DNA from: Microbacterium murale
Lineage (GTDB): Bacteria; Actinomycetota; Actinomycetes; Actinomycetales; Microbacteriaceae
Direction of reading: 5' to 3'
Assembly (NCBI RefSeq): GCF_014635185.1
Contig: NZ_BMCM01000004.1
Span: 343,048-407,047, forward strand
DNA length: 64,000 bases
The position numbers and the translations under genes were made by a program. The notes beneath the pieces were generated by a model that saw nothing but the letters and a program-made list of their open reading frames with translations, was not told the DNA's origin and searched no databases. Each line of letters starts with the position of its first letter. Position 1 is the stretch's first letter. Of the stretch, positions 1 to 64,000 are shown one piece after another.

Positions 1-23
1 GTAACCTGCAGCGCCGACGTCGA

Positions 24-650
24 TCAGACGAGCCGCGCGACGCGGAGGCGGATGGCTTCGGCGATCTCCTCGGCGGATGCCGCGGCATCCAGCACCAGGA
101 AACGCACGGGCTCAGCGGCGGCGAGCGCGAGGAATGATTCGCGCACTCGGGTGTGGAACTCGGCCTTCTCGGATTCCAGCCGGTCGAACGGCTTGTCCGC
201 TGAATCGAGACGTGTTCTGGCCGTCGCAGGATCGAGATCGAGCAGCAGCGTCAGATCGGGCAGCGCACCCTCGGTAGCCCACAACGACAGTTCTCGCACC
301 TCGGTGGCATCGAGCACGCGTCCGGCGCCCTGGTAGGCGACGGAGGAGTCGAGATAGCGGTCCTGCAGCACGATCTCGCCCCGCTCGAGCGCCGGTCGCA
401 CGACCGTCGCCACGTGGTGCGCGCGGTCCGCCGCATAAAGCAGCGCCTCGGCGCGCGGTGCGATGTCGCCGCGGTGATGCAGCACGATGTCGCGGATCAG
501 CTGACCGACCTCGCTGCCGCCCGGCTCTCGCGTGCGCAGCACGGTGTGCCCGGCATCCGTCAGCCACTTCTCGAGCATCTCGGCCTGGGTGGTCTTGCCG
601 GAGCCGTCGCCCCCCTCGAGAGTGATCCACACTCCTGAGCGTGCACTCAC
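24..650 (-). CDS. tmk: Thymidylate kinase
   Basis: Phosphorylates dTMP to dTDP in the cytoplasm for dTTP synthesis. The 208-residue protein has the family's normal length. The P-loop GGDGSGKTTQ lies at about residues 13-22, TREPGG follows near residue 40, and DRYLDSSVAYQGAGR near residue 97 is the dTMP-binding DR(Y/F) signature. The start is a GTG six bases after the topA stop, so it is probably translated from the topA transcript. The next gene in this neighbourhood is usually holB (DNA polymerase III delta'); only 23 bases remain before the window edge and no coding can be judged there. Confidence 0.96.
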   Translation of the reverse strand: MSARSGVWITLEGGDGSGKTTQAEMLEKWLTDAGHTVLRTREPGGSEVGQLIRDIVLHHRGDIAPRAEALLYAADRAHHVATVVRPALERGEIVLQDRYLDSSVAYQGAGRVLDATEVRELSLWATEGALPDLTLLLDLDPATARTRLDSADKPFDRLESEKAEFHTRVRESFLALAAAEPVRFLVLDAAASAEEIAEAIRLRVARLV

Positions 651-656
651 CGGCGC

Positions 657-3488
657 CTACTTCTTCGCCGCGTTCGCGGCACGCGTGGCCGCGGCCTTCT
701 TCGCCGCAGCCGAACGTGCGGCGGCCTTCTCCTCGTCGGTCTTCGCCGCGGGCTTCTTCGCGGGCGCCTTCTTGGCAGGCGATTTCTTCGCCGGAGCCTT
801 CTTCGCGGGGGCCTTCTTCGCAGGTGCCTTCTTCGCGGCGCCCCGCTTCGGAGCCGGACCCTTGGCGCGCTTGTCCGCGAGCATCTGCGTGGCGATCTCG
901 AACGTGATGTCCTCGGGCTTCTGACCGCGCGGGATCGTGACGTTCGTCTCGCCGTCGGTGACGTAGGCGCCGAAGCGTCCGTCGCGGATGCGGATCGGCT
1001 TGCCGCTGACGGGATCGGCCTCGAACTCGGCGAGCGCGCTGGAGGCACGGCGGGAGCCTGCACCGTATTTCGGCTGCGCGTAGACGGCAAGGGCCTGGTC
1101 GAGGGTCACATCGAAGATCTGCTGCTCGCTCTCGAGCGAGCGCGAGTCGGCGCCCTTCTTCAAGTACGGCCCGTAGCGGCCGTTCTGTGCGGTGATCTCG
1201 TCACCGGACTCCGGGTCGGCGCCCACGACGCGCGGCAGGCTCAGCAGAGTCAGTGCGGTGTCGAGGTCGATGTCCTCCACGGACATCGAGCGGAAGAGCG
1301 AGGCCGTGCGCGGCTTGGGCGCATCCTTCTTGGCCGTCTTCTTCTTGGGCTTGTCGACGACCTCCCCTGTCGCCTCATCGACCGCGACGTCCTCCTCCGG
1401 CAGGTTCTCCTGCACGTAGGGACCGTAGCGGCCGTCCTTCACGACGATGAGCCGACCATTCTCGGGGTTCTCGCCGAGAACACGGTCACCCGCGACAGGT
1501 GCGTCGATGAGCTCCTGCGCCTTCGCCGCTGTCAGCTCATCGGGTGCGAGTTCCTCGGGAACGTTGACGATGCGTCCGCGCTCCTCGGGCTTCGTCGGAT
1601 CGATGACCTCGAGGTAGGGGCCGTACTTGCCGAAGCGCAGTGTCGCGGTGTCGGTGATGGGCGTGGAGTTGAGCGCACGCGCGTCGATCTCGCCGAGGTT
1701 GTCGACGACCTGACGCAGACCCACCTGCGCCTCGGTGCCGAAGTAGAACGACTTGAGCCATTCGACGCGCTTCTGCTCACCGCGCGCGATCGCGTCGAGG
1801 TCGTCTTCGAGGGCGGCGGTGAAGTCGTAGTCGATCAGGTCTGCGAAGTGCTCCTCGAGCAGACGTATGACGCTGAACGCCATCCAGGTCGGTACGAGCG
1901 CCTGTCCGCGCTTGGTCGCGTAGCCGCGATCGATCACTGTGCCGATGATGCTGGCGAACGTCGAGGGGCGGCCGATGCCGTGCTCTTCGAGCGCCTTGAC
2001 CAGCGAGGCCTCGGTGAAGCGCGGCTTCGGAGTGGTCTTGTGGCCCTTGGCCTCAGCATCCGACATCCCGAGCTCGTCGCCGACGGCGACCGCGGGCAGC
2101 GACTGGTTCGAGTCGGCGTCGGCGTCGCCGCGCTTCTCGTCCCGGCCCTCTTCATAGGCTTCGAGGAAGCCCTTGAACGTGTAGACGGTTCCGGACGCCG
2201 TGAACTCGGCGACCTCGCCGGCGGCATCGACCGACAGCGTGACCGTGGTGGTCTCGTACTTGGCGTCGGCCATCTGGCTGGCGACCGTGCGCTTCCAGAT
2301 GAGGTCGTACAGTCGCAGCTCTTCGCGGTCGAGCTCGCCGGATACCGAGGACGGCTTGCGGAAGTTCTCCCCCGATGGGCGGATCGCCTCGTGCGCCTCC
2401 TGCGCGTTCCTGCTCTTGGACTTGTACACGCGGGGCTTGAGCGGCACTGCCTTGTCGCCGTAGAGCGCGACCGCCTGGCTCCGTGCCGCCTGCACCGCCT
2501 GGGTGCTCAGCGCGACGGAGTCGGTGCGCATATAGGTGATGAAGCCCTTCTCATACAGGCGCTGGGCGACGCTCATCGCCTGCTTCGCGCTCATCGAGAG
2601 CTTGCGTCCTGCCTCCTGTTGCAGCGTGGAGGTGGTGAACGGGGCGTACGGGCTGCGCGTGCCGGGCTTCGCCTCGACCTTGGTGACGGTGCCGGCACCC
2701 GTGGCGTCGACGGCGTGCGCGAGAGTCAGCGCCCGCTTCTCGTCGAGGACGACGACGGCCTTCTTGAGCTTTCCGTTGTCATCGAAGTCGGTGCCCCTGG
2801 CGAGCTGACCCCCGTCGACACGGACGAGTCGCACCTTGAAGGCCGTGCCGGTGGCGGAGGCGGATGCTTCGACATCCCAGTAGTCGGCGGAGACGAACGC
2901 CATGCGCTCGCGCTCACGCTCGACGATCATGCGAGTGGCGGCGGACTGCACGCGTCCGGCGGAGAGACCGGTCTTGACCTTGTACCACAGCACCGGGGAG
3001 ACATCCCAGCCGTAGAGACGGTCGAGGATGCGACGGGTCTCCTGGGCGTCGACGAGTGCGAGGTCGAGCTCGCGGGTGTTGCCGATGGCCGCCTGGATCG
3101 CGTCCTTGGTGATCTCGTGGAACACCATGCGCTTGACGGGCACCTTCGGCTTCAGCGTCTCGAGCAGGTGCCAGGCGATCGCCTCGCCTTCGCGGTCCTC
3201 ATCAGTGGCGAGCAGGAGCTCGCCGGCATTCTTCAGCGCACGCTTGAGTTCGGCGACGGTCTTCGTCTTGCGATCCGAGACGACGTAGTACGGGTCGAAC
3301 CCGTTGTCGATGTCGATCGAGTACTTCCCGTATGCGGCCTTGTCGGCGGCGGGGATGTCCTTCTTATCAGCGAGGTCGCGAATGTGGCCGACGGAGCTGA
3401 GCACCTCGTAGTCATCACCGAGGTACCCCTGAATCGACCTCATCTTCGTCGGAGACTCGACGATGACGAGCTTCTTGCCTTCAGCCAA
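657..3488 (-). CDS. topA: DNA topoisomerase I (type IA)
   Basis: Relaxes negative supercoils by a transient 5'-phosphotyrosyl break. The TOPRIM domain is at the N-terminus (KLVIVESPTKM; ATDEDREGEAIAWHL near residue 100). The catalytic tyrosine lies in GFITYMRTDS near residue 318. Several C-terminal repeats end in GRYGPY or GRFGAY (FGKYGPYLEV, KDGRYGPYVQ, QNGRYGPYLK, RDGRFGAYVT). A long Lys/Ala/Pro tail closes the protein. I place the start at a TTG (3488) because AAAGGA lies 8 bases upstream and the product then begins LAEGKKLVIVESP, as in homologues; an in-frame ATG at 3539 would add 17 residues that do not look conserved. The product is 943 residues. Confidence 0.97.
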   Translation of the reverse strand: MAEGKKLVIVESPTKMRSIQGYLGDDYEVLSSVGHIRDLADKKDIPAADKAAYGKYSIDIDNGFDPYYVVSDRKTKTVAELKRALKNAGELLLATDEDREGEAIAWHLLETLKPKVPVKRMVFHEITKDAIQAAIGNTRELDLALVDAQETRRILDRLYGWDVSPVLWYKVKTGLSAGRVQSAATRMIVERERERMAFVSADYWDVEASASATGTAFKVRLVRVDGGQLARGTDFDDNGKLKKAVVVLDEKRALTLAHAVDATGAGTVTKVEAKPGTRSPYAPFTTSTLQQEAGRKLSMSAKQAMSVAQRLYEKGFITYMRTDSVALSTQAVQAARSQAVALYGDKAVPLKPRVYKSKSRNAQEAHEAIRPSGENFRKPSSVSGELDREELRLYDLIWKRTVASQMADAKYETTTVTLSVDAAGEVAEFTASGTVYTFKGFLEAYEEGRDEKRGDADADSNQSLPAVAVGDELGMSDAEAKGHKTTPKPRFTEASLVKALEEHGIGRPSTFASIIGTVIDRGYATKRGQALVPTWMAFSVIRLLEEHFADLIDYDFTAALEDDLDAIARGEQKRVEWLKSFYFGTEAQVGLRQVVDNLGEIDARALNSTPITDTATLRFGKYGPYLEVIDPTKPEERGRIVNVPEELAPDELTAAKAQELIDAPVAGDRVLGENPENGRLIVVKDGRYGPYVQENLPEEDVAVDEATGEVVDKPKKKTAKKDAPKPRTASLFRSMSVEDIDLDTALTLLSLPRVVGADPESGDEITAQNGRYGPYLKKGADSRSLESEQQIFDVTLDQALAVYAQPKYGAGSRRASSALAEFEADPVSGKPIRIRDGRFGAYVTDGETNVTIPRGQKPEDITFEIATQMLADKRAKGPAPKRGAAKKAPAKKAPAKKAPAKKSPAKKAPAKKPAAKTDEEKAAARSAAAKKAAATRAANAAKK
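700..845 (-). repeat. Lys/Ala/Pro repeat tail of topA
   Basis: An imperfect tandem repeat of about 15 bases encodes successive KKAPA units, with one KKSPA and one KKPAA, before a Lys/Ala-rich end. Basic repeat tails of this type are known on actinobacterial topoisomerase I, where they bind DNA non-specifically and increase processivity. Confidence 0.85.
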
Positions 3489-3512
3489 GGGTGCGTCCTT
3501 TCTTCGAAGCAC

Positions 3513-3536
3513 ACCATACACACCACTGACGTGGTG
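3513..3536 (-). promoter_or_regulatory. Candidate topA promoter with overlapping palindrome
   Basis: A TATGGT hexamer (3518-3513) lies about 25 bases before the topA TTG start. Directly upstream is a perfect inverted repeat, CACCAC-TGAC-GTGGTG (3521-3536), where it would separate the -35 and -10 regions. No convincing -35 is visible. The palindrome could be an operator, but no regulator is identified. Confidence 0.35.
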
Positions 3537-3565
3537 CATTCACAGCGGAGCCGTGGGTGGAGCCG

Positions 3566-3895
3566 TCAGAATCCCTCGGGTGGCCCGGCACGGGCTCGGG
3601 AGACGGCAGCAAGACCAGCGTACGCCGCCTCGACCTGCACGGTCGCCACCGGTCCGGCCAGCGTGCACGATGTGAGCGTCGCTCCGGATGCCGCTGCCAC
3701 CCTCACGGCGAGTGCACAGGGCTCTTCTCCGGTGACGATCGCACCGGAGGACGCATCGGCGGCCGCGAGCGCGGCAGCGTCCGCTGCGCCGGCGGCGCGC
3801 TGGGCGGTGACGGCCGCACCTCCGACGGCGGCGAGTCCCAGTGACAGGGATGCCGCGACCGCCAGCACACCGGCGGCGAGCGCACTGCCGGCCAT
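3566..3895 (-). CDS. TadE/TadG-like small secreted pilus protein
   Basis: A 109-residue protein with one N-terminal hydrophobic segment (residues 3-30) and an Ala-rich remainder. It resembles the last small gene of actinobacterial tad clusters (Rv3654c-like, often annotated as a helicase/secretion neighbourhood TadE-like protein). Its ATG overlaps the stop of the preceding tadE-like gene by one base (TGATG), indicating translational coupling. Two cysteines (CALAV, SCTLAG) may form a disulfide outside the cell. It is probably a minor pilin; this rests mostly on context. Confidence 0.75.
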   Translation of the reverse strand: MAGSALAAGVLAVAASLSLGLAAVGGAAVTAQRAAGAADAAALAAADASSGAIVTGEEPCALAVRVAAASGATLTSCTLAGPVATVQVEAAYAGLAAVSRARAGPPEGF

Positions 3896-4266
3896 CAGAG
3901 TCCTCCGCTGAGCGCACAGCTCGAGGCGGTCAGCGGGATGTGGATGATGCGTCCGATCACCGCATCGACCCTGGCGCTGACACAGCTGAGGTCGCCGCGG
4001 AGCTCGCTCGACACGTTCGCATCGCTGACGGAAGCCGTCACCGCCGCATGAGCGATCGCAGCGCTTTCGCCCCGCCCCAGCAGACGTGCGGCGTCTGCCA
4101 CGGCATCCTGCAGCGACACCTGTCGTGCGGCGGCGCCGAGCGCGCCGACGCCCAGCAGCAGTGCGAGCACCACTGCGGGGAGGGCGATCGCCAGCTCGGC
4201 GGCGACCGATCCGCGTTCGAAGTCGCGCCTCCTTGTCATCTCATTGTTCGTCCGCCGCATCCTCAT
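3895..4266 (-). CDS. TadE family pilus assembly protein
   Basis: A 123-residue protein with the TadE signature: a short basic N-terminus, then GSVAAELAIALPAVVLALLL, a type IV pilin-like hydrophobic segment with Glu at position 5 of the helix. The distal half is extracytoplasmic with two cysteines. It starts 4 bases after the pilin stop, so it belongs to the tad operon. A second in-frame ATG at codon 10 (MTRRRDFERG) could be the true start. It probably acts as a minor pilin in pilus assembly. Confidence 0.85.
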   Translation of the reverse strand: MRMRRTNNEMTRRRDFERGSVAAELAIALPAVVLALLLGVGALGAAARQVSLQDAVADAARLLGRGESAAIAHAAVTASVSDANVSSELRGDLSCVSARVDAVIGRIIHIPLTASSCALSGGL

Positions 4267-4269
4267 CGT

Positions 4270-4467
4270 CTACGAGACCGTGAGCGCACGGCGCACGAGA
4301 TCCGTCAGAATGCCGCGCACCTCGTCCGATCGCATGATGACCACTAGTAACCCCGCGAACGCGACGGCCGCCATCGTCGTGATGGCGTACTCAGCGGTGG
4401 CGGCACCGGATTCATCGGTGAAGAGCGACGCAGCGCGGCGTCTGGTGAGGGTGGGGATGGTGTGCAT
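4270..4467 (-). CDS. Flp/DUF4244 type IVb pilin
   Basis: A 65-residue small pilin of the DUF4244 type found in actinobacterial tad clusters. After a basic leader (TRRRAASLFTDESG) comes AATAEYAITTMAAVAFAGLL, with the Glu-Tyr pair typical of Flp pilins just inside the hydrophobic helix. It has its own ribosome binding site (AAGAAGGAA, 6-8 bases before ATG), consistent with a need for high expression within the operon. Processing is expected before the AATAEY segment by a prepilin peptidase that is not encoded in this window. Confidence 0.88.
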   Translation of the reverse strand: MHTIPTLTRRRAASLFTDESGAATAEYAITTMAAVAFAGLLVVIMRSDEVRGILTDLVRRALTVS

Positions 4468-4496
4468 CGTGTTTCCTTCTTTCTGTTGTGCTGCCG

Positions 4497-5414
4497 TCAG
4501 ATCGGCAACGGGGTTGATGACATGACGGAGAGCATGAGCGGCGCGACGCCGAGCAGCAGGAAGGCGGGGAGCGTGCAGACGCCGAGCGGGATGATCAGCT
4601 GCGAGGAGAGCTTGGATGCACGCAGCCGTCCGCGGATGCGTGCATCATGACGCTCCTGCGCGGCGGCGGCGCGCAGCAGCTCGCCCGCGGGTACGCCGGC
4701 CGCGCGCGACAGCTCGAGTACGCCCCTGGTATGTGTGCCGCTGATGCGATCGCGCGCCGGACTGTCGTCGACGAGGCGCAACGAGCGCTCGATGGATGCG
4801 CCACCCGACAGGGCCACGGACATGAGTTCGGCATGCATCCCTGGGGTTCCCGGATCCGGCTGCGCCCGCCGGAGCAGTCGACGAGTCCACAGGCGGGCGC
4901 CGAGCACGAGAAGCAGGCCGACGATCAGGCAGGCAGTGCCGAGGGGATTGCTGAAGAGCACACTCACCGTGTCGAAGCCGAGCGCGAATCCGAGCAAAAG
5001 CCCCGCGAGCGGCATCCAGAGCAGCAGCCGTGCGGTACCGGCCGGCTCTGCGAGCGCGATGCGCACGTCGTCGGCTGCGGCAGCCGCATCGCGCATCGTC
5101 TCCGCGAGCGACCTCAGCACTTCCGCGAGCGGAGCCCCCACGGTCGTCGCGACATCCCACGCGGCCGCGACATCCGCCCACGCCCCGCCCTCGGCCTCGA
5201 TCGCGTCGACGAGGCCGGCACCCTCATCGCAGCGCGCGACCACGCTCTCCGCATGCACGTCGCCCGAATCGGCGAGATGACGCCAGGCATTGAGGGGAAC
5301 GGCGCCCGCCTGCAGCAGCACGGCGAGTGTGCGCACCGAGACCGCGGCCTCCTCTGCACCGGCATCCGCTGCCGTCGCCGGCCGCAGGCCCGGCATCGAA
5401 ACGAGACTCACCAT
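4497..5414 (-). CDS. Type II secretion F-domain protein (TadB/TadC-like)
   Basis: The inner-membrane platform of the tad pilus machine. The 305-residue protein has two cytoplasmic helical regions separated by a pair of membrane segments (around residues 130-175, LLLWMPLAGLLLGFALGF and CLIVGLLLVLGARLW) and a C-terminal membrane segment (IIPLGVCTLPAFLLLGVAP). Other tad loci encode separate TadB and TadC proteins; here a single gene of this type is present, which appears to combine a shortened first domain with a full second one. The ATG at 5414 overlaps the end of tadA by 7 bases; a GTG at 5411 would give a GTGA overlap and is an alternative start. Confidence 0.85.
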   Translation of the reverse strand: MVSLVSMPGLRPATAADAGAEEAAVSVRTLAVLLQAGAVPLNAWRHLADSGDVHAESVVARCDEGAGLVDAIEAEGGAWADVAAAWDVATTVGAPLAEVLRSLAETMRDAAAAADDVRIALAEPAGTARLLLWMPLAGLLLGFALGFDTVSVLFSNPLGTACLIVGLLLVLGARLWTRRLLRRAQPDPGTPGMHAELMSVALSGGASIERSLRLVDDSPARDRISGTHTRGVLELSRAAGVPAGELLRAAAAQERHDARIRGRLRASKLSSQLIIPLGVCTLPAFLLLGVAPLMLSVMSSTPLPI

Positions 5415-6412
5415 GGCCGTACCTCCTCGATGTCGAGTCGATCGGCACGCAGCAGAAATCGTCCCACCTTGGCGATACGCCGTACGCCGTCACTGCCGCG
5501 CGCCAGATGAACCACGATGGTGAAAGCGCTGACGGCCTGCCGCGCCAGTGCCGTTGCGTCCATTCCGGCCAGCGCTCCCAGCGCCTCCAACCGCGCCGGT
5601 ACGTCGACGAGCCCGCTGGCGTGCAGAGTGCCCGCACCGCCGTCGTGGCCCGTGTTCAGTGCGGAGAGCAGTTCGCGCACCTCCTCGCCGCGGCATTCAC
5701 CGACGACGAGCCGGTCCGGACGCATGCGCAGCGACTCGCGGACGAGCCGGGCGAGCGTGATGGAGCCGGCCCCCTCGAGATTCGCCTGCCTGGCTTCAAG
5801 AGCGACATGGTGCGGATGCGCCGGCCGCAGTTCCGCGACGTCTTCGATCGTGACGATGCGCTCGGATGCTGGAACGCTGTGCAGCAGCGCGGTGAGCAGT
5901 GTCGTCTTTCCTGTGCCGGTGCCACCGGTGATGAGGATGTTCGCGCGGTCAGCGACCAAGTGCTCCAGCCACGCCTGCTGCGATGCGTCGAATGCCCCGA
6001 GCGCCGCCAGAGCATCGAGATCGACTGCGCGCACGCGCGGAATGCGCACCGACACAGCGGTGCCCGACGTCGACACCGGCGCGAGCACCGCATGCACTCG
6101 GATGCCGGACGCGAGCCGCACATCCACGCACGGCGACTGATCGTCGAGATGGCGTCCGCCTGCTCCGATCAGCGCGACGGCGAGGTCGCGCACCTCCCGC
6201 TCCGATGCGGCCCATCCCGCCACTCGCTCCGCACCGTCGCCGCGATCGACGAAGAGTCCGTCCGCACCGTTGACGAACACGTCTGTCACCCGAGGATCTG
6301 CGCAGTGCTCGGCGAGCGGCCCGAACGCGGCATCCACGTCGGCGGGGAGCGCGCTGACGCCCTCGTCGGCGGGCACCGCATGGCGCGGCTGGATGATGAA
6401 CGGCTGTGGCAT
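5408..6412 (-). CDS. tadA: TadA/CpaF family secretion ATPase
   Basis: The hexameric motor ATPase of the tad pilus. The 334-residue protein has an N-terminal region resembling VirB11/CpaF, an intact Walker A (TGGTGTGKTTLL, about residue 160), an Asp/His box (EDVAELRPAHPH), and Walker B with the arginine finger region (LVVGECRGEEVRELL). It is the first gene of a five-gene operon that ends with the small TadE-like protein. The upstream CpaE-like gene seen in many actinobacteria is missing. TAGCGT sits exactly 6 bases before the ATG, so the transcript is probably leaderless. Confidence 0.93.
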   Translation of the reverse strand: MPQPFIIQPRHAVPADEGVSALPADVDAAFGPLAEHCADPRVTDVFVNGADGLFVDRGDGAERVAGWAASEREVRDLAVALIGAGGRHLDDQSPCVDVRLASGIRVHAVLAPVSTSGTAVSVRIPRVRAVDLDALAALGAFDASQQAWLEHLVADRANILITGGTGTGKTTLLTALLHSVPASERIVTIEDVAELRPAHPHHVALEARQANLEGAGSITLARLVRESLRMRPDRLVVGECRGEEVRELLSALNTGHDGGAGTLHASGLVDVPARLEALGALAGMDATALARQAVSAFTIVVHLARGSDGVRRIAKVGRFLLRADRLDIEEVRPW

Positions 6413-6424
6413 GCCCCGACGCTA
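6413..6424 (-). promoter_or_regulatory. Leaderless-type -10 (TAGCGT, 6 nt before tadA ATG)
   Basis: TAGCGT at 6424-6419 is separated by six bases from the tadA start. With a start site 6-7 bases after the hexamer, the mRNA would begin at the ATG. This marks the 5' end of the tad operon. Confidence 0.6.
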
Positions 6425-6785
6425 TGCGCCGCTGCGTTCCCGTGAGCGCCGGAATCCCACGGGCTGTGCGCAACCCGGCACGTCCAGGCCACAGTGCAGA
6501 ACGACTGCGTGCCCAGCGCAGAAGACGGCTTGACGCGGAGGAGGGCGGCACCTCACGGGGGGAATGGGATGCCGCCCAGAGGCGTGCCGGATCCGGGGGA
6601 CGACGGGCACGCCATGGCCGAATGAATACACGGCTGACGTCGAGTGTACGCAAGGCGACCGTCCTCACAAAACCCGTCGCGCTACCGACTTTCGGGAGTA
6701 TTTGCGCATTGAGGCGCAGACTAGATTCACCGTGTCACGGTCGTGCGCTCTGCACGATCTCGTCCGCCGCAAAGGAGCGCATGCC
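6425..6785. other. Long intergenic region between tadA and acs
   Basis: No convincing gene is present. It holds two adjacent inverted repeats: GGGCGGCA/TGCCGCCC (6543-6550 and 6570-6577) and GGCGTGCC/GGCACGCC (6581-6588 and 6606-6613), each an 8-bp stem with a 17-19 base loop. A candidate acs -10, TAGATT (6722-6727), lies about 60 bases before the start codon with TTGCGC upstream at a short spacing. The rest shows nothing recognisable. Confidence 0.5.
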
Positions 6786-8753
<1,968 letters not shown>

Positions 8754-8760
8754 CCAGGAC

Positions 8761-8803
8761 ATGAAGAAGGTCCCCGCACTCACGGTGCGGGGACCTTCTT
8801 CAT
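8761..8803. terminator. Bidirectional terminator hairpin, acs / RidA-like gene
   Basis: A perfect 19-bp inverted repeat (ATGAAGAAGGTCCCCGCAC and its complement) around a 5-base loop lies between two convergent genes. The AGAAGG/CCTTCTT arms give a T-rich 3' side on both strands. Confidence 0.88.
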
Positions 8804-8818
8804 GTAGAGACGAGTTGC

Positions 8819-9277
8819 TCAGGCGAGGGTGAAGGTCACCTCGACCTCGACCGGGCTGTCCAGAGGCAGCACGGCGACGCCGACGGCTGCGCGAGCATGC
8901 TGTCCGGCGTCGCCGAAGATCTCGCCGAGCACGTCGCTCGCGCCGTTGATGACGCCGGGCTGGCCGGTGAAGGCCGGATCGGATGCCACGAAGCCGCCGA
9001 CGCGCAGTACGCCGCCGATCTTCTCCAGTCCGCCTGCGGCGGCGGCCGCGGCGGCGAGAGCGTTCAGCGCGCAGGTGCGCGCGTAGGTCTTGGCGTCTTC
9101 GGCGGTCACCTCTGCGCCGACCTTTCCGGTCGCGGGCAGGGCACCGGATGCGAACGGCAGCTGACCCGAGGTGTACACGAGGCCGGCGTGCACGACGGCG
9201 GGGACGTAGGCCGCGACGGGGGCGGCGACGTCGGGCAGCTCTATCTCGAGCTCACTCAGCCGGGCCGCGATGCTCAT
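8819..9277 (-). CDS. RidA/YjgF-YER057c-UK114 family protein
   Basis: A 152-residue member of the RidA family, which hydrolyses reactive enamine/imine intermediates of amino-acid metabolism. YTSGQLPFASGALPATGKVG matches the conserved N-terminal strand and turn. It has the insert typical of the longer RidA subfamily. The canonical catalytic arginine of RidA proper (near the C-terminus, xxRxA) is not obvious here, so this may be one of the non-deaminase subfamilies. The ATG overlaps the upstream stop in ATGA, so it is translationally coupled to the small upstream gene. Confidence 0.88.
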   Translation of the reverse strand: MSIAARLSELEIELPDVAAPVAAYVPAVVHAGLVYTSGQLPFASGALPATGKVGAEVTAEDAKTYARTCALNALAAAAAAAGGLEKIGGVLRVGGFVASDPAFTGQPGVINGASDVLGEIFGDAGQHARAAVGVAVLPLDSPVEVEVTFTLA

Positions 9278-9531
9278 GCGGCACCGCCCTTCGACTCGCT
9301 GCGCTCGCTCAGGACATCGCCCTCGAACTGGCGCGATGCCTGCTCTGCGGCTGCGAGCCCAGCGCTGTTCGATCCGTCCTGCGACACTGGCCGCTTGAAG
9401 TACGCCACGAGGCCCCCTTCAGGACCTTGGACGACCTGCACGAGCTCCCAGCCCTGCTTTCCCCAGTTGTTGAGGATCGCGGCGGTGTTGTGGATCAGCA
9501 GCGGGGTGGTGAGGTACTCCCACGTGTTCAT
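9274..9531 (-). CDS. Small DUF4177-like protein
   Basis: An 85-residue protein starting MNTWEYLTTPLLIHN, with GGAG 6 bases before the ATG. The pattern WEY-x(n)-LNNWGKQGWELVQV is that of small DUF4177-type proteins of unknown function. The last ~15 residues include LSERSESKG, encoded by a repeated actinobacterial DNA element that seems to have extended the frame. Coupled by ATGA overlap to the RidA-like gene. No function can be assigned. Confidence 0.75.
   Translation of the reverse strand: MNTWEYLTTPLLIHNTAAILNNWGKQGWELVQVVQGPEGGLVAYFKRPVSQDGSNSAGLAAAEQASRQFEGDVLSERSESKGGAA
9288..9314 (-). repeat. SERSESKG-encoding dispersed repeat
   Basis: The stretch reading CTTCGACTCGCTGCGCTCGC on the plus strand encodes LSERSESKG on the minus strand at the C-terminus of the DUF4177-like protein. 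From memory, this short GAGCGAGCGCAGCGAG element recurs in many Microbacteriaceae and other actinobacterial genomes, often at gene ends. Only this copy was noticed in the window. Confidence 0.55.
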
Positions 9532-9596
9532 GGCACTCCTGCGGTCAGAGACGGTCGACACGTCGAGCGTCAAAGGCGGTATTCAGGGAACTCCCC

Positions 9597-9609
9597 TACG
9601 ATCTAGCGT
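9597..9609 (+). promoter_or_regulatory. Leaderless-type -10 (TACGAT, 7 nt before PBP ATG)
   Basis: TACGAT at 9597-9602 lies 7 bases before the ATG at 9610, and no Shine-Dalgarno is visible in between. Confidence 0.55.
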
Positions 9610-12195
9610 ATGCCTCAGAAGAATCGCACGGCGAAAGGCGTGCTCGGCGGCCTTCTCGGTCTGATCGGGCTCAGCGCTGTCGCCGGGATCCTGGTGACCG
9701 CGACGGTCACGCCCGCGCTCGCCGTCGCCGGAGCCGCCGGATCCCAAGCCCTCGATCTGTTCGAGAACCTGCCGTCGTACCTGAAGCCGGACGCGCCGAT
9801 GGAGCCGAGCAAGTTCTACGCGATCGGCTACGACGGCCAGCCGGTGCAGATGGCGACGTTCTTCGACCAGAACCGCACGCAGGTGGAGTTCGACCAGGTC
9901 TCCCCCGTCATGTACGACGCCATTCTCTCCAGTGAGGACAAGGGCTACTACGAGCACGGCGGAGTGAACCTCGGTGCGACCGCGAAAGCGCTGATCGACA
10001 ACGTGCGCGGCACGTCGTCGCGCGGCGCATCCACGATCAGCCAGCAGTACGTGAAGAACGTGCTCGTGCAGCAGTGCGAGCAGAAGGTGCTCCCTGGCGA
10101 CGAGAACTACGCCGACAAGACCGCGCAGTGCTGGCTGGACGCCACCAACGCCGTGGGCACCGACGGCATCGAGCGCAAGCTGCAGGAGATGCGATACGCG
10201 ATCCAGATCGAGAAGGACTACTCGAAGAACGAGATCCTGCTCGGCTACCTGAACATCGCCAGTTTCGGCGGCACCGTGTACGGCATCGAGGCCGCCGCGA
10301 ATTACTACTTCAGCACCAGCGCATCGAATCTGACGATCGCGCAGGCCGCGACACTCGCCGGCATCGTGCAGAATCCGAACCGATACCGCATCGACAAGAC
10401 GGGCGGCTCCGCCACCGATACCGACGGCAACGCTGTGAACAGCGAGGCGGACGGCTATTCGCTGACGAAGGTTCGCCGCGACTACGTCATCAACCGCATG
10501 TACGCAGACGGCAAGATCACCGAAGCGCAGCACGCCGAGGCGATTGAGGCTCCCATCGTCCCCGCCCTTCAGCCGCCGTCGCAGGGTTGCGCGGCCGCGC
10601 AGAACAACGCCTACTTCTGCCAGTACGTGAAGACTGTGGTTCTGAGCGACCCCGCCTTCGGCGACTCTCCCGAGGAGCGCGTGAAGGCACTTCAGCGCGA
10701 CGGCTTGGAGATCTACACCTCGCTGGATCTGCGCATTCAGGACCCTGCTGTGGCCGCTCTCAAGGACCGGGTGCCGGCGAATTACGACAACCAGTACTTC
10801 GGCGGTGCCGGTGTCACGATCGAACCCGCGACCGGCAGGATCCTCGCGATTACGCAGAACACGACTTTCCAGGAGACTCCGACCGAGGATCAGGCATATT
10901 CGAGCCTCGTGTACGCCGCGGACTACGCCCACGGCGGATCCGCAGGGTTCCCGGTCGGATCGACGTACAAGTTGTTCACGCTGATCGACTGGCTCGAGAC
11001 CGGGCACTCCGTCAACGAGTCGATCAACGGCCGCCACCAGACGTTGAAGATGAATGTGTGCGATGGACAGACCCAACCTCTCAAGACCAGTGAGGTCAAC
11101 AACTTCAACAACAATCCCGGCTATTACGGCACACCCATGCGGTTCACGAAGGACTCGCTCAACTCGGGCTACTTCGCCATGGCATCCAAGCTGGAGATCT
11201 GCGACATCAACGCCGTGGCCGATCGCATGGGTGTCACGACGTGGGACCCCGACGCGCAGAAAGTCGTGAAGACGACGGACTTCAACTACCCCTACAACGT
11301 CCTCGGGGACAAATACATCGCACCGCTCGACATGGCCAGCGCGTACGCGACGGTCGCCAACAAGGGCGTCTACTGCCCCCCGAAGGCGATCGACCGGGTC
11401 GTCAACCAGAAGGGCGAGGAGTTGCCGGTCCCGGAGACCGCCTGCTCGCAGGTGATCACTCCCGAGGTCGCGGCCACCGCTGCCTACGCACTGCAGGGAG
11501 TCATGGCCCAAGGCGGAACCGGTTCCGGCGCGAACCCGTGGGACGGAACCCCCCTGATCGGCAAGACCGGTTCGCACCAGACGTACGCGACGATGATGAT
11601 CGAGGCGAGCACCAAGGCAGCATCTGCCGTGTACATCGGCCGCACAGAGGGCCAGGCGAACATCTGGAACGAGTGGTTCAACGGCAACTACCTGCAGAAC
11701 ATCCGCTACGACGTCGCCCGCGACATGCAGGCCGCAGCGAACGCCGTACTCGGCGGGGGCGACCAGTTCCCCGCGCCGGACAACAACCTCACCCGCCGGG
11801 TGCTGGTCGATCTGCCGAACGTCGTCGGCCAGAGCGTGGCGGATGCGACCTCGACGCTCGAGGGCGCCGGATTCTCGGTGAACGTCGGCGCGCCCGTCGA
11901 CAGCGATGCTGCCGAGGGCATCGTCGCCACGCAGGATCCTGGGGCGGGTCAGGTGTCCAGCGGCACGACGGTCACGATCTCACCGAGCAACGGACAGGGC
12001 GCGACGGTGCCCGACGTCTCCGGAAAGCCGCTCGCCGATGCCGTCGAAGCTCTGAAGGCCGCCGGGTTCACCAGCGTGACCCCGCATGCGTCATGCGCTG
12101 CCGGCGACGACGACGACAAGACGGTCAACAGCACCACGCCGGCAGCGGGAACCGCGACGAAGAAGTCGACTGCCGTGACAGTCAAGTGCTCGTAG
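9610..12195 (+). CDS. Class A penicillin-binding protein with PASTA domains
   Basis: A bifunctional peptidoglycan glycosyltransferase/transpeptidase of 861 residues. One N-terminal membrane segment (residues 11-38) is followed by the GT51 domain (SSEDKGYYEHGG near residue 110; GASTISQQYVKN). The transpeptidase domain has SxxK in VGSTYKLFT (about residue 455), SxN in SLNSGYF and KTG in IGKTGSHQT (about residue 640). Two C-terminal PASTA repeats follow (LPNVVGQSVADA..., VPDVSGKPLADA...), the second ending in a cysteine pair. It resembles PonA-type enzymes of mycobacteria. The start lacks a Shine-Dalgarno but has TACGAT at the leaderless distance. The end overlaps the metallophosphoesterase gene by 10 bases. 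Confidence 0.95.
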   Translation: MPQKNRTAKGVLGGLLGLIGLSAVAGILVTATVTPALAVAGAAGSQALDLFENLPSYLKPDAPMEPSKFYAIGYDGQPVQMATFFDQNRTQVEFDQVSPVMYDAILSSEDKGYYEHGGVNLGATAKALIDNVRGTSSRGASTISQQYVKNVLVQQCEQKVLPGDENYADKTAQCWLDATNAVGTDGIERKLQEMRYAIQIEKDYSKNEILLGYLNIASFGGTVYGIEAAANYYFSTSASNLTIAQAATLAGIVQNPNRYRIDKTGGSATDTDGNAVNSEADGYSLTKVRRDYVINRMYADGKITEAQHAEAIEAPIVPALQPPSQGCAAAQNNAYFCQYVKTVVLSDPAFGDSPEERVKALQRDGLEIYTSLDLRIQDPAVAALKDRVPANYDNQYFGGAGVTIEPATGRILAITQNTTFQETPTEDQAYSSLVYAADYAHGGSAGFPVGSTYKLFTLIDWLETGHSVNESINGRHQTLKMNVCDGQTQPLKTSEVNNFNNNPGYYGTPMRFTKDSLNSGYFAMASKLEICDINAVADRMGVTTWDPDAQKVVKTTDFNYPYNVLGDKYIAPLDMASAYATVANKGVYCPPKAIDRVVNQKGEELPVPETACSQVITPEVAATAAYALQGVMAQGGTGSGANPWDGTPLIGKTGSHQTYATMMIEASTKAASAVYIGRTEGQANIWNEWFNGNYLQNIRYDVARDMQAAANAVLGGGDQFPAPDNNLTRRVLVDLPNVVGQSVADATSTLEGAGFSVNVGAPVDSDAAEGIVATQDPGAGQVSSGTTVTISPSNGQGATVPDVSGKPLADAVEALKAAGFTSVTPHASCAAGDDDDKTVNSTTPAAGTATKKSTAVTVKCS

Positions 12196-13136
12196 CGGGC
12201 CAGCGCGCCGCCCACCCGGCCCTCATCGCGCTCGGCGCGGTGGGGGCCGTCGGCGCCGCCTGCGCGGTGTGGGGCATCGGCATCGAGCGCTACCTGTTCA
12301 CCCTCAGGGAGGCCTCAGCCAGGGCTCTGCCCGCCGGGGCACCGCCGATCCGGGTCCTGCATATCTCCGATGCCCACATGGCGCCGTGGCAGCACCGAAA
12401 GCAGGACTGGCTCTCGTCGCTCGCCGAGCTGGAACCCGACCTCGTCATCAACACGGGCGACAATCTCGGCCACCGCGACGGTCTGCAGGGCATCCGTCGC
12501 TCTTTCGACGCGTTCGCGGGGATCCCCGGAGTGTTCGTGCACGGCTCGAACGATGTCTACGGCCCTTCGCCGCGCAATCCGCTGCGGTATTTCGCCGGGC
12601 CTTCCAAGCGCCACCAGGAGCCCGAGCACCTCGATACGGATGCGCTCGACGCGTACTTCATCGACGAGCTCGGCTGGACCGATCTCAACAACGCGGCCAC
12701 GCGACTGAACGTCGCCGGCACCGACGTCGACCTGTTCGGCGTCGACGACGCGCACCGCGACTGGGACGAGCTCGATGCCCTGCCAGCGGCCATCGAGTCA
12801 CTCGGTGCTCGTGACGCGGCCACTCCCCTGCTGGGCGTCACTCATGCGCCGTACCAGCGCGTCCTCAACACGTTCACCGACCTCGGTGCGCAGGCGATCT
12901 TCGGCGGGCACACCCACGGCGGCCAGGTCTGCCTGCCCGGATTCGGCACCCTCGTGGCGAACTGCGACATCCCGCTGAAGCAGGCCAAGGGCCTCAGCAC
13001 CTGGACGCACGACGGGCGCAGCATCCCGCTGAACGTCAGTGCCGGCTGCGGACACTCGATCTACGCGCCAGTACGCTTCGCATGCCGTCCGGAGGCGACT
13101 CTCCTGACGCTCACGGCGCAGGACACGCCCACCTGA
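12186..13136 (+). CDS. Membrane-anchored metallophosphoesterase
   Basis: A calcineurin-like phosphoesterase of 316 residues (YkuE-like). One N-terminal membrane segment (AALIALG... to about residue 28) precedes the catalytic domain. Metal-binding motifs are all visible: ISDAHMAP (D-x-H), NTGDNLGHR (GD), GSNDVYG (usually GNH/D; here GSND), THAPYQRV and [13 protein letters not shown] (GHxH). A GTG at 12186 overlaps the PBP stop and gives the shortest start that keeps the membrane anchor; no later start does. Overlap with the PBP gene suggests an envelope role, perhaps on a phosphorylated lipid or wall intermediate, which is inference. Confidence 0.88.
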
Positions 13137-13176
13137 CGTGAGAGAGCGTCGATTCGGCGCAGCGCTCGTTTCCCTG

Positions 13177-13182
13177 TAGACT
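13177..13182 (+). promoter_or_regulatory. -10 element of tRNA-Pro (TAGACT)
   Basis: TAGACT lies 13 bases before the mature tRNA 5' end, with TTCGGC 18 bases upstream as a weak -35. The same hexamer precedes tRNA-Ser and the candidate ffs. Confidence 0.6.
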
Positions 13183-13195
13183 CAAACGGTTGCAA

Positions 13196-13269
<74 letters not shown>

Positions 13270-13279
13270 CCGCTGTTGC

Positions 13280-13310
13280 AAGAAGGCCGCCCCACCGGGG
13301 CGGCCTTCTT
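13280..13310 (+). terminator. Terminator after tRNA-Pro
   Basis: A perfect 14-bp stem (AAGAAGGCCGCCCC and its complement) around a 3-base loop, ending in CTTCTT, starts 11 bases after the tRNA. Confidence 0.88.
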
Positions 13311-13363
13311 CACGTCCTGGCTGGAACGAATGCCGCGCCCCGCTCGCCTACGCTGGAGACATC

Positions 13364-14119
13364 ATGACCACTCCCCGACTCGTCGCATTCGACCTCGATG
13401 ACACCCTCGCTCCGTCCAAGAGCGCCATCGACCCCAGGATCGCCGCTCAGCTGCTCGCGCTCCTGCGCCGCGTCGACGTCGCGATCATCTCCGGTGGCAA
13501 CGAACAGCAGTTCCGCACCCAGGTGATCTCGCAGCTCGGCGACGCGGATGTCGTCGACCTGGGCCGCCTGCACCTGCTGCCGACGTGCGGCACACGCTAC
13601 CTCCGCCATGACGGGGTCGGGTTCGACACCGTGTACGCGCACGACCTGTCGGACGAGCAGAAGTCCGCTGCACTGCAGGCGCTTCGTGAAGAGGCGGAAC
13701 GCCTCGGACTCTGGGAGCAGAGCCCCTGGGGCGAGATCCTCGAGGACCGCGGCTCGCAGATCACGTTCTCGGCGCTCGGGCAGAAGGCCCCGCACGAGGC
13801 GAAGCAGGCATGGGATCCGACCGGAGCCAAGCGCAGGCTGCTGCGTGATGCCGTCGCCGCGCGACTGCCTGAACTCGAGGTGCGCTCCGGTGGTTCGACG
13901 TCGATCGACATCACCCTCGCCGGAATCGACAAGGCGCACGGTATGAAGGCCCTCGCCGAGCACACCGGCATCCCGCTGAGCGACATGCTGTTCTACGGCG
14001 ACCGCCTCGACGAGGGCGGCAACGACTTTCCGGTCAAGGCGCTCGGTGTCCGCTCCGTCGCGGTGACCGGATGGGAGCACACCGCGACCGAGTTGGACGA
14101 GCTGCTCCCCACGCTGTAG
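13364..14119 (+). CDS. HAD-IIB family hydrolase, phosphomannomutase-like
   Basis: A 251-residue HAD phosphohydrolase. Motif I is AFDLDDTLAPS (nucleophile Asp near residue 11, acid Asp two further on), motif II is IISGG, and motif IV is MLFYGDRLDEGGNDFPV. GGSTSIDITLAGIDKAHGM resembles the cap-to-core junction of eukaryotic-type phosphomannomutase and sucrose-phosphate phosphatase. The substrate is probably a sugar phosphate, but this is inference. The ATG at 13364 has GGAG 6 bases upstream. An earlier ATG would start inside the tRNA and is rejected. Confidence 0.9.
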   Translation: MTTPRLVAFDLDDTLAPSKSAIDPRIAAQLLALLRRVDVAIISGGNEQQFRTQVISQLGDADVVDLGRLHLLPTCGTRYLRHDGVGFDTVYAHDLSDEQKSAALQALREEAERLGLWEQSPWGEILEDRGSQITFSALGQKAPHEAKQAWDPTGAKRRLLRDAVAARLPELEVRSGGSTSIDITLAGIDKAHGMKALAEHTGIPLSDMLFYGDRLDEGGNDFPVKALGVRSVAVTGWEHTATELDELLPTL

Positions 14120-14140
14120 CCGCGCCGGGTGGCCGAGTCG

Positions 14141-14152
14141 TAGCATTGCGGC
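14141..14152 (+). promoter_or_regulatory. Leaderless-type -10 (TAGCAT, 6 nt before DUF1295 ATG)
   Basis: TAGCAT at 14141-14146 lies six bases before the ATG at 14153; no ribosome binding site is visible. Confidence 0.55.
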
Positions 14153-14995
14153 ATGGACCCGCTGACGCTCACCATCGTCGTCGCCGCGTGCGCCAGCGCG
14201 GCGTGCTGGCTGCTGTCGCTTTTCACCCGCGACACCTCCTGGGTGGACCGCGCCTGGTCAATCGTGCCGGTCGTCTACGTGTGGATCTTCGCCGCGGCTG
14301 CGCTCGCCTCCGGCGCAGACCCGACACGACTCGTGGTCATGGCACTCCTCGTCACCGCCTGGGGCGCCCGGCTCACCTTCAACTTCGCGCGCAAGGGCGG
14401 TTACAGGGGCACCGAGGACTACCGGTGGGCGATCCTGCGCGGTCGAATGCGGCCGTGGCAGTTCCAGGTCTTCAATCTGCTGTTCATCATCGGATTCCAG
14501 ATGACGCTGCTCGTGCTCATCACGCTGCCCGCGCACGTCGCCCTGCAGCATCTCGCACCGTTCACCGCAGGGGATGCCGCATTCGCCGTGCTGTTCCTCG
14601 CGCTGCTGAGCGGTGAGACGATCGCCGATCAGCAGCAATGGAACTTCCACAGCCGCAAGAGCGCCGGTCAGGCATCCGGGTTCCTCACCGCCGGCCTGTT
14701 CCGCTACAGCCGTCACCCGAACTTCTTCTTCGAGCAGGCCCAGTGGTGGGTGTTCTACGCGATCGGGGCGACAGCGGCGGTGACATCCGGTCTCGGCCTC
14801 CTCGGTGGGGCGCTGAACTGGACGATCGTCGGTCCGCTGCTGCTGACGGCGCTGTTCATCGGCTCGACGATCTTCACCGAATCGATCTCGGCATCCCGAT
14901 ATCCGGAGTATGCCGAGTATCGGCGCACGACCTCGATGCTCGTGCCCCTTCCTCCGCGGGCCACCCGCCTGCGTGCACGGCGTTCAGCGGGCTGA
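14153..14995 (+). CDS. DUF1295 / steroid 5-alpha-reductase-like membrane protein
   Basis: A 280-residue integral membrane protein with about six hydrophobic segments. [20 protein letters not shown] is the conserved signature of the DUF1295 and isoprenylcysteine methyltransferase/5-alpha-reductase fold, and [20 protein letters not shown] near the C-terminus matches the family's end. These proteins are presumed NAD(P)H-dependent membrane reductases with unknown substrate in bacteria. The 3' end overlaps the convergent lldD gene by 12 bases, so no terminator separates them. Confidence 0.88.
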
Positions 14996-16243
14996 GACGG
15001 CCGTCGCCGTGGTGCCCACCGGCACGAGCCGGGTGAGCTGCGTCACATGCCCCGGCTCGAGTTCGGCGAGGGAGGCGACGCCGAGCAGACGCATCGTGCG
15101 CTCGATCTCGGTGCGCAGAATCGTGATCGTGCGATCCACGCCCTGTCGGCCACCGGCCATCAGCCCGTAGAGGTACGCGCGTCCGATGAGGGTGAAGTCC
15201 GCGCCGAGGGCGACGGCAGCGACGATGTCGGCCCCGTTCATGATGCCGGTGTCGACCATGACGGTGAAGTCGTCACCGACCTCCTTACGCACCTTCGGCA
15301 GCAGATGGAACGGGATGGGTGCACGATCGAGCTGACGACCGCCGTGGTTCGACAGCACGATGCCGTCGACGCCGGCGTCGCGGAGCCGCACTGAGTCCTC
15401 GACGTTCTGCACGCCCTTGATGACGATCTTGCCTGGCCACAGATCGCGGATCACCGCAAGGTCGTCGTAGCTGATCGTCGGGTCCATCGCAGCGTCCAGC
15501 AGTTCGCCGACCGTGCCGCCCGTGGTGCTGAGTGACGCGAACTCGAGCTTCGGCGTCGTCAGGAAGTCCCACCACCACCAGGGTCGGGGAATCGCGTTGA
15601 TGATCGTTCCGAGCGTGAGCTGCGGCGGGATCGAGAATCCGTTGCGCTTGTCGCGCAGACGTGCGCCGGCGACCGGGGTGTCGACGGTGAACTGCAGCGT
15701 GTCGAAGCCTGCGGCAGCGGCACGACGGGTGAGCTCGTAGGAGATCTCGCGGTCGCGCATGACGTACAGCTGGAACCAGTTGCGTCCGTTCGGGTTCGCG
15801 GCCTTCACGCCCTCGATCGACGTGGTGCCGAGCGTGGAGAGCGTGAACGGGATGCCGGCGGCTGCTGCTGCGCCCGCGCCGGCCTCTTCGCCCTCGGTCT
15901 GCATGAGGCGGGTGAAGCCGGTCGGCGCGATGCCGAAGGGAAGTGCGCTGGGGCCGCCGAGGATGTCGACCGACGTATCGACGTCAGGGGCGGGCTTCAG
16001 GATGCCGGGATGGAACTCCACGTCGCGGAACGCCTGTCGCGCGCGCGTCAGCGACAGCTCGCCCTCTGCGGCGCCGTCGGTGTAGTCGAACGCTGCTGTC
16101 GGTGTGCGGCGCTTCGCGATCGTGCGCAGATCGTCGATCGTGAGGGCCGCGTCGAGGCGGCGCTTGCGTCCGTCGAGTTCGGGCTTCTTGAACTTCATGA
16201 GCTCGAGGAGCTCTGAGGGCTTGGGTACCTGGCGGGTGACCAT
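14984..16243 (-). CDS. lldD: FMN-dependent L-lactate dehydrogenase / alpha-hydroxy acid oxidase
   Basis: Oxidises an alpha-hydroxy acid, most likely L-lactate, at the membrane and passes electrons to quinone. The 419-residue protein has the family fold: [41 protein letters not shown] (active-site lysine), [12 protein letters not shown] (catalytic His and Arg) and [12 protein letters not shown]. The start at 16243 has AAGGAAG 7 bases upstream, and this site begins within the stop codon of the upstream regulator gene, so the pair is coupled. Its substrate could be another 2-hydroxy acid; the adjacent LldR-type regulator and operators favour lactate. Confidence 0.93.
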
Positions 16244-16256
16244 GGGCCTCTTCCTT

Positions 16257-16967
16257 TCAGTGGGCGGGACGAGCGGCGGTGAGACCGGCCGCGGTGTAGT
16301 AGCCGGTGATGTGGTCATGGACGAGGATCCGCGCGGCATCCGCGTCTCCCCCGTCGATCGCAGCGATCAGTGCGCGGTGCTCGTGCCGCAACCGGATCGA
16401 CATCGCGTCCCAGTCGTCGATGGATGCGGAGCCGGTGAGCACGTACGACTCGATGGACGTACGCAGGCCCGCCATCATCGCGGCGATCACGGTGTTGCCA
16501 GTGGACTCGGCGAGTGCCAGGTGCAGCTGTGCGTCGAGCGCGAGGAACTCGCCGGTGGTGAGCCCCGCGGCATCCATCGCGTCGAGCACCTGGTGCGCCG
16601 CGGCGGTGTCACGCGCGGGGCTCGATGCGAGGTCGGAAACGACAGCATCCTCGAGCACGAGTCGGGTGCGTACGACATCTGCCAGGGCGAAGCCCTGTGC
16701 GGCCACCTGAAGGCGCAGCAACGCGGACATCCCCCCGGAGGGTGTGGCGATGACGATCGCGCCCGCCTGCGGCCCTGAGCCGGTCGCCGTGCGGATCAGC
16801 CCCATGACCTCGAGCACGCGCAGCGCCTCGCGGACGCTCGAGCGACCGACTCCGAGATCAGCGGCGAGTTCACGCTCGGAGGCAAGCCGGTCGCCGGGGG
16901 CGAGGTGGCCGTCCAGCAGGTCGCGCTCGATGCGTTCGAGCACCGTCTTCCAAGCACGATCCGTCAC
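16257..16967 (-). CDS. lldR: FadR/LldR-type GntR transcriptional regulator
   Basis: A 236-residue regulator. The winged helix (residues 1-75) contains [20 protein letters not shown] and [14 protein letters not shown]; the FCD ligand-binding domain follows, with a metal-binding pattern (Asp and several His, for example HLALAES and HDHITGYY). The start is a GTG at 16967 with AGGAGG 6 bases upstream; the longer frame would cross the operators. Two copies of TGTGGTCTGACCACA precede it. It lies 13 bases before lldD in the same operon. Expected behaviour, from the family, is repression relieved by lactate. Confidence 0.93.
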
Positions 16968-16976
16968 GATGCCTCC

Positions 16977-16991
16977 TGTGGTCTGACCACA
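16977..16991 (-). promoter_or_regulatory. LldR operator 1 (TGTGGTCTGACCACA)
   Basis: A perfect 15-base palindrome matching the FadR/LldR/PdhR half-site pattern TGGTC-N-GACCA, 9 bases before the GTG start codon. Confidence 0.88.
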
Positions 16992-17000
16992 GCGTACATC

Positions 17001-17017
17001 GTGTGGTCTGACCACAC
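17001..17017 (-). promoter_or_regulatory. LldR operator 2 (17-base palindrome)
   Basis: GTGTGGTCTGACCACAC contains the same 15-base core as operator 1. Centres are 25 bases apart, so the two dimers would not sit on exactly the same helix face (about 2.4 turns). Confidence 0.88.
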
Positions 17018-17030
17018 AAATACGTGCGGG

Positions 17031-17684
17031 TCAGCCCAGGCGCCCGCCGGACTCCTGCAGGTAGCAGTCGCCGCACAGCGACTCGTAGGTGACGACATCC
17101 GCCGGCGCTCCGGCGGCCGCACCCTCGTCGATCGCGACCTGATCGCCGTCGAACACGAAGCGGCCGTTGATCACACGACCGTTGAAGACGGCCTTGCGGC
17201 CGCAGCGGCAGATCGTCTTGAGCTCCTCCAGGGAGTGCGCGATCGCGAGCAGCCGCGCAGAGCCGGGGAAGGCGTGGGTCAGGAAGTCGTTGCGGATGCC
17301 GTAGGCCATCACCGGGATGCCGTCGACCACCGCGATCCGGAACAGATCGTCGATCTGCGCGGGTGTGAGGAACTGCGCCTCATCGATGAGCAGGCACGCC
17401 ACATCGATGGGCTCCCCCGGGATGAGCTCGTCGTCGTGGTGTCGCTGCACTCGCGTGCGCTGTTGCTGGAACAGCGCACGCGCGTCACCGTCGGGCGGGA
17501 TCAGGAAGTCGACCTCGCGGGTCATACCGAGCCGGCTCTCCACCTGGCTCGCACCCTTGGTGTCGATCGCCGGCTTGGCGAGAAGCACGTGCTGGCCGCG
17601 CTCCTCATAGTTGTACGCGGCCTGCAGCAGCGCCGTCGACTTGCCGGAGTTCATCGCCCCGTAGCGGAAGTACAGCTTCGCCAC
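17031..17684 (-). CDS. tdk: Thymidine kinase
   Basis: Salvages thymidine to dTMP. The 217-residue protein has a Walker A GAMNSGKSTALL at residues 9-20, LLIDEAQFL (Walker B plus the catalytic Glu region) near residue 93, and the zinc lasso region CRCGRKAVFNGRVINGRF with a second pair CGDC. The start is GTG at 17684 and the gene follows mqo by only 9 bases, so it is probably co-transcribed with it. It provides a parallel dTMP source feeding the Tmk step at the left end of the window. Confidence 0.95.
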   Translation of the reverse strand: MAKLYFRYGAMNSGKSTALLQAAYNYEERGQHVLLAKPAIDTKGASQVESRLGMTREVDFLIPPDGDARALFQQQRTRVQRHHDDELIPGEPIDVACLLIDEAQFLTPAQIDDLFRIAVVDGIPVMAYGIRNDFLTHAFPGSARLLAIAHSLEELKTICRCGRKAVFNGRVINGRFVFDGDQVAIDEGAAAGAPADVVTYESLCGDCYLQESGGRLG

Positions 17685-17693
17685 GGTGCGCTG

Positions 17694-19166
17694 CTACCTC
17701 GAGATGCCGAGCGCGGCCGCCGTCGCCGTCATCGACTCGTCTGCACCGGCCTCGTTCTCGTTCAGCTTCTCCCCGTACGTCGGGATGAGCTCGCGCAGCG
17801 CGGGCTCCCACCCGGCGTACTGCTCGGGGAAGCAGGTCTTCAGCAGGCTGAGCATGATCGGCACGGCGGTCGATGCGCCGGGCGATGCACCGAGCAGGCC
17901 GGCGATCGAACCGTCGGCAGCCGAGACGACCTCGGTGCCGAACTGCAGCACCCCGCCCTTCTCGGCATCCTTCTTCATGACCTGCGCACGCTGGCCCGCA
18001 TCGATGAGCGACCAGTCCTCGTCCTCAGCCGTGGGCATGAAGACGCGGAGGCCGTCGACCTTCTTGCGGTGGTTCTTCAGCAGTTCGCCGACCAGGTACG
18101 TGATCAGGTCGGGGTTCGCGAAGGCCACCCGCAGCATGGGCCAGAGGTTGTGGGGGCGCACCTGGCTCACGATGTCGAACATCGAGCCGTTCTTGAGGAA
18201 CTTCGGGCTGAACGTGGCGAACGGGCCGAACAGCAGCGACGCTTCGCCGTCGACGACACGGGTGTCCAGGTGCGGCACCGACATCGGCGGAGCGCCGACG
18301 GATGCCTGGGAGTAGACCTTCGCCTTGTGCTGCGACACGATGGCGGGGTTGGTGGTCTTGAGGAACTGACCGCCAATCGGGAACACTCCATAACCCTTGA
18401 TCTCAGGGATGCCGGAGCGCTGCAGCATCTTCAAGGCCCACCCGCCGGCGCCCACGAAGACGAACTTCGCGTTCAGCTGCCCCGGGGTGTGTCCCAGAGC
18501 GCGTCGGTACGAGACCTGCCAGCTGCCGTCCTTCTGCTTCTTGAGCTTTCGCACCTCCTGGTTCGTGCGCAGCTCGACGCCGCTCGCGGCGAGGTGATCG
18601 AAGAGCTGGTGCGTCAGAGCGCCGAAGTCGACGTCGGTGCCGGCCGGCACCCTGGTCGCGGCGAACGGCTCGCCCTTGCGGCGCTTCTGCATGAGCAGCG
18701 GCGCCCACTGGTTGATGACGCGGGAGTCCTCGCTGTACTCGATGCCCTCGAACAGCGGCTGCTTCTTGAGCACCTCGTAGCGCGCCTTGAGGTACGCGAC
18801 ATCCTTCTCGCCGCGCACGAATGTCATGTGCGGGGTGGCGTTGATGAACGTCGAGGGCTCGTCGAGCACGCCCTTGGAGACCAGCGACGACCAGAACTGA
18901 CGACTCTGCTGGAACTGCTCGTTGATCGAGACGGCCTTGGCCGGATCCAGCGGGCCGCCGTCGTTCTTCGGCATGTAGTTCAGCTCGCAGAGCGCGGCAT
19001 GGCCGGTGCCTGCGTTGTTCCAGGGGTTGGAGCTCTCCTGGGCGACATCAGACAGTCGCTCGAAGGCGACGATCTTCCAGTCGGGCTGGAGTTCGTGCAG
19101 CAGAGTGCCCAGTGTGGCGCTCATGATGCCACCACCGATGAGGACGACGTCGACGGATTCAGTCAC
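17694..19166 (-). CDS. mqo: Malate:quinone oxidoreductase
   Basis: A peripheral-membrane FAD enzyme of 490 residues that oxidises malate to oxaloacetate and reduces quinone in the citric acid cycle. The dinucleotide fold is at the N-terminus (VLIGGGIMSATLGTLL), followed by the family hallmark NNAGTGHAALCELNYMP, and GASPGASTAVPIMLSLL near the C-terminus. It starts with GTG, with TAGACT six bases upstream and no Shine-Dalgarno, suggesting a leaderless mRNA. Confidence 0.96.
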   Translation of the reverse strand: MTESVDVVLIGGGIMSATLGTLLHELQPDWKIVAFERLSDVAQESSNPWNNAGTGHAALCELNYMPKNDGGPLDPAKAVSINEQFQQSRQFWSSLVSKGVLDEPSTFINATPHMTFVRGEKDVAYLKARYEVLKKQPLFEGIEYSEDSRVINQWAPLLMQKRRKGEPFAATRVPAGTDVDFGALTHQLFDHLAASGVELRTNQEVRKLKKQKDGSWQVSYRRALGHTPGQLNAKFVFVGAGGWALKMLQRSGIPEIKGYGVFPIGGQFLKTTNPAIVSQHKAKVYSQASVGAPPMSVPHLDTRVVDGEASLLFGPFATFSPKFLKNGSMFDIVSQVRPHNLWPMLRVAFANPDLITYLVGELLKNHRKKVDGLRVFMPTAEDEDWSLIDAGQRAQVMKKDAEKGGVLQFGTEVVSAADGSIAGLLGASPGASTAVPIMLSLLKTCFPEQYAGWEPALRELIPTYGEKLNENEAGADESMTATAAALGISR

Positions 19167-19178
19167 CAGACCAGTCTA
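19167..19178 (-). promoter_or_regulatory. Leaderless-type -10 (TAGACT, 6 nt before mqo GTG)
   Basis: TAGACT at 19178-19173 followed by GGTCTG and the GTG start. Confidence 0.6.
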
Positions 19179-19224
19179 GTTCGCACGCCGGATGCCGCGG
19201 ACCACGGCCGCCGCTCGGTATGCG

Positions 19225-20307
<1,083 letters not shown>

Positions 20308-20323
20308 CTACGGGGTTTGGGCG

Positions 20324-20329
20324 AGTCTA
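20324..20329 (-). promoter_or_regulatory. Candidate asd promoter -10 (TAGACT)
   Basis: TAGACT lies 28 bases before the asd ATG in the short lysC-asd gap, leaving a leader of about 21 bases that contains the ribosome binding site. Confidence 0.45.
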
Positions 20330-20338
20330 TCGCGGGTT

Positions 20339-21625
20339 TCAGCGGCCGGTGCCGGCGTGGACGACGGCGTCGTCCTGACCGTCGAGACCGTACGCGGTGT
20401 GCACGATGCGGGCGGCATCGGCGAGGTCCGAGCCGCGCAGCACCACCGAGATGCGGATCTCGGAGGTCGAGATCATCTCGATGTTGATGCCTGCGGTCGA
20501 CAGCGCCTCGAACAGCGTCGCCGACACTCCGGAATGCACGCGCATGCCCGCACCGACGACGGAGAGCTTGCCGATCTGGTCGTCGTGGATCAGACTGTCG
20601 AAGCCGACGTCCGACTGTTCGGCGGCGAGCGCCTTCAGCGCCGTGGAGGCGTCGCCCTTCGGCAGCGTGAACGAGATGTCGGCACGACCGGTGGCAGCCA
20701 CCGAGACGTTCTGCACGATCATGTCGACGTTCGCACCGGACTTCGCCACGATCTTGAAGATCTCGGCCGCTTTCCCAGGGACGTCCGGCACGCCGACGAC
20801 GGTGATCTTGGCCTGCCCCAGTTCGGTGGCGACACCGGCGACGATCGGCTCTTCCATGACTTCTCCCTCGGCTTCGCGAGGGTTCTTCATGCCCTCGCCC
20901 AGAACGTATGTGCCTTCACTCGATGAGAACGTCGAGCGTGCGTGGATGAGCACGCCGTGACGGCGTGCGAACTCGACGGCGCGGATGTAGAGCACCTTCG
21001 CGCCGTTCGCAGCGAGCTCGAGCATCTCCTCGCTGGAGACGTGATCGAGCTTCTGCGCACGCGGGATCACGCGCGGGTCGGCCGTGTAGATGCCGTCGAC
21101 GTCGCTGTAGATCTCGCAGACATCGGCATCGAGAGCCGCGGCGAGTGCCACAGCCGTCGTGTCGGATCCGCCGCGTCCGAGTGTCGTGATGTCACGGGTG
21201 TCGCGGTTGAACCCCTGGAAGCCGGCGACGATGACGATCGCGCCCTCGTCCAGAGCTTCACGCAGGCGAATCGGCGTCACATCGACGATGCGCGCCGAGC
21301 CGTGGTGGTCATCGGTGATCATGCCGGCCTGGCTGCCGGTGAACGATCGGGCGTCGAACCCCATCGAATGGATCGCCATCGCCAGCAGCGCCATCGAGAT
21401 GCGCTCCCCGCTGCTCAGCAGCATGTCCATCTCGCGTGGCGCGGGGATCGGGGCGACTTCACCTGCGAGTTCGAGCAGTTCGTCGGTGGTGTCTCCCATC
21501 GCGCTCACGGCGACGACGACATCGTTGCCCGCGCGCCGTGCGTCGACGATGCGCTTGGCGACGCGTTTGATGCTCTCGGCGTCGGCGACGGATGAGCCGC
21601 CGTACTTCTGCACAATGAGGGCCAA
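20339..21625 (-). CDS. lysC: Aspartate kinase
   Basis: Phosphorylates aspartate, the first step of the aspartate family pathway. [17 protein letters not shown] at the N-terminus, [26 protein letters not shown] and [13 protein letters not shown] are kinase signatures; two ACT domains ([33 protein letters not shown]) provide feedback sensing. I choose a TTG start at 21625, because the protein then begins [10 protein letters not shown] as in homologues and GGGAG lies 7 bases upstream. Length is 428 residues. An internally initiated beta subunit, known for Corynebacterium and Bacillus relatives, is possible but not shown. Confidence 0.95.
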
Positions 21626-21665
21626 CGTACACTCCCAGGGATCTCGGGCAGATCCGCCCACGGCC

Positions 21666-21671
21666 ATTGTA
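21666..21671 (-). promoter_or_regulatory. lysC promoter -10 (TACAAT)
   Basis: TACAAT, close to consensus, lies about 40 bases before the TTG start; CTGAGG 17 bases further upstream is a possible -35. Confidence 0.55.
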
Positions 21672-21717
21672 CTTTCGACGCGTATTCCCCTCAGCGCATG
21701 TGACGCTCCGGCTGTCG

Positions 21718-22335
21718 TCAGAGCAGGCCGAGCCGGCGTGCCTCGCTCGCGGCAGCCGTGCGGCTGGCCACCCCGAGCTTCTCGAGCAGATGCACGATGT
21801 GGGTCTTGACCGTGGATTCGGAGATGAACAGCCGTGCGGCGATCTCCTTGTTCGCAGCTCCCTCGTCCACCTGCATCAGCACGTCGCGTTCGCGTTCGGT
21901 GAGCGTCACGCGCGGGGCGCGCAGCGCCGCGATCAGGCGTTCGTCGCCTCCGGGGGTGAGCACCATGGCACCGGATGCTGCGTCGATGATCGCCCGCGCG
22001 ATCGTGTCGTTGTCGACATCCTTGAGCAGATAGCCAGCGGCCCCTGCTTCGAGCGCACGGATGATCTGCGCGTCATGGTCGAAGGTGGTGAGGATCAGCA
22101 CGGCGGGGGCATCCGGCATCCGCCGCAGTGCCGCCGTCGTCTCGACACCGTCGATGCCAACTCCCAGCCGCAGATCGCACAGCACGACATCGGGTCGCAG
22201 ATCGGACGTCACGGTGAGTGCCTCCTCTCCGGTGGAGGCCTCCCCGACCACGGTGAATCCGCGCGACTCGACGATGGAGCGGAGCCCGGCCCGCACGACG
22301 GGGTGATCATCGATCAGCAGCACGCGGATGCTCAT
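21718..22335 (-). CDS. NarL/LuxR-family response regulator
   Basis: A 205-residue two-domain regulator. The receiver domain has the acidic pair DD at 9-10, the phosphoacceptor Asp 54 (VVLCDLRLG), and a conserved Lys (LLKDVD). The C-terminal LuxR helix-turn-helix reads [20 protein letters not shown] then [14 protein letters not shown]. Its ATG overlaps the histidine kinase stop in ATGA. The likely target is unknown; the divergent DUF2871 gene behind the kinase is one candidate. Confidence 0.95.
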
Positions 22336-23534
22336 GCCTGTGCCTCCCCCTGGACGGAGGAGACCGGTACGGCGGAGACGGGCACAGACGCGACCAGGAT
22401 CGTCCCCTCCCCGACAGCGGAGCGCACCTGGAGTTCGCCGGCGAACTCGCGCAGACGTGAGCGCATCGCGGAGAGGCCGTACGATGATCCGCCGGGCGCT
22501 GGGGCGGCCTCCGAGAATCCGACGCCGTCATCCGTGACGGTCAGCCGCGCAGAGGCTCCGGCCATCGACAGTCCGACGCGGACGGCGTGCGCCTCGGAGT
22601 GCTGCCGCACGTTCGCGAGAGCGGATTGCGCGACACGCAGGAACACCACCTCGACGGGTGTGGGCAGGGCGGGCAGCGCGGCGTCCACCTCGAGCGAGAC
22701 CTCGATGCCGGTGTCGGAGTGCAGCGTCTCCAGCATCCGCTCGATCGCCGCCGCGAGCGCCGATCCCTCCAGCTCTGCCGGTGCGAGGGCTGCGACGATG
22801 CGGCGCAGGTCGGTCAGCGAGTGCTGAGCGAGGGATTCGATCTGCGGCATCCGCTCGGCATCCGCGCTGCGCGCCAGCATCACCATCGAGCTGAGCTCCT
22901 GAGCGATCGTGTCGTGCAGATCGCGGGCGAGCCGGGTGCGCTCGTGCGTCGCGCCGGCCTCGCGCTGAGTCTGCGCGAGCTCTTCCTGGAGGGCCGCCGT
23001 CTCGTCGCGGGCACGCACGAGCGACGCGATGAGGCGGTCTCGTTCGACCGCATCGCGCAGCAGGGCGTCATAGCCCAGCGAGATCGCGAGAGCGAACCCT
23101 CCGCCGAGCAGCGGGCCGGCGATGTGCGCGAACGAGATCGGCGACTGGTGCAGGATCGGTGCGAGGATGGCCGCGGCCAGCACCGGCACGGCGAAAGCCA
23201 CCGACGCCCACGCGCGCAGCAGATGCCCGGCGAGCAGCAGCAGCGGGAACGACAACCACACGAACTCGGCGGACACCGCGAGCATGACGAGCCAGATGAC
23301 GCCAAGACCGATCAGCCACCAGCGAGCGAAACGCCCTCGGGCGAACGCCGCCCCCGCGCCGTACCAGGCCAGGAAGACTCCCGGCAGCAGCATGGCCGGC
23401 AGCAGCGGCACGTCGACGGCTGCGGCGCGGAACGCCGTCACGACGGCCAGCAGCACGGTGATCAGATGCAGCGCGAAGCGCGCGGACCTCAGCATCCGTC
23501 CCCTCACGGGGTCTGCAACGGTCGGCTCGGACAT
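22332..23534 (-). CDS. NarL-type sensor histidine kinase
   Basis: A 400-residue membrane kinase. About six hydrophobic segments fill the first 150 residues with almost no extracytoplasmic domain, suggesting an intramembrane-sensing type. The HisKA_3 box RLARDLHDTIAQELS carries the phosphorylated His near residue 206. The ATPase domain shows NVRQHSEA (N box), TVTDDGVGF (G1) and SSYGLSAMRSRL (G2). GGGAG precedes the ATG. Co-transcribed with the response regulator. Confidence 0.94.
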   Translation of the reverse strand: MSEPTVADPVRGRMLRSARFALHLITVLLAVVTAFRAAAVDVPLLPAMLLPGVFLAWYGAGAAFARGRFARWWLIGLGVIWLVMLAVSAEFVWLSFPLLLLAGHLLRAWASVAFAVPVLAAAILAPILHQSPISFAHIAGPLLGGGFALAISLGYDALLRDAVERDRLIASLVRARDETAALQEELAQTQREAGATHERTRLARDLHDTIAQELSSMVMLARSADAERMPQIESLAQHSLTDLRRIVAALAPAELEGSALAAAIERMLETLHSDTGIEVSLEVDAALPALPTPVEVVFLRVAQSALANVRQHSEAHAVRVGLSMAGASARLTVTDDGVGFSEAAPAPGGSSYGLSAMRSRLREFAGELQVRSAVGEGTILVASVPVSAVPVSSVQGEAQA

Positions 23535-23629
23535 GATCTGATTCTCCCTCTTTCACGCGCAGCATGCCCGAAGGCAAGATCGATCATTCGATGGATCCCG
23601 TTCGCGGACGCGGCGATCAGGCTGAAGAC

Positions 23630-24082
23630 ATGACTCTCGACACCATCACCCGCACCGCTTCACGTACCGCCCAGCTCCTGCTCCTGCGCGCCATCGCCGT
23701 CTACACCGTGATCGGCCTCGCCGCAGGGCTCTTCTACCGCGAGTTCACCAAGGCGAACGGCTACCCGGAGGGCCTGATGGGCCAGCTGGGGCTCGCGCAC
23801 ACGCATATCCTCACGCTCGGACTCATCGTGCTGCTGATCGTGCTGGCCCTCGAGAAGGTGTTCACGCTGTCGGCGAGCCGCCTCTTCCGCTGGTTCTTCT
23901 GGATCTACAACGCCGGCGTCGCGCTGACGGCCGCGATGCTGGTCTGGCACGGGATGCTGCAGGTGCAGGATCTCGAATCGTCGAAGATGATCGCCGGCAT
24001 CGCAGGCGTCGGGCACATGCTCGTCGGCGCCGGTCTCGTACTGCTGCTGCTCAGCCTGCGGACGGCGATCCGTCGGGCATGA
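23630..24082 (+). CDS. DUF2871 family membrane protein
   Basis: A 150-residue protein with four membrane helices and conserved histidines in LAHTHILTLGL, VWHGMLQVQ and GVGHML, the pattern of the DUF2871 family (function unknown; histidines could bind heme or metal). The start at 23630 begins MTLDTITRTA; an earlier ATG would add 22 polar residues. It is divergent from the two-component genes and its 3' end overlaps the convergent EamA gene by 32 bases. Confidence 0.82.
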   Translation: MTLDTITRTASRTAQLLLLRAIAVYTVIGLAAGLFYREFTKANGYPEGLMGQLGLAHTHILTLGLIVLLIVLALEKVFTLSASRLFRWFFWIYNAGVALTAAMLVWHGMLQVQDLESSKMIAGIAGVGHMLVGAGLVLLLLSLRTAIRRA

Positions 24083-24980
24083 CCGGAGGGCGGGCGCGGA
24101 GGCGCCCGCCGGTCGCGGCGAACCAGCATCCTGCGAGGATCACGGGGAAGCCGATCAGCAGCCCAGGGGTCACGGGCTCGGAGAGGATGATCGCCCCGAG
24201 CACGATCGCGACGACGGGGTTGATGTAGGTGAACAGGGGCGCTCGTACCGGTCCGACTTCGCGGATGAGCGCGAAGAAGGCGATGAACGCAACCGCCGTG
24301 CAGATGACGCCGAGCAGCACGAGCGACACGGTCGAGCGGATCGTCGGCACCTCATGCTGCGTGAGGAGTGCGGCGGGCAGGTAGCCGAGGCCGATCGCGA
24401 ACAGTGCGAGCGTGATGGTGCCGATCGACGGGACGTCTGAGAGCTTGTGGGCGATGATGAACGGTGCGATGGCGTACAGCAGCGCCGTCAGCAGGATCTC
24501 GCCGATCGCGAAGACGCTCGCCTGACCGTGCGGGAAGAGACCGGGGCCCGCCACGACGATTCCGACGCCGATGAAGCCGAGGAGAAGTCCGCCCAGGCGC
24601 ACGGGAGCGAGGACGGTGCGGTCGCCCCGCAGCAGCGCGATGATGACCGCGAACAGCGGCACGGTGGCGACGAGCAGCCCGGTGAGGCCCGATGGCAGTT
24701 GCGTCTCGGCGTGGCTGAGGAGCAGGAACGGCCCCGCCATCTCGACCAGGCCGAATGCGAGCACCCATGGCCAGTGCCGCAACGCCCCCTTCAGCGCCCC
24801 GCTGCGGATCGCGAAGGGCAGCAGGATGAGTCCGCCCAGCAGCGTGCGACCGGCCACGACGGCCGGCGGGGTGAACGACTGCACCGCCTCTTTGATGAAG
24901 AGATAGGTGATGCCCCACACGAAGGCCATGATCGCGAAGAGGATCCAGCCTCTGCGCGTGAAGCCCCCGTCGGCGTTCAT
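24051..24980 (-). CDS. EamA/DMT family transporter
   Basis: A 309-residue inner-membrane protein with ten predicted helices made of two EamA repeats, characteristic of the drug/metabolite transporter superfamily. Signatures include AFVWGITYLFIKEAVQSFTP in helix 1 and SEPVTPGLLIGFPVILAGCW in helix 10. The ATG at 24980 lacks an evident ribosome binding site; it starts 40 bases after the recR stop and may be translated from the dnaX-recR transcript. The substrate is unknown; amino acids or metabolites are typical for the family. Confidence 0.87.
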   Translation of the reverse strand: MNADGGFTRRGWILFAIMAFVWGITYLFIKEAVQSFTPPAVVAGRTLLGGLILLPFAIRSGALKGALRHWPWVLAFGLVEMAGPFLLLSHAETQLPSGLTGLLVATVPLFAVIIALLRGDRTVLAPVRLGGLLLGFIGVGIVVAGPGLFPHGQASVFAIGEILLTALLYAIAPFIIAHKLSDVPSIGTITLALFAIGLGYLPAALLTQHEVPTIRSTVSLVLLGVICTAVAFIAFFALIREVGPVRAPLFTYINPVVAIVLGAIILSEPVTPGLLIGFPVILAGCWFAATGGRLRARPPVMPDGSPSAG

Positions 24981-25020
24981 CCGGCCGCTGCCGCGGCGAT
25001 GACGACAACCGCGAGGACGC

Positions 25021-25614
25021 TCACAACGTCCGTCGCCCTTCGAAGGCGCGACCGAGGGTGACCTCGTCGGCGTATTCGAGGTCGCCACCCACCGGGAGAC
25101 CCGATGCGAGGCGCGACACCGTGATCTGCATCGTGGTCAGCAGACGGCTGAGGTAGCTGGCGGTCGCCTCGCCCTCGAGGTTCGGGTTCGTCGCGAGGAT
25201 GACCTCCTGCACGGTGCCGTCGGCGAGACGCGACATCAGCTGGGTGATGCGCAGATCGTCGGGGCCGACGCCGGCGATCGGGCTGATGGCCCCGCCGAGC
25301 ACGTGGTAGAGCCCGCGGAACTCGCGGGTGCGCTCGATCGCCGAGACGTCCTTGGCGTCCTCCACGACGCAGATCAGCGCCGGGTTGCGGCGCGGATCGC
25401 GGCAGATCGTGCAGCGATCCTGCTCGGAGACGTTGCCGCAGATCTCGCAGAACCGCACGCGCTCTCGCACGTCGGTGAGGAGCTCGGCGAGCCGGGCGAC
25501 GTCGAACGTCGGGGTCTGCAGGATATGGAACGTGATGCGCTGCGCCGACTTCGGGCCGATGCCGGGCAGGCGGCCGAATTCGTCGATGAGCTCCTGAACG
25601 ATGCCGTCGTACAT
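25021..25614 (-). CDS. recR: Recombination mediator protein RecR
   Basis: Works with RecF/RecO to load RecA on gapped DNA. The 197-residue protein shows the helix-hairpin-helix [15 protein letters not shown] near the start, the four-cysteine zinc finger [16 protein letters not shown], and the TOPRIM domain ([36 protein letters not shown]). Its ATG overlaps the dnaX stop (TGATG). The ybaB gene often located between dnaX and recR is absent. Confidence 0.97.
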
Positions 25615-27794
25615 CAGGCGAACCTCGTCGGCGGCTCATACGGCTCTTCGCGCACGAACGTCGCGCCGAGCACCTGGCGGATCACGGCCTCGCCGTAGCG
25701 CTGCACACCACCGCCTGCGGCACGCTCGGTGGTGACGGGAGTGGAACGCTGCGGTGTCGCGGCGGAGCCCGGCTGCGGGACGGATGCCCGGGCCGACGGC
25801 TCGGCCTGTGGCTTCACCTGTGACTGCGCCTGCGCCGGGGAGAACTGCGCCGATGGGACGGGTGGTTCGTACGGCGGCTCTTCATCGGGAGCGTCTGCGT
25901 CATCGGGCGCATCCGCATCGTCGGGCAGGGGCGGCGTGTCGTGGTCGACCTCGCCGTCCCGCGGCGGGAGCGGGGCGGATGCCGCGGACTCGACGTCTGC
26001 GGGCTCGTCATCGACGGGGAACTGAGGTTGAGTCGCGACCGGCTGCTGTTCTGCGCTCGGGATCGACGCGACCGCCCACTCCGTCACCGGCGTCGAAGCC
26101 GCAGGGGCGGGGGCCGTCGCGGCTGGCGCCGAGCGCTCGCGTTCGGGCCCGGCTGATTCGGCGGGCGTCACCGGCGGTAGCGGCTTCGGGAGGTATTTCA
26201 CACGCACCCCGAGCTCCTGCTCGATCGCCGTGCGCAGGTGGTCGGACGGGCCGGGGCCCGGCGTGGAGCCCTTGAACGCCTTGACGTCCTGCGGACTCGC
26301 GAAGCCGAGCGTGAGCACCTCGGAATCGGTGACGTAATCGAGCGGCTGCACGGTCGTGACAGTCAGCCACGCTGTGCGGCTGACGTCTTCGAGGCGCTTG
26401 AGGATCGCCGGCCATGACGAGCGGATGCGGGCGAAATCGACCGGGCCGGATGCGGCTGGCGCGGGCTCGGCAGGCTCAGGGACGGATGGGACGGGCTCGG
26501 GCTCGGCAGGCTCAGGGACGGATGCGGCGGGCCCGGCCGACTCGGCGGCGGATGGGACAGGCTCGGCAGGCGCCGCAGCGGGAGCAGGAGCGGCAGCGGG
26601 AGCAGGAGCAGGAGCAGGAGCAGACGTCGCAGGCGCAGGCACCGCGGACGGAACGGGCTGAGCGAGCCCTGGCGAGCCGGAGCCCTCACTCCCACCCGCG
26701 GCGTTCAGAACTCGCGCGATCATGAGTTCCAGGTGCAGCCGTGGTGAGGTCGCCCCCGTCATGTCGTCGAGAGCTGCGCTCACGACATCCGCCGTGCGCG
26801 AGAGGCGCGCGGCGCCGAACGCCGTGGCCTGAGTGCGCATGCGTGCGAGCTCGTCTTCAGCGAGGCCGCGCAGCACCGCGCCCGCTCCTGCGCCGACCGC
26901 GGCGATCACGATGAGGTCGCGCAGCCGTTCGAGCAGGTCGTCGACGAAGCGCCGCGGGTCCTGCCCGGTCTGCACCACTCGGTCGATCGCAGGGAAGGCG
27001 GCAGCGGCGTCGCCGGCGGCGAGCGCGTCGACGATCTCGTCGAGCAGCGCGCCGTGGGTGTAGCCGAGAAGCGAAACCGCCCGCTCGTACGCGACCGAGT
27101 CGCCGTCGGAGCCGGCGATGAGCTGGTCGAGCAGCGACAGCGTGTCTCGAGGAGAGCCGCCACCGGCGCGCACGACCAGCGGCAGCACGCCCTTGTCGAC
27201 GTTCACGCCCTCTTCGGCGGACAGCTTCTCGACGTATTCGAGCATCGCCGCAGGCGGCACGAGCCGGAACGGGTAGTGGTGCGTGCGGGAGCGGATGGTG
27301 CCGAGCACCTTGTCGGGCTCGGTGGTCGCGAAGATGAACTTGACGTGCGCCGGCGGCTCTTCGACGAGCTTGAGCAGGGCGTTGAACCCCTGCGGGGTGA
27401 CCATGTGCGCCTCGTCGAGGATGAAGATCTTGAAGCGATCGCGGCTGGGAGCGAACGTCGCCCTCTCACGCAGGTCGCGCGCATCGTCAACACCGTTGTG
27501 GCTGGCCGCGTCGATCTCGACGACGTCGAGCGATCCGCCGCCGGCGCGAGACAGCTCCACACAGCTGGGGCAGGTGCCGCACGGGGTGTCCGTCGGACCC
27601 TCGGCACAGTTCAGGCAGCGGGCGAGGATGCGCGCGGAGGTCGTCTTTCCGCACCCGCGGGGTCCGGAGAACAGATACGCGTGACCGACGCGGTCGCTGC
27701 GCAGTGCCGTCATGAGCGGATCGGTCACCTGCGACTGCCCGATCATCTCACCGAAGTTCTCGGGCCGGTAACGGCGGTACAGGGCTGTGGTCAC
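25614..27794 (-). CDS. dnaX: DNA polymerase III subunit gamma/tau
   Basis: The clamp-loader ATPase of the replisome. Walker A GPRGCGKT lies at residues 44-51, zinc-binding cysteines at about 60, 72, 75 and 78, DEAH near residue 127 and the sensor region [13 protein letters not shown]. Residues from about 365 to 450 are a Pro/Ala/Glu-rich linker, then a tau-like domain, another acidic-proline linker (~580-690) and a short C-terminal segment. Total 726 residues. It starts with GTG at 27794, preceded by TAGGCT at six bases, so the transcript may be leaderless although GGAG in the spacer could also be a weak binding site. Confidence 0.96.
26440..26660 (-). repeat. Pro/Ala/Glu low-complexity linker in dnaX
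   Basis: Short imperfect DNA repeats (GCTCCTGC and GGCTCAGG-type units) encode [18 protein letters not shown] followed by PEPAEP-type units. This is a flexible linker between clamp-loader and tau-like regions; repeat length is likely variable between strains. Confidence 0.75.
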
Positions 27795-27806
27795 TGCTCC
27801 AGCCTA
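27795..27806 (-). promoter_or_regulatory. Leaderless-type -10 (TAGGCT, 6 nt before dnaX GTG)
   Basis: TAGGCT at 27806-27801 followed by GGAGCA and the GTG start. Confidence 0.55.
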
Positions 27807-27835
27807 CGGCGTACCGCAGACACCGGACTTCCGGC

Positions 27836-30319
27836 TCAGTCCTCGATCACGCTGATCACCGGGATCGTCGTCGTCACCACCGGCACTGAGGCGGATATCA
27901 GCGTGCCGTCGTCACGACGCGCGTCCTCGAACTGCCCCAGGGTCGGACGGCCCGACAGCACCGGCCCCTGGTCGGCGAGCGCCACGACGACCTCCTCGTC
28001 CGTGCTCACCGTGCACTCGACGCCGCGCACCGTGAACGTGACCGGCTCGCCCGATCGCGCGACCACACGAAGCTGATCGCGGGTCACGGTCACGTGCAGC
28101 GCAGTGCCCTGCCATTGCAGCTGATACGACAGCGATGGCCAGTCGACAGGCAGTCGCGGGTCGAAGCTGAGCTCGCCGGCGTGATCGCGCATCCCGCCGA
28201 AGCCGCAGACCAGCGCGGTCCACACGCCGCCGGCCGACGCCACATGCACGCCGTCGGATGCGTTGTGGTGCAGATCGCCGAGGTCGACGAACAGCGAATG
28301 CTCGAAGTACTCCCGCGCGAGGTCCTGATATCCGACCTCGGCCGCGAGAATCGACTGCACGACGGCCGACAGCGTCGAATCGCCGGTGGTCAGCGGATCG
28401 TAGTACTGGAAGTCGGCGAGCTTCTCCTCCGGAGTGAAGTGGTTGCCCTGCAGGAACAGGGCCAGCACGACATCGGCCTGCTTGAGGACCTGGAATCGGT
28501 AGATCACGAGCGGGTGGTAGTGCAGCAGCAGGGGCCGCTGGTCGTCCGGGGTATGCTCGAGATCCCACACCTCGCGCTCGAGGAACATCGCGTCCTGCGG
28601 ATGGATGCCGAGGCTCTCGCTGAACGGAATGAACATCGCCTCTGCAGCGCGATCCCAGGCGTCCGGCTCACCGGCATCCAATCCGATGCGCTCCACGAGT
28701 GCGTCGTACGCTCGCGGATTCGCGGCTGCGATCTCACGCACCACGCGGGCGGCGTAGCGCAGGTTGTACCGCGCCATGACGTTCGTGAAGAGATTGTCGT
28801 TCACGACCGTCGTGTACTCGTCAGGGCCGGTGACACCGTGGATGTGGAACGTGGCGTCGCCGTTCGTGCCGCGCCAGAACCCGAGCGTCGCCCAGAGCCT
28901 CGCCGTCTCCACGGCGATGTCGACGCCCTCCCTGCGGAGGAACTCCACATCCCCCGTGGCACGCACATACTTGCCGAGCGCGAAGCTGATGTCGGCGTTG
29001 ATGTGGTACTGCGCCGTCCCCGCCGCGTAATACGCAGATGCCTCTTCGCCGTTGATCGTGCGCCAGGGGAACAGCGCCCCCGCCTCGTTCAGCTGCGCGG
29101 CCCTGCGCCGCGCAGCCGGCAGCATGAGCGCCCGCGCACGCAGGGCGTTGCGCGCCCACTGCGGGCTCGTGTACGTCAGGAACGGAAGCACGTAGATCTC
29201 GGTGTCCCAGAAGTAGTGCCCGCTGTAGCCGGACCCGGAAAGGCCCTTCGCCGGCACGCCGGAGCCGTCTGCACGCGCCGATGCCTGCGCGAGCTGGAAC
29301 AGGCACCAGCGGCTGGCCTGCTGCAGATCGTCATGTCCTTCGATCACGACATCCGACCGCTCCCAGAACGCGTCGAGCCACTCCCTCTGACGACGGAACT
29401 GCGCATCGACGCCCTCGACGCGCGCACGGTCGAGCGAGCGGCGGCAGCGGTCGACCAGCTCCCGAGCCGGCACGCCGCGCGAGGTGTGGTAGCTGACGAG
29501 TTTGGTGATGCGGATCGGCACTCCGGCCTTCGCCTGCACCCGGAAGACGTTCTTCGCGACGTCCTGCTCGACGAGCCGGCGCGCGCTGTAGTCGTTCTCC
29601 GTCTCGATCACGTGGTCGGCGACGACCGCCACGGTCATCCCCGACTCGGTCGTCTCGTACGACAGCGCCGATCGCAGTCCGTCCTGCCAGAACTCGACCG
29701 GCTGCAGCACCCGCTCGGTGATCTTCTCGGTCTTGCGCGGGTCGAATCCCGCCTTCTTGGCTGCCCTCGGCGCACCGCCGTACACGCTGCCGCCGTCCTG
29801 CCTGTTCAGCAGCTGGCAGCTGATCGTGACCGGCGCATCCGAGTTCTCGACCGTGACCTCGAGGCTCAGGATCGCGAGATGACGCTCTTCGAAGCTGACC
29901 AGTCGCTCGTCGCGCATGCGGATGCGCTTGCCCGATGGCGTCTCCCAGACGAAGCTCCGCTCGAGCACACCGGTGCGCATGTCGAGCGAGCGCGAGTAGT
30001 CCCTGACCTCCGACTCGTCGAACGAGATCGGCTCGTCGTCGACGTACACGCGCATGATCTTCGCATCTGGAGCGTTGACGATCGTCTGGCCGACCTCGGC
30101 GAAGCCGAACGCCTGCTCGGCGTGGCGGATGCGCCAGGTCTCGTGCAGCCCGTTCAGGAACGTGCCGTGCTCGTGTGCGCCGCGACCCTCGATGTGGTTG
30201 CCGCGTAGGCCGAGATAGCCGTTTCCGACGGCGAACAGGGTCTCCGAGAGGCCATCCTCGTCATAGCGGGTCTCGGTGAGACGCCAGGGTTCGACGGGGA
30301 AGCGTTCGCGATCGATCAT
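27836..30319 (-). CDS. Glycoside hydrolase family 65 disaccharide phosphorylase
   Basis: Probably splits an alpha-glucosyl disaccharide (maltose, trehalose or kojibiose) with phosphate to beta-glucose 1-phosphate and glucose. The 827-residue protein has the GH65 N-terminal beta-sandwich, the (alpha/alpha)6 barrel and a C-terminal beta domain. The general acid Glu is in HGVTGPDEYTTVV near residue 502. GNGYLGLRGN at the N-terminus is a family hallmark. Coupled by ATGA overlap to the beta-phosphoglucomutase gene, the standard partner that converts the product to glucose 6-phosphate. The exact sugar cannot be fixed from sequence by eye. Confidence 0.93.
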   Translation of the reverse strand: MIDRERFPVEPWRLTETRYDEDGLSETLFAVGNGYLGLRGNHIEGRGAHEHGTFLNGLHETWRIRHAEQAFGFAEVGQTIVNAPDAKIMRVYVDDEPISFDESEVRDYSRSLDMRTGVLERSFVWETPSGKRIRMRDERLVSFEERHLAILSLEVTVENSDAPVTISCQLLNRQDGGSVYGGAPRAAKKAGFDPRKTEKITERVLQPVEFWQDGLRSALSYETTESGMTVAVVADHVIETENDYSARRLVEQDVAKNVFRVQAKAGVPIRITKLVSYHTSRGVPARELVDRCRRSLDRARVEGVDAQFRRQREWLDAFWERSDVVIEGHDDLQQASRWCLFQLAQASARADGSGVPAKGLSGSGYSGHYFWDTEIYVLPFLTYTSPQWARNALRARALMLPAARRRAAQLNEAGALFPWRTINGEEASAYYAAGTAQYHINADISFALGKYVRATGDVEFLRREGVDIAVETARLWATLGFWRGTNGDATFHIHGVTGPDEYTTVVNDNLFTNVMARYNLRYAARVVREIAAANPRAYDALVERIGLDAGEPDAWDRAAEAMFIPFSESLGIHPQDAMFLEREVWDLEHTPDDQRPLLLHYHPLVIYRFQVLKQADVVLALFLQGNHFTPEEKLADFQYYDPLTTGDSTLSAVVQSILAAEVGYQDLAREYFEHSLFVDLGDLHHNASDGVHVASAGGVWTALVCGFGGMRDHAGELSFDPRLPVDWPSLSYQLQWQGTALHVTVTRDQLRVVARSGEPVTFTVRGVECTVSTDEEVVVALADQGPVLSGRPTLGQFEDARRDDGTLISASVPVVTTTIPVISVIED

Positions 30320-31071
30320 GCGGTCTCCGGGTTGTCAGTCGAGTTCAGAAGCAGACGGGCAAGATCATCGACGATACATGTTGCGCCGGCGGCGCGCAGG
30401 GCGTCAGGGCCGGCGCCGCGGTCGACTCCGACGACGGTGGCGAAACCGGCGGCCGCGGCGGACGCGGCGCCGGAGACGGCATCCTCCACGGCGATGCTCT
30501 GCGCGGGATCCACGCCCAGCGCGGCGGCGCCGGCGACGAACATGTCGGGGGCAGGTTTCGACGCCAGCCCGTCGCGCTCGGCGACCGTTCCGTCGACCAC
30601 CACGGTGAAGAACCCACGGATTCCGGCGGTCGCCAGCACCTCTTCGGCATTCTTCGAACTCGAGACGACGCCCTGGCGGATGCCGGCATCGCGCAGCTGC
30701 TCGATCAACGCGAGCGAACCGGGGTAGGCGGCGATGCCTTCCCGGCGCAGCGACGCCGAGAACGCGGCGTTCTTGCGGTTGCCGATGCCGCAGATCGTCT
30801 CAGCGTCCGGTGGATCGTCGACCTGTCCCCAGGCGATCTCGACGTTGCGGCTGCGCAGCAGACTCGCGACGCCGTCGTAGCGCTTCTTGCCGTCGACGTA
30901 CGCGAAGTAGTCGTCGTCGGTGTACGCCGGCTCGATCCCCCAGTTGGCGAAAACCTCGTCGAACACCGCCTGCCAGGCGCGCATGTGCACTTCGGCGGTC
31001 GGCGTCAGCACACCGTCCAGATCGAACAGGATGCCTTCGGCGAGGCCGAGGTCTGGCAGAGAGTCGGGCAT
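30316..31071 (-). CDS. Beta-phosphoglucomutase family HAD hydrolase
   Basis: A 251-residue HAD-IA protein. Motif I ILFDLDGVLTPTAEVHMRAW near residue 14 carries the Asp nucleophile and acid/base Asp; GVVSSSKNAEEVL is motif II; KPAPDMFVAGA is motif III; AVEDAVSGAASAAAAGF is motif IV. The upstream GH65 partner supports a mutase role (beta-glucose 1-phosphate to glucose 6-phosphate). The start at 31071 has GGAGG 8 bases upstream; the 36 extra residues of the longer frame are rejected. Confidence 0.9.
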   Translation of the reverse strand: MPDSLPDLGLAEGILFDLDGVLTPTAEVHMRAWQAVFDEVFANWGIEPAYTDDDYFAYVDGKKRYDGVASLLRSRNVEIAWGQVDDPPDAETICGIGNRKNAAFSASLRREGIAAYPGSLALIEQLRDAGIRQGVVSSSKNAEEVLATAGIRGFFTVVVDGTVAERDGLASKPAPDMFVAGAAALGVDPAQSIAVEDAVSGAASAAAAGFATVVGVDRGAGPDALRAAGATCIVDDLARLLLNSTDNPETA

Positions 31072-31179
31072 GCGGGCCTCCAGAGTTTCACGCGAAGGGA
31101 CCGGCACCTCACTGTGCCACCCAGCCAGCGTAATGGCGCAGGGTTCGCGGGCATAACCCCTTGAGGCGCGTTCCGCCAC

Positions 31180-32400
31180 TCAGACCTGGCTCAGGGTCTG
31201 CCGTGCGATCTCGAGCTCTTCGTCCGTCGGCACCACGAGCACCGAGACCGACGATGAGTCGGTCGAGATGCGCCGGATGCTGTGGCTGCGCGCCTCGTTG
31301 CGGGCCTGGTCGATCTCGATCCCTAGGAAGCCGAATGTCGAGAGCGCCTCGGCTCGCACCCGGGCCGCGTTCTCACCCACGCCGGCGGTGAACGAGATGA
31401 CATCGACTCCGCCGAGCTGTGCGATGTACGCGCCGGCGTAGGCGCGCAGGCGATGGATGTAGACGTCGAAGGCCAGGGTGGCCGCCTCCGCACCCGCATC
31501 CACGCCGGCGAGGATGTCGCGCATGTCGCTGTGTCCGGCCAGTCCCTTCAGTCCGCTGCGGGTGTTGAGCAGCGTGTCGATCTCGTCGATCGAGTACTCG
31601 GCCACGCGTGCGATATGCACCAGGACGGCGGGGTCGAGGTCGCCGGAGCGCGTGCCCATCACCAGGCCCTCGAGAGGCGTGAACCCCATCGAGGTCTCCA
31701 CCGAGCGTCCGCCGTCGATCGCCGTGACGGAGGCGCCGTTGCCCAGGTGGAAGACGAGCTGGCGCAGCGAGGCGAGATCGCGCCCGAGGAAGGCCGCGGC
31801 CTGCTCGCTGACGTACTTGTGGCTGGTGCCGTGGAACCCGTAGCGGCGGATGCGGTGCTTCTCGGCGAACGCCGCATCGATCGCGTAGGTGTACGCGGAG
31901 GGTTTCAGCGTCTGGTGGAACGCGGTGTCGAACACGGCGACATGAGGCACGTCCTTGAACACCGCGCGTGCGGCGCGGATGCCGGCGAGGTTGGCCGGGT
32001 TGTGCAGTGGCGCGAGCACCTCGAGTTCGCCGATCGACTGCTCCACGGCATCCGTCACGAGCGTCGGCGAGAAGAACCGCGCGCCGCCGTGCACGACGCG
32101 ATGCCCGACGGCGACCGGCGCGTGCTCGTCCAGTGCGGGGCCGTGCCTCTCGAACTGCTCAAGCATGACGGCGAACGCCTCGTCATGATCGGCGATCGTC
32201 CGCTCGCTCTTCTTCGTGACGTCGAGCACCGTGGGGGCGGCCTCACCGTCGCCTGGGCGACGGACGGTGTGCGAGATCGCGCTGACGTCCTGCCCGATGC
32301 GCTCGATGAGGCCCTCGCCGAGCGGCGACTCGCGGTCCATGTCGATCAGACTGTACTTCAGCGACGAGGAGCCGCTGTTGATGATCAGGACGACGCTCAC
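31180..32400 (-). CDS. ackA: Acetate kinase
   Basis: Interconverts acetyl phosphate plus ADP with acetate plus ATP. The 406-residue length is normal. Visible signatures are LIINSGSSSLKYSLI at the N-terminus, HRVVHGGARFF, FDTAFHQTL, FHLGNGASVTAI and FTAGVGENAARVRAEAL. It starts with a GTG that overlaps the pta stop (GTGA), so the two enzymes of the acetate pathway are coupled in the order pta-ackA. Confidence 0.97.
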   Translation of the reverse strand: MSVVLIINSGSSSLKYSLIDMDRESPLGEGLIERIGQDVSAISHTVRRPGDGEAAPTVLDVTKKSERTIADHDEAFAVMLEQFERHGPALDEHAPVAVGHRVVHGGARFFSPTLVTDAVEQSIGELEVLAPLHNPANLAGIRAARAVFKDVPHVAVFDTAFHQTLKPSAYTYAIDAAFAEKHRIRRYGFHGTSHKYVSEQAAAFLGRDLASLRQLVFHLGNGASVTAIDGGRSVETSMGFTPLEGLVMGTRSGDLDPAVLVHIARVAEYSIDEIDTLLNTRSGLKGLAGHSDMRDILAGVDAGAEAATLAFDVYIHRLRAYAGAYIAQLGGVDVISFTAGVGENAARVRAEALSTFGFLGIEIDQARNEARSHSIRRISTDSSSVSVLVVPTDEELEIARQTLSQV

Positions 32401-34529
32401 CGTGCGGCCTCCGCACCCGGGGTGGCACTTTGGGCCTGGATCGCGGTGATGGCGACCGTGTTGACGATGTCGTCGACCAGCGCACCGCGTGAGAGGTCGT
32501 TGATGGGCTTGTTCAGCCCCTGCAGCACGGGGCCGATCGCGACGGCTCCTGCGGAGCGCTGCACGGCCTTGTACGTGTTGTTGCCGGTGTTCAGATCGGG
32601 GAAGACGAACACCGTCGCACGTCCCGCGACGGCTGAATCCGGCATCTTCGCCTTGGCGACAGCGGCATCGGCTGCGGCGTCGTACTGGATCGGCCCGTCG
32701 ACCGGCAGCTCGGGAGCGCGCTCGCGCACGAGTGCTGTCGCCTCGCGCACCTTCTCGACGTCGGCGCCGGTTCCCGACTCCCCGGTCGAATAAGACAGCA
32801 TGGCGACGCGCGGCTCGATGCCGAACTGCCGCGCGGTCTGCGCAGACGAGATCGCGATGTCGGCGAGTTGAGTGCTCGTCGGATCGGGGATCACCGCGCA
32901 GTCGCCGTAGACGAGCACGCGGTCGGCGAGAGCCATCAGGAAGACGCTGGAGACCACCTCTACGCCAGGACGGGTCTTGATGATCTCGAACGACGGACGA
33001 ATCGTGTGCGCGGTGGTGTGCGTCGCACCCGAGACCATGCCGTCTGCGAGGCCGAGATGCACCATGAGCGTTCCGAAGTACGACACGTCTGTGACGGTGT
33101 CGGCGGCCTGCGACAGCGTCACTCCCTTGTGCGCCCGCAGACGCGCGTATTCCTCGGCGAACCGCTCGATGTACGACGGATCGGTCGGACTGATGATCTG
33201 CGCCGCGGAGATGTCAATTCCGAGCTCAGTGGCCCGTGCGCGGATCTCGCTCTCATCGCCGAGGATCGTCAGGTCGGCGACGTCACGCGCGATCAGGCTC
33301 GACGCCGCACGCAGGATGCGGTCGTCCTCGCCCTCGGGCAGCACGATGCGCTTGCGATCGGCTCGTGCGCGTTCGATGAGTCCGTACTCGAACATCAGCG
33401 GCGTCACGACGCGCGATTCCGCGAGCCCGAGCTGTGTCGCGAGCTCGGTGATGTCGACGTGGGTCTGGAACAGTCCGAGCGCGCGATCGTACCGATGACG
33501 CGAATCGGCGGCCAGCCGTCCGCGCGCGCCCATCACGCGCACCGCGGTGTCGTAGGTGCCGTGATCGGTCGCGATGATCGGCACGGTGGATGCCAGTCCG
33601 TCGAGCAGCCGCTCGATCGACTCCGGCAGGGGGAACGGTCCGTTCAGGATGATCCCCGTGATCGAGGGGAAGGTTCCCGCCGCATCAGCCATCAGCGTCG
33701 CCAGCAGCACCTCGGTGCGATCCGCCGGGATGACCACGACGGCGTCCTGCGTGAGACGCGGCAGCACGTTCACCATCGACATGCCCGCGACCACGACGCT
33801 CAGTGCCTCGCGGGTGAGCAGATCGGGGTCGCCCTTGATGAGTCGCCCGTCGACGGCGGCCAGGATGCCGCGGATCGACGGCGCCACGAGCGTGCGATCC
33901 TCCGGGATCGCCCACACCGGGGTGTGCTCCGACTGCGCGGTGCGCACCGCATCGACGCTCTGCTGCAGGGCATCGGGGTCGGCGCGGTTGACGATCACGG
34001 CGAACAGCTCTGCCCGTTCGTCATGCAGCTCGGCGAGCGCGAGGGCGGCGATCTGGCCGACGGCGTCGGCTGTGCGCGCGGTCGACGTGCCGAGCTGCTC
34101 GCCGCCGCCCTGCTGGTCGCGGCCGCTGAGCACGAGCAGCACCGGAGCGCCGAGGTTCGCGGCGATGCGGGCGTTGTAGCCGAGCTCTGCAGGGCTGGCC
34201 ACATCGGTGTAGTCGCTGCCGATGATCACGACGGCGTCGCACTGCGCCTCGACCGCCTTGAATCTCGAGACGATGGTGGCGAGTGCGCGGTCGGGATCGT
34301 CGCGCACATCGTCGTAGGTGACGCCGAGGCTGGCCTCGTAGTCGAGGTGCACGCCGTCGTGCGCGAGCAGCAGCTCGAGGACGTAGTCAGCCTCGGCGGA
34401 AGAGCGCGCGATCGGGCGGAACACACCCACGCGGGGCGTCACGCGCATGAGCGCATCGAGCACACCCAGCGCGATGGTGGACTTGCCGGTGTGCCCCTCG
34501 GCGGAGGTGATGTAGATGCTTCGCGCCAC
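32397..34529 (-). CDS. pta: Phosphate acetyltransferase (long form)
   Basis: Converts acetyl-CoA plus phosphate to acetyl phosphate. This 710-residue long form has an N-terminal P-loop regulatory domain (SAEGHTGKSTIALGVLDALM), a central DRTGG domain, and the C-terminal PTA/PTB catalytic domain from about residue 380 (VLPEGEDDRILRAA, MVSGATHTTAHTIRPSFEII, GRATVFVFPDLNTGNNTYK). The GTG start is preceded at six bases by TAGGGT, whose TAG is also the stop codon of the lysozyme-like gene; GGTGG could alternatively serve as a ribosome binding site. Confidence 0.97.
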   Translation of the reverse strand: MARSIYITSAEGHTGKSTIALGVLDALMRVTPRVGVFRPIARSSAEADYVLELLLAHDGVHLDYEASLGVTYDDVRDDPDRALATIVSRFKAVEAQCDAVVIIGSDYTDVASPAELGYNARIAANLGAPVLLVLSGRDQQGGGEQLGTSTARTADAVGQIAALALAELHDERAELFAVIVNRADPDALQQSVDAVRTAQSEHTPVWAIPEDRTLVAPSIRGILAAVDGRLIKGDPDLLTREALSVVVAGMSMVNVLPRLTQDAVVVIPADRTEVLLATLMADAAGTFPSITGIILNGPFPLPESIERLLDGLASTVPIIATDHGTYDTAVRVMGARGRLAADSRHRYDRALGLFQTHVDITELATQLGLAESRVVTPLMFEYGLIERARADRKRIVLPEGEDDRILRAASSLIARDVADLTILGDESEIRARATELGIDISAAQIISPTDPSYIERFAEEYARLRAHKGVTLSQAADTVTDVSYFGTLMVHLGLADGMVSGATHTTAHTIRPSFEIIKTRPGVEVVSSVFLMALADRVLVYGDCAVIPDPTSTQLADIAISSAQTARQFGIEPRVAMLSYSTGESGTGADVEKVREATALVRERAPELPVDGPIQYDAAADAAVAKAKMPDSAVAGRATVFVFPDLNTGNNTYKAVQRSAGAVAIGPVLQGLNKPINDLSRGALVDDIVNTVAITAIQAQSATPGAEAAR

Positions 34530-34541
34530 GCTGCCACCCTA
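34530..34541 (-). promoter_or_regulatory. Possible leaderless-type -10 (TAGGGT, 6 nt before pta GTG)
   Basis: TAGGGT at 34541-34536 overlaps the upstream stop codon, so the TA may be explained by the stop; this is the least certain of the group. Confidence 0.35.
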
Positions 34542-35252
34542 CGCCGGGCAGGGCCCGGAAAGCGCGTCGACGATCGCCGTGGCATCATCCTCGAACCGGG
34601 CGTAGTGGTCGGGGTCGGTGTTGATCTGAACGCGGTTGATCGCATGCGACGGCGCCATCTGCTGCCACCCTGCGAGTCCGGCGAGGCGCCCGTAGAACAG
34701 GGCCGCGGATGCCGCCGGGTCCATCCTCGTCTCGACGCTCCCCCACCACTCCTGCTGCTGGAACAGTCCGATGCTGCTGGTGCGCGAGCCGTCGGGATTG
34801 GTGAATCCGGACGTCTCCCAGTCGCCGTAGTCGATGTTGTGCAGGCTGCTCTCCCCCATGGCCGCCATGACGCCGAGGACCTTGCCGTCTGTGCCGAAGC
34901 CCTGTTCCGAGGCCGTGCGCACGATGATCGCGGCGTTCTCGAGCTGCTCGCCCTGCCAGCCGGCCACACCGTCGTCTGGAAGATCTCCAGGCGCGTCCAT
35001 GCACACCGCGACCGGATCGTGCGAGGTCGCCATAGGAACGAGCACGATGAGCAGGGCCGCGAGCGTGAGTGCCCCAAGCGTGAGGATGACCGGCCGCACA
35101 CTTCGTCGCGACCACCGACGCGCAGCGCCCGCTCTTCTCCCACCCGCGGACCGGCGAGTCGTCGTCCGCTTCTTCGCCCGCTGTCCGATCCGCTTTCGCG
35201 GCTTCGCGCGACGCTTCTTCCCGCTGGGCGTGCGGCGCGTTTTCGCCTTCAC
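34539..35252 (-). CDS. Membrane-anchored lysozyme-like protein with very basic N-terminus
   Basis: A 237-residue protein in three parts. The first ~55 residues are extraordinarily rich in Arg and Lys. One membrane segment follows (PVILTLGALTLAALLIVLVP). The remainder is extracytoplasmic and resembles a lysozyme/soluble lytic transglycosylase-like fold: GVMAAMGESSLHNIDYG with a candidate catalytic Glu, then SSIGLFQQQEWWG and RMDPAASAALFYGRL. Enzyme activity is inferred from this pattern only. The start is GTG at 35252, overlapping the rhomboid stop in GTGA; an alternative reading through the rhomboid frame is rejected. Confidence 0.78.
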   Translation of the reverse strand: MKAKTRRTPSGKKRRAKPRKRIGQRAKKRTTTRRSAGGRRAGAARRWSRRSVRPVILTLGALTLAALLIVLVPMATSHDPVAVCMDAPGDLPDDGVAGWQGEQLENAAIIVRTASEQGFGTDGKVLGVMAAMGESSLHNIDYGDWETSGFTNPDGSRTSSIGLFQQQEWWGSVETRMDPAASAALFYGRLAGLAGWQQMAPSHAINRVQINTDPDHYARFEDDATAIVDALSGPCPA

Positions 35253-35860
35253 GCGCTGCGCTCTCCCTGGTCGTGCGGACGTCGCGCTCCGGCGAGCGCC
35301 GCCGCACCGCCGCCGATCGCACCGAACAGATGCGCCTGCCACGAGACGCCTGGCCCGACGCCGACGATTCCGGCGAGCATCGACCCGCCGTACAGCACGA
35401 GCACGATCACGGCGATGAGGGCGTGCGCGATGCGGTGTGCGATCGGCCGCGGCGAGAACACGCGCACGACGATGTACGCGAAATACCCGAAGACGAGCAC
35501 GGAGGCCCCGACCGTGAGCGTTCCCGGCGCGTTGAGCAGCCAGGTGCCTGCACCGCCGACGAGCGCGGTGACGGCGGTGACCATCCAGAACCGGGCTGCG
35601 CCTTCGATCGCGATGAGGCAGCCGAGCACGAGGAGCGGCAGCGTGTTGCCTATCAGGTGGGCCCACCCTGCGTGCAGCAGCGGCCCCAGCACGAGACCCT
35701 GCAGACTGCCGAGATCCCACGACCTGAGGCCGAACCCGGTGAACGAGCCGGGAAGGATCGCGTCGAGGATCTGAATCGCCCACATCACGGCCACGAGCAC
35801 GACCGGCGAAGCGAAACGCGCGAGGGCAGCGGAACGCGGAGGACTTGCCGAGATGCTCAC
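35249..35860 (-). CDS. Rhomboid family intramembrane serine protease
   Basis: A 203-residue protein with six predicted membrane helices. HAGWAHLIGNTLPLLVLG matches the rhomboid HxxxN region of helix 2. TVGASVLVFGYFAYI contains the catalytic Ser motif (GASx, here GASV rather than GASG), and SWQAHLFGAIGGG carries the catalytic His. The GTG start at 35860 gives a protein beginning VSISASPPRS; the upstream extension would run through the candidate ffs gene. It is translationally coupled to the basic lysozyme-like membrane protein, a possible substrate. Confidence 0.88.
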   Translation of the reverse strand: MSISASPPRSAALARFASPVVLVAVMWAIQILDAILPGSFTGFGLRSWDLGSLQGLVLGPLLHAGWAHLIGNTLPLLVLGCLIAIEGAARFWMVTAVTALVGGAGTWLLNAPGTLTVGASVLVFGYFAYIVVRVFSPRPIAHRIAHALIAVIVLVLYGGSMLAGIVGVGPGVSWQAHLFGAIGGGAAALAGARRPHDQGERSA

Positions 35861-35926
35861 ACCACGATCCTCGCAGGAGAAGCTGTGCGCCGGGGGCTGA
35901 TGCGAGAAGTTCCAGGCAAAAGAAAT

Positions 35927-36014
35927 GACCCTCCGCGCACCCAGCAGAGCCCGGTTACCCTTGCTACGTTTCCGTCCTGGGGGAATTGGCCTGGATGCTG
36001 CCACGCGGAGAGCC
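35927..36014 (-). ncRNA. ffs: Candidate signal recognition particle RNA (small bacterial type)
   Basis: On the minus strand the region folds as a long hairpin. The 5' end GGCTCTCCGCG pairs over 11 positions (two wobbles) with the 3' end CGCGGAGGGTC. At the tip, CCCCAGG-AC-GGAAAC-GT-AGCAAGGG contains the SRP helix 8 features: CAGG opposite AGCA in the internal loop and a GGAA-containing apical loop. A TAGACT -10 (36026-36021) sits six bases before the 5' end, and CATTTCTTTTG follows the 3' end as a terminator. The length of about 88 bases fits small SRP RNAs. A covariance-model search would settle it. Confidence 0.82.
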
Positions 36015-36020
36015 TCGGAC

Positions 36021-36026
36021 AGTCTA
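36021..36026 (-). promoter_or_regulatory. -10 element of candidate ffs (TAGACT)
   Basis: Identical to the -10 hexamers of both tRNA genes here, and placed 6 bases before the predicted RNA 5' end. Confidence 0.65.
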
Positions 36027-36061
36027 CCCGGCGTTGAGCAGAGACACGAACCTGCGCCGGA

Positions 36062-36067
36062 TAGGCT
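36062..36067 (+). promoter_or_regulatory. Candidate -10 (TAGGCT) of the helicase gene
   Basis: TAGGCT lies 33 bases before the ATG at 36100, which has GGGGG 5 bases upstream. The predicted leader is about 25 bases. No clear -35 is visible. Confidence 0.4.
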
Positions 36068-36099
36068 CGAAGTCACGGCATTCGAACGACTGGGGGCAC

Positions 36100-39021
36100 A
36101 TGGATCTGCCCGCAGACGCCGTCCCCTTGGCATCGTGGCGCTTCACGGGGACGCTGCGCACATACCAGGCCGAGGTCCTCTCCCGGCTGACTCCGTCGGC
36201 AGACGGGCCCCTGCACGTCGTGGCCCCTCCCGGCTCCGGCAAGACGCTTCTGGGCCTGCTGCTCGCCGCACGCGAAGGCCATCGCACACTCGTGCTGACC
36301 CCGACGAACACGATCCGGCGGCAATGGCTGCGTGCCGCGCGAGAACTGGCGCCGCAGCCCGACGCCGTCTCCGACGACCCGGCTCGCCTCGCCGACCTCA
36401 CAGTGCTCACCTATCAGCTGCTCAGTGTCACCGGCGACGGCTCCCCGTTCGAGGATCTCGCGCGCGCCGAGTGGGTGGACGAGCTCGTCGCCGCCGGACG
36501 CAGCGAAGTGGACGCGGCCACCTGGCTCGCAGAGCTGGCAGTGGACAACACGTCCGCGTACCGCAGCGGCATCCGTCGTCGGGTGCGTCGTCTGCGCGGC
36601 CGATTCGCGCGGCAGCGCCCAGACGAGCTGGCGAGCGTCCTGCATCCGAACGCCGTCGCGCTGATGGATTCGATCGTGGATGCCGGCATCCAGACGATCG
36701 TGCTGGACGAATGCCACCACCTGCTCGACCATTGGGCGCTGGTGGTCGCGTACCTTGCCGGACGCATCCGCGAGAGCGGCGGCACCGGGCTGCTGATCGG
36801 GCTCACCGCCACGCTCCCGTCACCGGATGACGAGGCGGAGTTCGAAAACTACGACCAGCTCCTCGGTGCGGTCGATTACGAGGTGCCGACTCCGGCAGTC
36901 GTCAAGGAGGGCCACCTCGCGCCGTACCGCGATCATGTGTGGTTCACCGAGCCCACCCCCGCAGAGGCGACGTTCATCCGCCGCCACGAGGCACTGTTGC
37001 ACGAGCTGATGCTCCAGGTGCTGTCGACACCGGACGGTCTCTCCTTCATGGAAGAACAGCTGCAGCCTCGCGGCGATGGTGGGGATGCCGTGACGGACGA
37101 GGATCCGCTGGTCCGGCTCGACCGAGCACTCTCCGAAGACTTCGCCCTCACCCGCTCCTGCGCCGTGGTGCTGCGCGAGATCGCCCCGCAGCATCCCTTG
37201 GCGATCGCCCTGCCGGCGGCGCTGTTCGACCGATGCACCACGGACGACCTCCTCTCGGTGCTCGCACGTTTCGCGCACACCCGCCTGCTGGCGGACCCGG
37301 ATGCCGGGGCGCAGTGGGAGTATGTGCGACGGTCGTTGGCGGATTTCGGCTACCACCTCACCGATCGTGGCATCCGACGCGGGCGGAACCCCGTCGAGAC
37401 GACGCTCGCGTATTCCGCCGCGAAGGACCACGCGGCCGTCGACATCCTGCGCCTGGAGCTCGACGGCGCCGACGCCGATCGCATCCGGGCTGTGGTCGTC
37501 ACGGATTTCGTCGTCCACGGGAATCACCGCGGCCAGGCCGGCGACGACGCTGCCGGCGCACTGCGCGTGTTCGACCTGCTCGCGCACGACCAGGCGACAG
37601 CCGCGATGCGGCCGGTACTCATCACGGCGGAGCATCTGCGAGTCCGCGACGGTGACGCATCGACGATCGCGGCCGCGCTGACCGAACTGCTCGGCACGCA
37701 GGTCGAGGTCTCCGACGGCGTCGGCGCTGTCCGCGACCTTCGTGCTCCGAAAGTCGGCAGCGGCCGGATCGTCGCGGCCGTGTCCGAACTGATCCGGCGC
37801 GGCGAGGTCCGCGTGCTGGTGGGAACGCGCGGACTGCTCGGCGAGGGCTGGGACTGCCCGTCGGTGAACACCCTCATCGATCTGACCGCGGTCGCGACGT
37901 CGGCGGCCACGCAGCAACTGCGCGGCCGAACGCTCAGGCTCGATCCCGCATGGCCGCAGAAGGTCGCCCATAACTGGTCGGTCGCCTGTCTGATCCCCGC
38001 AGACGTCGTTCTCGACGATCTGGCGGAGCCTCGCCGTCTGCGACGCAAGCACAGTCACCTGTGGGGGCTGGATGCCGATGACCCCACCCGCATCGTCGCG
38101 GGTCTCGAGCACGCCCTCACGACCGAGGCCGCCGAGGCGCTGGAGCGCGTGCTCGGCAAGGACCGGACGGCCACCATCGAGGATCTGAATCGGATCACGA
38201 TCTCGGCTCTGCCGCCGCGCGCGCAGACGCACGTCGATTGGCGGATCGGCCATCCATACGTGCCCCGCGAGCGCGACGTGGTGTCGGTGCGCGACAGCCG
38301 ACGCGCACCGCCGTTGTTCCGCACGGCGCCGGCCATCGCGGCCCGCGCACCTATGCGACTCCTCCTCGGCGGTCTGGGCGTCGGCACGGCCACCGCGATG
38401 CTGAGCGAGTGGGGTCTCATCTCGATCGAGCCGGCAGCGGGTCTCGGTGTGGCACTGGTCGGTGGTCTGCTCATCGCCGCATCGCTCTCTGCGCCGGCGT
38501 TCATCCGCTCGCTGCGCGACCGCGCGCATCCTGACGCGGTGTATCACGGGGCTGCCATCGCCGTCGTCCGCGGTCTGCGCGCGGCGGGCAGGATCGGGGA
38601 GCTCGACGAGAGCACGATCACCGCGCGGATCGAGGCGGCAAGCCCGGAGCGGATACGCATCGAGATCGGCGGGAGTGAGACTGACCGACGAATCATCGCC
38701 GACGCGCTGGAAGAGCTGTTCGCCCCGGTCCGCACCCCACGGTTCCTGCTGCGCGTCGACCACGGCGCTTCCGGCGGCTTCTGGCCGACGGCGTGGCTCG
38801 CCGATCGCCTCTCCCCCGGAAGAACGCTTCTCCCTGTGCCGCGCATGCTCGGTCGCCGTCGAGCGGATGCCGAGAGTTTCAGCGAGTACTGGGCGCAATG
38901 CGTCGGCGGCTGCTCGCTCCGCGAGCTGAACGGCCTCGAAGGAGCCGTGCTCCTCCGAATCGCCCGCACTGCGCAGAGCCGTCTCGACCCGACGGCGCCG
39001 AGGACTCGGATCTGGGGCTGA
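36100..39021 (+). CDS. SF2 DEAD/DEAH-type helicase with C-terminal membrane hairpin
   Basis: A 973-residue protein I cannot assign to a named family. The N-terminal half is an SF2 helicase: RTYQAEVL near residue 20, Walker A APPGSGKT at 42-49, LTPTNTIRRQW, DECHH at 203-207 (motif II), GLTATLP near 234. A ~320-residue insertion separates this from the second RecA fold, which shows LVGTRGLLGEGWDCPSVNTL near 573 and QQLRGRTLRLD near 605 (motif VI). Around residues 752-800 two hydrophobic segments (LLLGGLGVGTATAML; AAGLGVALVGGLLIAASLSA) form a likely membrane hairpin, followed by ~170 soluble residues. It could act at the membrane on incoming nucleic acid; this is inference. Confidence 0.85.
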   Translation: MDLPADAVPLASWRFTGTLRTYQAEVLSRLTPSADGPLHVVAPPGSGKTLLGLLLAAREGHRTLVLTPTNTIRRQWLRAARELAPQPDAVSDDPARLADLTVLTYQLLSVTGDGSPFEDLARAEWVDELVAAGRSEVDAATWLAELAVDNTSAYRSGIRRRVRRLRGRFARQRPDELASVLHPNAVALMDSIVDAGIQTIVLDECHHLLDHWALVVAYLAGRIRESGGTGLLIGLTATLPSPDDEAEFENYDQLLGAVDYEVPTPAVVKEGHLAPYRDHVWFTEPTPAEATFIRRHEALLHELMLQVLSTPDGLSFMEEQLQPRGDGGDAVTDEDPLVRLDRALSEDFALTRSCAVVLREIAPQHPLAIALPAALFDRCTTDDLLSVLARFAHTRLLADPDAGAQWEYVRRSLADFGYHLTDRGIRRGRNPVETTLAYSAAKDHAAVDILRLELDGADADRIRAVVVTDFVVHGNHRGQAGDDAAGALRVFDLLAHDQATAAMRPVLITAEHLRVRDGDASTIAAALTELLGTQVEVSDGVGAVRDLRAPKVGSGRIVAAVSELIRRGEVRVLVGTRGLLGEGWDCPSVNTLIDLTAVATSAATQQLRGRTLRLDPAWPQKVAHNWSVACLIPADVVLDDLAEPRRLRRKHSHLWGLDADDPTRIVAGLEHALTTEAAEALERVLGKDRTATIEDLNRITISALPPRAQTHVDWRIGHPYVPRERDVVSVRDSRRAPPLFRTAPAIAARAPMRLLLGGLGVGTATAMLSEWGLISIEPAAGLGVALVGGLLIAASLSAPAFIRSLRDRAHPDAVYHGAAIAVVRGLRAAGRIGELDESTITARIEAASPERIRIEIGGSETDRRIIADALEELFAPVRTPRFLLRVDHGASGGFWPTAWLADRLSPGRTLLPVPRMLGRRRADAESFSEYWAQCVGGCSLRELNGLEGAVLLRIARTAQSRLDPTAPRTRIWG

Positions 39022-39046
39022 CGCCGGTGTCGGCAGGAAATCCGCC

Positions 39047-39063
39047 GGAGCGGAGGCCGCTCC
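39047..39063 (+). terminator. Weak hairpin after the helicase gene
   Basis: GGAGCGG-AGG-CCGCTCC forms a 7-bp stem 25 bases after the stop; no T tract follows, so termination strength is doubtful. A TACGAT hexamer (39071-39076) follows as a possible moxR promoter. Confidence 0.35.
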
Positions 39064-39116
39064 AGCGGGTTACGATCAATTCACGCGCACAGAAGCGCTG
39101 GGGCGAGAGGGAACGC

Positions 39117-40094
39117 ATGGACGACACCGGACCCGAGATCACGGCCGAGCAGTTCCGGACGCAGACCTCTGCCATTCTGACGTCCGTCGGCGAGGTGATC
39201 GACGGGAAGCCGGATGCCGTGCGCAGTGCGCTGGCCTGCCTGCTGGCCGAGGGCCACCTGCTCATCGAAGACGTCCCCGGCGTCGGCAAGACGATGCTCG
39301 CCCGCGCGATCGCCGCGAGCGTCGACGCCACGGTGCGTCGCATCCAGTTCACCCCTGATCTGCTGCCGGGCGATGTCACCGGCGTCTCCGTGTACAACCC
39401 GGTCGACCGCGAGTTCGAGTTCAAGCCGGGTGCAGTGTTCGCGCAGATCGTGATCGCCGACGAGATCAACCGCTCGTCCCCCAAGACCCAGTCCGCTCTT
39501 CTCGAGGCCATGGAGGAGGGGCAGGTCACCGTCGACGGGCGCACGCACCCCCTGCCGGAGCCGTTCCTCGTCGTCGCGACGCAGAACCCCCTCGAGATGG
39601 AGGGCACCTACGCTCTTCCGGAGGCGCAGCGCGACCGGTTCATGATGCGCATCTCGATGGGCTATCCGGATGCCGCGGCAGAGGCCCTCATGCTCCGGCA
39701 GCGCGACAGCGTCAATCCGCTCGCCGCGATCACCCCGGTCGCCGACGCTCGCGCGATCAGGCGACTGATCGGCTTCGCCCGCGCGGTGCATGTCTCCCCC
39801 GCCGTCGAGGAGTACGCCGTCGCTCTCTCGCAGGCCACCCGCACCGATCCGAGCCTGCACCTGGGCGCGAGCCCGCGCGCCACTCTTCAGCTCGTTCGCG
39901 CGGCCAAGGTGTGGGCGGCTCTGGACGGACGCGAGTTCGTGATCCCCGACGATCTCACCGCGCTGCTCGTGCCGGTGTTCGCCCATCGGCTCCTCCCGGC
40001 CCGCGGCGTGCACCGTGCGGGTGCACAGCCCGTTGAGGCCGCGCTCGCTCAGATCGTGGACCGCGTGCGCGTTCCGCTGGCCGCCAGATTCTGA
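39117..40094 (+). CDS. MoxR family AAA+ ATPase
   Basis: A 325-residue MoxR-type chaperone ATPase. Walker A LLIEDVPGVGKTM lies near residue 55, Walker B VIADEINRSSPKTQSALLEA near 115, sensor 1 VVATQNPLEMEGTY near 150, and the C-terminal lid contains HLGASPRATLQLVRAAK. GAGAGG precedes the ATG. It heads a compact operon with a DUF58 protein and a transglutaminase-like membrane protein, the conserved MoxR set proposed to fold or activate secreted or metal-binding complexes. Confidence 0.95.
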   Translation: MDDTGPEITAEQFRTQTSAILTSVGEVIDGKPDAVRSALACLLAEGHLLIEDVPGVGKTMLARAIAASVDATVRRIQFTPDLLPGDVTGVSVYNPVDREFEFKPGAVFAQIVIADEINRSSPKTQSALLEAMEEGQVTVDGRTHPLPEPFLVVATQNPLEMEGTYALPEAQRDRFMMRISMGYPDAAAEALMLRQRDSVNPLAAITPVADARAIRRLIGFARAVHVSPAVEEYAVALSQATRTDPSLHLGASPRATLQLVRAAKVWAALDGREFVIPDDLTALLVPVFAHRLLPARGVHRAGAQPVEAALAQIVDRVRVPLAARF

Positions 40095-40095
40095 C

Positions 40096-41307
40096 GTGAG
40101 TCCGGCCATGCCTCGACGTCGCTTTCTCACGGGCAGGGGTGCAGCCGCGCTCCTGACCGGTCTGCTGTTGGTGATCGCGGCCAATCTGACGGCAGCGCCG
40201 ATCCTGCTCTACGTCGCGATGCTGCTGTTCCTGCTCGTCGTCTTCGCCGTCCTCGTCGTGCACGTCCCCCGGCGCACCGGTCCGGTGAGCAGACGCATCT
40301 CCACCGACCTGCTCACGGTAGGCGAGGTGTCGCAGGTGGCCGTGCGATTCGACATGCGCGCCCTGCGCATCCCGCTCGGCATCTGGCGTGACCAGCTGCC
40401 CCCCGCGGTGTCCGGCGACGCGACAGGCGAGTTCCCCACCGACAACGGCACCAGCATCCGCTATGCGATCACGGGCGTGCGGCGCGGCGTGTGGGCCGTG
40501 GGGCCGCTGTCGCTGCAGACGATCGACCCGTTCGGATTCGCTCAGCGCGTGCAGGAGTTCGGAGACACTCGCACGGTCACCGTGGTCCCCGAGGTCGTGC
40601 CACTGGCTCCGCTCAGCTCGAATTTCGGTGCGGCAGGCGGAACCGCGCACACATCATCCACAAGGCTCGGGCAGGGCAGCGACAACCTGTCTCCCCGGCG
40701 CTATGTCTCGGGCGATTCGATGCGCCGCATCCACTGGCGTGCGACGGCTCACCGCGGCGACCTGATGGTGCGCCAGGAAGAGGAGGAATCCAGTCCTGAT
40801 GCGCTGGTCGTCCTCGATCGCACAGCCAGGCACTGGGACAACCAGCGCGAGCATGCCGACCCCGCGTTCGAGGCCGCCGTCTCCGCGTGCGCATCCGTCG
40901 CCCTTCATCTGGTGCAGGAGGGGTACAGCGTCGACGTGCTCGACTCGGCGGGCGCCGTGCTCGGCAGGCTCCGCGGGCACGAGGATGACCGCGACGGCCT
41001 GCTCGTGGCGCTGGCGCTCACGCGGCCGCAGGGTGAGGGCCGCGACATCATCACGCTCTTCGATGGAACGCCTCCCGGGCCGCTGGTGCTGATCACGGGG
41101 CACCTCGACGAAGAGGATGCTGCGCTGCTGCGCCATGGCGGGGCTGCGGCTCCGATCCTCCTCGCAACCGACCTCGGTCCCGGCGCCGGAGACGCCGCCG
41201 CCCGACTGGGGTGGTCGTCCGCTCCGCTCACGGAGGATGTCGCGGCCGCCTGGGAAGACGCGCTCCCGGCCCGCATGGCGACAGGAGGCGGTCATGTCGC
41301 CCGCTGA
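40096..41307 (+). CDS. DUF58 domain protein
   Basis: A 403-residue protein with two N-terminal hydrophobic segments (about residues 13-55) and the DUF58 core containing SPRRYVSGDSMRRIHWRATA and MVRQEEEESSPDALVVLDR, which begins a von Willebrand A-like fold. A GTG at 40096, two bases after the moxR stop, is chosen; an ATG at 40108 is equally possible. It is the usual partner of MoxR ATPases. The 3' end overlaps the next gene by 14 bases. Confidence 0.9.
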   Translation: MSPAMPRRRFLTGRGAAALLTGLLLVIAANLTAAPILLYVAMLLFLLVVFAVLVVHVPRRTGPVSRRISTDLLTVGEVSQVAVRFDMRALRIPLGIWRDQLPPAVSGDATGEFPTDNGTSIRYAITGVRRGVWAVGPLSLQTIDPFGFAQRVQEFGDTRTVTVVPEVVPLAPLSSNFGAAGGTAHTSSTRLGQGSDNLSPRRYVSGDSMRRIHWRATAHRGDLMVRQEEEESSPDALVVLDRTARHWDNQREHADPAFEAAVSACASVALHLVQEGYSVDVLDSAGAVLGRLRGHEDDRDGLLVALALTRPQGEGRDIITLFDGTPPGPLVLITGHLDEEDAALLRHGGAAAPILLATDLGPGAGDAAARLGWSSAPLTEDVAAAWEDALPARMATGGGHVAR

Positions 41308-43528
41308 GCCGCCTCACGCACCGTGGGCCGAGGAGGCCGCTGCCGCTTACCGGCAGACCCGCACGCTGGCGATCGCCCTGCTCACAGCCTGCGCGGGGTT
41401 CGTCGCGCTGTGGCCGTACTCGTCGGTCATCGCGGCGGGCCCGTGGTCGCTCGTGAGCATCACCGTCATCGTCCTCATCGCCGCCACCGGCGCTCTGGTG
41501 CGTAACGTGGGCGCACGCCGCCGCGCGCGCGATGCCTGGGCCCTGCTCGCACAGCTGGTCGTCGCAGTGTGCGCGCTCACCTTGATGCTGGTCCCGCAGG
41601 GAGCCCTGCTCGGCATCATCCCGACCGGTTCGACCCTGCAGTCCCTGCCGCCACTGGCCGCCCAGGCATTCGAGCAGGTGCAGTTCGGCACCGCTCCGCT
41701 GAACGACACGCTGGCCATTCGCGCCATGCTCGCCGCGGGGTTCGCCGTCATCACGATCATCATCGACCACCTGATCGCTCAGCGGCTCACTCTGCTCGCG
41801 GCGGTCCTCGTCACCGCGGTCGGCGTGGCGCCGATGATCATCTCATTCGACGATGCCAACGTCCCGTGGTTCGTGGTGCTCGCGATCCTGACTCTCTTCC
41901 TGCTGCGTCACAGCGCTCGTCACGACGCCCGGAGGCCGCGGCGAGCATCGGTCGGGGTCGCTCTCGGCGTCGGCGCCGCGGCGATCACCGGCGCACTCAT
42001 CATCGCTCCCGTGCTGCCGGTCTCTGCGAGCTGGGTGGGCACGGGGACGGCCGTCGCGCTGAATCCGTCGCTGCGGCTGGGAGACGACCTGCGCCGGCCG
42101 GCACCCACCGACGTCATCACGTTGGCTACCACGGCGGCGACGGCACCGTACCTGCGGATCGCCACCCTGTCCGGGTTCGACGGACGCGTCTGGCATGCGG
42201 ATGAGGACGACACGCAGCCGCTGTCCGACGGCTTCGGAGACGGGGAGTGGGCAGAAGACGTCGCCACCACGGAACGGCGCACCTCGATCCGCGTCGTCGG
42301 CATCTCGAGTTCCTGGTTGCCGGTGCCGTATCCGGCGACGAAGGTCGCCGGCACCTCCTCCGGCTGGGAGATCATGCCCGGCAACCGCACCGTGGTCTCC
42401 GAGACGCGGAATGCGGCGGGCGAGGACTACACCGTGACGGCCGCCACTGTGCAGCCGACTCTCGAGCAGATCCGCGCATCCGCCGCCATCCGCGGCAACG
42501 AGGATCCGCAGGTCCCGGAAGACCTTCCGTCGGTGATCGCCGAGAGCGCCCGCGAGGTGACAGCGGGTGCCGAGACCGACTACGACCGCATGATCGCGCT
42601 CCAGGCGTGGTTCCGCTCGGAGTTCTCTTACTCGCTGGACGCCCCGGTTGACGGCGGCTTCGACGGCACGGGTGCGGACGCGGTCGCAGAGTTCCTCGAT
42701 GTGCGCTCGGGATACTGCATCCACTTCGCCGGCGCGTTCGCATTGATGGCGCAGACTCTCGATCTTCCGGTGCGGATCGTGGTCGGCTACCTTCCTGGGC
42801 GTCTGACCGACGAGAAGCGCGGCGACGAGTTCGTGTACGTCGTCAGCAGCGATCAGTTGCACGCCTGGCCGGAAGTGCGTTTCGAGGGCATCGGCTGGGT
42901 GCCCTTCGAGCCGACCGCATCGCTCGGCGTGCCGACCGGGTTCCAGCCGGCTTCGGTGGAGGGCGGCCCGGTCACGGGACCTGCGACACCAGCGCCGAGC
43001 GCGGCACCCTCGACGACACCGACGAGCGGTCCTGAGCTCGACGACGAAACGGACGACCCTTCTGCCGCGGGCGGCGACGCGCTTCAGCGACTCGATCCCA
43101 TGCCGGTCATGCTCGTGATCGGCGGTGCACTGCTGGTGCTGCTGCTTCCGGCGCTGATCCGTCTGTTCGTGCGGATGTGGCGCCGCTCACGCGCCCGAGA
43201 CGGCGACGCCGTCATCGCGTGGCGTGAACTGCGTGCCACCCTGACCGATCTGGGTCTGCCGGTCTCGGATGCCGACTCTCCCAGGGCACGGGGCGCCGAT
43301 CTTATCGACCGCGGCGCCGACGCCAGGGCTGTGCACACCCTGGTGGATGCTGTGGAGCGCGCCAGCTACGCCAGGGAGAAGCTCGACGCAGGCGATCTCG
43401 CGCCCGCACTCGTCCGTGTGAGCGCAGATCTGCACCGTCATGTCGACGCGCGTGTGCGCGTCACTGCACTGCTATTGCCGCGCTCGCTGTTCGCCGTCGA
43501 CAGCTCGCGTCGGCCGGTGTTCTCCTGA
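41294..43528 (+). CDS. TgpA-like transglutaminase-domain membrane protein
   Basis: A 744-residue protein. Six to seven membrane helices fill the first ~220 residues. The transglutaminase core has the catalytic Cys in VRSGYCIHFAGAFALMAQTL near residue 475, the His in SDQLHAWPEVRF and an Asp/Glu partner in GWVPFEPTAS. A Pro/Thr/Ser linker, another membrane helix (VMLVIGGALLVLLLPALI) and a cytoplasmic DUF4129-like tail follow. AGGAGG lies 5 bases before the ATG. It completes the MoxR-DUF58-transglutaminase operon and probably modifies or cleaves extracytoplasmic polypeptides. Its stop abuts the convergent trhO stop with no bases between. Confidence 0.93.
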   Translation: MSPAEPPHAPWAEEAAAAYRQTRTLAIALLTACAGFVALWPYSSVIAAGPWSLVSITVIVLIAATGALVRNVGARRRARDAWALLAQLVVAVCALTLMLVPQGALLGIIPTGSTLQSLPPLAAQAFEQVQFGTAPLNDTLAIRAMLAAGFAVITIIIDHLIAQRLTLLAAVLVTAVGVAPMIISFDDANVPWFVVLAILTLFLLRHSARHDARRPRRASVGVALGVGAAAITGALIIAPVLPVSASWVGTGTAVALNPSLRLGDDLRRPAPTDVITLATTAATAPYLRIATLSGFDGRVWHADEDDTQPLSDGFGDGEWAEDVATTERRTSIRVVGISSSWLPVPYPATKVAGTSSGWEIMPGNRTVVSETRNAAGEDYTVTAATVQPTLEQIRASAAIRGNEDPQVPEDLPSVIAESAREVTAGAETDYDRMIALQAWFRSEFSYSLDAPVDGGFDGTGADAVAEFLDVRSGYCIHFAGAFALMAQTLDLPVRIVVGYLPGRLTDEKRGDEFVYVVSSDQLHAWPEVRFEGIGWVPFEPTASLGVPTGFQPASVEGGPVTGPATPAPSAAPSTTPTSGPELDDETDDPSAAGGDALQRLDPMPVMLVIGGALLVLLLPALIRLFVRMWRRSRARDGDAVIAWRELRATLTDLGLPVSDADSPRARGADLIDRGADARAVHTLVDAVERASYAREKLDAGDLAPALVRVSADLHRHVDARVRVTALLLPRSLFAVDSSRRPVFS

Positions 43529-44425
43529 TCAGGCGGGGCCGGTCGCGTGCTCATCGCACGGCACCGCGTCGCAGCTCTCGCACACGACGAACTGGCGACG
43601 GCACGCGGCATCCGGGCAGTTCGCGGTGCGCTTGGTCTGCGCACCGCACCCGGCGCACGTGCCGATGACGGCGGTGTGGTCGCTGAAGTCCACCGATCCT
43701 CGCTTGTCGAACACGTAGAGCGAGCCGTCCCACAGGCCGTCGTCACCGAAGCGCTCCCCGTAGCGGACGATGCCGCCCTCGAGCTGGTACACCTCGCCGA
43801 ATCCGCGCGCCGTCATGAGACTCGACAGCACCTCGCATCGGATGCCGCCGGTGCAGTAGGTGACGACGGGCTTGCCCTTGAGATCATCGTACGCTCCGGA
43901 GTCGAGCAGCTCGACGAAGTCGCGGGTCGTCTCGGTGTCAGGCACGATCGCACCGCGGAAACGGCCGATCTCGGCCTCGAGCGCGTTGCGGCCGTCGAAG
44001 AACACGACGTCGTCGCGTGCCTGCACGAGGTCGTGAAGCGCATCCGGGCTCAGGCGTGCGCCGCCACCGACGACTCCGTGCTCATCGACCCGCAGCTCCC
44101 CCGGCGCACCGAAGGAGACGATCTCGTCGCGCACCTTGACGCTGAGCTTGGGGAAGTCGACACTGAGGCCGTCAACATCGAGCCCCGTCCCCTCGCTCCA
44201 TTTGATGTCGACATCCTTGAACGCCGGGTAGGAGCGGAACGAGCGCACCCACTTCTTCAGTGCCGGAAGGTCACCGCCGAGGGTTCCGTTGACGCCGTCC
44301 TTCGAGATGATCAGCCGGCCGCGCAGCCCGAGGGCCTCGCCGAGGTCGCGCTGCCACAGGCGGATCGCCTCGGGGTCGGCGAGCGGCGCGAACGCATAGA
44401 AGAGGACGATCTTGGGTGTGGCCAC
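43529..44425 (-). CDS. trhO: tRNA uridine(34) hydroxylase (rhodanese-like)
   Basis: TrhO/YceA hydroxylates U34 of tRNAs on the way to cmo5U or mcmo5U-type modifications. The 298-residue protein has the N-terminal acylphosphatase-like part ([24 protein letters not shown]), the rhodanese domain with active-site [11 protein letters not shown], and a cysteine-rich end ([25 protein letters not shown]) that may bind zinc. The GTG start is preceded at six bases by TAAAAT, the best-matching -10 of the leaderless group. Confidence 0.94.
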
Positions 44426-44437
44426 CCTGCGATTTTA
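44426..44437 (-). promoter_or_regulatory. Leaderless-type -10 (TAAAAT, 6 nt before trhO GTG)
   Basis: TAAAAT at 44437-44432 stands out in a GC-rich context and lies exactly six bases before the start. Confidence 0.65.
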
Positions 44438-45736
44438 CGCGGGCCGCGATCTGCGGCGCCTGCGCGCCCATGCCCCTGCGGTCTCACTCGACAGGCACAG
44501 CAGCGTGATGGCCTGAACGGATGCCGTGAGCAGTGTCCAATCCAGCCCGAGCACGGCGCTGCCGTCCAGGTAGTCGATGGCCATGAAGACGATCTGGAGT
44601 GTGATCAGCACCATCAGCACCGCGCGCGATCTGCGGCCGCCGCGCAGGACGAGCCAGGCCATGATGAGCTGCCAGATCATGAAGGACGCGAACAGCGCGA
44701 CGACGATGACGATCAGCACGCGTTCGTCTGATTCGGCGTCGACGAGCAGCTGCCAGAACGTCGCGTCGGTGACGACATCGACCAGTTGGATGACAGTGAC
44801 GAGCGCGATGAGTGTCACTGCGGTGATCACCGGCAGCGGAGCTCGAGCGATCTGACGTGCGGTACTCGGATCGGGTTGCACCACGGCGACGGGCTCGGGC
44901 GGCACTGTGCGCGAGACGTCGACGATCGGGAGGTTCCCGTCGGTCACGAACCGGTCGCCTCCGCCGTTGCGCGAGTGGTAACCGGTGGTGAAATCGCGGA
45001 GCAGGCGCACACGGACGGCACTGTCCGCGGTCTGCGCCGTCGTGACCACATGGTCGCGTTCCACATCGGTGTTCTGGTCGATACGATGCGTGACCTGCAG
45101 CGTGAACAGCGACAGGCCGACGTCGGTGTCGTAGGTCGCCGCGCCCAGCCAATCGGCATGGGCACCGCCGGGCAGCAGCCACCCGGGCGGGCTGTGCCAG
45201 AAACGCACGTGGTGACGCTGCTTCGGATTGCCCTCCACCTCCTGCTGATACGCGACGTCGTGGCGCCTGCCGAACAGCATGAGCGGTGACACCGGCGCGG
45301 TCGAGTAACTGCGCCGGGTGAGGGTCGACACGATGATCCGCCACGTCGACAGGGCGGTGATCTCATCCGCCCGATGCCATCCGGCCGTGGTCATGACGTG
45401 GTCGAGCTGAGCCCCGGAGCCGTCCACTCCGAGGTTCACCGGATCACCGAGCAGCCCGTCGGCCGTTCGGGTGCGCCCGAAGAAGTAGTCGGGCACGTAG
45501 AGGTCGGAGAGCATCCTGTGCAGCCGAGGAAGCACCAGATACGCGGTGATCGCCCAGATCGGGATGAACCAGACCAGCGCCCACGGTGTGCGCACGCCCT
45601 GGATCGCGATGATCGCCGCGAGCCAGACCGCTGCCGCCGTTCCCACGAGGAATGTCGACCGATCGAACACGGTCGCCGGCGGCAGCGGCTGCTGCATCTG
45701 CAGCATCCATCGCCGGCGGTTCGGAAGCTCGTTCAC
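44435..45736 (-). CDS. LssY C-terminal domain membrane protein
   Basis: A 433-residue protein with two N-terminal helices (residues 28-65), a soluble central region and three to four C-terminal helices. The centre (LMLFGRRHDVAYQQ, RHHVRFWHSPPGW, HADWLGAATYDTDVGLS, THRIDQNTDVERDHVV) matches the LssY C-terminal domain, usually fused to DedA or PAP2 proteins. Here the domain is flanked by its own membrane helices and no DedA part is present. The function is unknown, possibly lipid-related; a PAP2 gene lies 1 kb upstream. It starts with GTG after AGGGGAA. Confidence 0.78.
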   Translation of the reverse strand: MNELPNRRRWMLQMQQPLPPATVFDRSTFLVGTAAAVWLAAIIAIQGVRTPWALVWFIPIWAITAYLVLPRLHRMLSDLYVPDYFFGRTRTADGLLGDPVNLGVDGSGAQLDHVMTTAGWHRADEITALSTWRIIVSTLTRRSYSTAPVSPLMLFGRRHDVAYQQEVEGNPKQRHHVRFWHSPPGWLLPGGAHADWLGAATYDTDVGLSLFTLQVTHRIDQNTDVERDHVVTTAQTADSAVRVRLLRDFTTGYHSRNGGGDRFVTDGNLPIVDVSRTVPPEPVAVVQPDPSTARQIARAPLPVITAVTLIALVTVIQLVDVVTDATFWQLLVDAESDERVLIVIVVALFASFMIWQLIMAWLVLRGGRRSRAVLMVLITLQIVFMAIDYLDGSAVLGLDWTLLTASVQAITLLCLSSETAGAWARRRRRSRPA

Positions 45737-45822
45737 CCGTTCCCCCTGTGCGAGTCGGCATCGGTGTCTCCCTCACCTTATGGCGCCGAGGGCGGCTGGC
45801 GCAGGCGGCTTCGGCGATCGGA

Positions 45823-45828
45823 TAGACT
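45823..45828 (+). promoter_or_regulatory. -10 element of tRNA-Ser (TAGACT)
   Basis: TAGACT lies 16 bases before the mature tRNA 5' end and is the same hexamer found before tRNA-Pro and the candidate ffs. Confidence 0.55.
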
Positions 45829-45844
45829 GTTCAGGTTGTTCCCT

Positions 45845-45932
45845 GGTGACGTGTCCGAGCGGCCGAAGGAGCACGCTTGGAAAGCGTGTGTTGTGCAAGC
45901 AACCGCGGGTTCGAATCCCGCCGTCACCGCCA
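45845..45932 (+). tRNA. tRNA-Ser (anticodon GGA)
   Basis: An 88-base class II tRNA. The acceptor stem GGTGACG pairs with CGTCACC; the anticodon arm is CACGC-TTGGAAA-GCGTG with anticodon GGA; a long variable arm (TGTTGTGCAAGCAACCG) and the T arm CGGGTTCGAATCCCG follow. The discriminator is G and CCA is encoded. Confidence 0.97.
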
Positions 45933-45974
45933 AACGACTGAAGGGCTCCGCGCCAGCGGGGCCCTTCAGTCGTT
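45933..45974. terminator. Terminator between tRNA-Ser and GNAT gene
   Basis: A perfect 14-bp outer stem (AACGACTGAAGGGC and complement) encloses an inner CCGC/GCGG pairing. It begins right after the tRNA CCA and ends at the stop of the convergent gene, so it may serve both strands. Confidence 0.88.
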
Positions 45975-46576
45975 CACACCGCGAACCGCTCCCCGTAGCT
46001 GCGCCCGCCGTCTTCCGACGGCAGCCGCTCCATCCCGAGTCGCTCATAGAAAGCGGCCGCACCCGTGTTCTCTGGGTTCATGCCCAGGTGCAGCCCCTTC
46101 ACGCCGCGACGGCGCAGCTCGGCGAAGAGCGTCTCGATGAGCCGACGCCCGAGTCCCTGCCCCTGGGTCTCCGGCAGCAGATCGATGTGCAGATGCGCCG
46201 GGTACTGCGCCGTGTTCGGATTCTGCCCCGGACCCCGCCGATACCCGTACTCGATCATCTTCTCCTCAGGACTCTCCGCATGGACCGGCCGGGGGAAGCG
46301 TCCTGCGAACTGCGGCCACCACTCGTCGCGGAACCATCGCTCGAATGCGTCGGTGTCGTCCGTGGCGACGATGTAGCCGATCGCTCGGCCGTCATCGGCC
46401 TCGACGATCCAGCACAGGTCAGGATGCCGTTCGACATACGGCACCGCGAACAGCAGCCCCCAGAGGTCGTCGTCGCTGAAGATCCCGGTCGCGTCGGCGC
46501 CGGCATCCGCGGTCTTCAGGCAGATCTCGAACATCGCCGGGCGATCCTCGGTGCGGTACGGACGGATGCTTGTCAC
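45974..46576 (-). CDS. GNAT family N-acetyltransferase
   Basis: A 200-residue acetyltransferase. The fold begins SIRPYRTEDRPAMFEICLKT, the acetyl-CoA-binding motif A is LLPETQGQGLGRRLIETLF (QGQGLG matches Q/RxxGxG), and GMNPENTGAAAFYERLG is motif B. HLHIDLLPE just before motif A resembles hyaluronidase/NAG-acetylating GNATs. The GTG start at 46576 has GAGGAG 6-8 bases upstream; the longer frame lacks conservation. The substrate is unknown. Confidence 0.9.
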   Translation of the reverse strand: MTSIRPYRTEDRPAMFEICLKTADAGADATGIFSDDDLWGLLFAVPYVERHPDLCWIVEADDGRAIGYIVATDDTDAFERWFRDEWWPQFAGRFPRPVHAESPEEKMIEYGYRRGPGQNPNTAQYPAHLHIDLLPETQGQGLGRRLIETLFAELRRRGVKGLHLGMNPENTGAAAFYERLGMERLPSEDGGRSYGERFAV

Positions 46577-46589
46577 TGACTGCTCCTCA

Positions 46590-47234
46590 TCATGGCTCCA
46601 CCGTATGTGCCGCGTCTGCCGCGATGCGCGGCCGACGCACCCACGCCAGCATGATCGCACCCACGATCAGCACGGTGCCGACACCGACCAGCATCCCGCC
46701 GATCGTGTCTGTCAGCCAGTGCACTGACAGCAGCGTGCGGGAGAAGGCCATCGTGAGGATCCAGAGCACACCGAGCAGTATCACCCACAGGCGCGGAACC
46801 AGCAGTACGGCGATCGCCGCGATCGTCGCGGCGTTCGCCGTATGCCCTGAGGGGAATGAACCGTAATCGGAGAGCACGAGCATCCCTTCGGGCCTGGAGC
46901 GGCCGAAAAGCAGCTTGAGCAGTTGCACCACCGCGACGCTGGCCAGCAACGACACCGCCACGAAGATCGCGGCCCGCCATCGCCGCGTGAGAAAGAGCGC
47001 TGCCAGGACCGCGAGCGGAACCAGATAGGTCGCGACCCAGCCGCCTCCCACGACGTTCATGACCTCTCCGAACCCCACCATCGCAGGGCTCTGGATGCCG
47101 ACCATGAGCTGGTTCCAGCCGCTGTCGATCGTCGAGGGAACGTCAGGGCCCGGTGCGGTGATGGCCGCGCCGAGCGCCAACGCGGCAAGCAGAGAACCGA
47201 TTCCCCACCAGAGCAGTGCCGGTCGTCGAGTCAT
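46590..47234 (-). CDS. PAP2 superfamily phosphatase
   Basis: A 214-residue membrane protein with about six helices and all three phosphatase motifs: KLLFGRSRPEG (KxxxxxxRP), YGSFPSGHTAN (PSGH) and SRTLLSVHWLTDTIGG (SRxxxxxHxxxD). It probably dephosphorylates a lipid phosphate or undecaprenyl pyrophosphate on the outer face of the membrane. The ATG at 47234 is used, with GGTGAG about 9 bases upstream; an ATG six codons earlier is possible. It lies 13 bases before the GNAT start and may be co-transcribed. Confidence 0.9.
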   Translation of the reverse strand: MTRRPALLWWGIGSLLAALALGAAITAPGPDVPSTIDSGWNQLMVGIQSPAMVGFGEVMNVVGGGWVATYLVPLAVLAALFLTRRWRAAIFVAVSLLASVAVVQLLKLLFGRSRPEGMLVLSDYGSFPSGHTANAATIAAIAVLLVPRLWVILLGVLWILTMAFSRTLLSVHWLTDTIGGMLVGVGTVLIVGAIMLAWVRRPRIAADAAHTVEP

Positions 47235-47267
47235 CCGCCCATTCTCACCCACTCGAAGTCCTGGCGG

Positions 47268-48674
47268 CTACGGCGCGAGCATTCCGACCGTGCGCGGACG
47301 CACGATCAGCCACAGGGCGAGCGTGCCGACCACGGCGCAGCCGACCATGACCGAGGCCATCGTTGTCGCCGTGATGGCGCCTGCCGAGACGAATCCGACG
47401 ACCGGCGAGATGATCGCGGCGATGCCGTTGTTGCTCGCGCCGAGGATCGATGCCGCGGTTCCAGCCGCCTTGCCGTGACGGTCGAGCGCGAGCACCTGCA
47501 CGCAGGGGAATGAGAATCCGCATGCCGTCATGAACACGAACAAAGGGATGACGGTGCCCCAGAAGCCGAGGCCGACCTGGTCGCACACGATGATCGCGGT
47601 GCCGCTGAGCAGCAGCACCGCCGTCGAGAACGCGAGCACCCACTGCGGGCCGAATCGTGCGGCGAGCCGCGATGCGGCCTGTACGCCGAGCACGACGCCG
47701 ACCGAGTTGACGGCGAACAGCCAGCCGTACTCCTGAGCGTTCAGGCCGTGCGTCTCCTGGAACAGGAACGGCGAGGCCGACAGATACGAGAACAGCCCCG
47801 AGAAGGTCATGCCGCCGATCACCAGCACGCCGAGGAACACCCGGTCGCTGAGCACGCTGCGGTAGCGCTGCCAGATCGTGGTGCTGCCGCGTTCGTGTCG
47901 TCGTTCCTTCGGGAGCGTCTCGGGGATGAAGATCAGCGCGGCCAGGAACATGACCGCGCCGTATGCGGCGAGGACGATGAAGATGCCGCGCCACGGCATC
48001 ACGCCGAGCAGCCACGATCCGATCAGCGGTGCAGCCACGGGCGCGACGCCAGAGACCAGGGCGAGCCTGGACAGCATCACCACGAGTCGTCGACCGCCGA
48101 ACAGGTCGCGCACCACCGCCATCGCGACCACGCCTCCGGCCGCCGCGCCGATGCCCATGACCACTCGTGCGCCACCGAGGAGCAGCAGATCGGGGGCGAC
48201 TGCCGCGGCGACGCTGGCGAGCACGTGCAGCGCCGTGACCGTGACCAGCGGGATGCGGCGACCGACCTTGTCCGAGAGCGGACCGACGACGAGCTGACCG
48301 ACCGCGAAGCCGATCATCGTGCCGGTGAGCGTGAGCTGGATCGCGGCCGAGGTCGTCTGGAAGTCGGACTCCAGCACCGGGAACGCGGGCAGATACAGGT
48401 CGATCGTGAACGGGCCGAGAGCCGTGAGCGCGCCGAGCAGGATGATGTACAGCACCCGGCGGCGATGCGAGATCGCATCGCCGGGATGCAGCATGATCGG
48501 CGCGGTCGCCGGGTTCGGGCCGAGTACCCGGATCGCACCGGTGGGCGTGCTGGTGCGGATCGTGCCGGTGATGGCGCGGATGCTGCCGGTCGGCGTGCGT
48601 TCGAGATCTGTGCGTTCGAGATCTGTGTGTTCGAAATCGGGAGTGGGGACGTCAGACGGCGTTGAATCGTTCAA
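47268..48674 (-). CDS. MFS multidrug efflux transporter (Bcr/CflA family)
   Basis: A 468-residue major facilitator with twelve helices following an unusual N-terminal tail of about 70 residues. Signatures include LTALGPFTIDLYLPAFP in helix 1, GQLVVGPLSDKVGRRIPL (motif A between helices 2 and 3) and VVAMAVVRDLFGG near helix 5. The start is a TTG with GAGGGA just upstream and TAGCAT 9 bases before it. The tail carries a short amino acid repeat (TDLERTDLERTPTGSIR). The family exports drugs such as bicyclomycin, and also cysteine or other metabolites. Confidence 0.9.
   Translation of the reverse strand: MNDSTPSDVPTPDFEHTDLERTDLERTPTGSIRAITGTIRTSTPTGAIRVLGPNPATAPIMLHPGDAISHRRRVLYIILLGALTALGPFTIDLYLPAFPVLESDFQTTSAAIQLTLTGTMIGFAVGQLVVGPLSDKVGRRIPLVTVTALHVLASVAAAVAPDLLLLGGARVVMGIGAAAGGVVAMAVVRDLFGGRRLVVMLSRLALVSGVAPVAAPLIGSWLLGVMPWRGIFIVLAAYGAVMFLAALIFIPETLPKERRHERGSTTIWQRYRSVLSDRVFLGVLVIGGMTFSGLFSYLSASPFLFQETHGLNAQEYGWLFAVNSVGVVLGVQAASRLAARFGPQWVLAFSTAVLLLSGTAIIVCDQVGLGFWGTVIPLFVFMTACGFSFPCVQVLALDRHGKAAGTAASILGASNNGIAAIISPVVGFVSAGAITATTMASVMVGCAVVGTLALWLIVRPRTVGMLAP
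48596..48640 (-). repeat. 15-base tandem repeat in the MFS 5' end
   Basis: Two perfect copies of TGCGTTCGAGATCTG (48596-48610, 48611-48625) and a degenerate third copy (48626-48640) encode the DLERT-type repeat at the protein N-terminus. Being a multiple of three, changes in copy number keep the frame. Confidence 0.88.
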
Positions 48675-48719
48675 GATCCCTCAATGCTACCCGCGTCGCT
48701 CTCCGCGCCGCAGAGCCGC

Positions 48720-49874
48720 TCAGACGTCGATGCGCGCCAGCCCCTGCTCGAGGTCGGCGATCAGGTCTGCCACGTCTTCGATCCCGACGGACAGTCGCAC
48801 GACGTTCTCCGGCACGGCGAGGGATGTGCCGCGCACCGAGGCGTGCGTCATGTCCGGCGGATAACCGATCAGCGATTCGACGCCGCCCAGCGACTCCGCG
48901 AGCTGGAAGAGCTCGGTCGACTCGGCGAAGGCGCGAGCGGCATCGGGGCCCGCGGCGAGCGCGAGCGACAGCATCCCGCCGAAGCCGCTCATCTGACGCG
49001 CGGCGATCTCATGACCGGGATGCGAGGAGAGTCCGGGGTAGAACACCGTCTCGAACTCGGGGCGTGCCGCGGCCCACTCCGCGATCGCCTGCGCGTTCTC
49101 GCTGTGCTGGCGCACGCGAACCGCGAGGGTCTTGATGCCGCGGGTCGTGAGCCAGGCGTCCAGCGGCGCGGACACAGCACCGACCGCGAACTGCTGGAAC
49201 TTCACCTGGTCGTAGAAGCGATCGTCGGCGAACACGACAGCACCGCCGAGCACGTCGGAGTGACCGCCGAGGTACTTCGTCGTGGAATGAACGACGAGGT
49301 CGGCACCGAGCGCGAGCGGAAGCTGCAGCGCCGGTGAGGCGAACGTGTTGTCGACGACCACGATCGCACCGGCCGCGTGCGCGATCTCGGCGGTCGCTGC
49401 GATGTCGACGATCTTCAACAGCGGGTTGCTGGGTGTCTCGAGCCAGACGATCCTGGTCTCGGGGCGCAGCGCCTGGCGGATCGCGTCGGCGTCGCCGAGC
49501 TCGACAGTGGTGGTCTCGATGCCCCAGGGTGCGAGCACCTTGGTGAGCAGCCGGTAGGTGCCGCCGTACACGTCGTTGCCGAGCAGCACGTGGTCGCCCG
49601 GCTTCAGGATGCCGCGCAGCAGTGCGTCCTCCGCCGCGAGACCGGACGCGAACGACAGAGCGCTCGCACCGCCCTCGAGCGCGGCGAGCTGCGTCTGCAG
49701 CCCGCTGCGGGTGGGATTACCAGCCCTGTTGTACTCGTATCCCTCGCGGAAGCCGCCGATGCCGTCCTGCACGTGCGTGGAGGCCTGGTAGATCGGCGGG
49801 ATGATCGCACCCGTCAGCGGGTCTGGCGCTTGGCCTGCATGAATGGCACGGGTGGCGAAGGAGTGGTCGGACAT
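48720..49874 (-). CDS. metB: Cystathionine gamma-synthase / gamma-lyase
   Basis: A PLP enzyme of 384 residues in the Cys/Met metabolism family. The PLP lysine lies in VHSTTKYLGGHSDVLGGA (STTKYLGGHSD), and SFASGLAAEDALL and WLETPSNPLLKI are family motifs. Synthase and lyase cannot be separated by eye. The neighbouring cystathionine beta-synthase favours gamma-lyase activity in reverse transsulfuration (homocysteine to cysteine). Its ATG is preceded by TAGGCT at six bases, so it has its own, probably leaderless, promoter. Confidence 0.93.
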   Translation of the reverse strand: MSDHSFATRAIHAGQAPDPLTGAIIPPIYQASTHVQDGIGGFREGYEYNRAGNPTRSGLQTQLAALEGGASALSFASGLAAEDALLRGILKPGDHVLLGNDVYGGTYRLLTKVLAPWGIETTTVELGDADAIRQALRPETRIVWLETPSNPLLKIVDIAATAEIAHAAGAIVVVDNTFASPALQLPLALGADLVVHSTTKYLGGHSDVLGGAVVFADDRFYDQVKFQQFAVGAVSAPLDAWLTTRGIKTLAVRVRQHSENAQAIAEWAAARPEFETVFYPGLSSHPGHEIAARQMSGFGGMLSLALAAGPDAARAFAESTELFQLAESLGGVESLIGYPPDMTHASVRGTSLAVPENVVRLSVGIEDVADLIADLEQGLARIDV

Positions 49875-49886
49875 GCCCTCAGCCTA
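49875..49886 (-). promoter_or_regulatory. Leaderless-type -10 (TAGGCT, 6 nt before metB ATG)
   Basis: TAGGCT at 49886-49881 followed by GAGGGC and ATG; GAGGG is too close to the ATG for a typical Shine-Dalgarno. Confidence 0.55.
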
Positions 49887-49940
49887 CGTCCGCCCGCCAC
49901 AGCATCCGCCCCTGTTACGCAGGGTGACCAGGCGTCTCGC

Positions 49941-51323
49941 TCAGCGCGCGAGATAGGCGAGCAGATCCTGGCGGGTGAGCAGGGTGTGCGGCTTGCCGTC
50001 GATCGTGACGAGCAGCGCGTCGGCGTCGGCGAGCGCCGTGCGTGCCTGGTCGACGGATGCGTGGATGCCGACGAGCGGCATTCGTGCGCCGACATGCGCG
50101 CCGATGGCATCCGTCGGCTTCGCCTCGTCGCGGAAGAGCAGATCCAGCAGCCCGCGTTCGTCGACCGTGCCGACGACCTCGCCCATCATCACGGGGGGCT
50201 CTGCACTGAGCACGACGAGCTGTGAGACGTCGAACTCGGTCATCATCCTGATCGCGTCGAGCACCGTGTCGCTGGGGTGCGCGTGCACGAGGTCAGGGAC
50301 GACGTTCTGCCCCTTCCGGAGCTCGGTGCGCGCGTCGAGCACGTCGGCGACCGTCTCCCCCTCTTCGACCTCGCTGAACCCGTACGAGCGCATCCAGGAG
50401 TCGTTGAAGATCTTCGACAGGTAACCGCGACCGCCATCGGGTAGAAGCACCACCATCACGGCATCCGCGGGCAGGGTTTTGGCCACACGCAGAGCGCCGA
50501 CGACGGCCATGCCGCTCGACCCGCCGACGAGGATGGCCTCTTCACGGGCGAGCCTACGGGTCATCGCGAACGACTCTGCATCGTCGACGGCCACGATCTC
50601 GTGAGGAACGGCAGGATCGTACGAGCCCGGCCAGATGTCCTCCCCCACACCTTCAACGAGGTACGGGCGGCCGGTGCCTCCCGAGTACACACTGCCTTCG
50701 GGGTCGACGCCGATGATGCGCACCCGGTCCTCCGACACCTCGCGCAGATACCGCCCGGTGCCGCTGATCGTGCCGCCGGTTCCGACACCGGCGACGAAGT
50801 GCGTGACCCGGCCGTCCGTATCGCGCCAGATCTCGGGTCCGGTGGTCTCGTAGTGGCTGCGCGGGCCGTTCGGGTTCTCGTACTGGTTCGGCTTGAACGC
50901 CCCGTCGATCTCGCGCACGAGCCGGTCGCTGACGCTGTAGTACGACTCCGGACTGTCCGGCGGCACGGACGTCGGCGTCATCACGATCTCCGCGCCGTAT
51001 GCGCGCAGCACATCGATCTTGTCCTCGCCGACCTTGTCCGGCAGCACGAACACGCACCTGTAGCCGCGCTGCTGAGCCACCAGCGCGAGTCCGACGCCGG
51101 TGTTGCCGCTGGTGGGTTCGACGATGGTGCCACCCGGTCGCAGCTCGCCTGCGGCTTCGGCCGCATCGATGATCCGCTTCGCGATGCGATCCTTCGACGA
51201 GCCGCCGGGGTTGAGGTACTCGAGCTTCACCAGCACCGTGCACTCCACACCCTCGGTGACATGCTGAAGCTTCACGAGGGGCGTGTCGCCGACGAGGTCG
51301 GCGATGTGCTCGGCGTAGTCCAT
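49941..51323 (-). CDS. cbs: Cystathionine beta-synthase
   Basis: A 460-residue PLP enzyme with a C-terminal pair of CBS domains. The catalytic part has NPGGSSKDRIAKRII with the PLP lysine near residue 42, EPTSGNTGVGLALVAQ, AGVGTGGTISGTGRYL and VGGSSGMAVVGAL. The Bateman domain occupies roughly residues 330-455. No N-terminal heme domain is present. With metB it forms the cysteine-from-homocysteine route. TACCCT lies six bases before the ATG. Confidence 0.95.
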   Translation of the reverse strand: MDYAEHIADLVGDTPLVKLQHVTEGVECTVLVKLEYLNPGGSSKDRIAKRIIDAAEAAGELRPGGTIVEPTSGNTGVGLALVAQQRGYRCVFVLPDKVGEDKIDVLRAYGAEIVMTPTSVPPDSPESYYSVSDRLVREIDGAFKPNQYENPNGPRSHYETTGPEIWRDTDGRVTHFVAGVGTGGTISGTGRYLREVSEDRVRIIGVDPEGSVYSGGTGRPYLVEGVGEDIWPGSYDPAVPHEIVAVDDAESFAMTRRLAREEAILVGGSSGMAVVGALRVAKTLPADAVMVVLLPDGGRGYLSKIFNDSWMRSYGFSEVEEGETVADVLDARTELRKGQNVVPDLVHAHPSDTVLDAIRMMTEFDVSQLVVLSAEPPVMMGEVVGTVDERGLLDLLFRDEAKPTDAIGAHVGARMPLVGIHASVDQARTALADADALLVTIDGKPHTLLTRQDLLAYLAR

Positions 51324-51335
51324 GCTCCCAGGGTA
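51324..51335 (-). promoter_or_regulatory. Leaderless-type -10 (TACCCT, 6 nt before cbs ATG)
   Basis: TACCCT at 51335-51330 followed by GGGAGC and ATG. Confidence 0.5.
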
Positions 51336-51363
51336 CGGCCACTGCCCGGTTCCGAGAGCTGTG

Positions 51364-52341
51364 TTACCCCTTGGTCGAACCCGCCAGCAGTCCTCGGACG
51401 AAGTACCGCTGCAGCGCGAAGAACACGATCAACGGAACGATGATGGACACGAACGCACCAGCGGTGAGCAGATGCCAGTCGTTTCCGCGGGTGCCGGTGA
51501 TCTCGGCCAGCAGCTTCGTGATGGGGGCCGCGCCGCCGTCGGCGAACACCAGAGCCACGAGCAGGTCATTCCACACCCAGAGGAACTGGAAGATCGCCAC
51601 CGATGCGATGGCCGGCATGGTCAGCGGCAGAACGATCCGGAAGAAGATCTGACCGCGCGATGCCCCATCGACCCGTGCAGCTTCGACGATCTCGCCGGGG
51701 ATCTCCGACATGAAGTTGTGCAGCAGGTAGATCGCCAGCGGCAGAGCGAACATTGAGTGCGCGAACCAGACCTGTGCGTACCCACCCGATGCGCCGAGCG
51801 GCAGCGTCACCTGCAGGCCGAAGAAGCTCAGCCCCCTGGAGAACGTGCTCAGCAGCGGCACCAGCGCCATCTGAATGGGCACGATCTGCAGCGCGAAGAT
51901 GAAGATGAAGAGGAAGTTGCGCCCCTTGAAGTCGATCCACGCGAACGCGTATGCGGCCATGGATGCGATCATCAGCGGGATGAGCGTGGCGGGGATCGTG
52001 ATCGCGATGGAGTTCACGAACGACTCGATCATCGTGAGCTGGGTGGTTCCGGATGCGAGGACGTCGACGTAGTTCTCGCCGGTCACCTGGGGGTTGAGGA
52101 AGAACTCCCACCATCCGCTGGTGAGGATCTGGTCCCTGGGCCGGAACGAGGAGATGAACAGGCCGAGGGTCGGGATCGTCCACAGGAACGCGATGAGGAT
52201 GGATGCGACGGATGCCCACGGCCGCGAGAGCTTCTTGCGGGTGCGTCCTGCCGACGCGTTGAGCTTGCCGCCCGTCGTGATCGCCCGGGTGCTGGTAGGA
52301 GTCGCAGTCGTCGCAGTGCTGGACTTCATCGTGTCGCTCAT
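51364..52341 (-). CDS. Sugar ABC transporter permease (MalG/CebG type)
   Basis: A 325-residue permease with six helices after a Ser/Thr-rich N-terminus of about 40 residues. The cytoplasmic EAA loop reads EAARVDGASRGQIFFRIVLP, which docks to the ATPase subunit, and the C-terminus FFALQRYFVRGLLAGSTKG is typical of the second permease of carbohydrate uptake (CUT1) systems. Its ATG overlaps the upstream permease stop in ATGA and has GGGAGA upstream. No ATPase gene lies nearby; a shared MsiK-type ATPase elsewhere is expected. Confidence 0.93.
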   Translation of the reverse strand: MSDTMKSSTATTATPTSTRAITTGGKLNASAGRTRKKLSRPWASVASILIAFLWTIPTLGLFISSFRPRDQILTSGWWEFFLNPQVTGENYVDVLASGTTQLTMIESFVNSIAITIPATLIPLMIASMAAYAFAWIDFKGRNFLFIFIFALQIVPIQMALVPLLSTFSRGLSFFGLQVTLPLGASGGYAQVWFAHSMFALPLAIYLLHNFMSEIPGEIVEAARVDGASRGQIFFRIVLPLTMPAIASVAIFQFLWVWNDLLVALVFADGGAAPITKLLAEITGTRGNDWHLLTAGAFVSIIVPLIVFFALQRYFVRGLLAGSTKG

Positions 52342-53477
52342 CGGATCTCCCGCTGCTTCTGGATCTGGCGTGCGTTGTAGATGACGATCGGCAGCACGAG
52401 GATGAACAGGATGACGGCGAGCGCAGCACTGCGTCCCGCCTCGAACTTGGAGAACTGCGTGTACATCTCGTTGGCGAGCACCGAGGTGTCGTAGTTTCCG
52501 GCGGTCATGGTGCGGACGATGTCGAACACCTTCAGCGAGGCGATCGAGATCGTCGTCAGGACGACGATGAGCGCCGGCCGGATGGCGGGAACGGTGACGG
52601 ACTTGAATCGCTGCCAGGCGTTGGCGCCATCGAGCTCGGCCGCCTCGAGCAGTTCCATCGGCACCCCCTTGATGGATGCCGACAGGATCACCATCGCGAA
52701 TCCGGTCTGCACCCAGATCAGCACGATGATCAGGAAGAGGGTGTTCCACGGTGGATTGAGCAGGAACTGCTGCGGCTCTCCCCCGAACCACACGAGGATC
52801 TGATTGAGCAGACCGATCTGCTCATACTGCGGACCCCGGTATTCGTACATGAATCGCCAGATGATGCCGGCGCCGACGAACGAGATCGCCATGGGCATGA
52901 AGACGAGGACCTTGTACACCTTCTCGCCGCGAGTCCGGTCGATGAACACCGCGTAGGCGAGACCCACGATCGTCGACACGGTCGGAACGACCAGCACCCA
53001 CACGATCGTGTTGACCACGACGCGGATGCCGTCGGGCTGACCGAAGATCCAGGTGTAGTTGGCCAGGCCGACGAAGGACTTTCCTGACGAGTTCATGAAC
53101 GACGAGACGAACGTCTGCAGCGACGGGAGGATCAATCCGACCAGCAGCAGGAGGAAGGCCGGCGCCAGGAAGGCGACGAGTTGGATCAGATAGCCCTTGC
53201 CCGCCCTGGAGCGGTAATCGAGGAGGAAGAACACGGCCCCGACCACCACCGCTACGCCGATCGCCCAGTAGTACGAACGGAAGAACCACATCACCGCAAG
53301 GGGGATCAGCAGACACATCGCCAGACGGATGAACGTGTAGATCCGTCCGGTCCGTGGGGCGATATCCACCAGGAGGAGGATGACGGCCACCACCACCGCA
53401 AAGGCGATGACGACGACCACCGCCTGCAAGACCGACGGCAGCGCGCCGATCCATCCGAAGAAGTCGATCGCGGTCAC
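52338..53477 (-). CDS. Sugar ABC transporter permease (MalF/CebF type) with extra N-terminal helices
   Basis: A 379-residue CUT1 permease. The EAA loop is EAAELDGANAWQRFKSVTVP. About 90 residues with three extra helices (LQAVVVVIAFAVVVAVILLL; RLAMCLLIPLAVMWF; YYWAIGVAVVVGAVFFLL) precede the six-helix core, more like MalF than CebF. I choose the GTG at 53477 because AAGGGG lies 6 bases upstream; the ATG five codons earlier has no such site. A strong hairpin separates this gene from the binding-protein gene. Confidence 0.92.
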   Translation of the reverse strand: MTAIDFFGWIGALPSVLQAVVVVIAFAVVVAVILLLVDIAPRTGRIYTFIRLAMCLLIPLAVMWFFRSYYWAIGVAVVVGAVFFLLDYRSRAGKGYLIQLVAFLAPAFLLLLVGLILPSLQTFVSSFMNSSGKSFVGLANYTWIFGQPDGIRVVVNTIVWVLVVPTVSTIVGLAYAVFIDRTRGEKVYKVLVFMPMAISFVGAGIIWRFMYEYRGPQYEQIGLLNQILVWFGGEPQQFLLNPPWNTLFLIIVLIWVQTGFAMVILSASIKGVPMELLEAAELDGANAWQRFKSVTVPAIRPALIVVLTTISIASLKVFDIVRTMTAGNYDTSVLANEMYTQFSKFEAGRSAALAVILFILVLPIVIYNARQIQKQREIR

Positions 53478-53541
53478 TGGATTCCCCTTCACAAGTGCGT
53501 GCAGATCTTCGTCGGTTCGCGCGACGATGCGTGAACCGGAG

Positions 53542-53570
53542 CGGCGGGTCGCCCCCAGGGCGACCCGCCG
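53542..53570 (-). terminator. Intra-operon hairpin between binding protein and permease genes
   Basis: A perfect 13-bp GC-rich stem (CGGCGGGTCGCCC and complement) with a 3-base loop lies 9 bases after the binding-protein stop. No T tract follows. In CUT1 operons such structures protect the upstream mRNA end and reduce readthrough, giving excess binding protein over permeases. Confidence 0.82.
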
Positions 53571-53578
53571 TCAGGCGA

Positions 53579-54898
53579 TCAGCCCGCAGGCCAGCCGGTC
53601 TCGATCTGCTCGAGGACCGCATCGGTCGGATCGCCGTTCACCCAACCGACCATGCCCTTCCAGAACGTTCCCGCACCGACAGCGCCCGGCATCAGGTCAC
53701 TGGCGTCGAAGCGGAACGTCGTGTCCGGGTCCTGCAGGATCTTGATGGTCTCCTGAAGGATCGGATCCTGAGCCGCGTCGGGCTCCAGTCCGTTGTTCGC
53801 CGAAGTGACACCGCCGAGGCTCACGCGGCTGTTCGCCCACTCAGGGCTGGACAGGTACGCCAGCACCTTCTGCGTGGCCTCGCTGTCGCTGAACGCGCCG
53901 ACGATCTCGCCTGCACCGGTCACGGCCTTCTCATCCGCGCTCTCACCCGGAAGCATGAACGCCCAGACATCGCCGTCTTCGGCGATGTTCGTCCCCTCAG
54001 GGAAGAACCCCGACAGGAACGATGCCTGGTGCGTCAGAGCGCACGAGCCGTCGGCGACCTTCGGCGCGACATCGCCGAACGCGGTCGAGTTGATCGAGCG
54101 GACGTCACCGAAACCGGCGTTGACGTTCGCCGGGTTCAGAAGGATCTCGCCGACCGAATCGAACGCGGCCTTGATCTGCGGGTCGGTGAAGGGGACCTCG
54201 TTGGTGACCCACTGGTCATACACGTCTGGGCCCGCCTGGCGGAGCACGTAGTCCTCGATCCAGTCCGTTCCGGGCCAGCCGGTGGCGGTTCCTGATTCGA
54301 AGCCGGCACACCACGCCGGAGTTCCGGTCGCGGCCTGGATCGTCTCGGTCAGGGCGGTCAGGTCACCGAGGGTCTCGGGAACCTCGACTCCCCACTCGGC
54401 GAACTTCGCCGGCGAATACCAGATCCAGCCCTTGACGTTCGCCATCAGCGGTGCGCCGTAGAACGTTCCGTCGTAGGTGCCGTAATTGACCCAGTCCTCG
54501 GTCCAGTACTCGTTCGCATTCTTCTCGACCTCTTCCGGAGCCGGCTTGAGGAAGTCTCGCGACGCGAAGTCGGCGAACAGACCCGGCTGCGGGAAGATCG
54601 CGATGTCAGGAGGATTGCCGCCCTGTGCGCGGGTGCCGAGCTGCGTCTCGAAGTCCTGACTGCCCTCGTACTTGATCTCGATGCCGTTCTCGTCGGCCCA
54701 GTCGGCCCACGACTCCTGCAGCAGCTCCGCCTCACTGTCGACGATCGTGCCGTAGATCGTGACCGTGCTGCTTCCCCCATCGCCGCCGCCGTCGCCGCCT
54801 TCCGGCGCGCCAGGAGCCCCGCACCCTGCAAGCGCGATGCCCGCCACCCCGATCAGGGCCAGCGGCGCGAGACGCCGATTACGCTGTGACAGTCCCAT
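53579..54898 (-). CDS. Sugar ABC transporter substrate-binding lipoprotein
   Basis: A 439-residue lipoprotein. The signal peptide (NRRLAPLALIGVAGIALAGC) ends in the lipobox LAGC at about residue 27, followed by a Gly/Asp-rich linker. The mature part is an extracellular solute-binding family 1 protein with several Trp residues suited to stacking on sugars (NEYWTEDWVNYGTYDGTF, GWIWYSPAKFAEWGVEVP). It is first in the operon, has GAGGAG 7-9 bases before the ATG, and lies under a promoter with LacI-type operators. An oligo-glucoside ligand is inferred from the CebR-like box only. Confidence 0.93.
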   Translation of the reverse strand: MGLSQRNRRLAPLALIGVAGIALAGCGAPGAPEGGDGGGDGGSSTVTIYGTIVDSEAELLQESWADWADENGIEIKYEGSQDFETQLGTRAQGGNPPDIAIFPQPGLFADFASRDFLKPAPEEVEKNANEYWTEDWVNYGTYDGTFYGAPLMANVKGWIWYSPAKFAEWGVEVPETLGDLTALTETIQAATGTPAWCAGFESGTATGWPGTDWIEDYVLRQAGPDVYDQWVTNEVPFTDPQIKAAFDSVGEILLNPANVNAGFGDVRSINSTAFGDVAPKVADGSCALTHQASFLSGFFPEGTNIAEDGDVWAFMLPGESADEKAVTGAGEIVGAFSDSEATQKVLAYLSSPEWANSRVSLGGVTSANNGLEPDAAQDPILQETIKILQDPDTTFRFDASDLMPGAVGAGTFWKGMVGWVNGDPTDAVLEQIETGWPAG

Positions 54899-54961
54899 GT
54901 GACTTCTCCTCTTCGAGTTCACGTCCCCATACGTGCCGCCAGCCCGGGAGCGAGCGGATCG

Positions 54962-54973
54962 GGAACCGATTCC
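54962..54973 (-). promoter_or_regulatory. LacI-family operator I (GGAACCGATTCC)
   Basis: An almost perfect palindrome located at about +1 to +12 of the predicted transport-operon promoter. It matches 13 of 14 positions of the site at 55086 when read on the opposite strand (CTGGAATCGGTTCC versus CTGGAACCGGTTCC). Confidence 0.75.
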
Positions 54974-54979
54974 AGGCCA

Positions 54980-55008
54980 AACCTACCGACCATGTCCGCC
55001 CGGCACAA
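54980..55008 (-). promoter_or_regulatory. Sugar transport operon promoter (TTGTGC-17-TAGGTT)
   Basis: TTGTGC (55008-55003) and TAGGTT (54985-54980) are 17 bases apart on the minus strand, upstream of the binding-protein gene. The predicted start site near 54973 coincides with operator I. Confidence 0.65.
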
Positions 55009-55059
55009 TGGCGGGACATCACAAGCTGACAACCTTTGCGCGTAAGGCGGCCATTCGGA

Positions 55060-55073
55060 TGGGAGCGCTCCCT
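55060..55073. promoter_or_regulatory. CebR-like box (TGGGAGCGCTCCCT)
   Basis: Matches 13 of 14 positions of the CebR operator TGGGAGCGCTCCCA known from Streptomyces cellobiose uptake. It lies between the two divergent promoters, about 90 bases upstream of the transport-operon start. Confidence 0.75.
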
Positions 55074-55085
55074 CGGCTGCGGTCT

Positions 55086-55097
55086 GGAACCGGTTCC
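55086..55097 (+). promoter_or_regulatory. LacI-family operator II (GGAACCGGTTCC)
   Basis: A perfect 12-base palindrome. It overlaps the likely -35 region of the lacI-type gene (TTCCTT, 17 bases before TACGCT at 55117-55122), which suggests autorepression. Confidence 0.78.
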
Positions 55098-55162
55098 TTT
55101 CATGCACGAGTCGGACTACGCTGTGCACGGGCGCCAATGGCTGCCGCCATCGAGGAGGATGC

Positions 55163-56164
55163 ATGAGCACGATCGCGGATGTCGCGGCGCGTGCAGGAGT
55201 TTCCAAGGCCACCGCCAGTCGCGCGTTGAGCGGACACGGATACGTCTCGGACAAGACCAGGGCATCGGTGTCGCTGGCCGCGCGCGAGCTCTCGTATGTC
55301 GCTCATTCCTCGGCGACCAGCCTCGCGACAGGGCGCACCCTGACGATCGGGGCAGTCGTGCCGACGATCGGTCGCTGGTACTTCTCGGAACTGCTGACCG
55401 GGGTGCAGGATGCGCTGCTCGCACACGACTACGACCTCGCGCTGTACTGCGTCCCCGACGGGTCCCCCGCCAGAGATCGTGTCTTCGATGTGGTACTTCC
55501 CCGCCGTCGGTTCGACGGCATCATCGCCGCTGGTGTCCAGCCGCGCAGTCACGAACTGGATCGTCTGGCCGGGCTCGAGCGCCCGCTCGTGAGCGTCGGC
55601 CCCTACCACGCGAGCACGAGCTCGGTGTCGATCGATGACGCCGCCGCCGCTCGCATCGCGACGGAGCATCTGATCGATCTCGGTCACACGACGATCGCGT
55701 TCATCGGCGCGGCCGACGACGCGCATGCCGGGTTCGGAGATACTCGCCGCCTGCACGGCTATCGCGAGGCGATGCGCGCCGCGGGCCTCAGCGGCCGCAT
55801 CAGTGTGAATCCATCGGCGAGCGACATGCCCAGCGGGTACCAGAGTGCGGTCGATCTGCTGGGCAACCGGCGGACTCGCCCCACGGCTGTGGTGGGGGTG
55901 AGCGATGAGACGGCGATCGGTGCGATCATCGCCGCGCGCCGGCTGGGCATCGCCGTGCCGACCGAACTGAGCGTCGTCGGCATCGATGACCATCAGCACG
56001 CCGAGATGTTCGCCCTCACGACCATTCGGCAGCAGCCTCGAGAGCAGGGGGCACAGGCGGTCGACCTCCTGCTGCGACAGCTGGAGCATCCCGGTGCCGA
56101 CATCGAGCACATCGTCGCGGCATCCGCCCTCGTCGTGCGCAACTCCTCGGCCGCGCCGCGCTGA
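55163..56164 (+). CDS. LacI family transcriptional regulator
   Basis: A 333-residue repressor. The N-terminal helix-turn-helix reads STIADVAARAGVSKATASRALSG, and the hinge helix region is SLAARELSYVAHSSATSLAT, although the usual Leu that intercalates DNA is not certain. The periplasmic-binding-like domain follows (TIGAVVPTIGRWYFSELLTG; HTTIAFIGAADD; AVVGVSDETAIGAIIAARRL; LSVVGIDDHQHAEMF). GAGGAGG lies 6-8 bases before the ATG. It is divergent from the sugar ABC importer and presumably represses it until an imported sugar binds. Confidence 0.94.
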   Translation: MSTIADVAARAGVSKATASRALSGHGYVSDKTRASVSLAARELSYVAHSSATSLATGRTLTIGAVVPTIGRWYFSELLTGVQDALLAHDYDLALYCVPDGSPARDRVFDVVLPRRRFDGIIAAGVQPRSHELDRLAGLERPLVSVGPYHASTSSVSIDDAAAARIATEHLIDLGHTTIAFIGAADDAHAGFGDTRRLHGYREAMRAAGLSGRISVNPSASDMPSGYQSAVDLLGNRRTRPTAVVGVSDETAIGAIIAARRLGIAVPTELSVVGIDDHQHAEMFALTTIRQQPREQGAQAVDLLLRQLEHPGADIEHIVAASALVVRNSSAAPR

Positions 56165-56179
56165 CTTCCCGTGACGCAC

Positions 56180-56209
56180 GAATGCCCCGGGCATCAGCCC
56201 GGGGCATTC
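56180..56209. terminator. Bidirectional terminator, lacI-type gene / rplL
   Basis: A perfect 13-bp stem (GAATGCCCCGGGC and complement) with the loop ATCA, between convergent genes. ATAAAAG follows on the plus side, giving CTTTTAT before the hairpin on the minus strand. Confidence 0.88.
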
Positions 56210-56229
56210 ATAAAAGCGTTGAGACGCTG

Positions 56230-56610
56230 TTACTTCAGAGTCACAGAAGCGCCGGCAGCCTCGAGAACGTCCTTGGCCTTCTCAGCGGCTTCCTTGTTGG
56301 CGCCCTCAAGAACGGCCTTCGGTGCACCGTCGACGACGGCCTTGGCCTCGCCGAGGCCGAGCGAGGTGAGCTCGCGGACGGCCTTGATGACCTGGATCTT
56401 CTTGTCGCCGGCAGCCTCGAGGATGACGTCGAAGGAATCCTTCTCCTCAACCTCTTCAGCAGCGCCTGCGCCAGCGGCACCAGCAGCGGCCGCGGGGGCA
56501 GCGGCGGTGACGTCGAACTTCTCCTCGAACGCCTTCACGAACTCGCTGAGCTCGACGAGGGTCAGGTCTGCAAACTGCTCGAGCAGCTGCTCAGTGGTGA
56601 GCTTCGCCAT
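56230..56610 (-). CDS. rplL: 50S ribosomal protein L7/L12
   Basis: The stalk protein that recruits translation factors. The 126-residue protein has the N-terminal dimerisation helix ([20 protein letters not shown]), an Ala-rich hinge (about residues 38-52), and the C-terminal factor-binding domain ([39 protein letters not shown]). AGGAG precedes the ATG. It follows rplJ by about 50 bases as usual. Confidence 0.98.
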
Positions 56611-56659
56611 GATGTATCTCCTAGATTGATGGGGTTTGTGGAAAGAGATCGCCGGTCGC

Positions 56660-57148
56660 TCACGCGGCCTGTGCGGTCTCCAGCTTTTCGCGAAGAGCAT
56701 CGATGGTGGCCGCAGCCTTCGCCATCGTCGCCTTCATCATGCCCGCAGCCTTCGCCAGCAGAACCTCACGGCTCTCGAGCGAGGCGTACATGTTGACCTC
56801 GTCGGCGGTGAGGGTGTTGCCCTCGAACACGCCGCCCTTGATCACGAGAAGCGGGTTGGCCTTGGCGAAATCACGAAGAGCCTTCGCAGTGGCGACGAAG
56901 TCACCATGAACGAATGCGACAGCAGACGGACCCTTGAGGTCGTCATCCAGCGCAGAGATGCCGGCCTTGTTGGCGGCGATCTTGGTCAGCGTGTTCTTCA
57001 CCACGGCGTACTCAGCGTCCTGACGGATGCTGTTACGCAGCTCCTTGAGCTGGGCAACCGTCAGACCGCGGTACTCGGTCAGCAGGACGGCGTTCGAGTT
57101 CTCGAATGACTTCGTGAGCTCGGCAACCGATGCATCCTTCTGCGCCAT
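56660..57148 (-). CDS. rplJ: 50S ribosomal protein L10
   Basis: Anchors L7/L12 dimers on the ribosome. The 162-residue protein begins [20 protein letters not shown], contains [20 protein letters not shown], and ends in the Ala-rich helix that binds L12. AAGGAG lies 6-7 bases before the ATG. The rplKA genes that often precede rplJ are not here; a leader region with its own promoter is. Confidence 0.98.
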
Positions 57149-57220
57149 GGTCACTCCTTGGTGGGTACGAGATGCCGCACGGTGGTGGGGCATCGACCTC
57201 GACCACCCCACAAGCCAAAC

Positions 57221-57346
57221 AAAAAAGCTCCGGCGCAAGCGCACGGAGCTTTGAGAACTGTTCGTGACACCTGCGCGGGCCCCTGCTGAGCAGTGCTTCG
57301 ATCATGCTGCGCTTGCGCACATCACGACGACCGGCGGTCTTCGGTT
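57221..57346 (-). ncRNA. Putative ribosomal protein L10 leader with terminator
   Basis: The untranslated region before rplJ is about 200 bases long. It ends in a hairpin (57224-57252, AAAGCTCCG paired with CGGAGCTTT, followed by TTTTTTG on the minus strand), an intrinsic terminator placed before the coding region. Upstream lie GC-rich segments (GACCGCCGGTCGTCG, GCGCAGGTGTCACGAAC) compatible with an L10-binding kink-turn structure. Known L10 leaders feed back on rplJL expression in this way. A covariance search is needed to confirm. Confidence 0.65.
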
Positions 57347-57352
57347 GATCCA

Positions 57353-57381
57353 AGAATACGGCATCCCGGCCTGTCCCCCAA
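57353..57381 (-). promoter_or_regulatory. Candidate rplJL promoter (TTGGGG-17-TATTCT)
   Basis: TTGGGG (57381-57376) and TATTCT (57358-57353) have a 17-base spacer and lie about 205 bases before rplJ, upstream of the leader hairpin. Confidence 0.5.
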
Positions 57382-57398
57382 ATCGAGGGCTCCGCCGC

Positions 57399-59189
57399 TC
57401 AGTGACGGTCGGCGGCGCGGCCGGAGTGCCCGCCGAGCGCATCAGCCGCGCGGACCAGCGCGAGATGCGACAGCGCCTGCGGAGTGTTCCCGGCGTGCCT
57501 GGCTCCGTCGACGTCGTACTCCTCGGAGAGCAGGCCGAGATCGTTCGACAGGGCGACCAGACGCGCCATCAGAGCCTCGGCATCCCGTTCGCGCCCGCTC
57601 GCGGCGTACTGCTCGACGAGCCAGAAACTGCAAGCCAGGAATGGATGCTCGCCACCGGCGAGACCGTCGACTCCGGTCGTCGTGCGGTAGCGCATCAGCA
57701 GCCCGTCGCGGAGCAGCGTCTGCTCCATCTGCGCCACGGTGCGGATCATCCGTGGGTCATCCGCCGCGCAGTAACCGACCTGGGGCAGCACGAGCAGCGA
57801 CGCATCCACCTCGTCCGAACCGTAGTGCTGCACGAAGTATCCGTCCTCGTGCACTCCCCGCTCGTTGATCTCGGCGCGCAGCCGATCGCGCATCTCCTCC
57901 CAGGGTTCGGCGTCGCCGGCCATGGAGTGCTCGCGCACCGCACGGACGCCGCGATCGAGGGCCGCCCACATCATGACGCGGGAGTGGGTAAACCACTGCG
58001 GCTCACCGCGGATCTCCCAGATGCCGTTGTCCGGACGCTCCATTCCGGCGATGACGCGTTCGAGCAGGGCACGCTGCAGGGGCCAGGAGAACGAGGACTC
58101 CTCGAGCCCCGCGATCCGGGCTGCCTCGAGCGCGACGAGCACCTCGCCGATCACGTCGCCCTGGTACTGATCGACGGCGCCGTTGCCGATGCGCACGGGC
58201 GAGGCCCCTCGGTATCCGGGGAGCCCGACGAGCTCGCGCTCGGCGAGGTCGCGCTCCCCCGCGATGCCGTACATGATCTGCACTTCGGCCGGGTCGCCTG
58301 CGACCGCGCGCAGCAGCCACAGTCGCCAGTGCTGGGCCTCAGGAAGGAAGCCGTGGGTGATGAGCACTTCGAGCGTCAGCGCGGCATCGCGCAACCAGAC
58401 GTAGCGGTAGTCCCAGTTGCGCGAGCCCCCGAAGTCCTCCGGCAGCGACGTCGTCGCTGCCGCGACGATGCCGCCGGTATCCCGGTTCGTAAGGGCCCGC
58501 AGCACCAGCAACGAGCGCGCCACGATCTCGCGATGCGGTCCTTCATGCTCGATTCCGCTGGCCCATCCCTGCCACCAGGAGCGGGTTCGCGCCACCGCGT
58601 CTTCGATGTCCAGCGGATGGGGTGCGCTCTCGTGCGAGAGGAACCAGGTGAGGGTGAGCTCGCGCGTCTCGCCTTCCGATACCGTGACTCCGCCGGTGTG
58701 GACATGATCGGATGCGGAGAGCGCGACGCCACGGACGATCACGGCATCCGGCCCGGCCGTCGCACGGAGCGCCGGCGCGGTCTCGGTCCCCACCTGTCGA
58801 ACCCACGGCAGCGCCCTGGCGTAGTCGAAGTGCATCCGCAGCTCGGTGGTGAACTCGACGGTGCCGGTGATGCCGATCACTCGCCGGACCACGTCGGTGC
58901 GGTCCGCGCTCATCGGCATGAACTCGTGCACCTCGGCGACACCGGATGCGCTCTCCCAGCGGGTCACGAGGATGAAGGTGTCCGGAATGTAGTGCCGGCG
59001 CATCGTCGCCTCATCGTCGCTCGGCCGCAGTGTCCAGCATCCGTGCGTTGGGTCTCCCAGCAGCGCGCCGAAGATCGACGGGGCGTCGAAGCGCGGCAGG
59101 CAGAGCCAGTCGATGCTGCCGTCGCGGGAGACGAGAGCCGCCGTGCGGCAGTCGCTGAGCAGGGCGTAGTCTTCGATCGGAGATGGCAT
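57399..59189 (-). CDS. Glycoside hydrolase family 15 protein (glucoamylase/trehalase-like)
   Basis: A 596-residue cytoplasmic enzyme of the GH15 group, whose actinobacterial members include trehalases and glucoamylases. It begins MPSPIEDYALLSDCRTAALV, followed by SRDGSIDWLCLPRFDAPSIF, the N-terminal beta-sandwich. The (alpha/alpha)6 barrel shows SRNWDYRYVWLRDAALTLEV and GIWEIRGEPQWFTHSRVMMW with a candidate catalytic Glu. With no signal peptide it likely acts on intracellular trehalose or maltodextrin. The ATG at 59189 is chosen because the longer frame runs across the zwf start region. Confidence 0.9.
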   Translation of the reverse strand: MPSPIEDYALLSDCRTAALVSRDGSIDWLCLPRFDAPSIFGALLGDPTHGCWTLRPSDDEATMRRHYIPDTFILVTRWESASGVAEVHEFMPMSADRTDVVRRVIGITGTVEFTTELRMHFDYARALPWVRQVGTETAPALRATAGPDAVIVRGVALSASDHVHTGGVTVSEGETRELTLTWFLSHESAPHPLDIEDAVARTRSWWQGWASGIEHEGPHREIVARSLLVLRALTNRDTGGIVAAATTSLPEDFGGSRNWDYRYVWLRDAALTLEVLITHGFLPEAQHWRLWLLRAVAGDPAEVQIMYGIAGERDLAERELVGLPGYRGASPVRIGNGAVDQYQGDVIGEVLVALEAARIAGLEESSFSWPLQRALLERVIAGMERPDNGIWEIRGEPQWFTHSRVMMWAALDRGVRAVREHSMAGDAEPWEEMRDRLRAEINERGVHEDGYFVQHYGSDEVDASLLVLPQVGYCAADDPRMIRTVAQMEQTLLRDGLLMRYRTTTGVDGLAGGEHPFLACSFWLVEQYAASGRERDAEALMARLVALSNDLGLLSEEYDVDGARHAGNTPQALSHLALVRAADALGGHSGRAADRH

Positions 59190-59252
59190 CCGTCTGAGTC
59201 TGGCAGTGACGGCATCCGCGATCCAGACCTGTTGCGATCTCCCGGCGCCCAC

Positions 59253-59265
59253 TACGGTGGGCGGC
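59253..59265 (+). promoter_or_regulatory. Leaderless-type -10 (TACGGT, 7 nt before zwf ATG)
   Basis: TACGGT at 59253-59258, then seven bases including GGTGGGCGG, then ATG. A Shine-Dalgarno role of the G-rich spacer cannot be excluded. Confidence 0.45.
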
Positions 59266-60630
59266 ATGGCCGAGCACACCGCACTCATGATCTTCGGAGC
59301 ATCCGGCGACCTCACCTCCCGGCTGCTGCTGCCGGCGTTGGGCCAACTGCTGATGACCGAGCCGAAGCGCACCATTGAGCTGATCGGCGCCGGCATGGAC
59401 GATTGGACGGACGACAAGTGGCGCGACGCCGTGCAGATCGCGTTCACGTCATCGGATGCCGCGGATGCGATGACGCGGGTCGAGACCGAGTATCACCGCG
59501 CCGACATCACGTCTGCGGACGACCTGAAGACGCTTCTGGGCGAGAAGAAGGCACCGCTGGCGCTGTACTTCGCAGTGCCGCCATCCGTCGCGGCCGCGGC
59601 GTGCGATGCCATGGCATCGATCGATCTGCCGAAGGGCGTCGTACTGGCGCTCGAGAAGCCGTTCGGCGTGGATGAGGACAGCGCTCGCGCGCTCAATGAG
59701 CGCCTCGCTCTCCTCGTGCCCGAAAGCCAGGTTTTCCGCATCGATCACTTCCTCGGACGCTCCACCACCCTGAACCTGCTCGGCGTGCGTTTCGCGAACC
59801 GCGTGCTGGAGCCGCTGTGGTCGGCGACGGACATCGAATCGGTTTCGATCACGTACGACGAGTCCCTGGGCCTGGAGGGCCGTGCCGGATACTACGACCA
59901 CGCCGGGGCTTTCGTCGACATGATCCAGAGTCACCTTCTGCAGGTGCTGGCGGTGTTCGCGATGGAGGAGCCCGCGACGCTGGACGAGGTGGACTTCCGC
60001 GCCGCGACGGCTGCCGTGCTGAGGGCGACCTCGGTGTGGGATGACGACCCAGTGCGCTACTCCTACCGTGCGAGATACACCGCCGGCAGTGTCGAGGGAC
60101 GCACGTTCCCGTCATATGTGGATGAACCGGATGTCGATCCGACGCGGAACACCGAGACGCTGGGCGCCGCGACCTTCGAGGTGCGCAACGCCCGCTGGGC
60201 CGGTGTGCCGATCACGCTGCGCTCAGGCAAGGCCATCGGCGACCCATCCCGCGAGATCGTCGTGCGATTCCGTCCGGTCCGCCACGTGCCCGTCGGTCTC
60301 CGCGGCGACGCGGAGGGAGCCGTGCTGCGGTTCTCGCTCGGAACGGCAGAGATCTCTCTCGAGCTCAACGTCAACGGCGAAGCGGACCCGTTCGAGTTGG
60401 AGCGGACGACGATGTCGGCCGAGCTCGGACCTGGTGCCCTCAAGGCCTACGCCGAGGTGCTCTCCTGCATTCTCGACGCCGACCCCGTGCTCGCGGTGCG
60501 AGGGGACGCAGCTGAGGAGTGCTGGCGCATCGTTCAGCCGGTTCTCGATGCATGGAAAGCCGACGAGGTTCCGCTCGAGGAGTACGTCGTGGGGTCGCAT
60601 GGGCCCAAGGGCTGGCCGGCGGCCGACTGA
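59266..60630 (+). CDS. zwf: Glucose-6-phosphate 1-dehydrogenase
   Basis: First step of the oxidative pentose phosphate pathway, producing NADPH. The 454-residue protein has the NADP fold IFGASGDLTSRLLLPALG at residues 8-25, EKPFGVDEDSA, and the substrate-binding FRIDHFLGRSTTLNL near residue 165. It is about 50 residues shorter than typical Zwf and lacks adjacent opcA, tal or pgl genes, so it may be a second, divergent paralogue. It is divergent from the GH15 gene, whose product glucose would feed it after phosphorylation. Confidence 0.93.
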   Translation: MAEHTALMIFGASGDLTSRLLLPALGQLLMTEPKRTIELIGAGMDDWTDDKWRDAVQIAFTSSDAADAMTRVETEYHRADITSADDLKTLLGEKKAPLALYFAVPPSVAAAACDAMASIDLPKGVVLALEKPFGVDEDSARALNERLALLVPESQVFRIDHFLGRSTTLNLLGVRFANRVLEPLWSATDIESVSITYDESLGLEGRAGYYDHAGAFVDMIQSHLLQVLAVFAMEEPATLDEVDFRAATAAVLRATSVWDDDPVRYSYRARYTAGSVEGRTFPSYVDEPDVDPTRNTETLGAATFEVRNARWAGVPITLRSGKAIGDPSREIVVRFRPVRHVPVGLRGDAEGAVLRFSLGTAEISLELNVNGEADPFELERTTMSAELGPGALKAYAEVLSCILDADPVLAVRGDAAEECWRIVQPVLDAWKADEVPLEEYVVGSHGPKGWPAAD

Positions 60631-60647
60631 GCTCCGGATGCCGGAGC
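60631..60647 (+). terminator. Weak hairpin after zwf
   Basis: GCTCCGG-ATG-CCGGAGC forms a 7-bp stem starting at the base after the stop codon; there is no T tract. Confidence 0.35.
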
Positions 60648-60698
60648 CGGGCCTGCGGCAACCCGGCGCGGCTGGTCTCGCGCGTCCGTGCCCACAGG

Positions 60699-60710
60699 TA
60701 ATCTCGAATG
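60699..60710 (+). promoter_or_regulatory. Leaderless-type -10 (TAATCT, 6 nt before GTG)
   Basis: TAATCT at 60699-60704 lies six bases before the GTG at 60711 (three before the alternative ATG at 60708). Confidence 0.5.
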
Positions 60711-61391
60711 GTGACTCCCGAACTGCAGGCTCGTATCGTCGCGGACTCCCGTGACCGCGTCGCCTGGCTCAGGGCACGTACCCGAGGGATCACCGCCACT
60801 GACGTCGCCGGGCTCTCCGGAGACAAGTCGATCATCCGCGCCGCCGATGCGAAGCTCGGCGGCGGCGCGCACTTCGGCGGCAATGCGTACACCGATCATG
60901 GCCGTCGCCGGGAGCCGGAGATCGCCTCCTGGGTCGCCGGGACGCACGGCATCCATCCGTCGTCGGCGCTGTTCCGCGCCGAGACCGAGCATCGCCATCT
61001 CGCGACCCCTGACGGCATCGTCCAGGACAGTGACGGCCGCATCCTGCTCGCCGAGATCAAGACCACGAACAAGAACTGGCGCACGATCCCCCGCACTTAT
61101 CTGCGCCAGGTCTGGTGGCAGCAGCACGTGCTCGGCGCGGAGCGCACCCTGTTCGTCTGGGAAGAGCACGACAGCTTCCGCCCGATCCATGACGAGCCGC
61201 GTTGCGTGTGGATCGATCGCGACGATCGCGAGATCGGCCAGCTCGTCTCTCTCGCGACGCGCCTGATCGACGAGTTGTACCACCGCACCACAGGACAGCG
61301 TCCCCCCGAGACCGCCGTCACCGCAGCCTCCAGCCGTCGCGAATCGCTGCGCGAACGCGACGCGTTCCGAGCGCTCGCTCTCGCCGACTGA
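60711..61391 (+). CDS. YqaJ-like (lambda exonuclease-like) nuclease
   Basis: A 226-residue protein of the YqaJ/PD-(D/E)XK family. Family features are visible in order: RGITATDVAGLSGDKSI (N-terminal helix), GRRREPEIASWV with the first acidic residue, THGIHPSSALFRAETEHRHL, then TPDGIVQDSDGRILLAEIKT with the catalytic D...ExK, and QVWWQQHVLGAERTLFVWEE. Such nucleases usually belong to phage recombination modules, but no phage gene or single-strand annealing partner lies near. The GTG start at 60711 is favoured by the TAATCT spacing; ATG at 60708 is possible. Confidence 0.85.
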   Translation: MTPELQARIVADSRDRVAWLRARTRGITATDVAGLSGDKSIIRAADAKLGGGAHFGGNAYTDHGRRREPEIASWVAGTHGIHPSSALFRAETEHRHLATPDGIVQDSDGRILLAEIKTTNKNWRTIPRTYLRQVWWQQHVLGAERTLFVWEEHDSFRPIHDEPRCVWIDRDDREIGQLVSLATRLIDELYHRTTGQRPPETAVTAASSRRESLRERDAFRALALAD

Positions 61392-61415
61392 CCGGCTGCG
61401 AAACAGCGCCTTCCG

Positions 61416-62303
61416 TCAGTTCAGGACACGTGCGGCCTCTGCGATGACCTCCGTCGCGATCGCGTCGAGAAGCGACGATCGCAGGTTCCACTGCTGCCAG
61501 TACAGCGGCACGTGGATGGGGTCGCCGCCCAGCGGGATCGCGGCACCGGATGCCGCGGCATCCGTCGCCTGCGACCCTGGCAGCATGCCCCACCCGAGGC
61601 CGAGCAGGACGGCTTGGGCGTAGTCGTATGACGCGGGGACATAGTGTCGCGGGATGCCCTGCTCGTCCAGGCCGCGAGAACGCAGCCAGGAGTGCTGCAG
61701 CGTGTCCCGTCGGTCGAAGTCGACGAACGGCGCACGCTGCAGCGCGGCTTCGGTGGCCCCGTCAGGGAACCACCGCTTCACGAACGCGGGAGTCGCCATC
61801 GTCTCATAACGAAGCACGCCGAGAGGCGCGACCGTGCACCCGGCGACCGGAGACTGCTCCGACGTCACTGCTGCCATGACCTCCCCGGATTCCAGCAGGC
61901 GGGCGGTGAATGTCTGATCGTCCCGGTGCAGATCGAAGTCGATGTCGTGCTCCTCCGCCAGACGCGCGAGGGGCGCGAGGAACCAGGTGGCCATCGAGTC
62001 CGCATTGACCGCGAGGGGGATGCTCACACGGCCGCCGGCCGTGTCGAGCCCGAGCGCCGACAGGGCATCATGCTCGAGCAGGGCGATCTGGCGGGCCATT
62101 CGTATGACCGACTCGCCCGCGGCCGTCGCCCTTGCCGGTCGGCCCCGCACGATGAGCACCTGCCCGAGCTGCTGCTCAAGGCTCTTGAGCCGTTGGCTCA
62201 CTGCCGACGGGGTGATGTGCAGCGCACGAGCGGCCGCGTCGAGACTGCCCTCGTCCACGATCGCCGCGATGGTCGAGGCGAGCTCCGGAGAGATACCAGT
62301 CAT
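61416..62303 (-). CDS. lysG: LysR family regulator (LysG/ArgP type)
   Basis: A 295-residue regulator divergent from its likely target, the LysE exporter. The helix-turn-helix spans SLDAAARALHITPSAVSQRL; the effector domain contains LAVNADSMATWFLAPL, the ArgP/LysG hallmark, plus CTVAPLGVLRYETMATPAFV. It probably activates lysE when basic amino acids accumulate. I choose the second ATG (62303) since TAGCAT lies seven bases before it; the first ATG is three codons upstream. It is convergent with the YqaJ gene. Confidence 0.93.
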   Translation of the reverse strand: MTGISPELASTIAAIVDEGSLDAAARALHITPSAVSQRLKSLEQQLGQVLIVRGRPARATAAGESVIRMARQIALLEHDALSALGLDTAGGRVSIPLAVNADSMATWFLAPLARLAEEHDIDFDLHRDDQTFTARLLESGEVMAAVTSEQSPVAGCTVAPLGVLRYETMATPAFVKRWFPDGATEAALQRAPFVDFDRRDTLQHSWLRSRGLDEQGIPRHYVPASYDYAQAVLLGLGWGMLPGSQATDAAASGAAIPLGGDPIHVPLYWQQWNLRSSLLDAIATEVIAEAARVLN

Positions 62304-62316
62304 GTAAGCCATGCTA
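62304..62316 (-). promoter_or_regulatory. Leaderless-type -10 (TAGCAT, 7 nt before lysG ATG)
   Basis: TAGCAT at 62316-62311. It lies inside the inverted repeat GCCAT-GCTA-ATGGC (62308-62321), which could be an autoregulatory site. Confidence 0.5.
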
Positions 62317-62361
62317 ATGGCTCATAAGAATGCATAGCTGGTGCTAATGCGCCCTGCTCCC

Positions 62362-62373
62362 TAGCGTGAGAGA
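62362..62373 (+). promoter_or_regulatory. Leaderless-type -10 (TAGCGT, 6 nt before lysE GTG)
   Basis: TAGCGT at 62362-62367, GAGAGA, then GTG. The AT-rich stretch 62310-62350 between the two divergent genes is the expected LysG binding area. Confidence 0.55.
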
Positions 62374-62991
62374 GTGATCTCGTTCTTCGCCGGCCTCGGA
62401 CTCGGCCTCTCCCTCATCATCGCCATCGGCGCCCAGAACGTCTTCGTCCTCCGGCAGGGCATCCGACGCGAGCATGTGCTGGTCGTCGTCGTCATCTGTG
62501 CGCTGTCAGATGCGGTGCTCATCGCGGCGGGCGTCGCAGGGCTCGGCTTCCTGCTCGAGACGGTGCCATGGCTGGTCGATGCCGCGCGCGTTCTCGGCGC
62601 GGTGGTCTTGATCAGCTACGGGCTGCTCGCCGCCCGACGGGCATGGCTCGGAGGCGATCAATCGCTGAGCGTCGCGAACGCCGAGAAGCGGACAGGACGA
62701 CTGCCAGCCGTGATCGCGCTCGCCCTCGCCTTGACCTGGCTGAACCCGCACGTGTACCTGGACACCGTGTTGATGCTCGGGTCGATCGCTGCGACGCACG
62801 GCGAAGCGCGCTGGCTCTTCGCCGCGGGTGCGATGCTCGCGAGTGTTCTCTGGTTCACCGCGCTCGGCTACGGTGCACGCGGGCTCGCGCGCTGGCTGAA
62901 CACCCCGCGCGCGTGGCGGATCCTCGACGCGCTCATCGCGCTCATCATGATCGTGATCGCCATCAGCCTCGTGGTGCCGCTGTTCGAGTGA
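62374..62991 (+). CDS. lysE: LysE/ArgO family basic amino acid exporter
   Basis: A 205-residue membrane protein with six hydrophobic segments. The N-terminal helix FFAGLGLGLSLIIAIGAQNV and RQGIRREHVLVVVVICALSD are the LysE/ArgO signature, and LTWLNPHVYLDTVLMLGSI contains the conserved NPHVYLDT. It exports lysine and/or arginine; the divergent LysG-type regulator supports this. The start is GTG with TAGCGT at leaderless spacing. Export pairs with the lysC-asd biosynthetic genes elsewhere in the window, though they are not linked in one operon. Confidence 0.95.
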   Translation: MISFFAGLGLGLSLIIAIGAQNVFVLRQGIRREHVLVVVVICALSDAVLIAAGVAGLGFLLETVPWLVDAARVLGAVVLISYGLLAARRAWLGGDQSLSVANAEKRTGRLPAVIALALALTWLNPHVYLDTVLMLGSIAATHGEARWLFAAGAMLASVLWFTALGYGARGLARWLNTPRAWRILDALIALIMIVIAISLVVPLFE

Positions 62992-63017
62992 GGGTTTCGC
63001 ACCGCCGGGGAAAGTTC

Positions 63018-63023
63018 TAGACT
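63018..63023 (+). promoter_or_regulatory. Candidate -10 (TAGACT) of the RibD-like gene
   Basis: TAGACT lies 25 bases before the ATG at 63048, which has GAAGGAG as its ribosome binding site. Confidence 0.45.
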
Positions 63024-63047
63024 CCTGCCCGAAGCGAAGGAGACGAC

Positions 63048-63614
63048 ATGCAGACTCTGACGATCGACTTCATCTGCTCCCTCGACGGCTTCGGCTCCGC
63101 AGTGGGCTGGCCGGGATGGTGGGGGATGGAGAGCCCCGAGTACCTCGACTGGCTCGACGACGCCCCGGCAAAGGACGATCCGCTGCTGATGGGTGCGAAG
63201 ACCTATCGCGTGATGTCCGAGCTCACTGCGGGCGGGGAACCTGGAACCGATGTGCTCAACGGCATTCCCAAGTACGTCTTCTCGTCGTCGCTCGATGCAC
63301 CGCTCACCTGGGCGAACTCGACGCTCGTCGACACTGATGCTGTCGACTATGTCCGCCGACTGAAGGAGCAGTCGGATCGCCCGCTGCGTACGATCGGCAG
63401 TATCGCTCTGTGCCGCTCCTTGCTGAGCGCGGGACTCGTCGACCGCTACCGGGTCGTGATCTTCCCTGTGATCACGGGCGCGAGCGGACGCGACCGCATC
63501 TTCGACGGTTATCCGGACGTGACTCTCGAACTAGTCGAGGCTCGCACGTTCGATCACCGCACGCAGTTGCTCGAGTACATCCCGACCGTGGTGGACGGGC
63601 CGCCCGGTCGCTGA
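63048..63614 (+). CDS. Dihydrofolate reductase family protein (RibD C-terminal-like)
   Basis: A 188-residue NAD(P)H-dependent reductase-like protein. It begins TLTIDFICSLDGFGSAVGW, has LLMGAKTYRVM (substrate/cofactor loop) and KYVFSSSLDAPLTWANSTLV, and RTIGSIALCRSLLSAGLVDR, the glycine loop region and helix of the RibD C-terminal fold. Such stand-alone proteins are widespread in actinobacteria and their substrates are unknown. GAAGGAG lies 6-7 bases before the ATG. The IS element begins shortly after its stop. Confidence 0.88.
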   Translation: MQTLTIDFICSLDGFGSAVGWPGWWGMESPEYLDWLDDAPAKDDPLLMGAKTYRVMSELTAGGEPGTDVLNGIPKYVFSSSLDAPLTWANSTLVDTDAVDYVRRLKEQSDRPLRTIGSIALCRSLLSAGLVDRYRVVIFPVITGASGRDRIFDGYPDVTLELVEARTFDHRTQLLEYIPTVVDGPPGR

Positions 63615-63624
63615 GCGGGACTGC

Positions 63625-64000
63625 TGCACGAATAGGTGACAGTTCTAGTCACGCCGCTAGTGCGACGGTCGTGTTCATGATGGTCTCGAATTCGATGGGC
63701 GTCAAACGTCCCAGGGCGGCCTGTCGGCGTCGCCGGTGATAGGTCCGTTCGATCCAGGTCGCGATCGCGATGCGCAGCTGCTCGCGGGTGGTCCAGGAGC
63801 GACGGTCGAGGACGTTCTTCTGCAACAGGGCGAAGAACGACTCCATTGCGGCGTTGTCGCCGCATGACGCCACCCGTCCCATTGATCCGACCAGTCGATG
63901 ACGGGACAGCGCACGCAGGAACTTCCGACTTCGGAACTGCGACCCGCGGTCGGAGTGAACTACGCAGCCGGCGACGTCACCACGCATCTGAACCGCGTTC
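63625..64000 (-). mobile_element. IS3-family insertion sequence, 3' part
   Basis: The transposase reading frame enters from beyond the right edge and ends at 63649. The IS end is probably between 63625 and 63648, where TGACTAGAACTGTCACC and TATTCGTGCA read on the minus strand; neither the target duplication nor the opposite end can be seen. It appears intact as far as visible. Confidence 0.75.
63649..64000 (-). CDS. IS3-family transposase OrfB, C-terminal part (runs off window)
   Basis: An integrase-core (DDE) transposase, here the last 117 residues. Reading from the edge it continues NAVQMRGDVAGCVVHSDRGS, with the second catalytic Asp in HSDRGSQF. ASCGDNAAMESFFALLQKN carries the catalytic Glu, and ATWIERTYHRRRRQAALGRL with LTPIEFETI closes the protein as in IS3-group OrfB. 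The frame is open through base 64000, so the internal ATG at 63987 is not the start. Confidence 0.93.
   Translation of the reverse strand, partial: NAVQMRGDVAGCVVHSDRGSQFRSRKFLRALSRHRLVGSMGRVASCGDNAAMESFFALLQKNVLDRRSWTTREQLRIAIATWIERTYHRRRRQAALGRLTPIEFETIMNTTVALAA

Follow-up and report, generated by a model that had tools for sequence, protein, structure and literature searches.

We found that HEL, the product of one gene in a 64,000-nucleotide stretch of Microbacterium murale DNA (the window; contig NZ_BMCM01000004.1, positions 343,048 to 407,047), is a 973-residue XPB-like SF2 helicase with a predicted membrane hairpin (window positions 36100-39021, plus strand, as for all HEL features below). 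Our main reading, which we hold at a probability of roughly 0.42, is that HEL is a single-gene, membrane-anchored, XPB-like translocase of double-stranded DNA that most likely acts as an accessory defence against invading DNA; its double-stranded DNA substrate, its membrane location and its purpose are what we infer. The motor is of a known kind, and what has no name in the libraries that we searched is its combination with an inserted membrane hairpin, together with its C-terminal domain.

The earlier note on this DNA had described an intact SF2 helicase core within a 973-residue protein, and this description holds: the frame is open throughout, with zero internal stops, and the motor motifs are intact and kept in family alignments. 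HEL carries Walker A (APPGSGKT, residues 42-49, 36223-36246), a DExH motif II (DECHH, residues 203-207, 36706-36720), a TAT motif III (residues 236-238), GEGWD (residues 581-585), motif V and motif VI (QQLRGRTLRLD, residues 605-615, 37912-37944), and two RecA lobes, the features of an SF2 helicase. Walker A residues P44, G45, G47, K48 and T49 are invariant across 41 aligned rows and nearly so across 70; in the 70-row family alignment all five positions of DECHH (5/5) and Q606, G609, R610 and R613 of motif VI are invariant, and TAT and GEGWD are invariant or nearly so in both alignments. Pfam recognised ResIII/DEAD, with its best stretch near residues 18-88, and placed Helicase_C at residues 563-614, just under its cut-off. 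In the AF2 model (pLDDT 89.7), whose domain boundaries are approximate, the RecA1 lobe spans residues ~17-240 (36148-36819; also from Pfam), a helical insert between the lobes spans residues ~285-437 (36952-37410; DSSP on the model), and the RecA2 lobe spans residues ~440-640 (37417-38019); a second helical insert, at residues ~118-178, sits within RecA1. The insertion between the RecA folds, previously put at ~320 residues, thus shrinks to ~150, because RecA2 starts near residue 440.

Judged from the model, the core is XPB-like: it has the RecA1-RecA2 arrangement of XPB, it is nearest to DNA translocases, and its closest structures include repair motors. In XPB the N-terminal region before the motor is a damage-recognition domain, and the protein carries RED and thumb motifs. 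Compared with XPB/RAD25 (archaeal XPBII, XPB of TFIIH), HEL has no equivalent of this pre-motor part, its motor beginning by about residue 17 (in structure alignments, model residue 1 falls on residue 298-300 of the human XPB chains and model residue 6 on residue 57-58 of S. tokodaii XPBII), whereas it adds the helical inserts, the membrane hairpin and a C-terminal alpha/beta domain; on the XPB equivalog NF045503 of NCBIfam it scores 34.7 bits against a cut-off of 610. The top Foldseek match of the model was Hef (E 2.7e-12), and LGP2, MDA5 and Dicer helicases were also among the structural matches; Hef/FANCM and RIG-I-like helicases are SF2 enzymes whose RecA lobes are separated by a helical insert, a trait that HEL has in common with them. 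Unlike Hef, however, HEL has no detectable Hef-like nuclease domain (28.1 against a cut-off of 610 on the Hef model of NCBIfam), and no nuclease family matched HEL itself; from RadD it would differ by the membrane hairpin and, probably, by a different C-terminal part. PHROG 16, a group of phage DNA helicases, matches residues 18-277 (E 7.8e-23), but this best stretch takes in RecA1 and the directly following part only, leaving the rest of HEL uncovered. PADLOC-DB 2.0.0 (2023) gave no significant defence-model match (best E 0.0025, on the helicase core only) and no Jet model among its matches. Pfam, NCBIfam, PADLOC and PHROGs all see only the helicase core, name neither the hairpin combination nor the C-terminal domain, and do not place HEL in a characterised housekeeping family, a placement that would have spoken against the earlier note's idea of an undescribed system; likewise, no title or abstract that we saw in the literature on membrane-tethered, defence-island and XPB-like helicases names such a family.

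The C-terminal tail, said to be of no recognised family, indeed drew zero Pfam family matches and no PDB sequence better than E 0.1 in a profile comparison, and structure comparisons of its alpha/beta domain returned generic ferredoxin-like matches only. In the model, the first strand of this domain (residues 724-731, 38269-38292) lies ahead of the hairpin, the hairpin enters at the first loop, and the remainder of the domain (residues 811-973, 38530-39018) follows. The two hydrophobic segments reported near residues 752-800 are predicted, by model and hydropathy, as long helices at residues 743-770 (38326-38409) and 778-809 (38431-38526). The hairpin is a discrete insertion of membrane-like composition with positive flanks.

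Taken from the HEL sequence alone, the evidence for the hairpin is modest; the weaker helix is marginal (mean hydropathy 1.36, versus up to 1.48 in soluble-looking proteins of the window), and chance is therefore excluded by the family and not by the single protein. We counted 71 rows as hairpin-bearing, HEL included and one gene twice, using hydropathy both to label rows and to place segments, so that hydropathy and lack of charges are partly built into these rows and flank charges are not. With that limit, both segments reach a hydropathy of at least 1.2 in 71/71 rows and at least 1.4 in 67/71, and in 60/71 neither segment contains a charged residue. The flank that follows helix 2 has a net positive charge in 69/71 rows and the one that precedes helix 1 in 57/71, the loop joining the helices is at or below zero charge in 63/71, and mean flank charge exceeds loop charge in 67/71. 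The marks of an integral membrane element (hydrophobic helices, few charges, positive flanks, retention in relatives) are present, hydropathy being also a selection criterion. Among 14 close relatives, identity to HEL was 0.74 in RecA1, 0.70 in the insert region, 0.71 in RecA2, 0.51 in residues 641-735 and 0.52 in the C-terminal domain, and 0.27 and 0.39 in the two hairpin helices; the hairpin keeps its composition even as its residues change, which is what one would expect if it is a membrane anchor whose two ends both lie in the cytoplasm. An order-level set, scored by inspection, has the hydrophobic segment in 74/76 aligned rows (69 distinct sequences; absent from L101 and L102). The mild hydropathy of the weaker helix in HEL would suit a reading in which HEL is soluble and both helices serve its packing or oligomerisation instead of anchoring it in the membrane; we consider this quite unlikely, given the scarcity of charges, the asymmetry between flanks and loop, and the fast drift with retained hydrophobicity, and burial in a soluble fold is disfavoured, indirectly, since the C-terminal domain is still predicted with confidence in relatives that lack the hairpin.

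Scanned with a profile, bacterial and archaeal genomes yielded 535 stretches at a tblastn E of 1e-3 or better, some of them perhaps from other SF2 helicases; we kept the best 80, which came from Microbacteriaceae, Actinomyces, Chloroflexota, Planctomycetota, Poseidoniales and others. On a quick unrooted tree of 108 rows, built with the hairpin columns left out, 70 rows are labelled as having a hairpin and 38 as having none, and the label needs three changes, one of them borderline (L163). The hairpin is absent from an archaeal-planctomycete clade (33 rows) and an Actinomyces clade (4 rows), and present in Actinomyces bovis (L160) and in a Micrarchaeota row (L177); many bacterial members carry an inserted, predicted membrane anchor, unlike the sampled archaeal relatives. 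Across the order of a Poseidoniales genome the family occurs in 59/96 genomes (completeness unstated), where nearly all matches that reach the C-terminal domain come in two pieces that skip the hairpin, and a 942-aa frame in G722 aligns in a single piece. HEL is present in 21/347 genomes and 7/104 genera of the order of Microbacterium, and in 62/296 genomes of the genus, the window's own included; six of these 62 copies show an apparent frameshift or stop (G116, G150, G194, G205, G248, G271), for which assembly error is possible. Three plasmid records hold a relative, one from Paenibacillus (hairpin present) and two from Tritonibacter.

In the window, what had been offered as a candidate ffs gene is real: the small SRP RNA (Rfam RF00169, 60.4 bits; 35921-36017, minus strand), the sole SRP RNA found in this genome, is a divergent neighbour outside the system, with the HEL ATG 82 bp from its 5' end. 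Downstream lies a gene for a moxR-like ATPase (39117-40094, plus strand), which we take, with the earlier note, to be moxR. That HEL stands alone, outside competence and conjugation loci, agrees with the annotated neighbours, among which we saw no competence, conjugation or CRISPR context; that it lies in its own promoter found no support, as a simple consensus scan of 35800-39300, for the sigma-70 type only, found no such site. HEL has no fixed partner that we could see, its neighbours varying by site. In the window's clade it lies between ffs and moxR; across the 53 loci examined, ffs is beside HEL in the window and 20 others, and in four HEL instead adjoins a transglutaminase-like gene at the other end of the moxR operon. 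Starting from ffs, HEL was beside it in 3 of 30 loci examined; the other 27 have a moxR match within 42-211 bp of ffs (13 loci), 0.7-1.3 kb away (5 loci) or not within the stretch examined (9 loci, in two of which a contig end shortens it). Four genomes with HEL elsewhere (G024, G031, G068, G073) have the ffs-moxR site without it. In several congeners other genes replace HEL in the ffs-moxR interval (window 36018-39116; L251-L270), so the interval accepts insertions.

Elsewhere, Microbacterium copies with annotated neighbours sit between ordinary chromosomal genes, and annotated neighbours are ordinary and varied (argininosuccinate lyase, F420 ligase, molybdopterin oxidoreductase, tRNA synthetases, an S1-domain protein and others). 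By Pfam, no defence gene directly adjoins the annotated Microbacterium copies; at one locus (L092:3202-10827) a HerA-like helicase gene lies a few genes off and a molybdopterin oxidoreductase gene directly before HEL. In an Anaerolineales MAG (Chloroflexota; L165:2869-11433) the HEL gene comes after two genes of the type I restriction kind, hsdS-like and hsdR. The hairpin-less Poseidoniales copies often share a recurrent setting, in which the neighbouring genes seem metabolic by their N-terminal sequences, presumably sucC/sucD-like. We also scanned with PADLOC 137 cluster representatives within three genes of HEL at 27 loci (138 were listed, one HEL fragment being dropped; L141-L220 were left out). 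Among the best 25 of 125 matching families, the clear matches were Jet proteins of another genus of the order, g7, joined by GajB, RTasHel and mads matches and one HerA-like match; we claim no enrichment of defence neighbours, since these are the best 25 of 125 families in a scan that had no control set.

Wadjet is described as an SMC-like system against plasmids and phages (PMC10586767, PMC12287153). HEL, which is no Jet protein, lies at one end of the type I Wadjet locus (JetABCD) in 15 of the 18 HEL carriers among 57 g7 genomes; JetA is nearly universal there (50/57), so that co-occurrence is uninformative and adjacency alone counts. In 9/18 carriers HEL stops 48-106 bp short of jetA, on the same strand, and in 6/18 it follows jetABCD and an MFS-like gene, again on the same strand (with an extra 219-aa gene between in two); of the exceptions, G320 has HEL ~14 kb after jetA with other genes between, G547 has the two on different contigs, and G040 gave no JetA match. 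Over 21 g7 loci the Wadjet operon occupies a conserved place. Asparaginase and YjbR genes lie beside the g7 locus. Both intervals are free of HEL in the seven JetA-only g7 genomes that we examined, five of which have jetA immediately after the gene that normally lies upstream. Identity to the L110 protein is highest (79-100%) in eight of the nine copies before jetA, with G735 matching in pieces of 64-80%. The ninth, G751 (65%), and every copy on the downstream side (62-65%) stand further from it; this split points to at least two insertions next to a single operon, or to relocations. As other genes occupy the same intervals in some genomes (L106, L288, L290, L296), the intervals could be an insertion hotspot, which would explain the adjacency without a functional link, and the association may come down to just two insertion events, or to a single relocation, at a place where other genes also land. 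The g7 operon itself has a further gene after jetD, often overlapping it by 4-17 bases, for an MFS-like protein (Pfam MFS_1 in L106); it is seen in 19/21 loci (L279-L296, L106 and L111), the sequence of L110 and L283 ending first.

Among the matches listed for 23 non-g7 loci, no Jet gene adjoins HEL. The Microbacterium copies are not linked to Wadjet: in the 23 genomes for which a same-contig distance between HEL and JetA was computed, of 42 with both, it was always at least 121 kb. Co-occurrence in this genus (JetA in 42/62 HEL carriers vs. 87/234 others; Fisher p 1.5e-5, kinship ignored) is given little weight, because all 16 carriers at one shared site, with an S1-domain gene nearby, have JetA.

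We propose that HEL would work as an ATP-driven translocase of double-stranded DNA from the XPB-like branch of SF2, encoded by a single gene and ordered as motor (RecA1, helical insert, RecA2) and then C-terminal alpha/beta domain. The two-helix hairpin in the first loop of the latter would place motor and C-terminal domain on the cytoplasmic face of the inner membrane. There, ATP hydrolysis would move HEL along DNA, the C-terminal domain, from which the hairpin emerges, would position the motor, and the target would be invading plasmid, conjugative or phage DNA at the membrane. As HEL has no recognised nuclease domain, host or defence nucleases would be needed to destroy this DNA, which HEL may pull on or remodel so that they can act, perhaps Wadjet in g7. 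The more specific form of this proposal, that such a tethered translocase intercepts invading DNA at the inner membrane in cooperation with a DNA-cutting defence (Wadjet in g7), we think unlikely; if it were true, one inserted hairpin would have turned a helicase into a membrane-bound DNA sentinel while relatives keep the motor unanchored, and a functional Wadjet link would mean that an anti-plasmid system has a membrane-bound motor at its disposal. Nature has in effect run an experiment here, since the family offers one motor with a membrane anchor at one loop or with none, which makes membrane tethering of a double-stranded-DNA motor testable.

As candidate purposes, we put defence slightly ahead of repair. 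The earlier note had raised an anti-phage or DNA-processing role; the position at the Wadjet locus end in g7 is the best, though indirect, evidence for it, while the metabolic-looking archaeal and ordinary Microbacterium neighbours leave it not established. Patchy occurrence, apparent loss and the Wadjet locus speak for defence, the nearest structures and the archaeal setting for repair; against defence, the Poseidoniales neighbourhood is such as one expects around a cell-maintenance gene. We regard it as a serious possibility that HEL is a lineage-variable translocase supporting DNA repair or replication, like XPB or RadD, its anchor merely localising it and no defence role being involved. 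Repair motors among the closest structures and the recurrent, ordinary-looking setting of many Poseidoniales copies would fit this, as would a copy with a DNA polymerase III alpha gene three genes away and the near-absence of defence genes around Microbacterium copies (none directly beside by Pfam, one HerA-like gene a few genes off). Another copy, in a Chloroflexota MAG (L182:985-9476), is flanked by lhr and a Nei/Fpg-like glycosylase gene, which suggests repair. Such a role sits less well with occurrence in only 62/296 genomes of one genus, with the 6/62 apparently broken copies and with the 15/18 g7 carriers at the Wadjet locus end. Even if HEL serves repair, a family spread over Actinomycetota, Chloroflexota, Planctomycetota and archaea, with a C-terminal domain named by no searched library, merits a model.

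An RNA-directed helicase tied to protein targeting or translation would account for ffs near HEL (the window and 20 other loci of 53) and for LGP2, MDA5 and Dicer among the structural matches; however, ffs adjoins HEL in one Microbacterium clade only, with other sites elsewhere, and the core is nearest to DNA translocases, and we hold this reading to be very improbable.

We also considered a virus origin of HEL and set it aside, as a viral contig collection gave 14 weak, short motor matches, none full length. Two human-faecal scaffolds deposited as phage, marked UNVERIFIED and unannotated (MT838455 and MT836806; 6,285 and 8,689 bases), encode relatives of 922 and 923 aa (L311:3320-6088 and L312:1000-3771) whose sequences follow the family profile over almost their whole length and contain a pair of hydrophobic segments starting near residues 711-743. 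With full-length, hairpin-bearing relatives on phage-deposited scaffolds, a purely host-side role is not certain; these gut scaffolds may be viral or bacterial. Within the window, a 65-aa open reading frame at 63649-63846 (minus strand) resembles what we take to be the C-terminal end of an IS3-type transposase.
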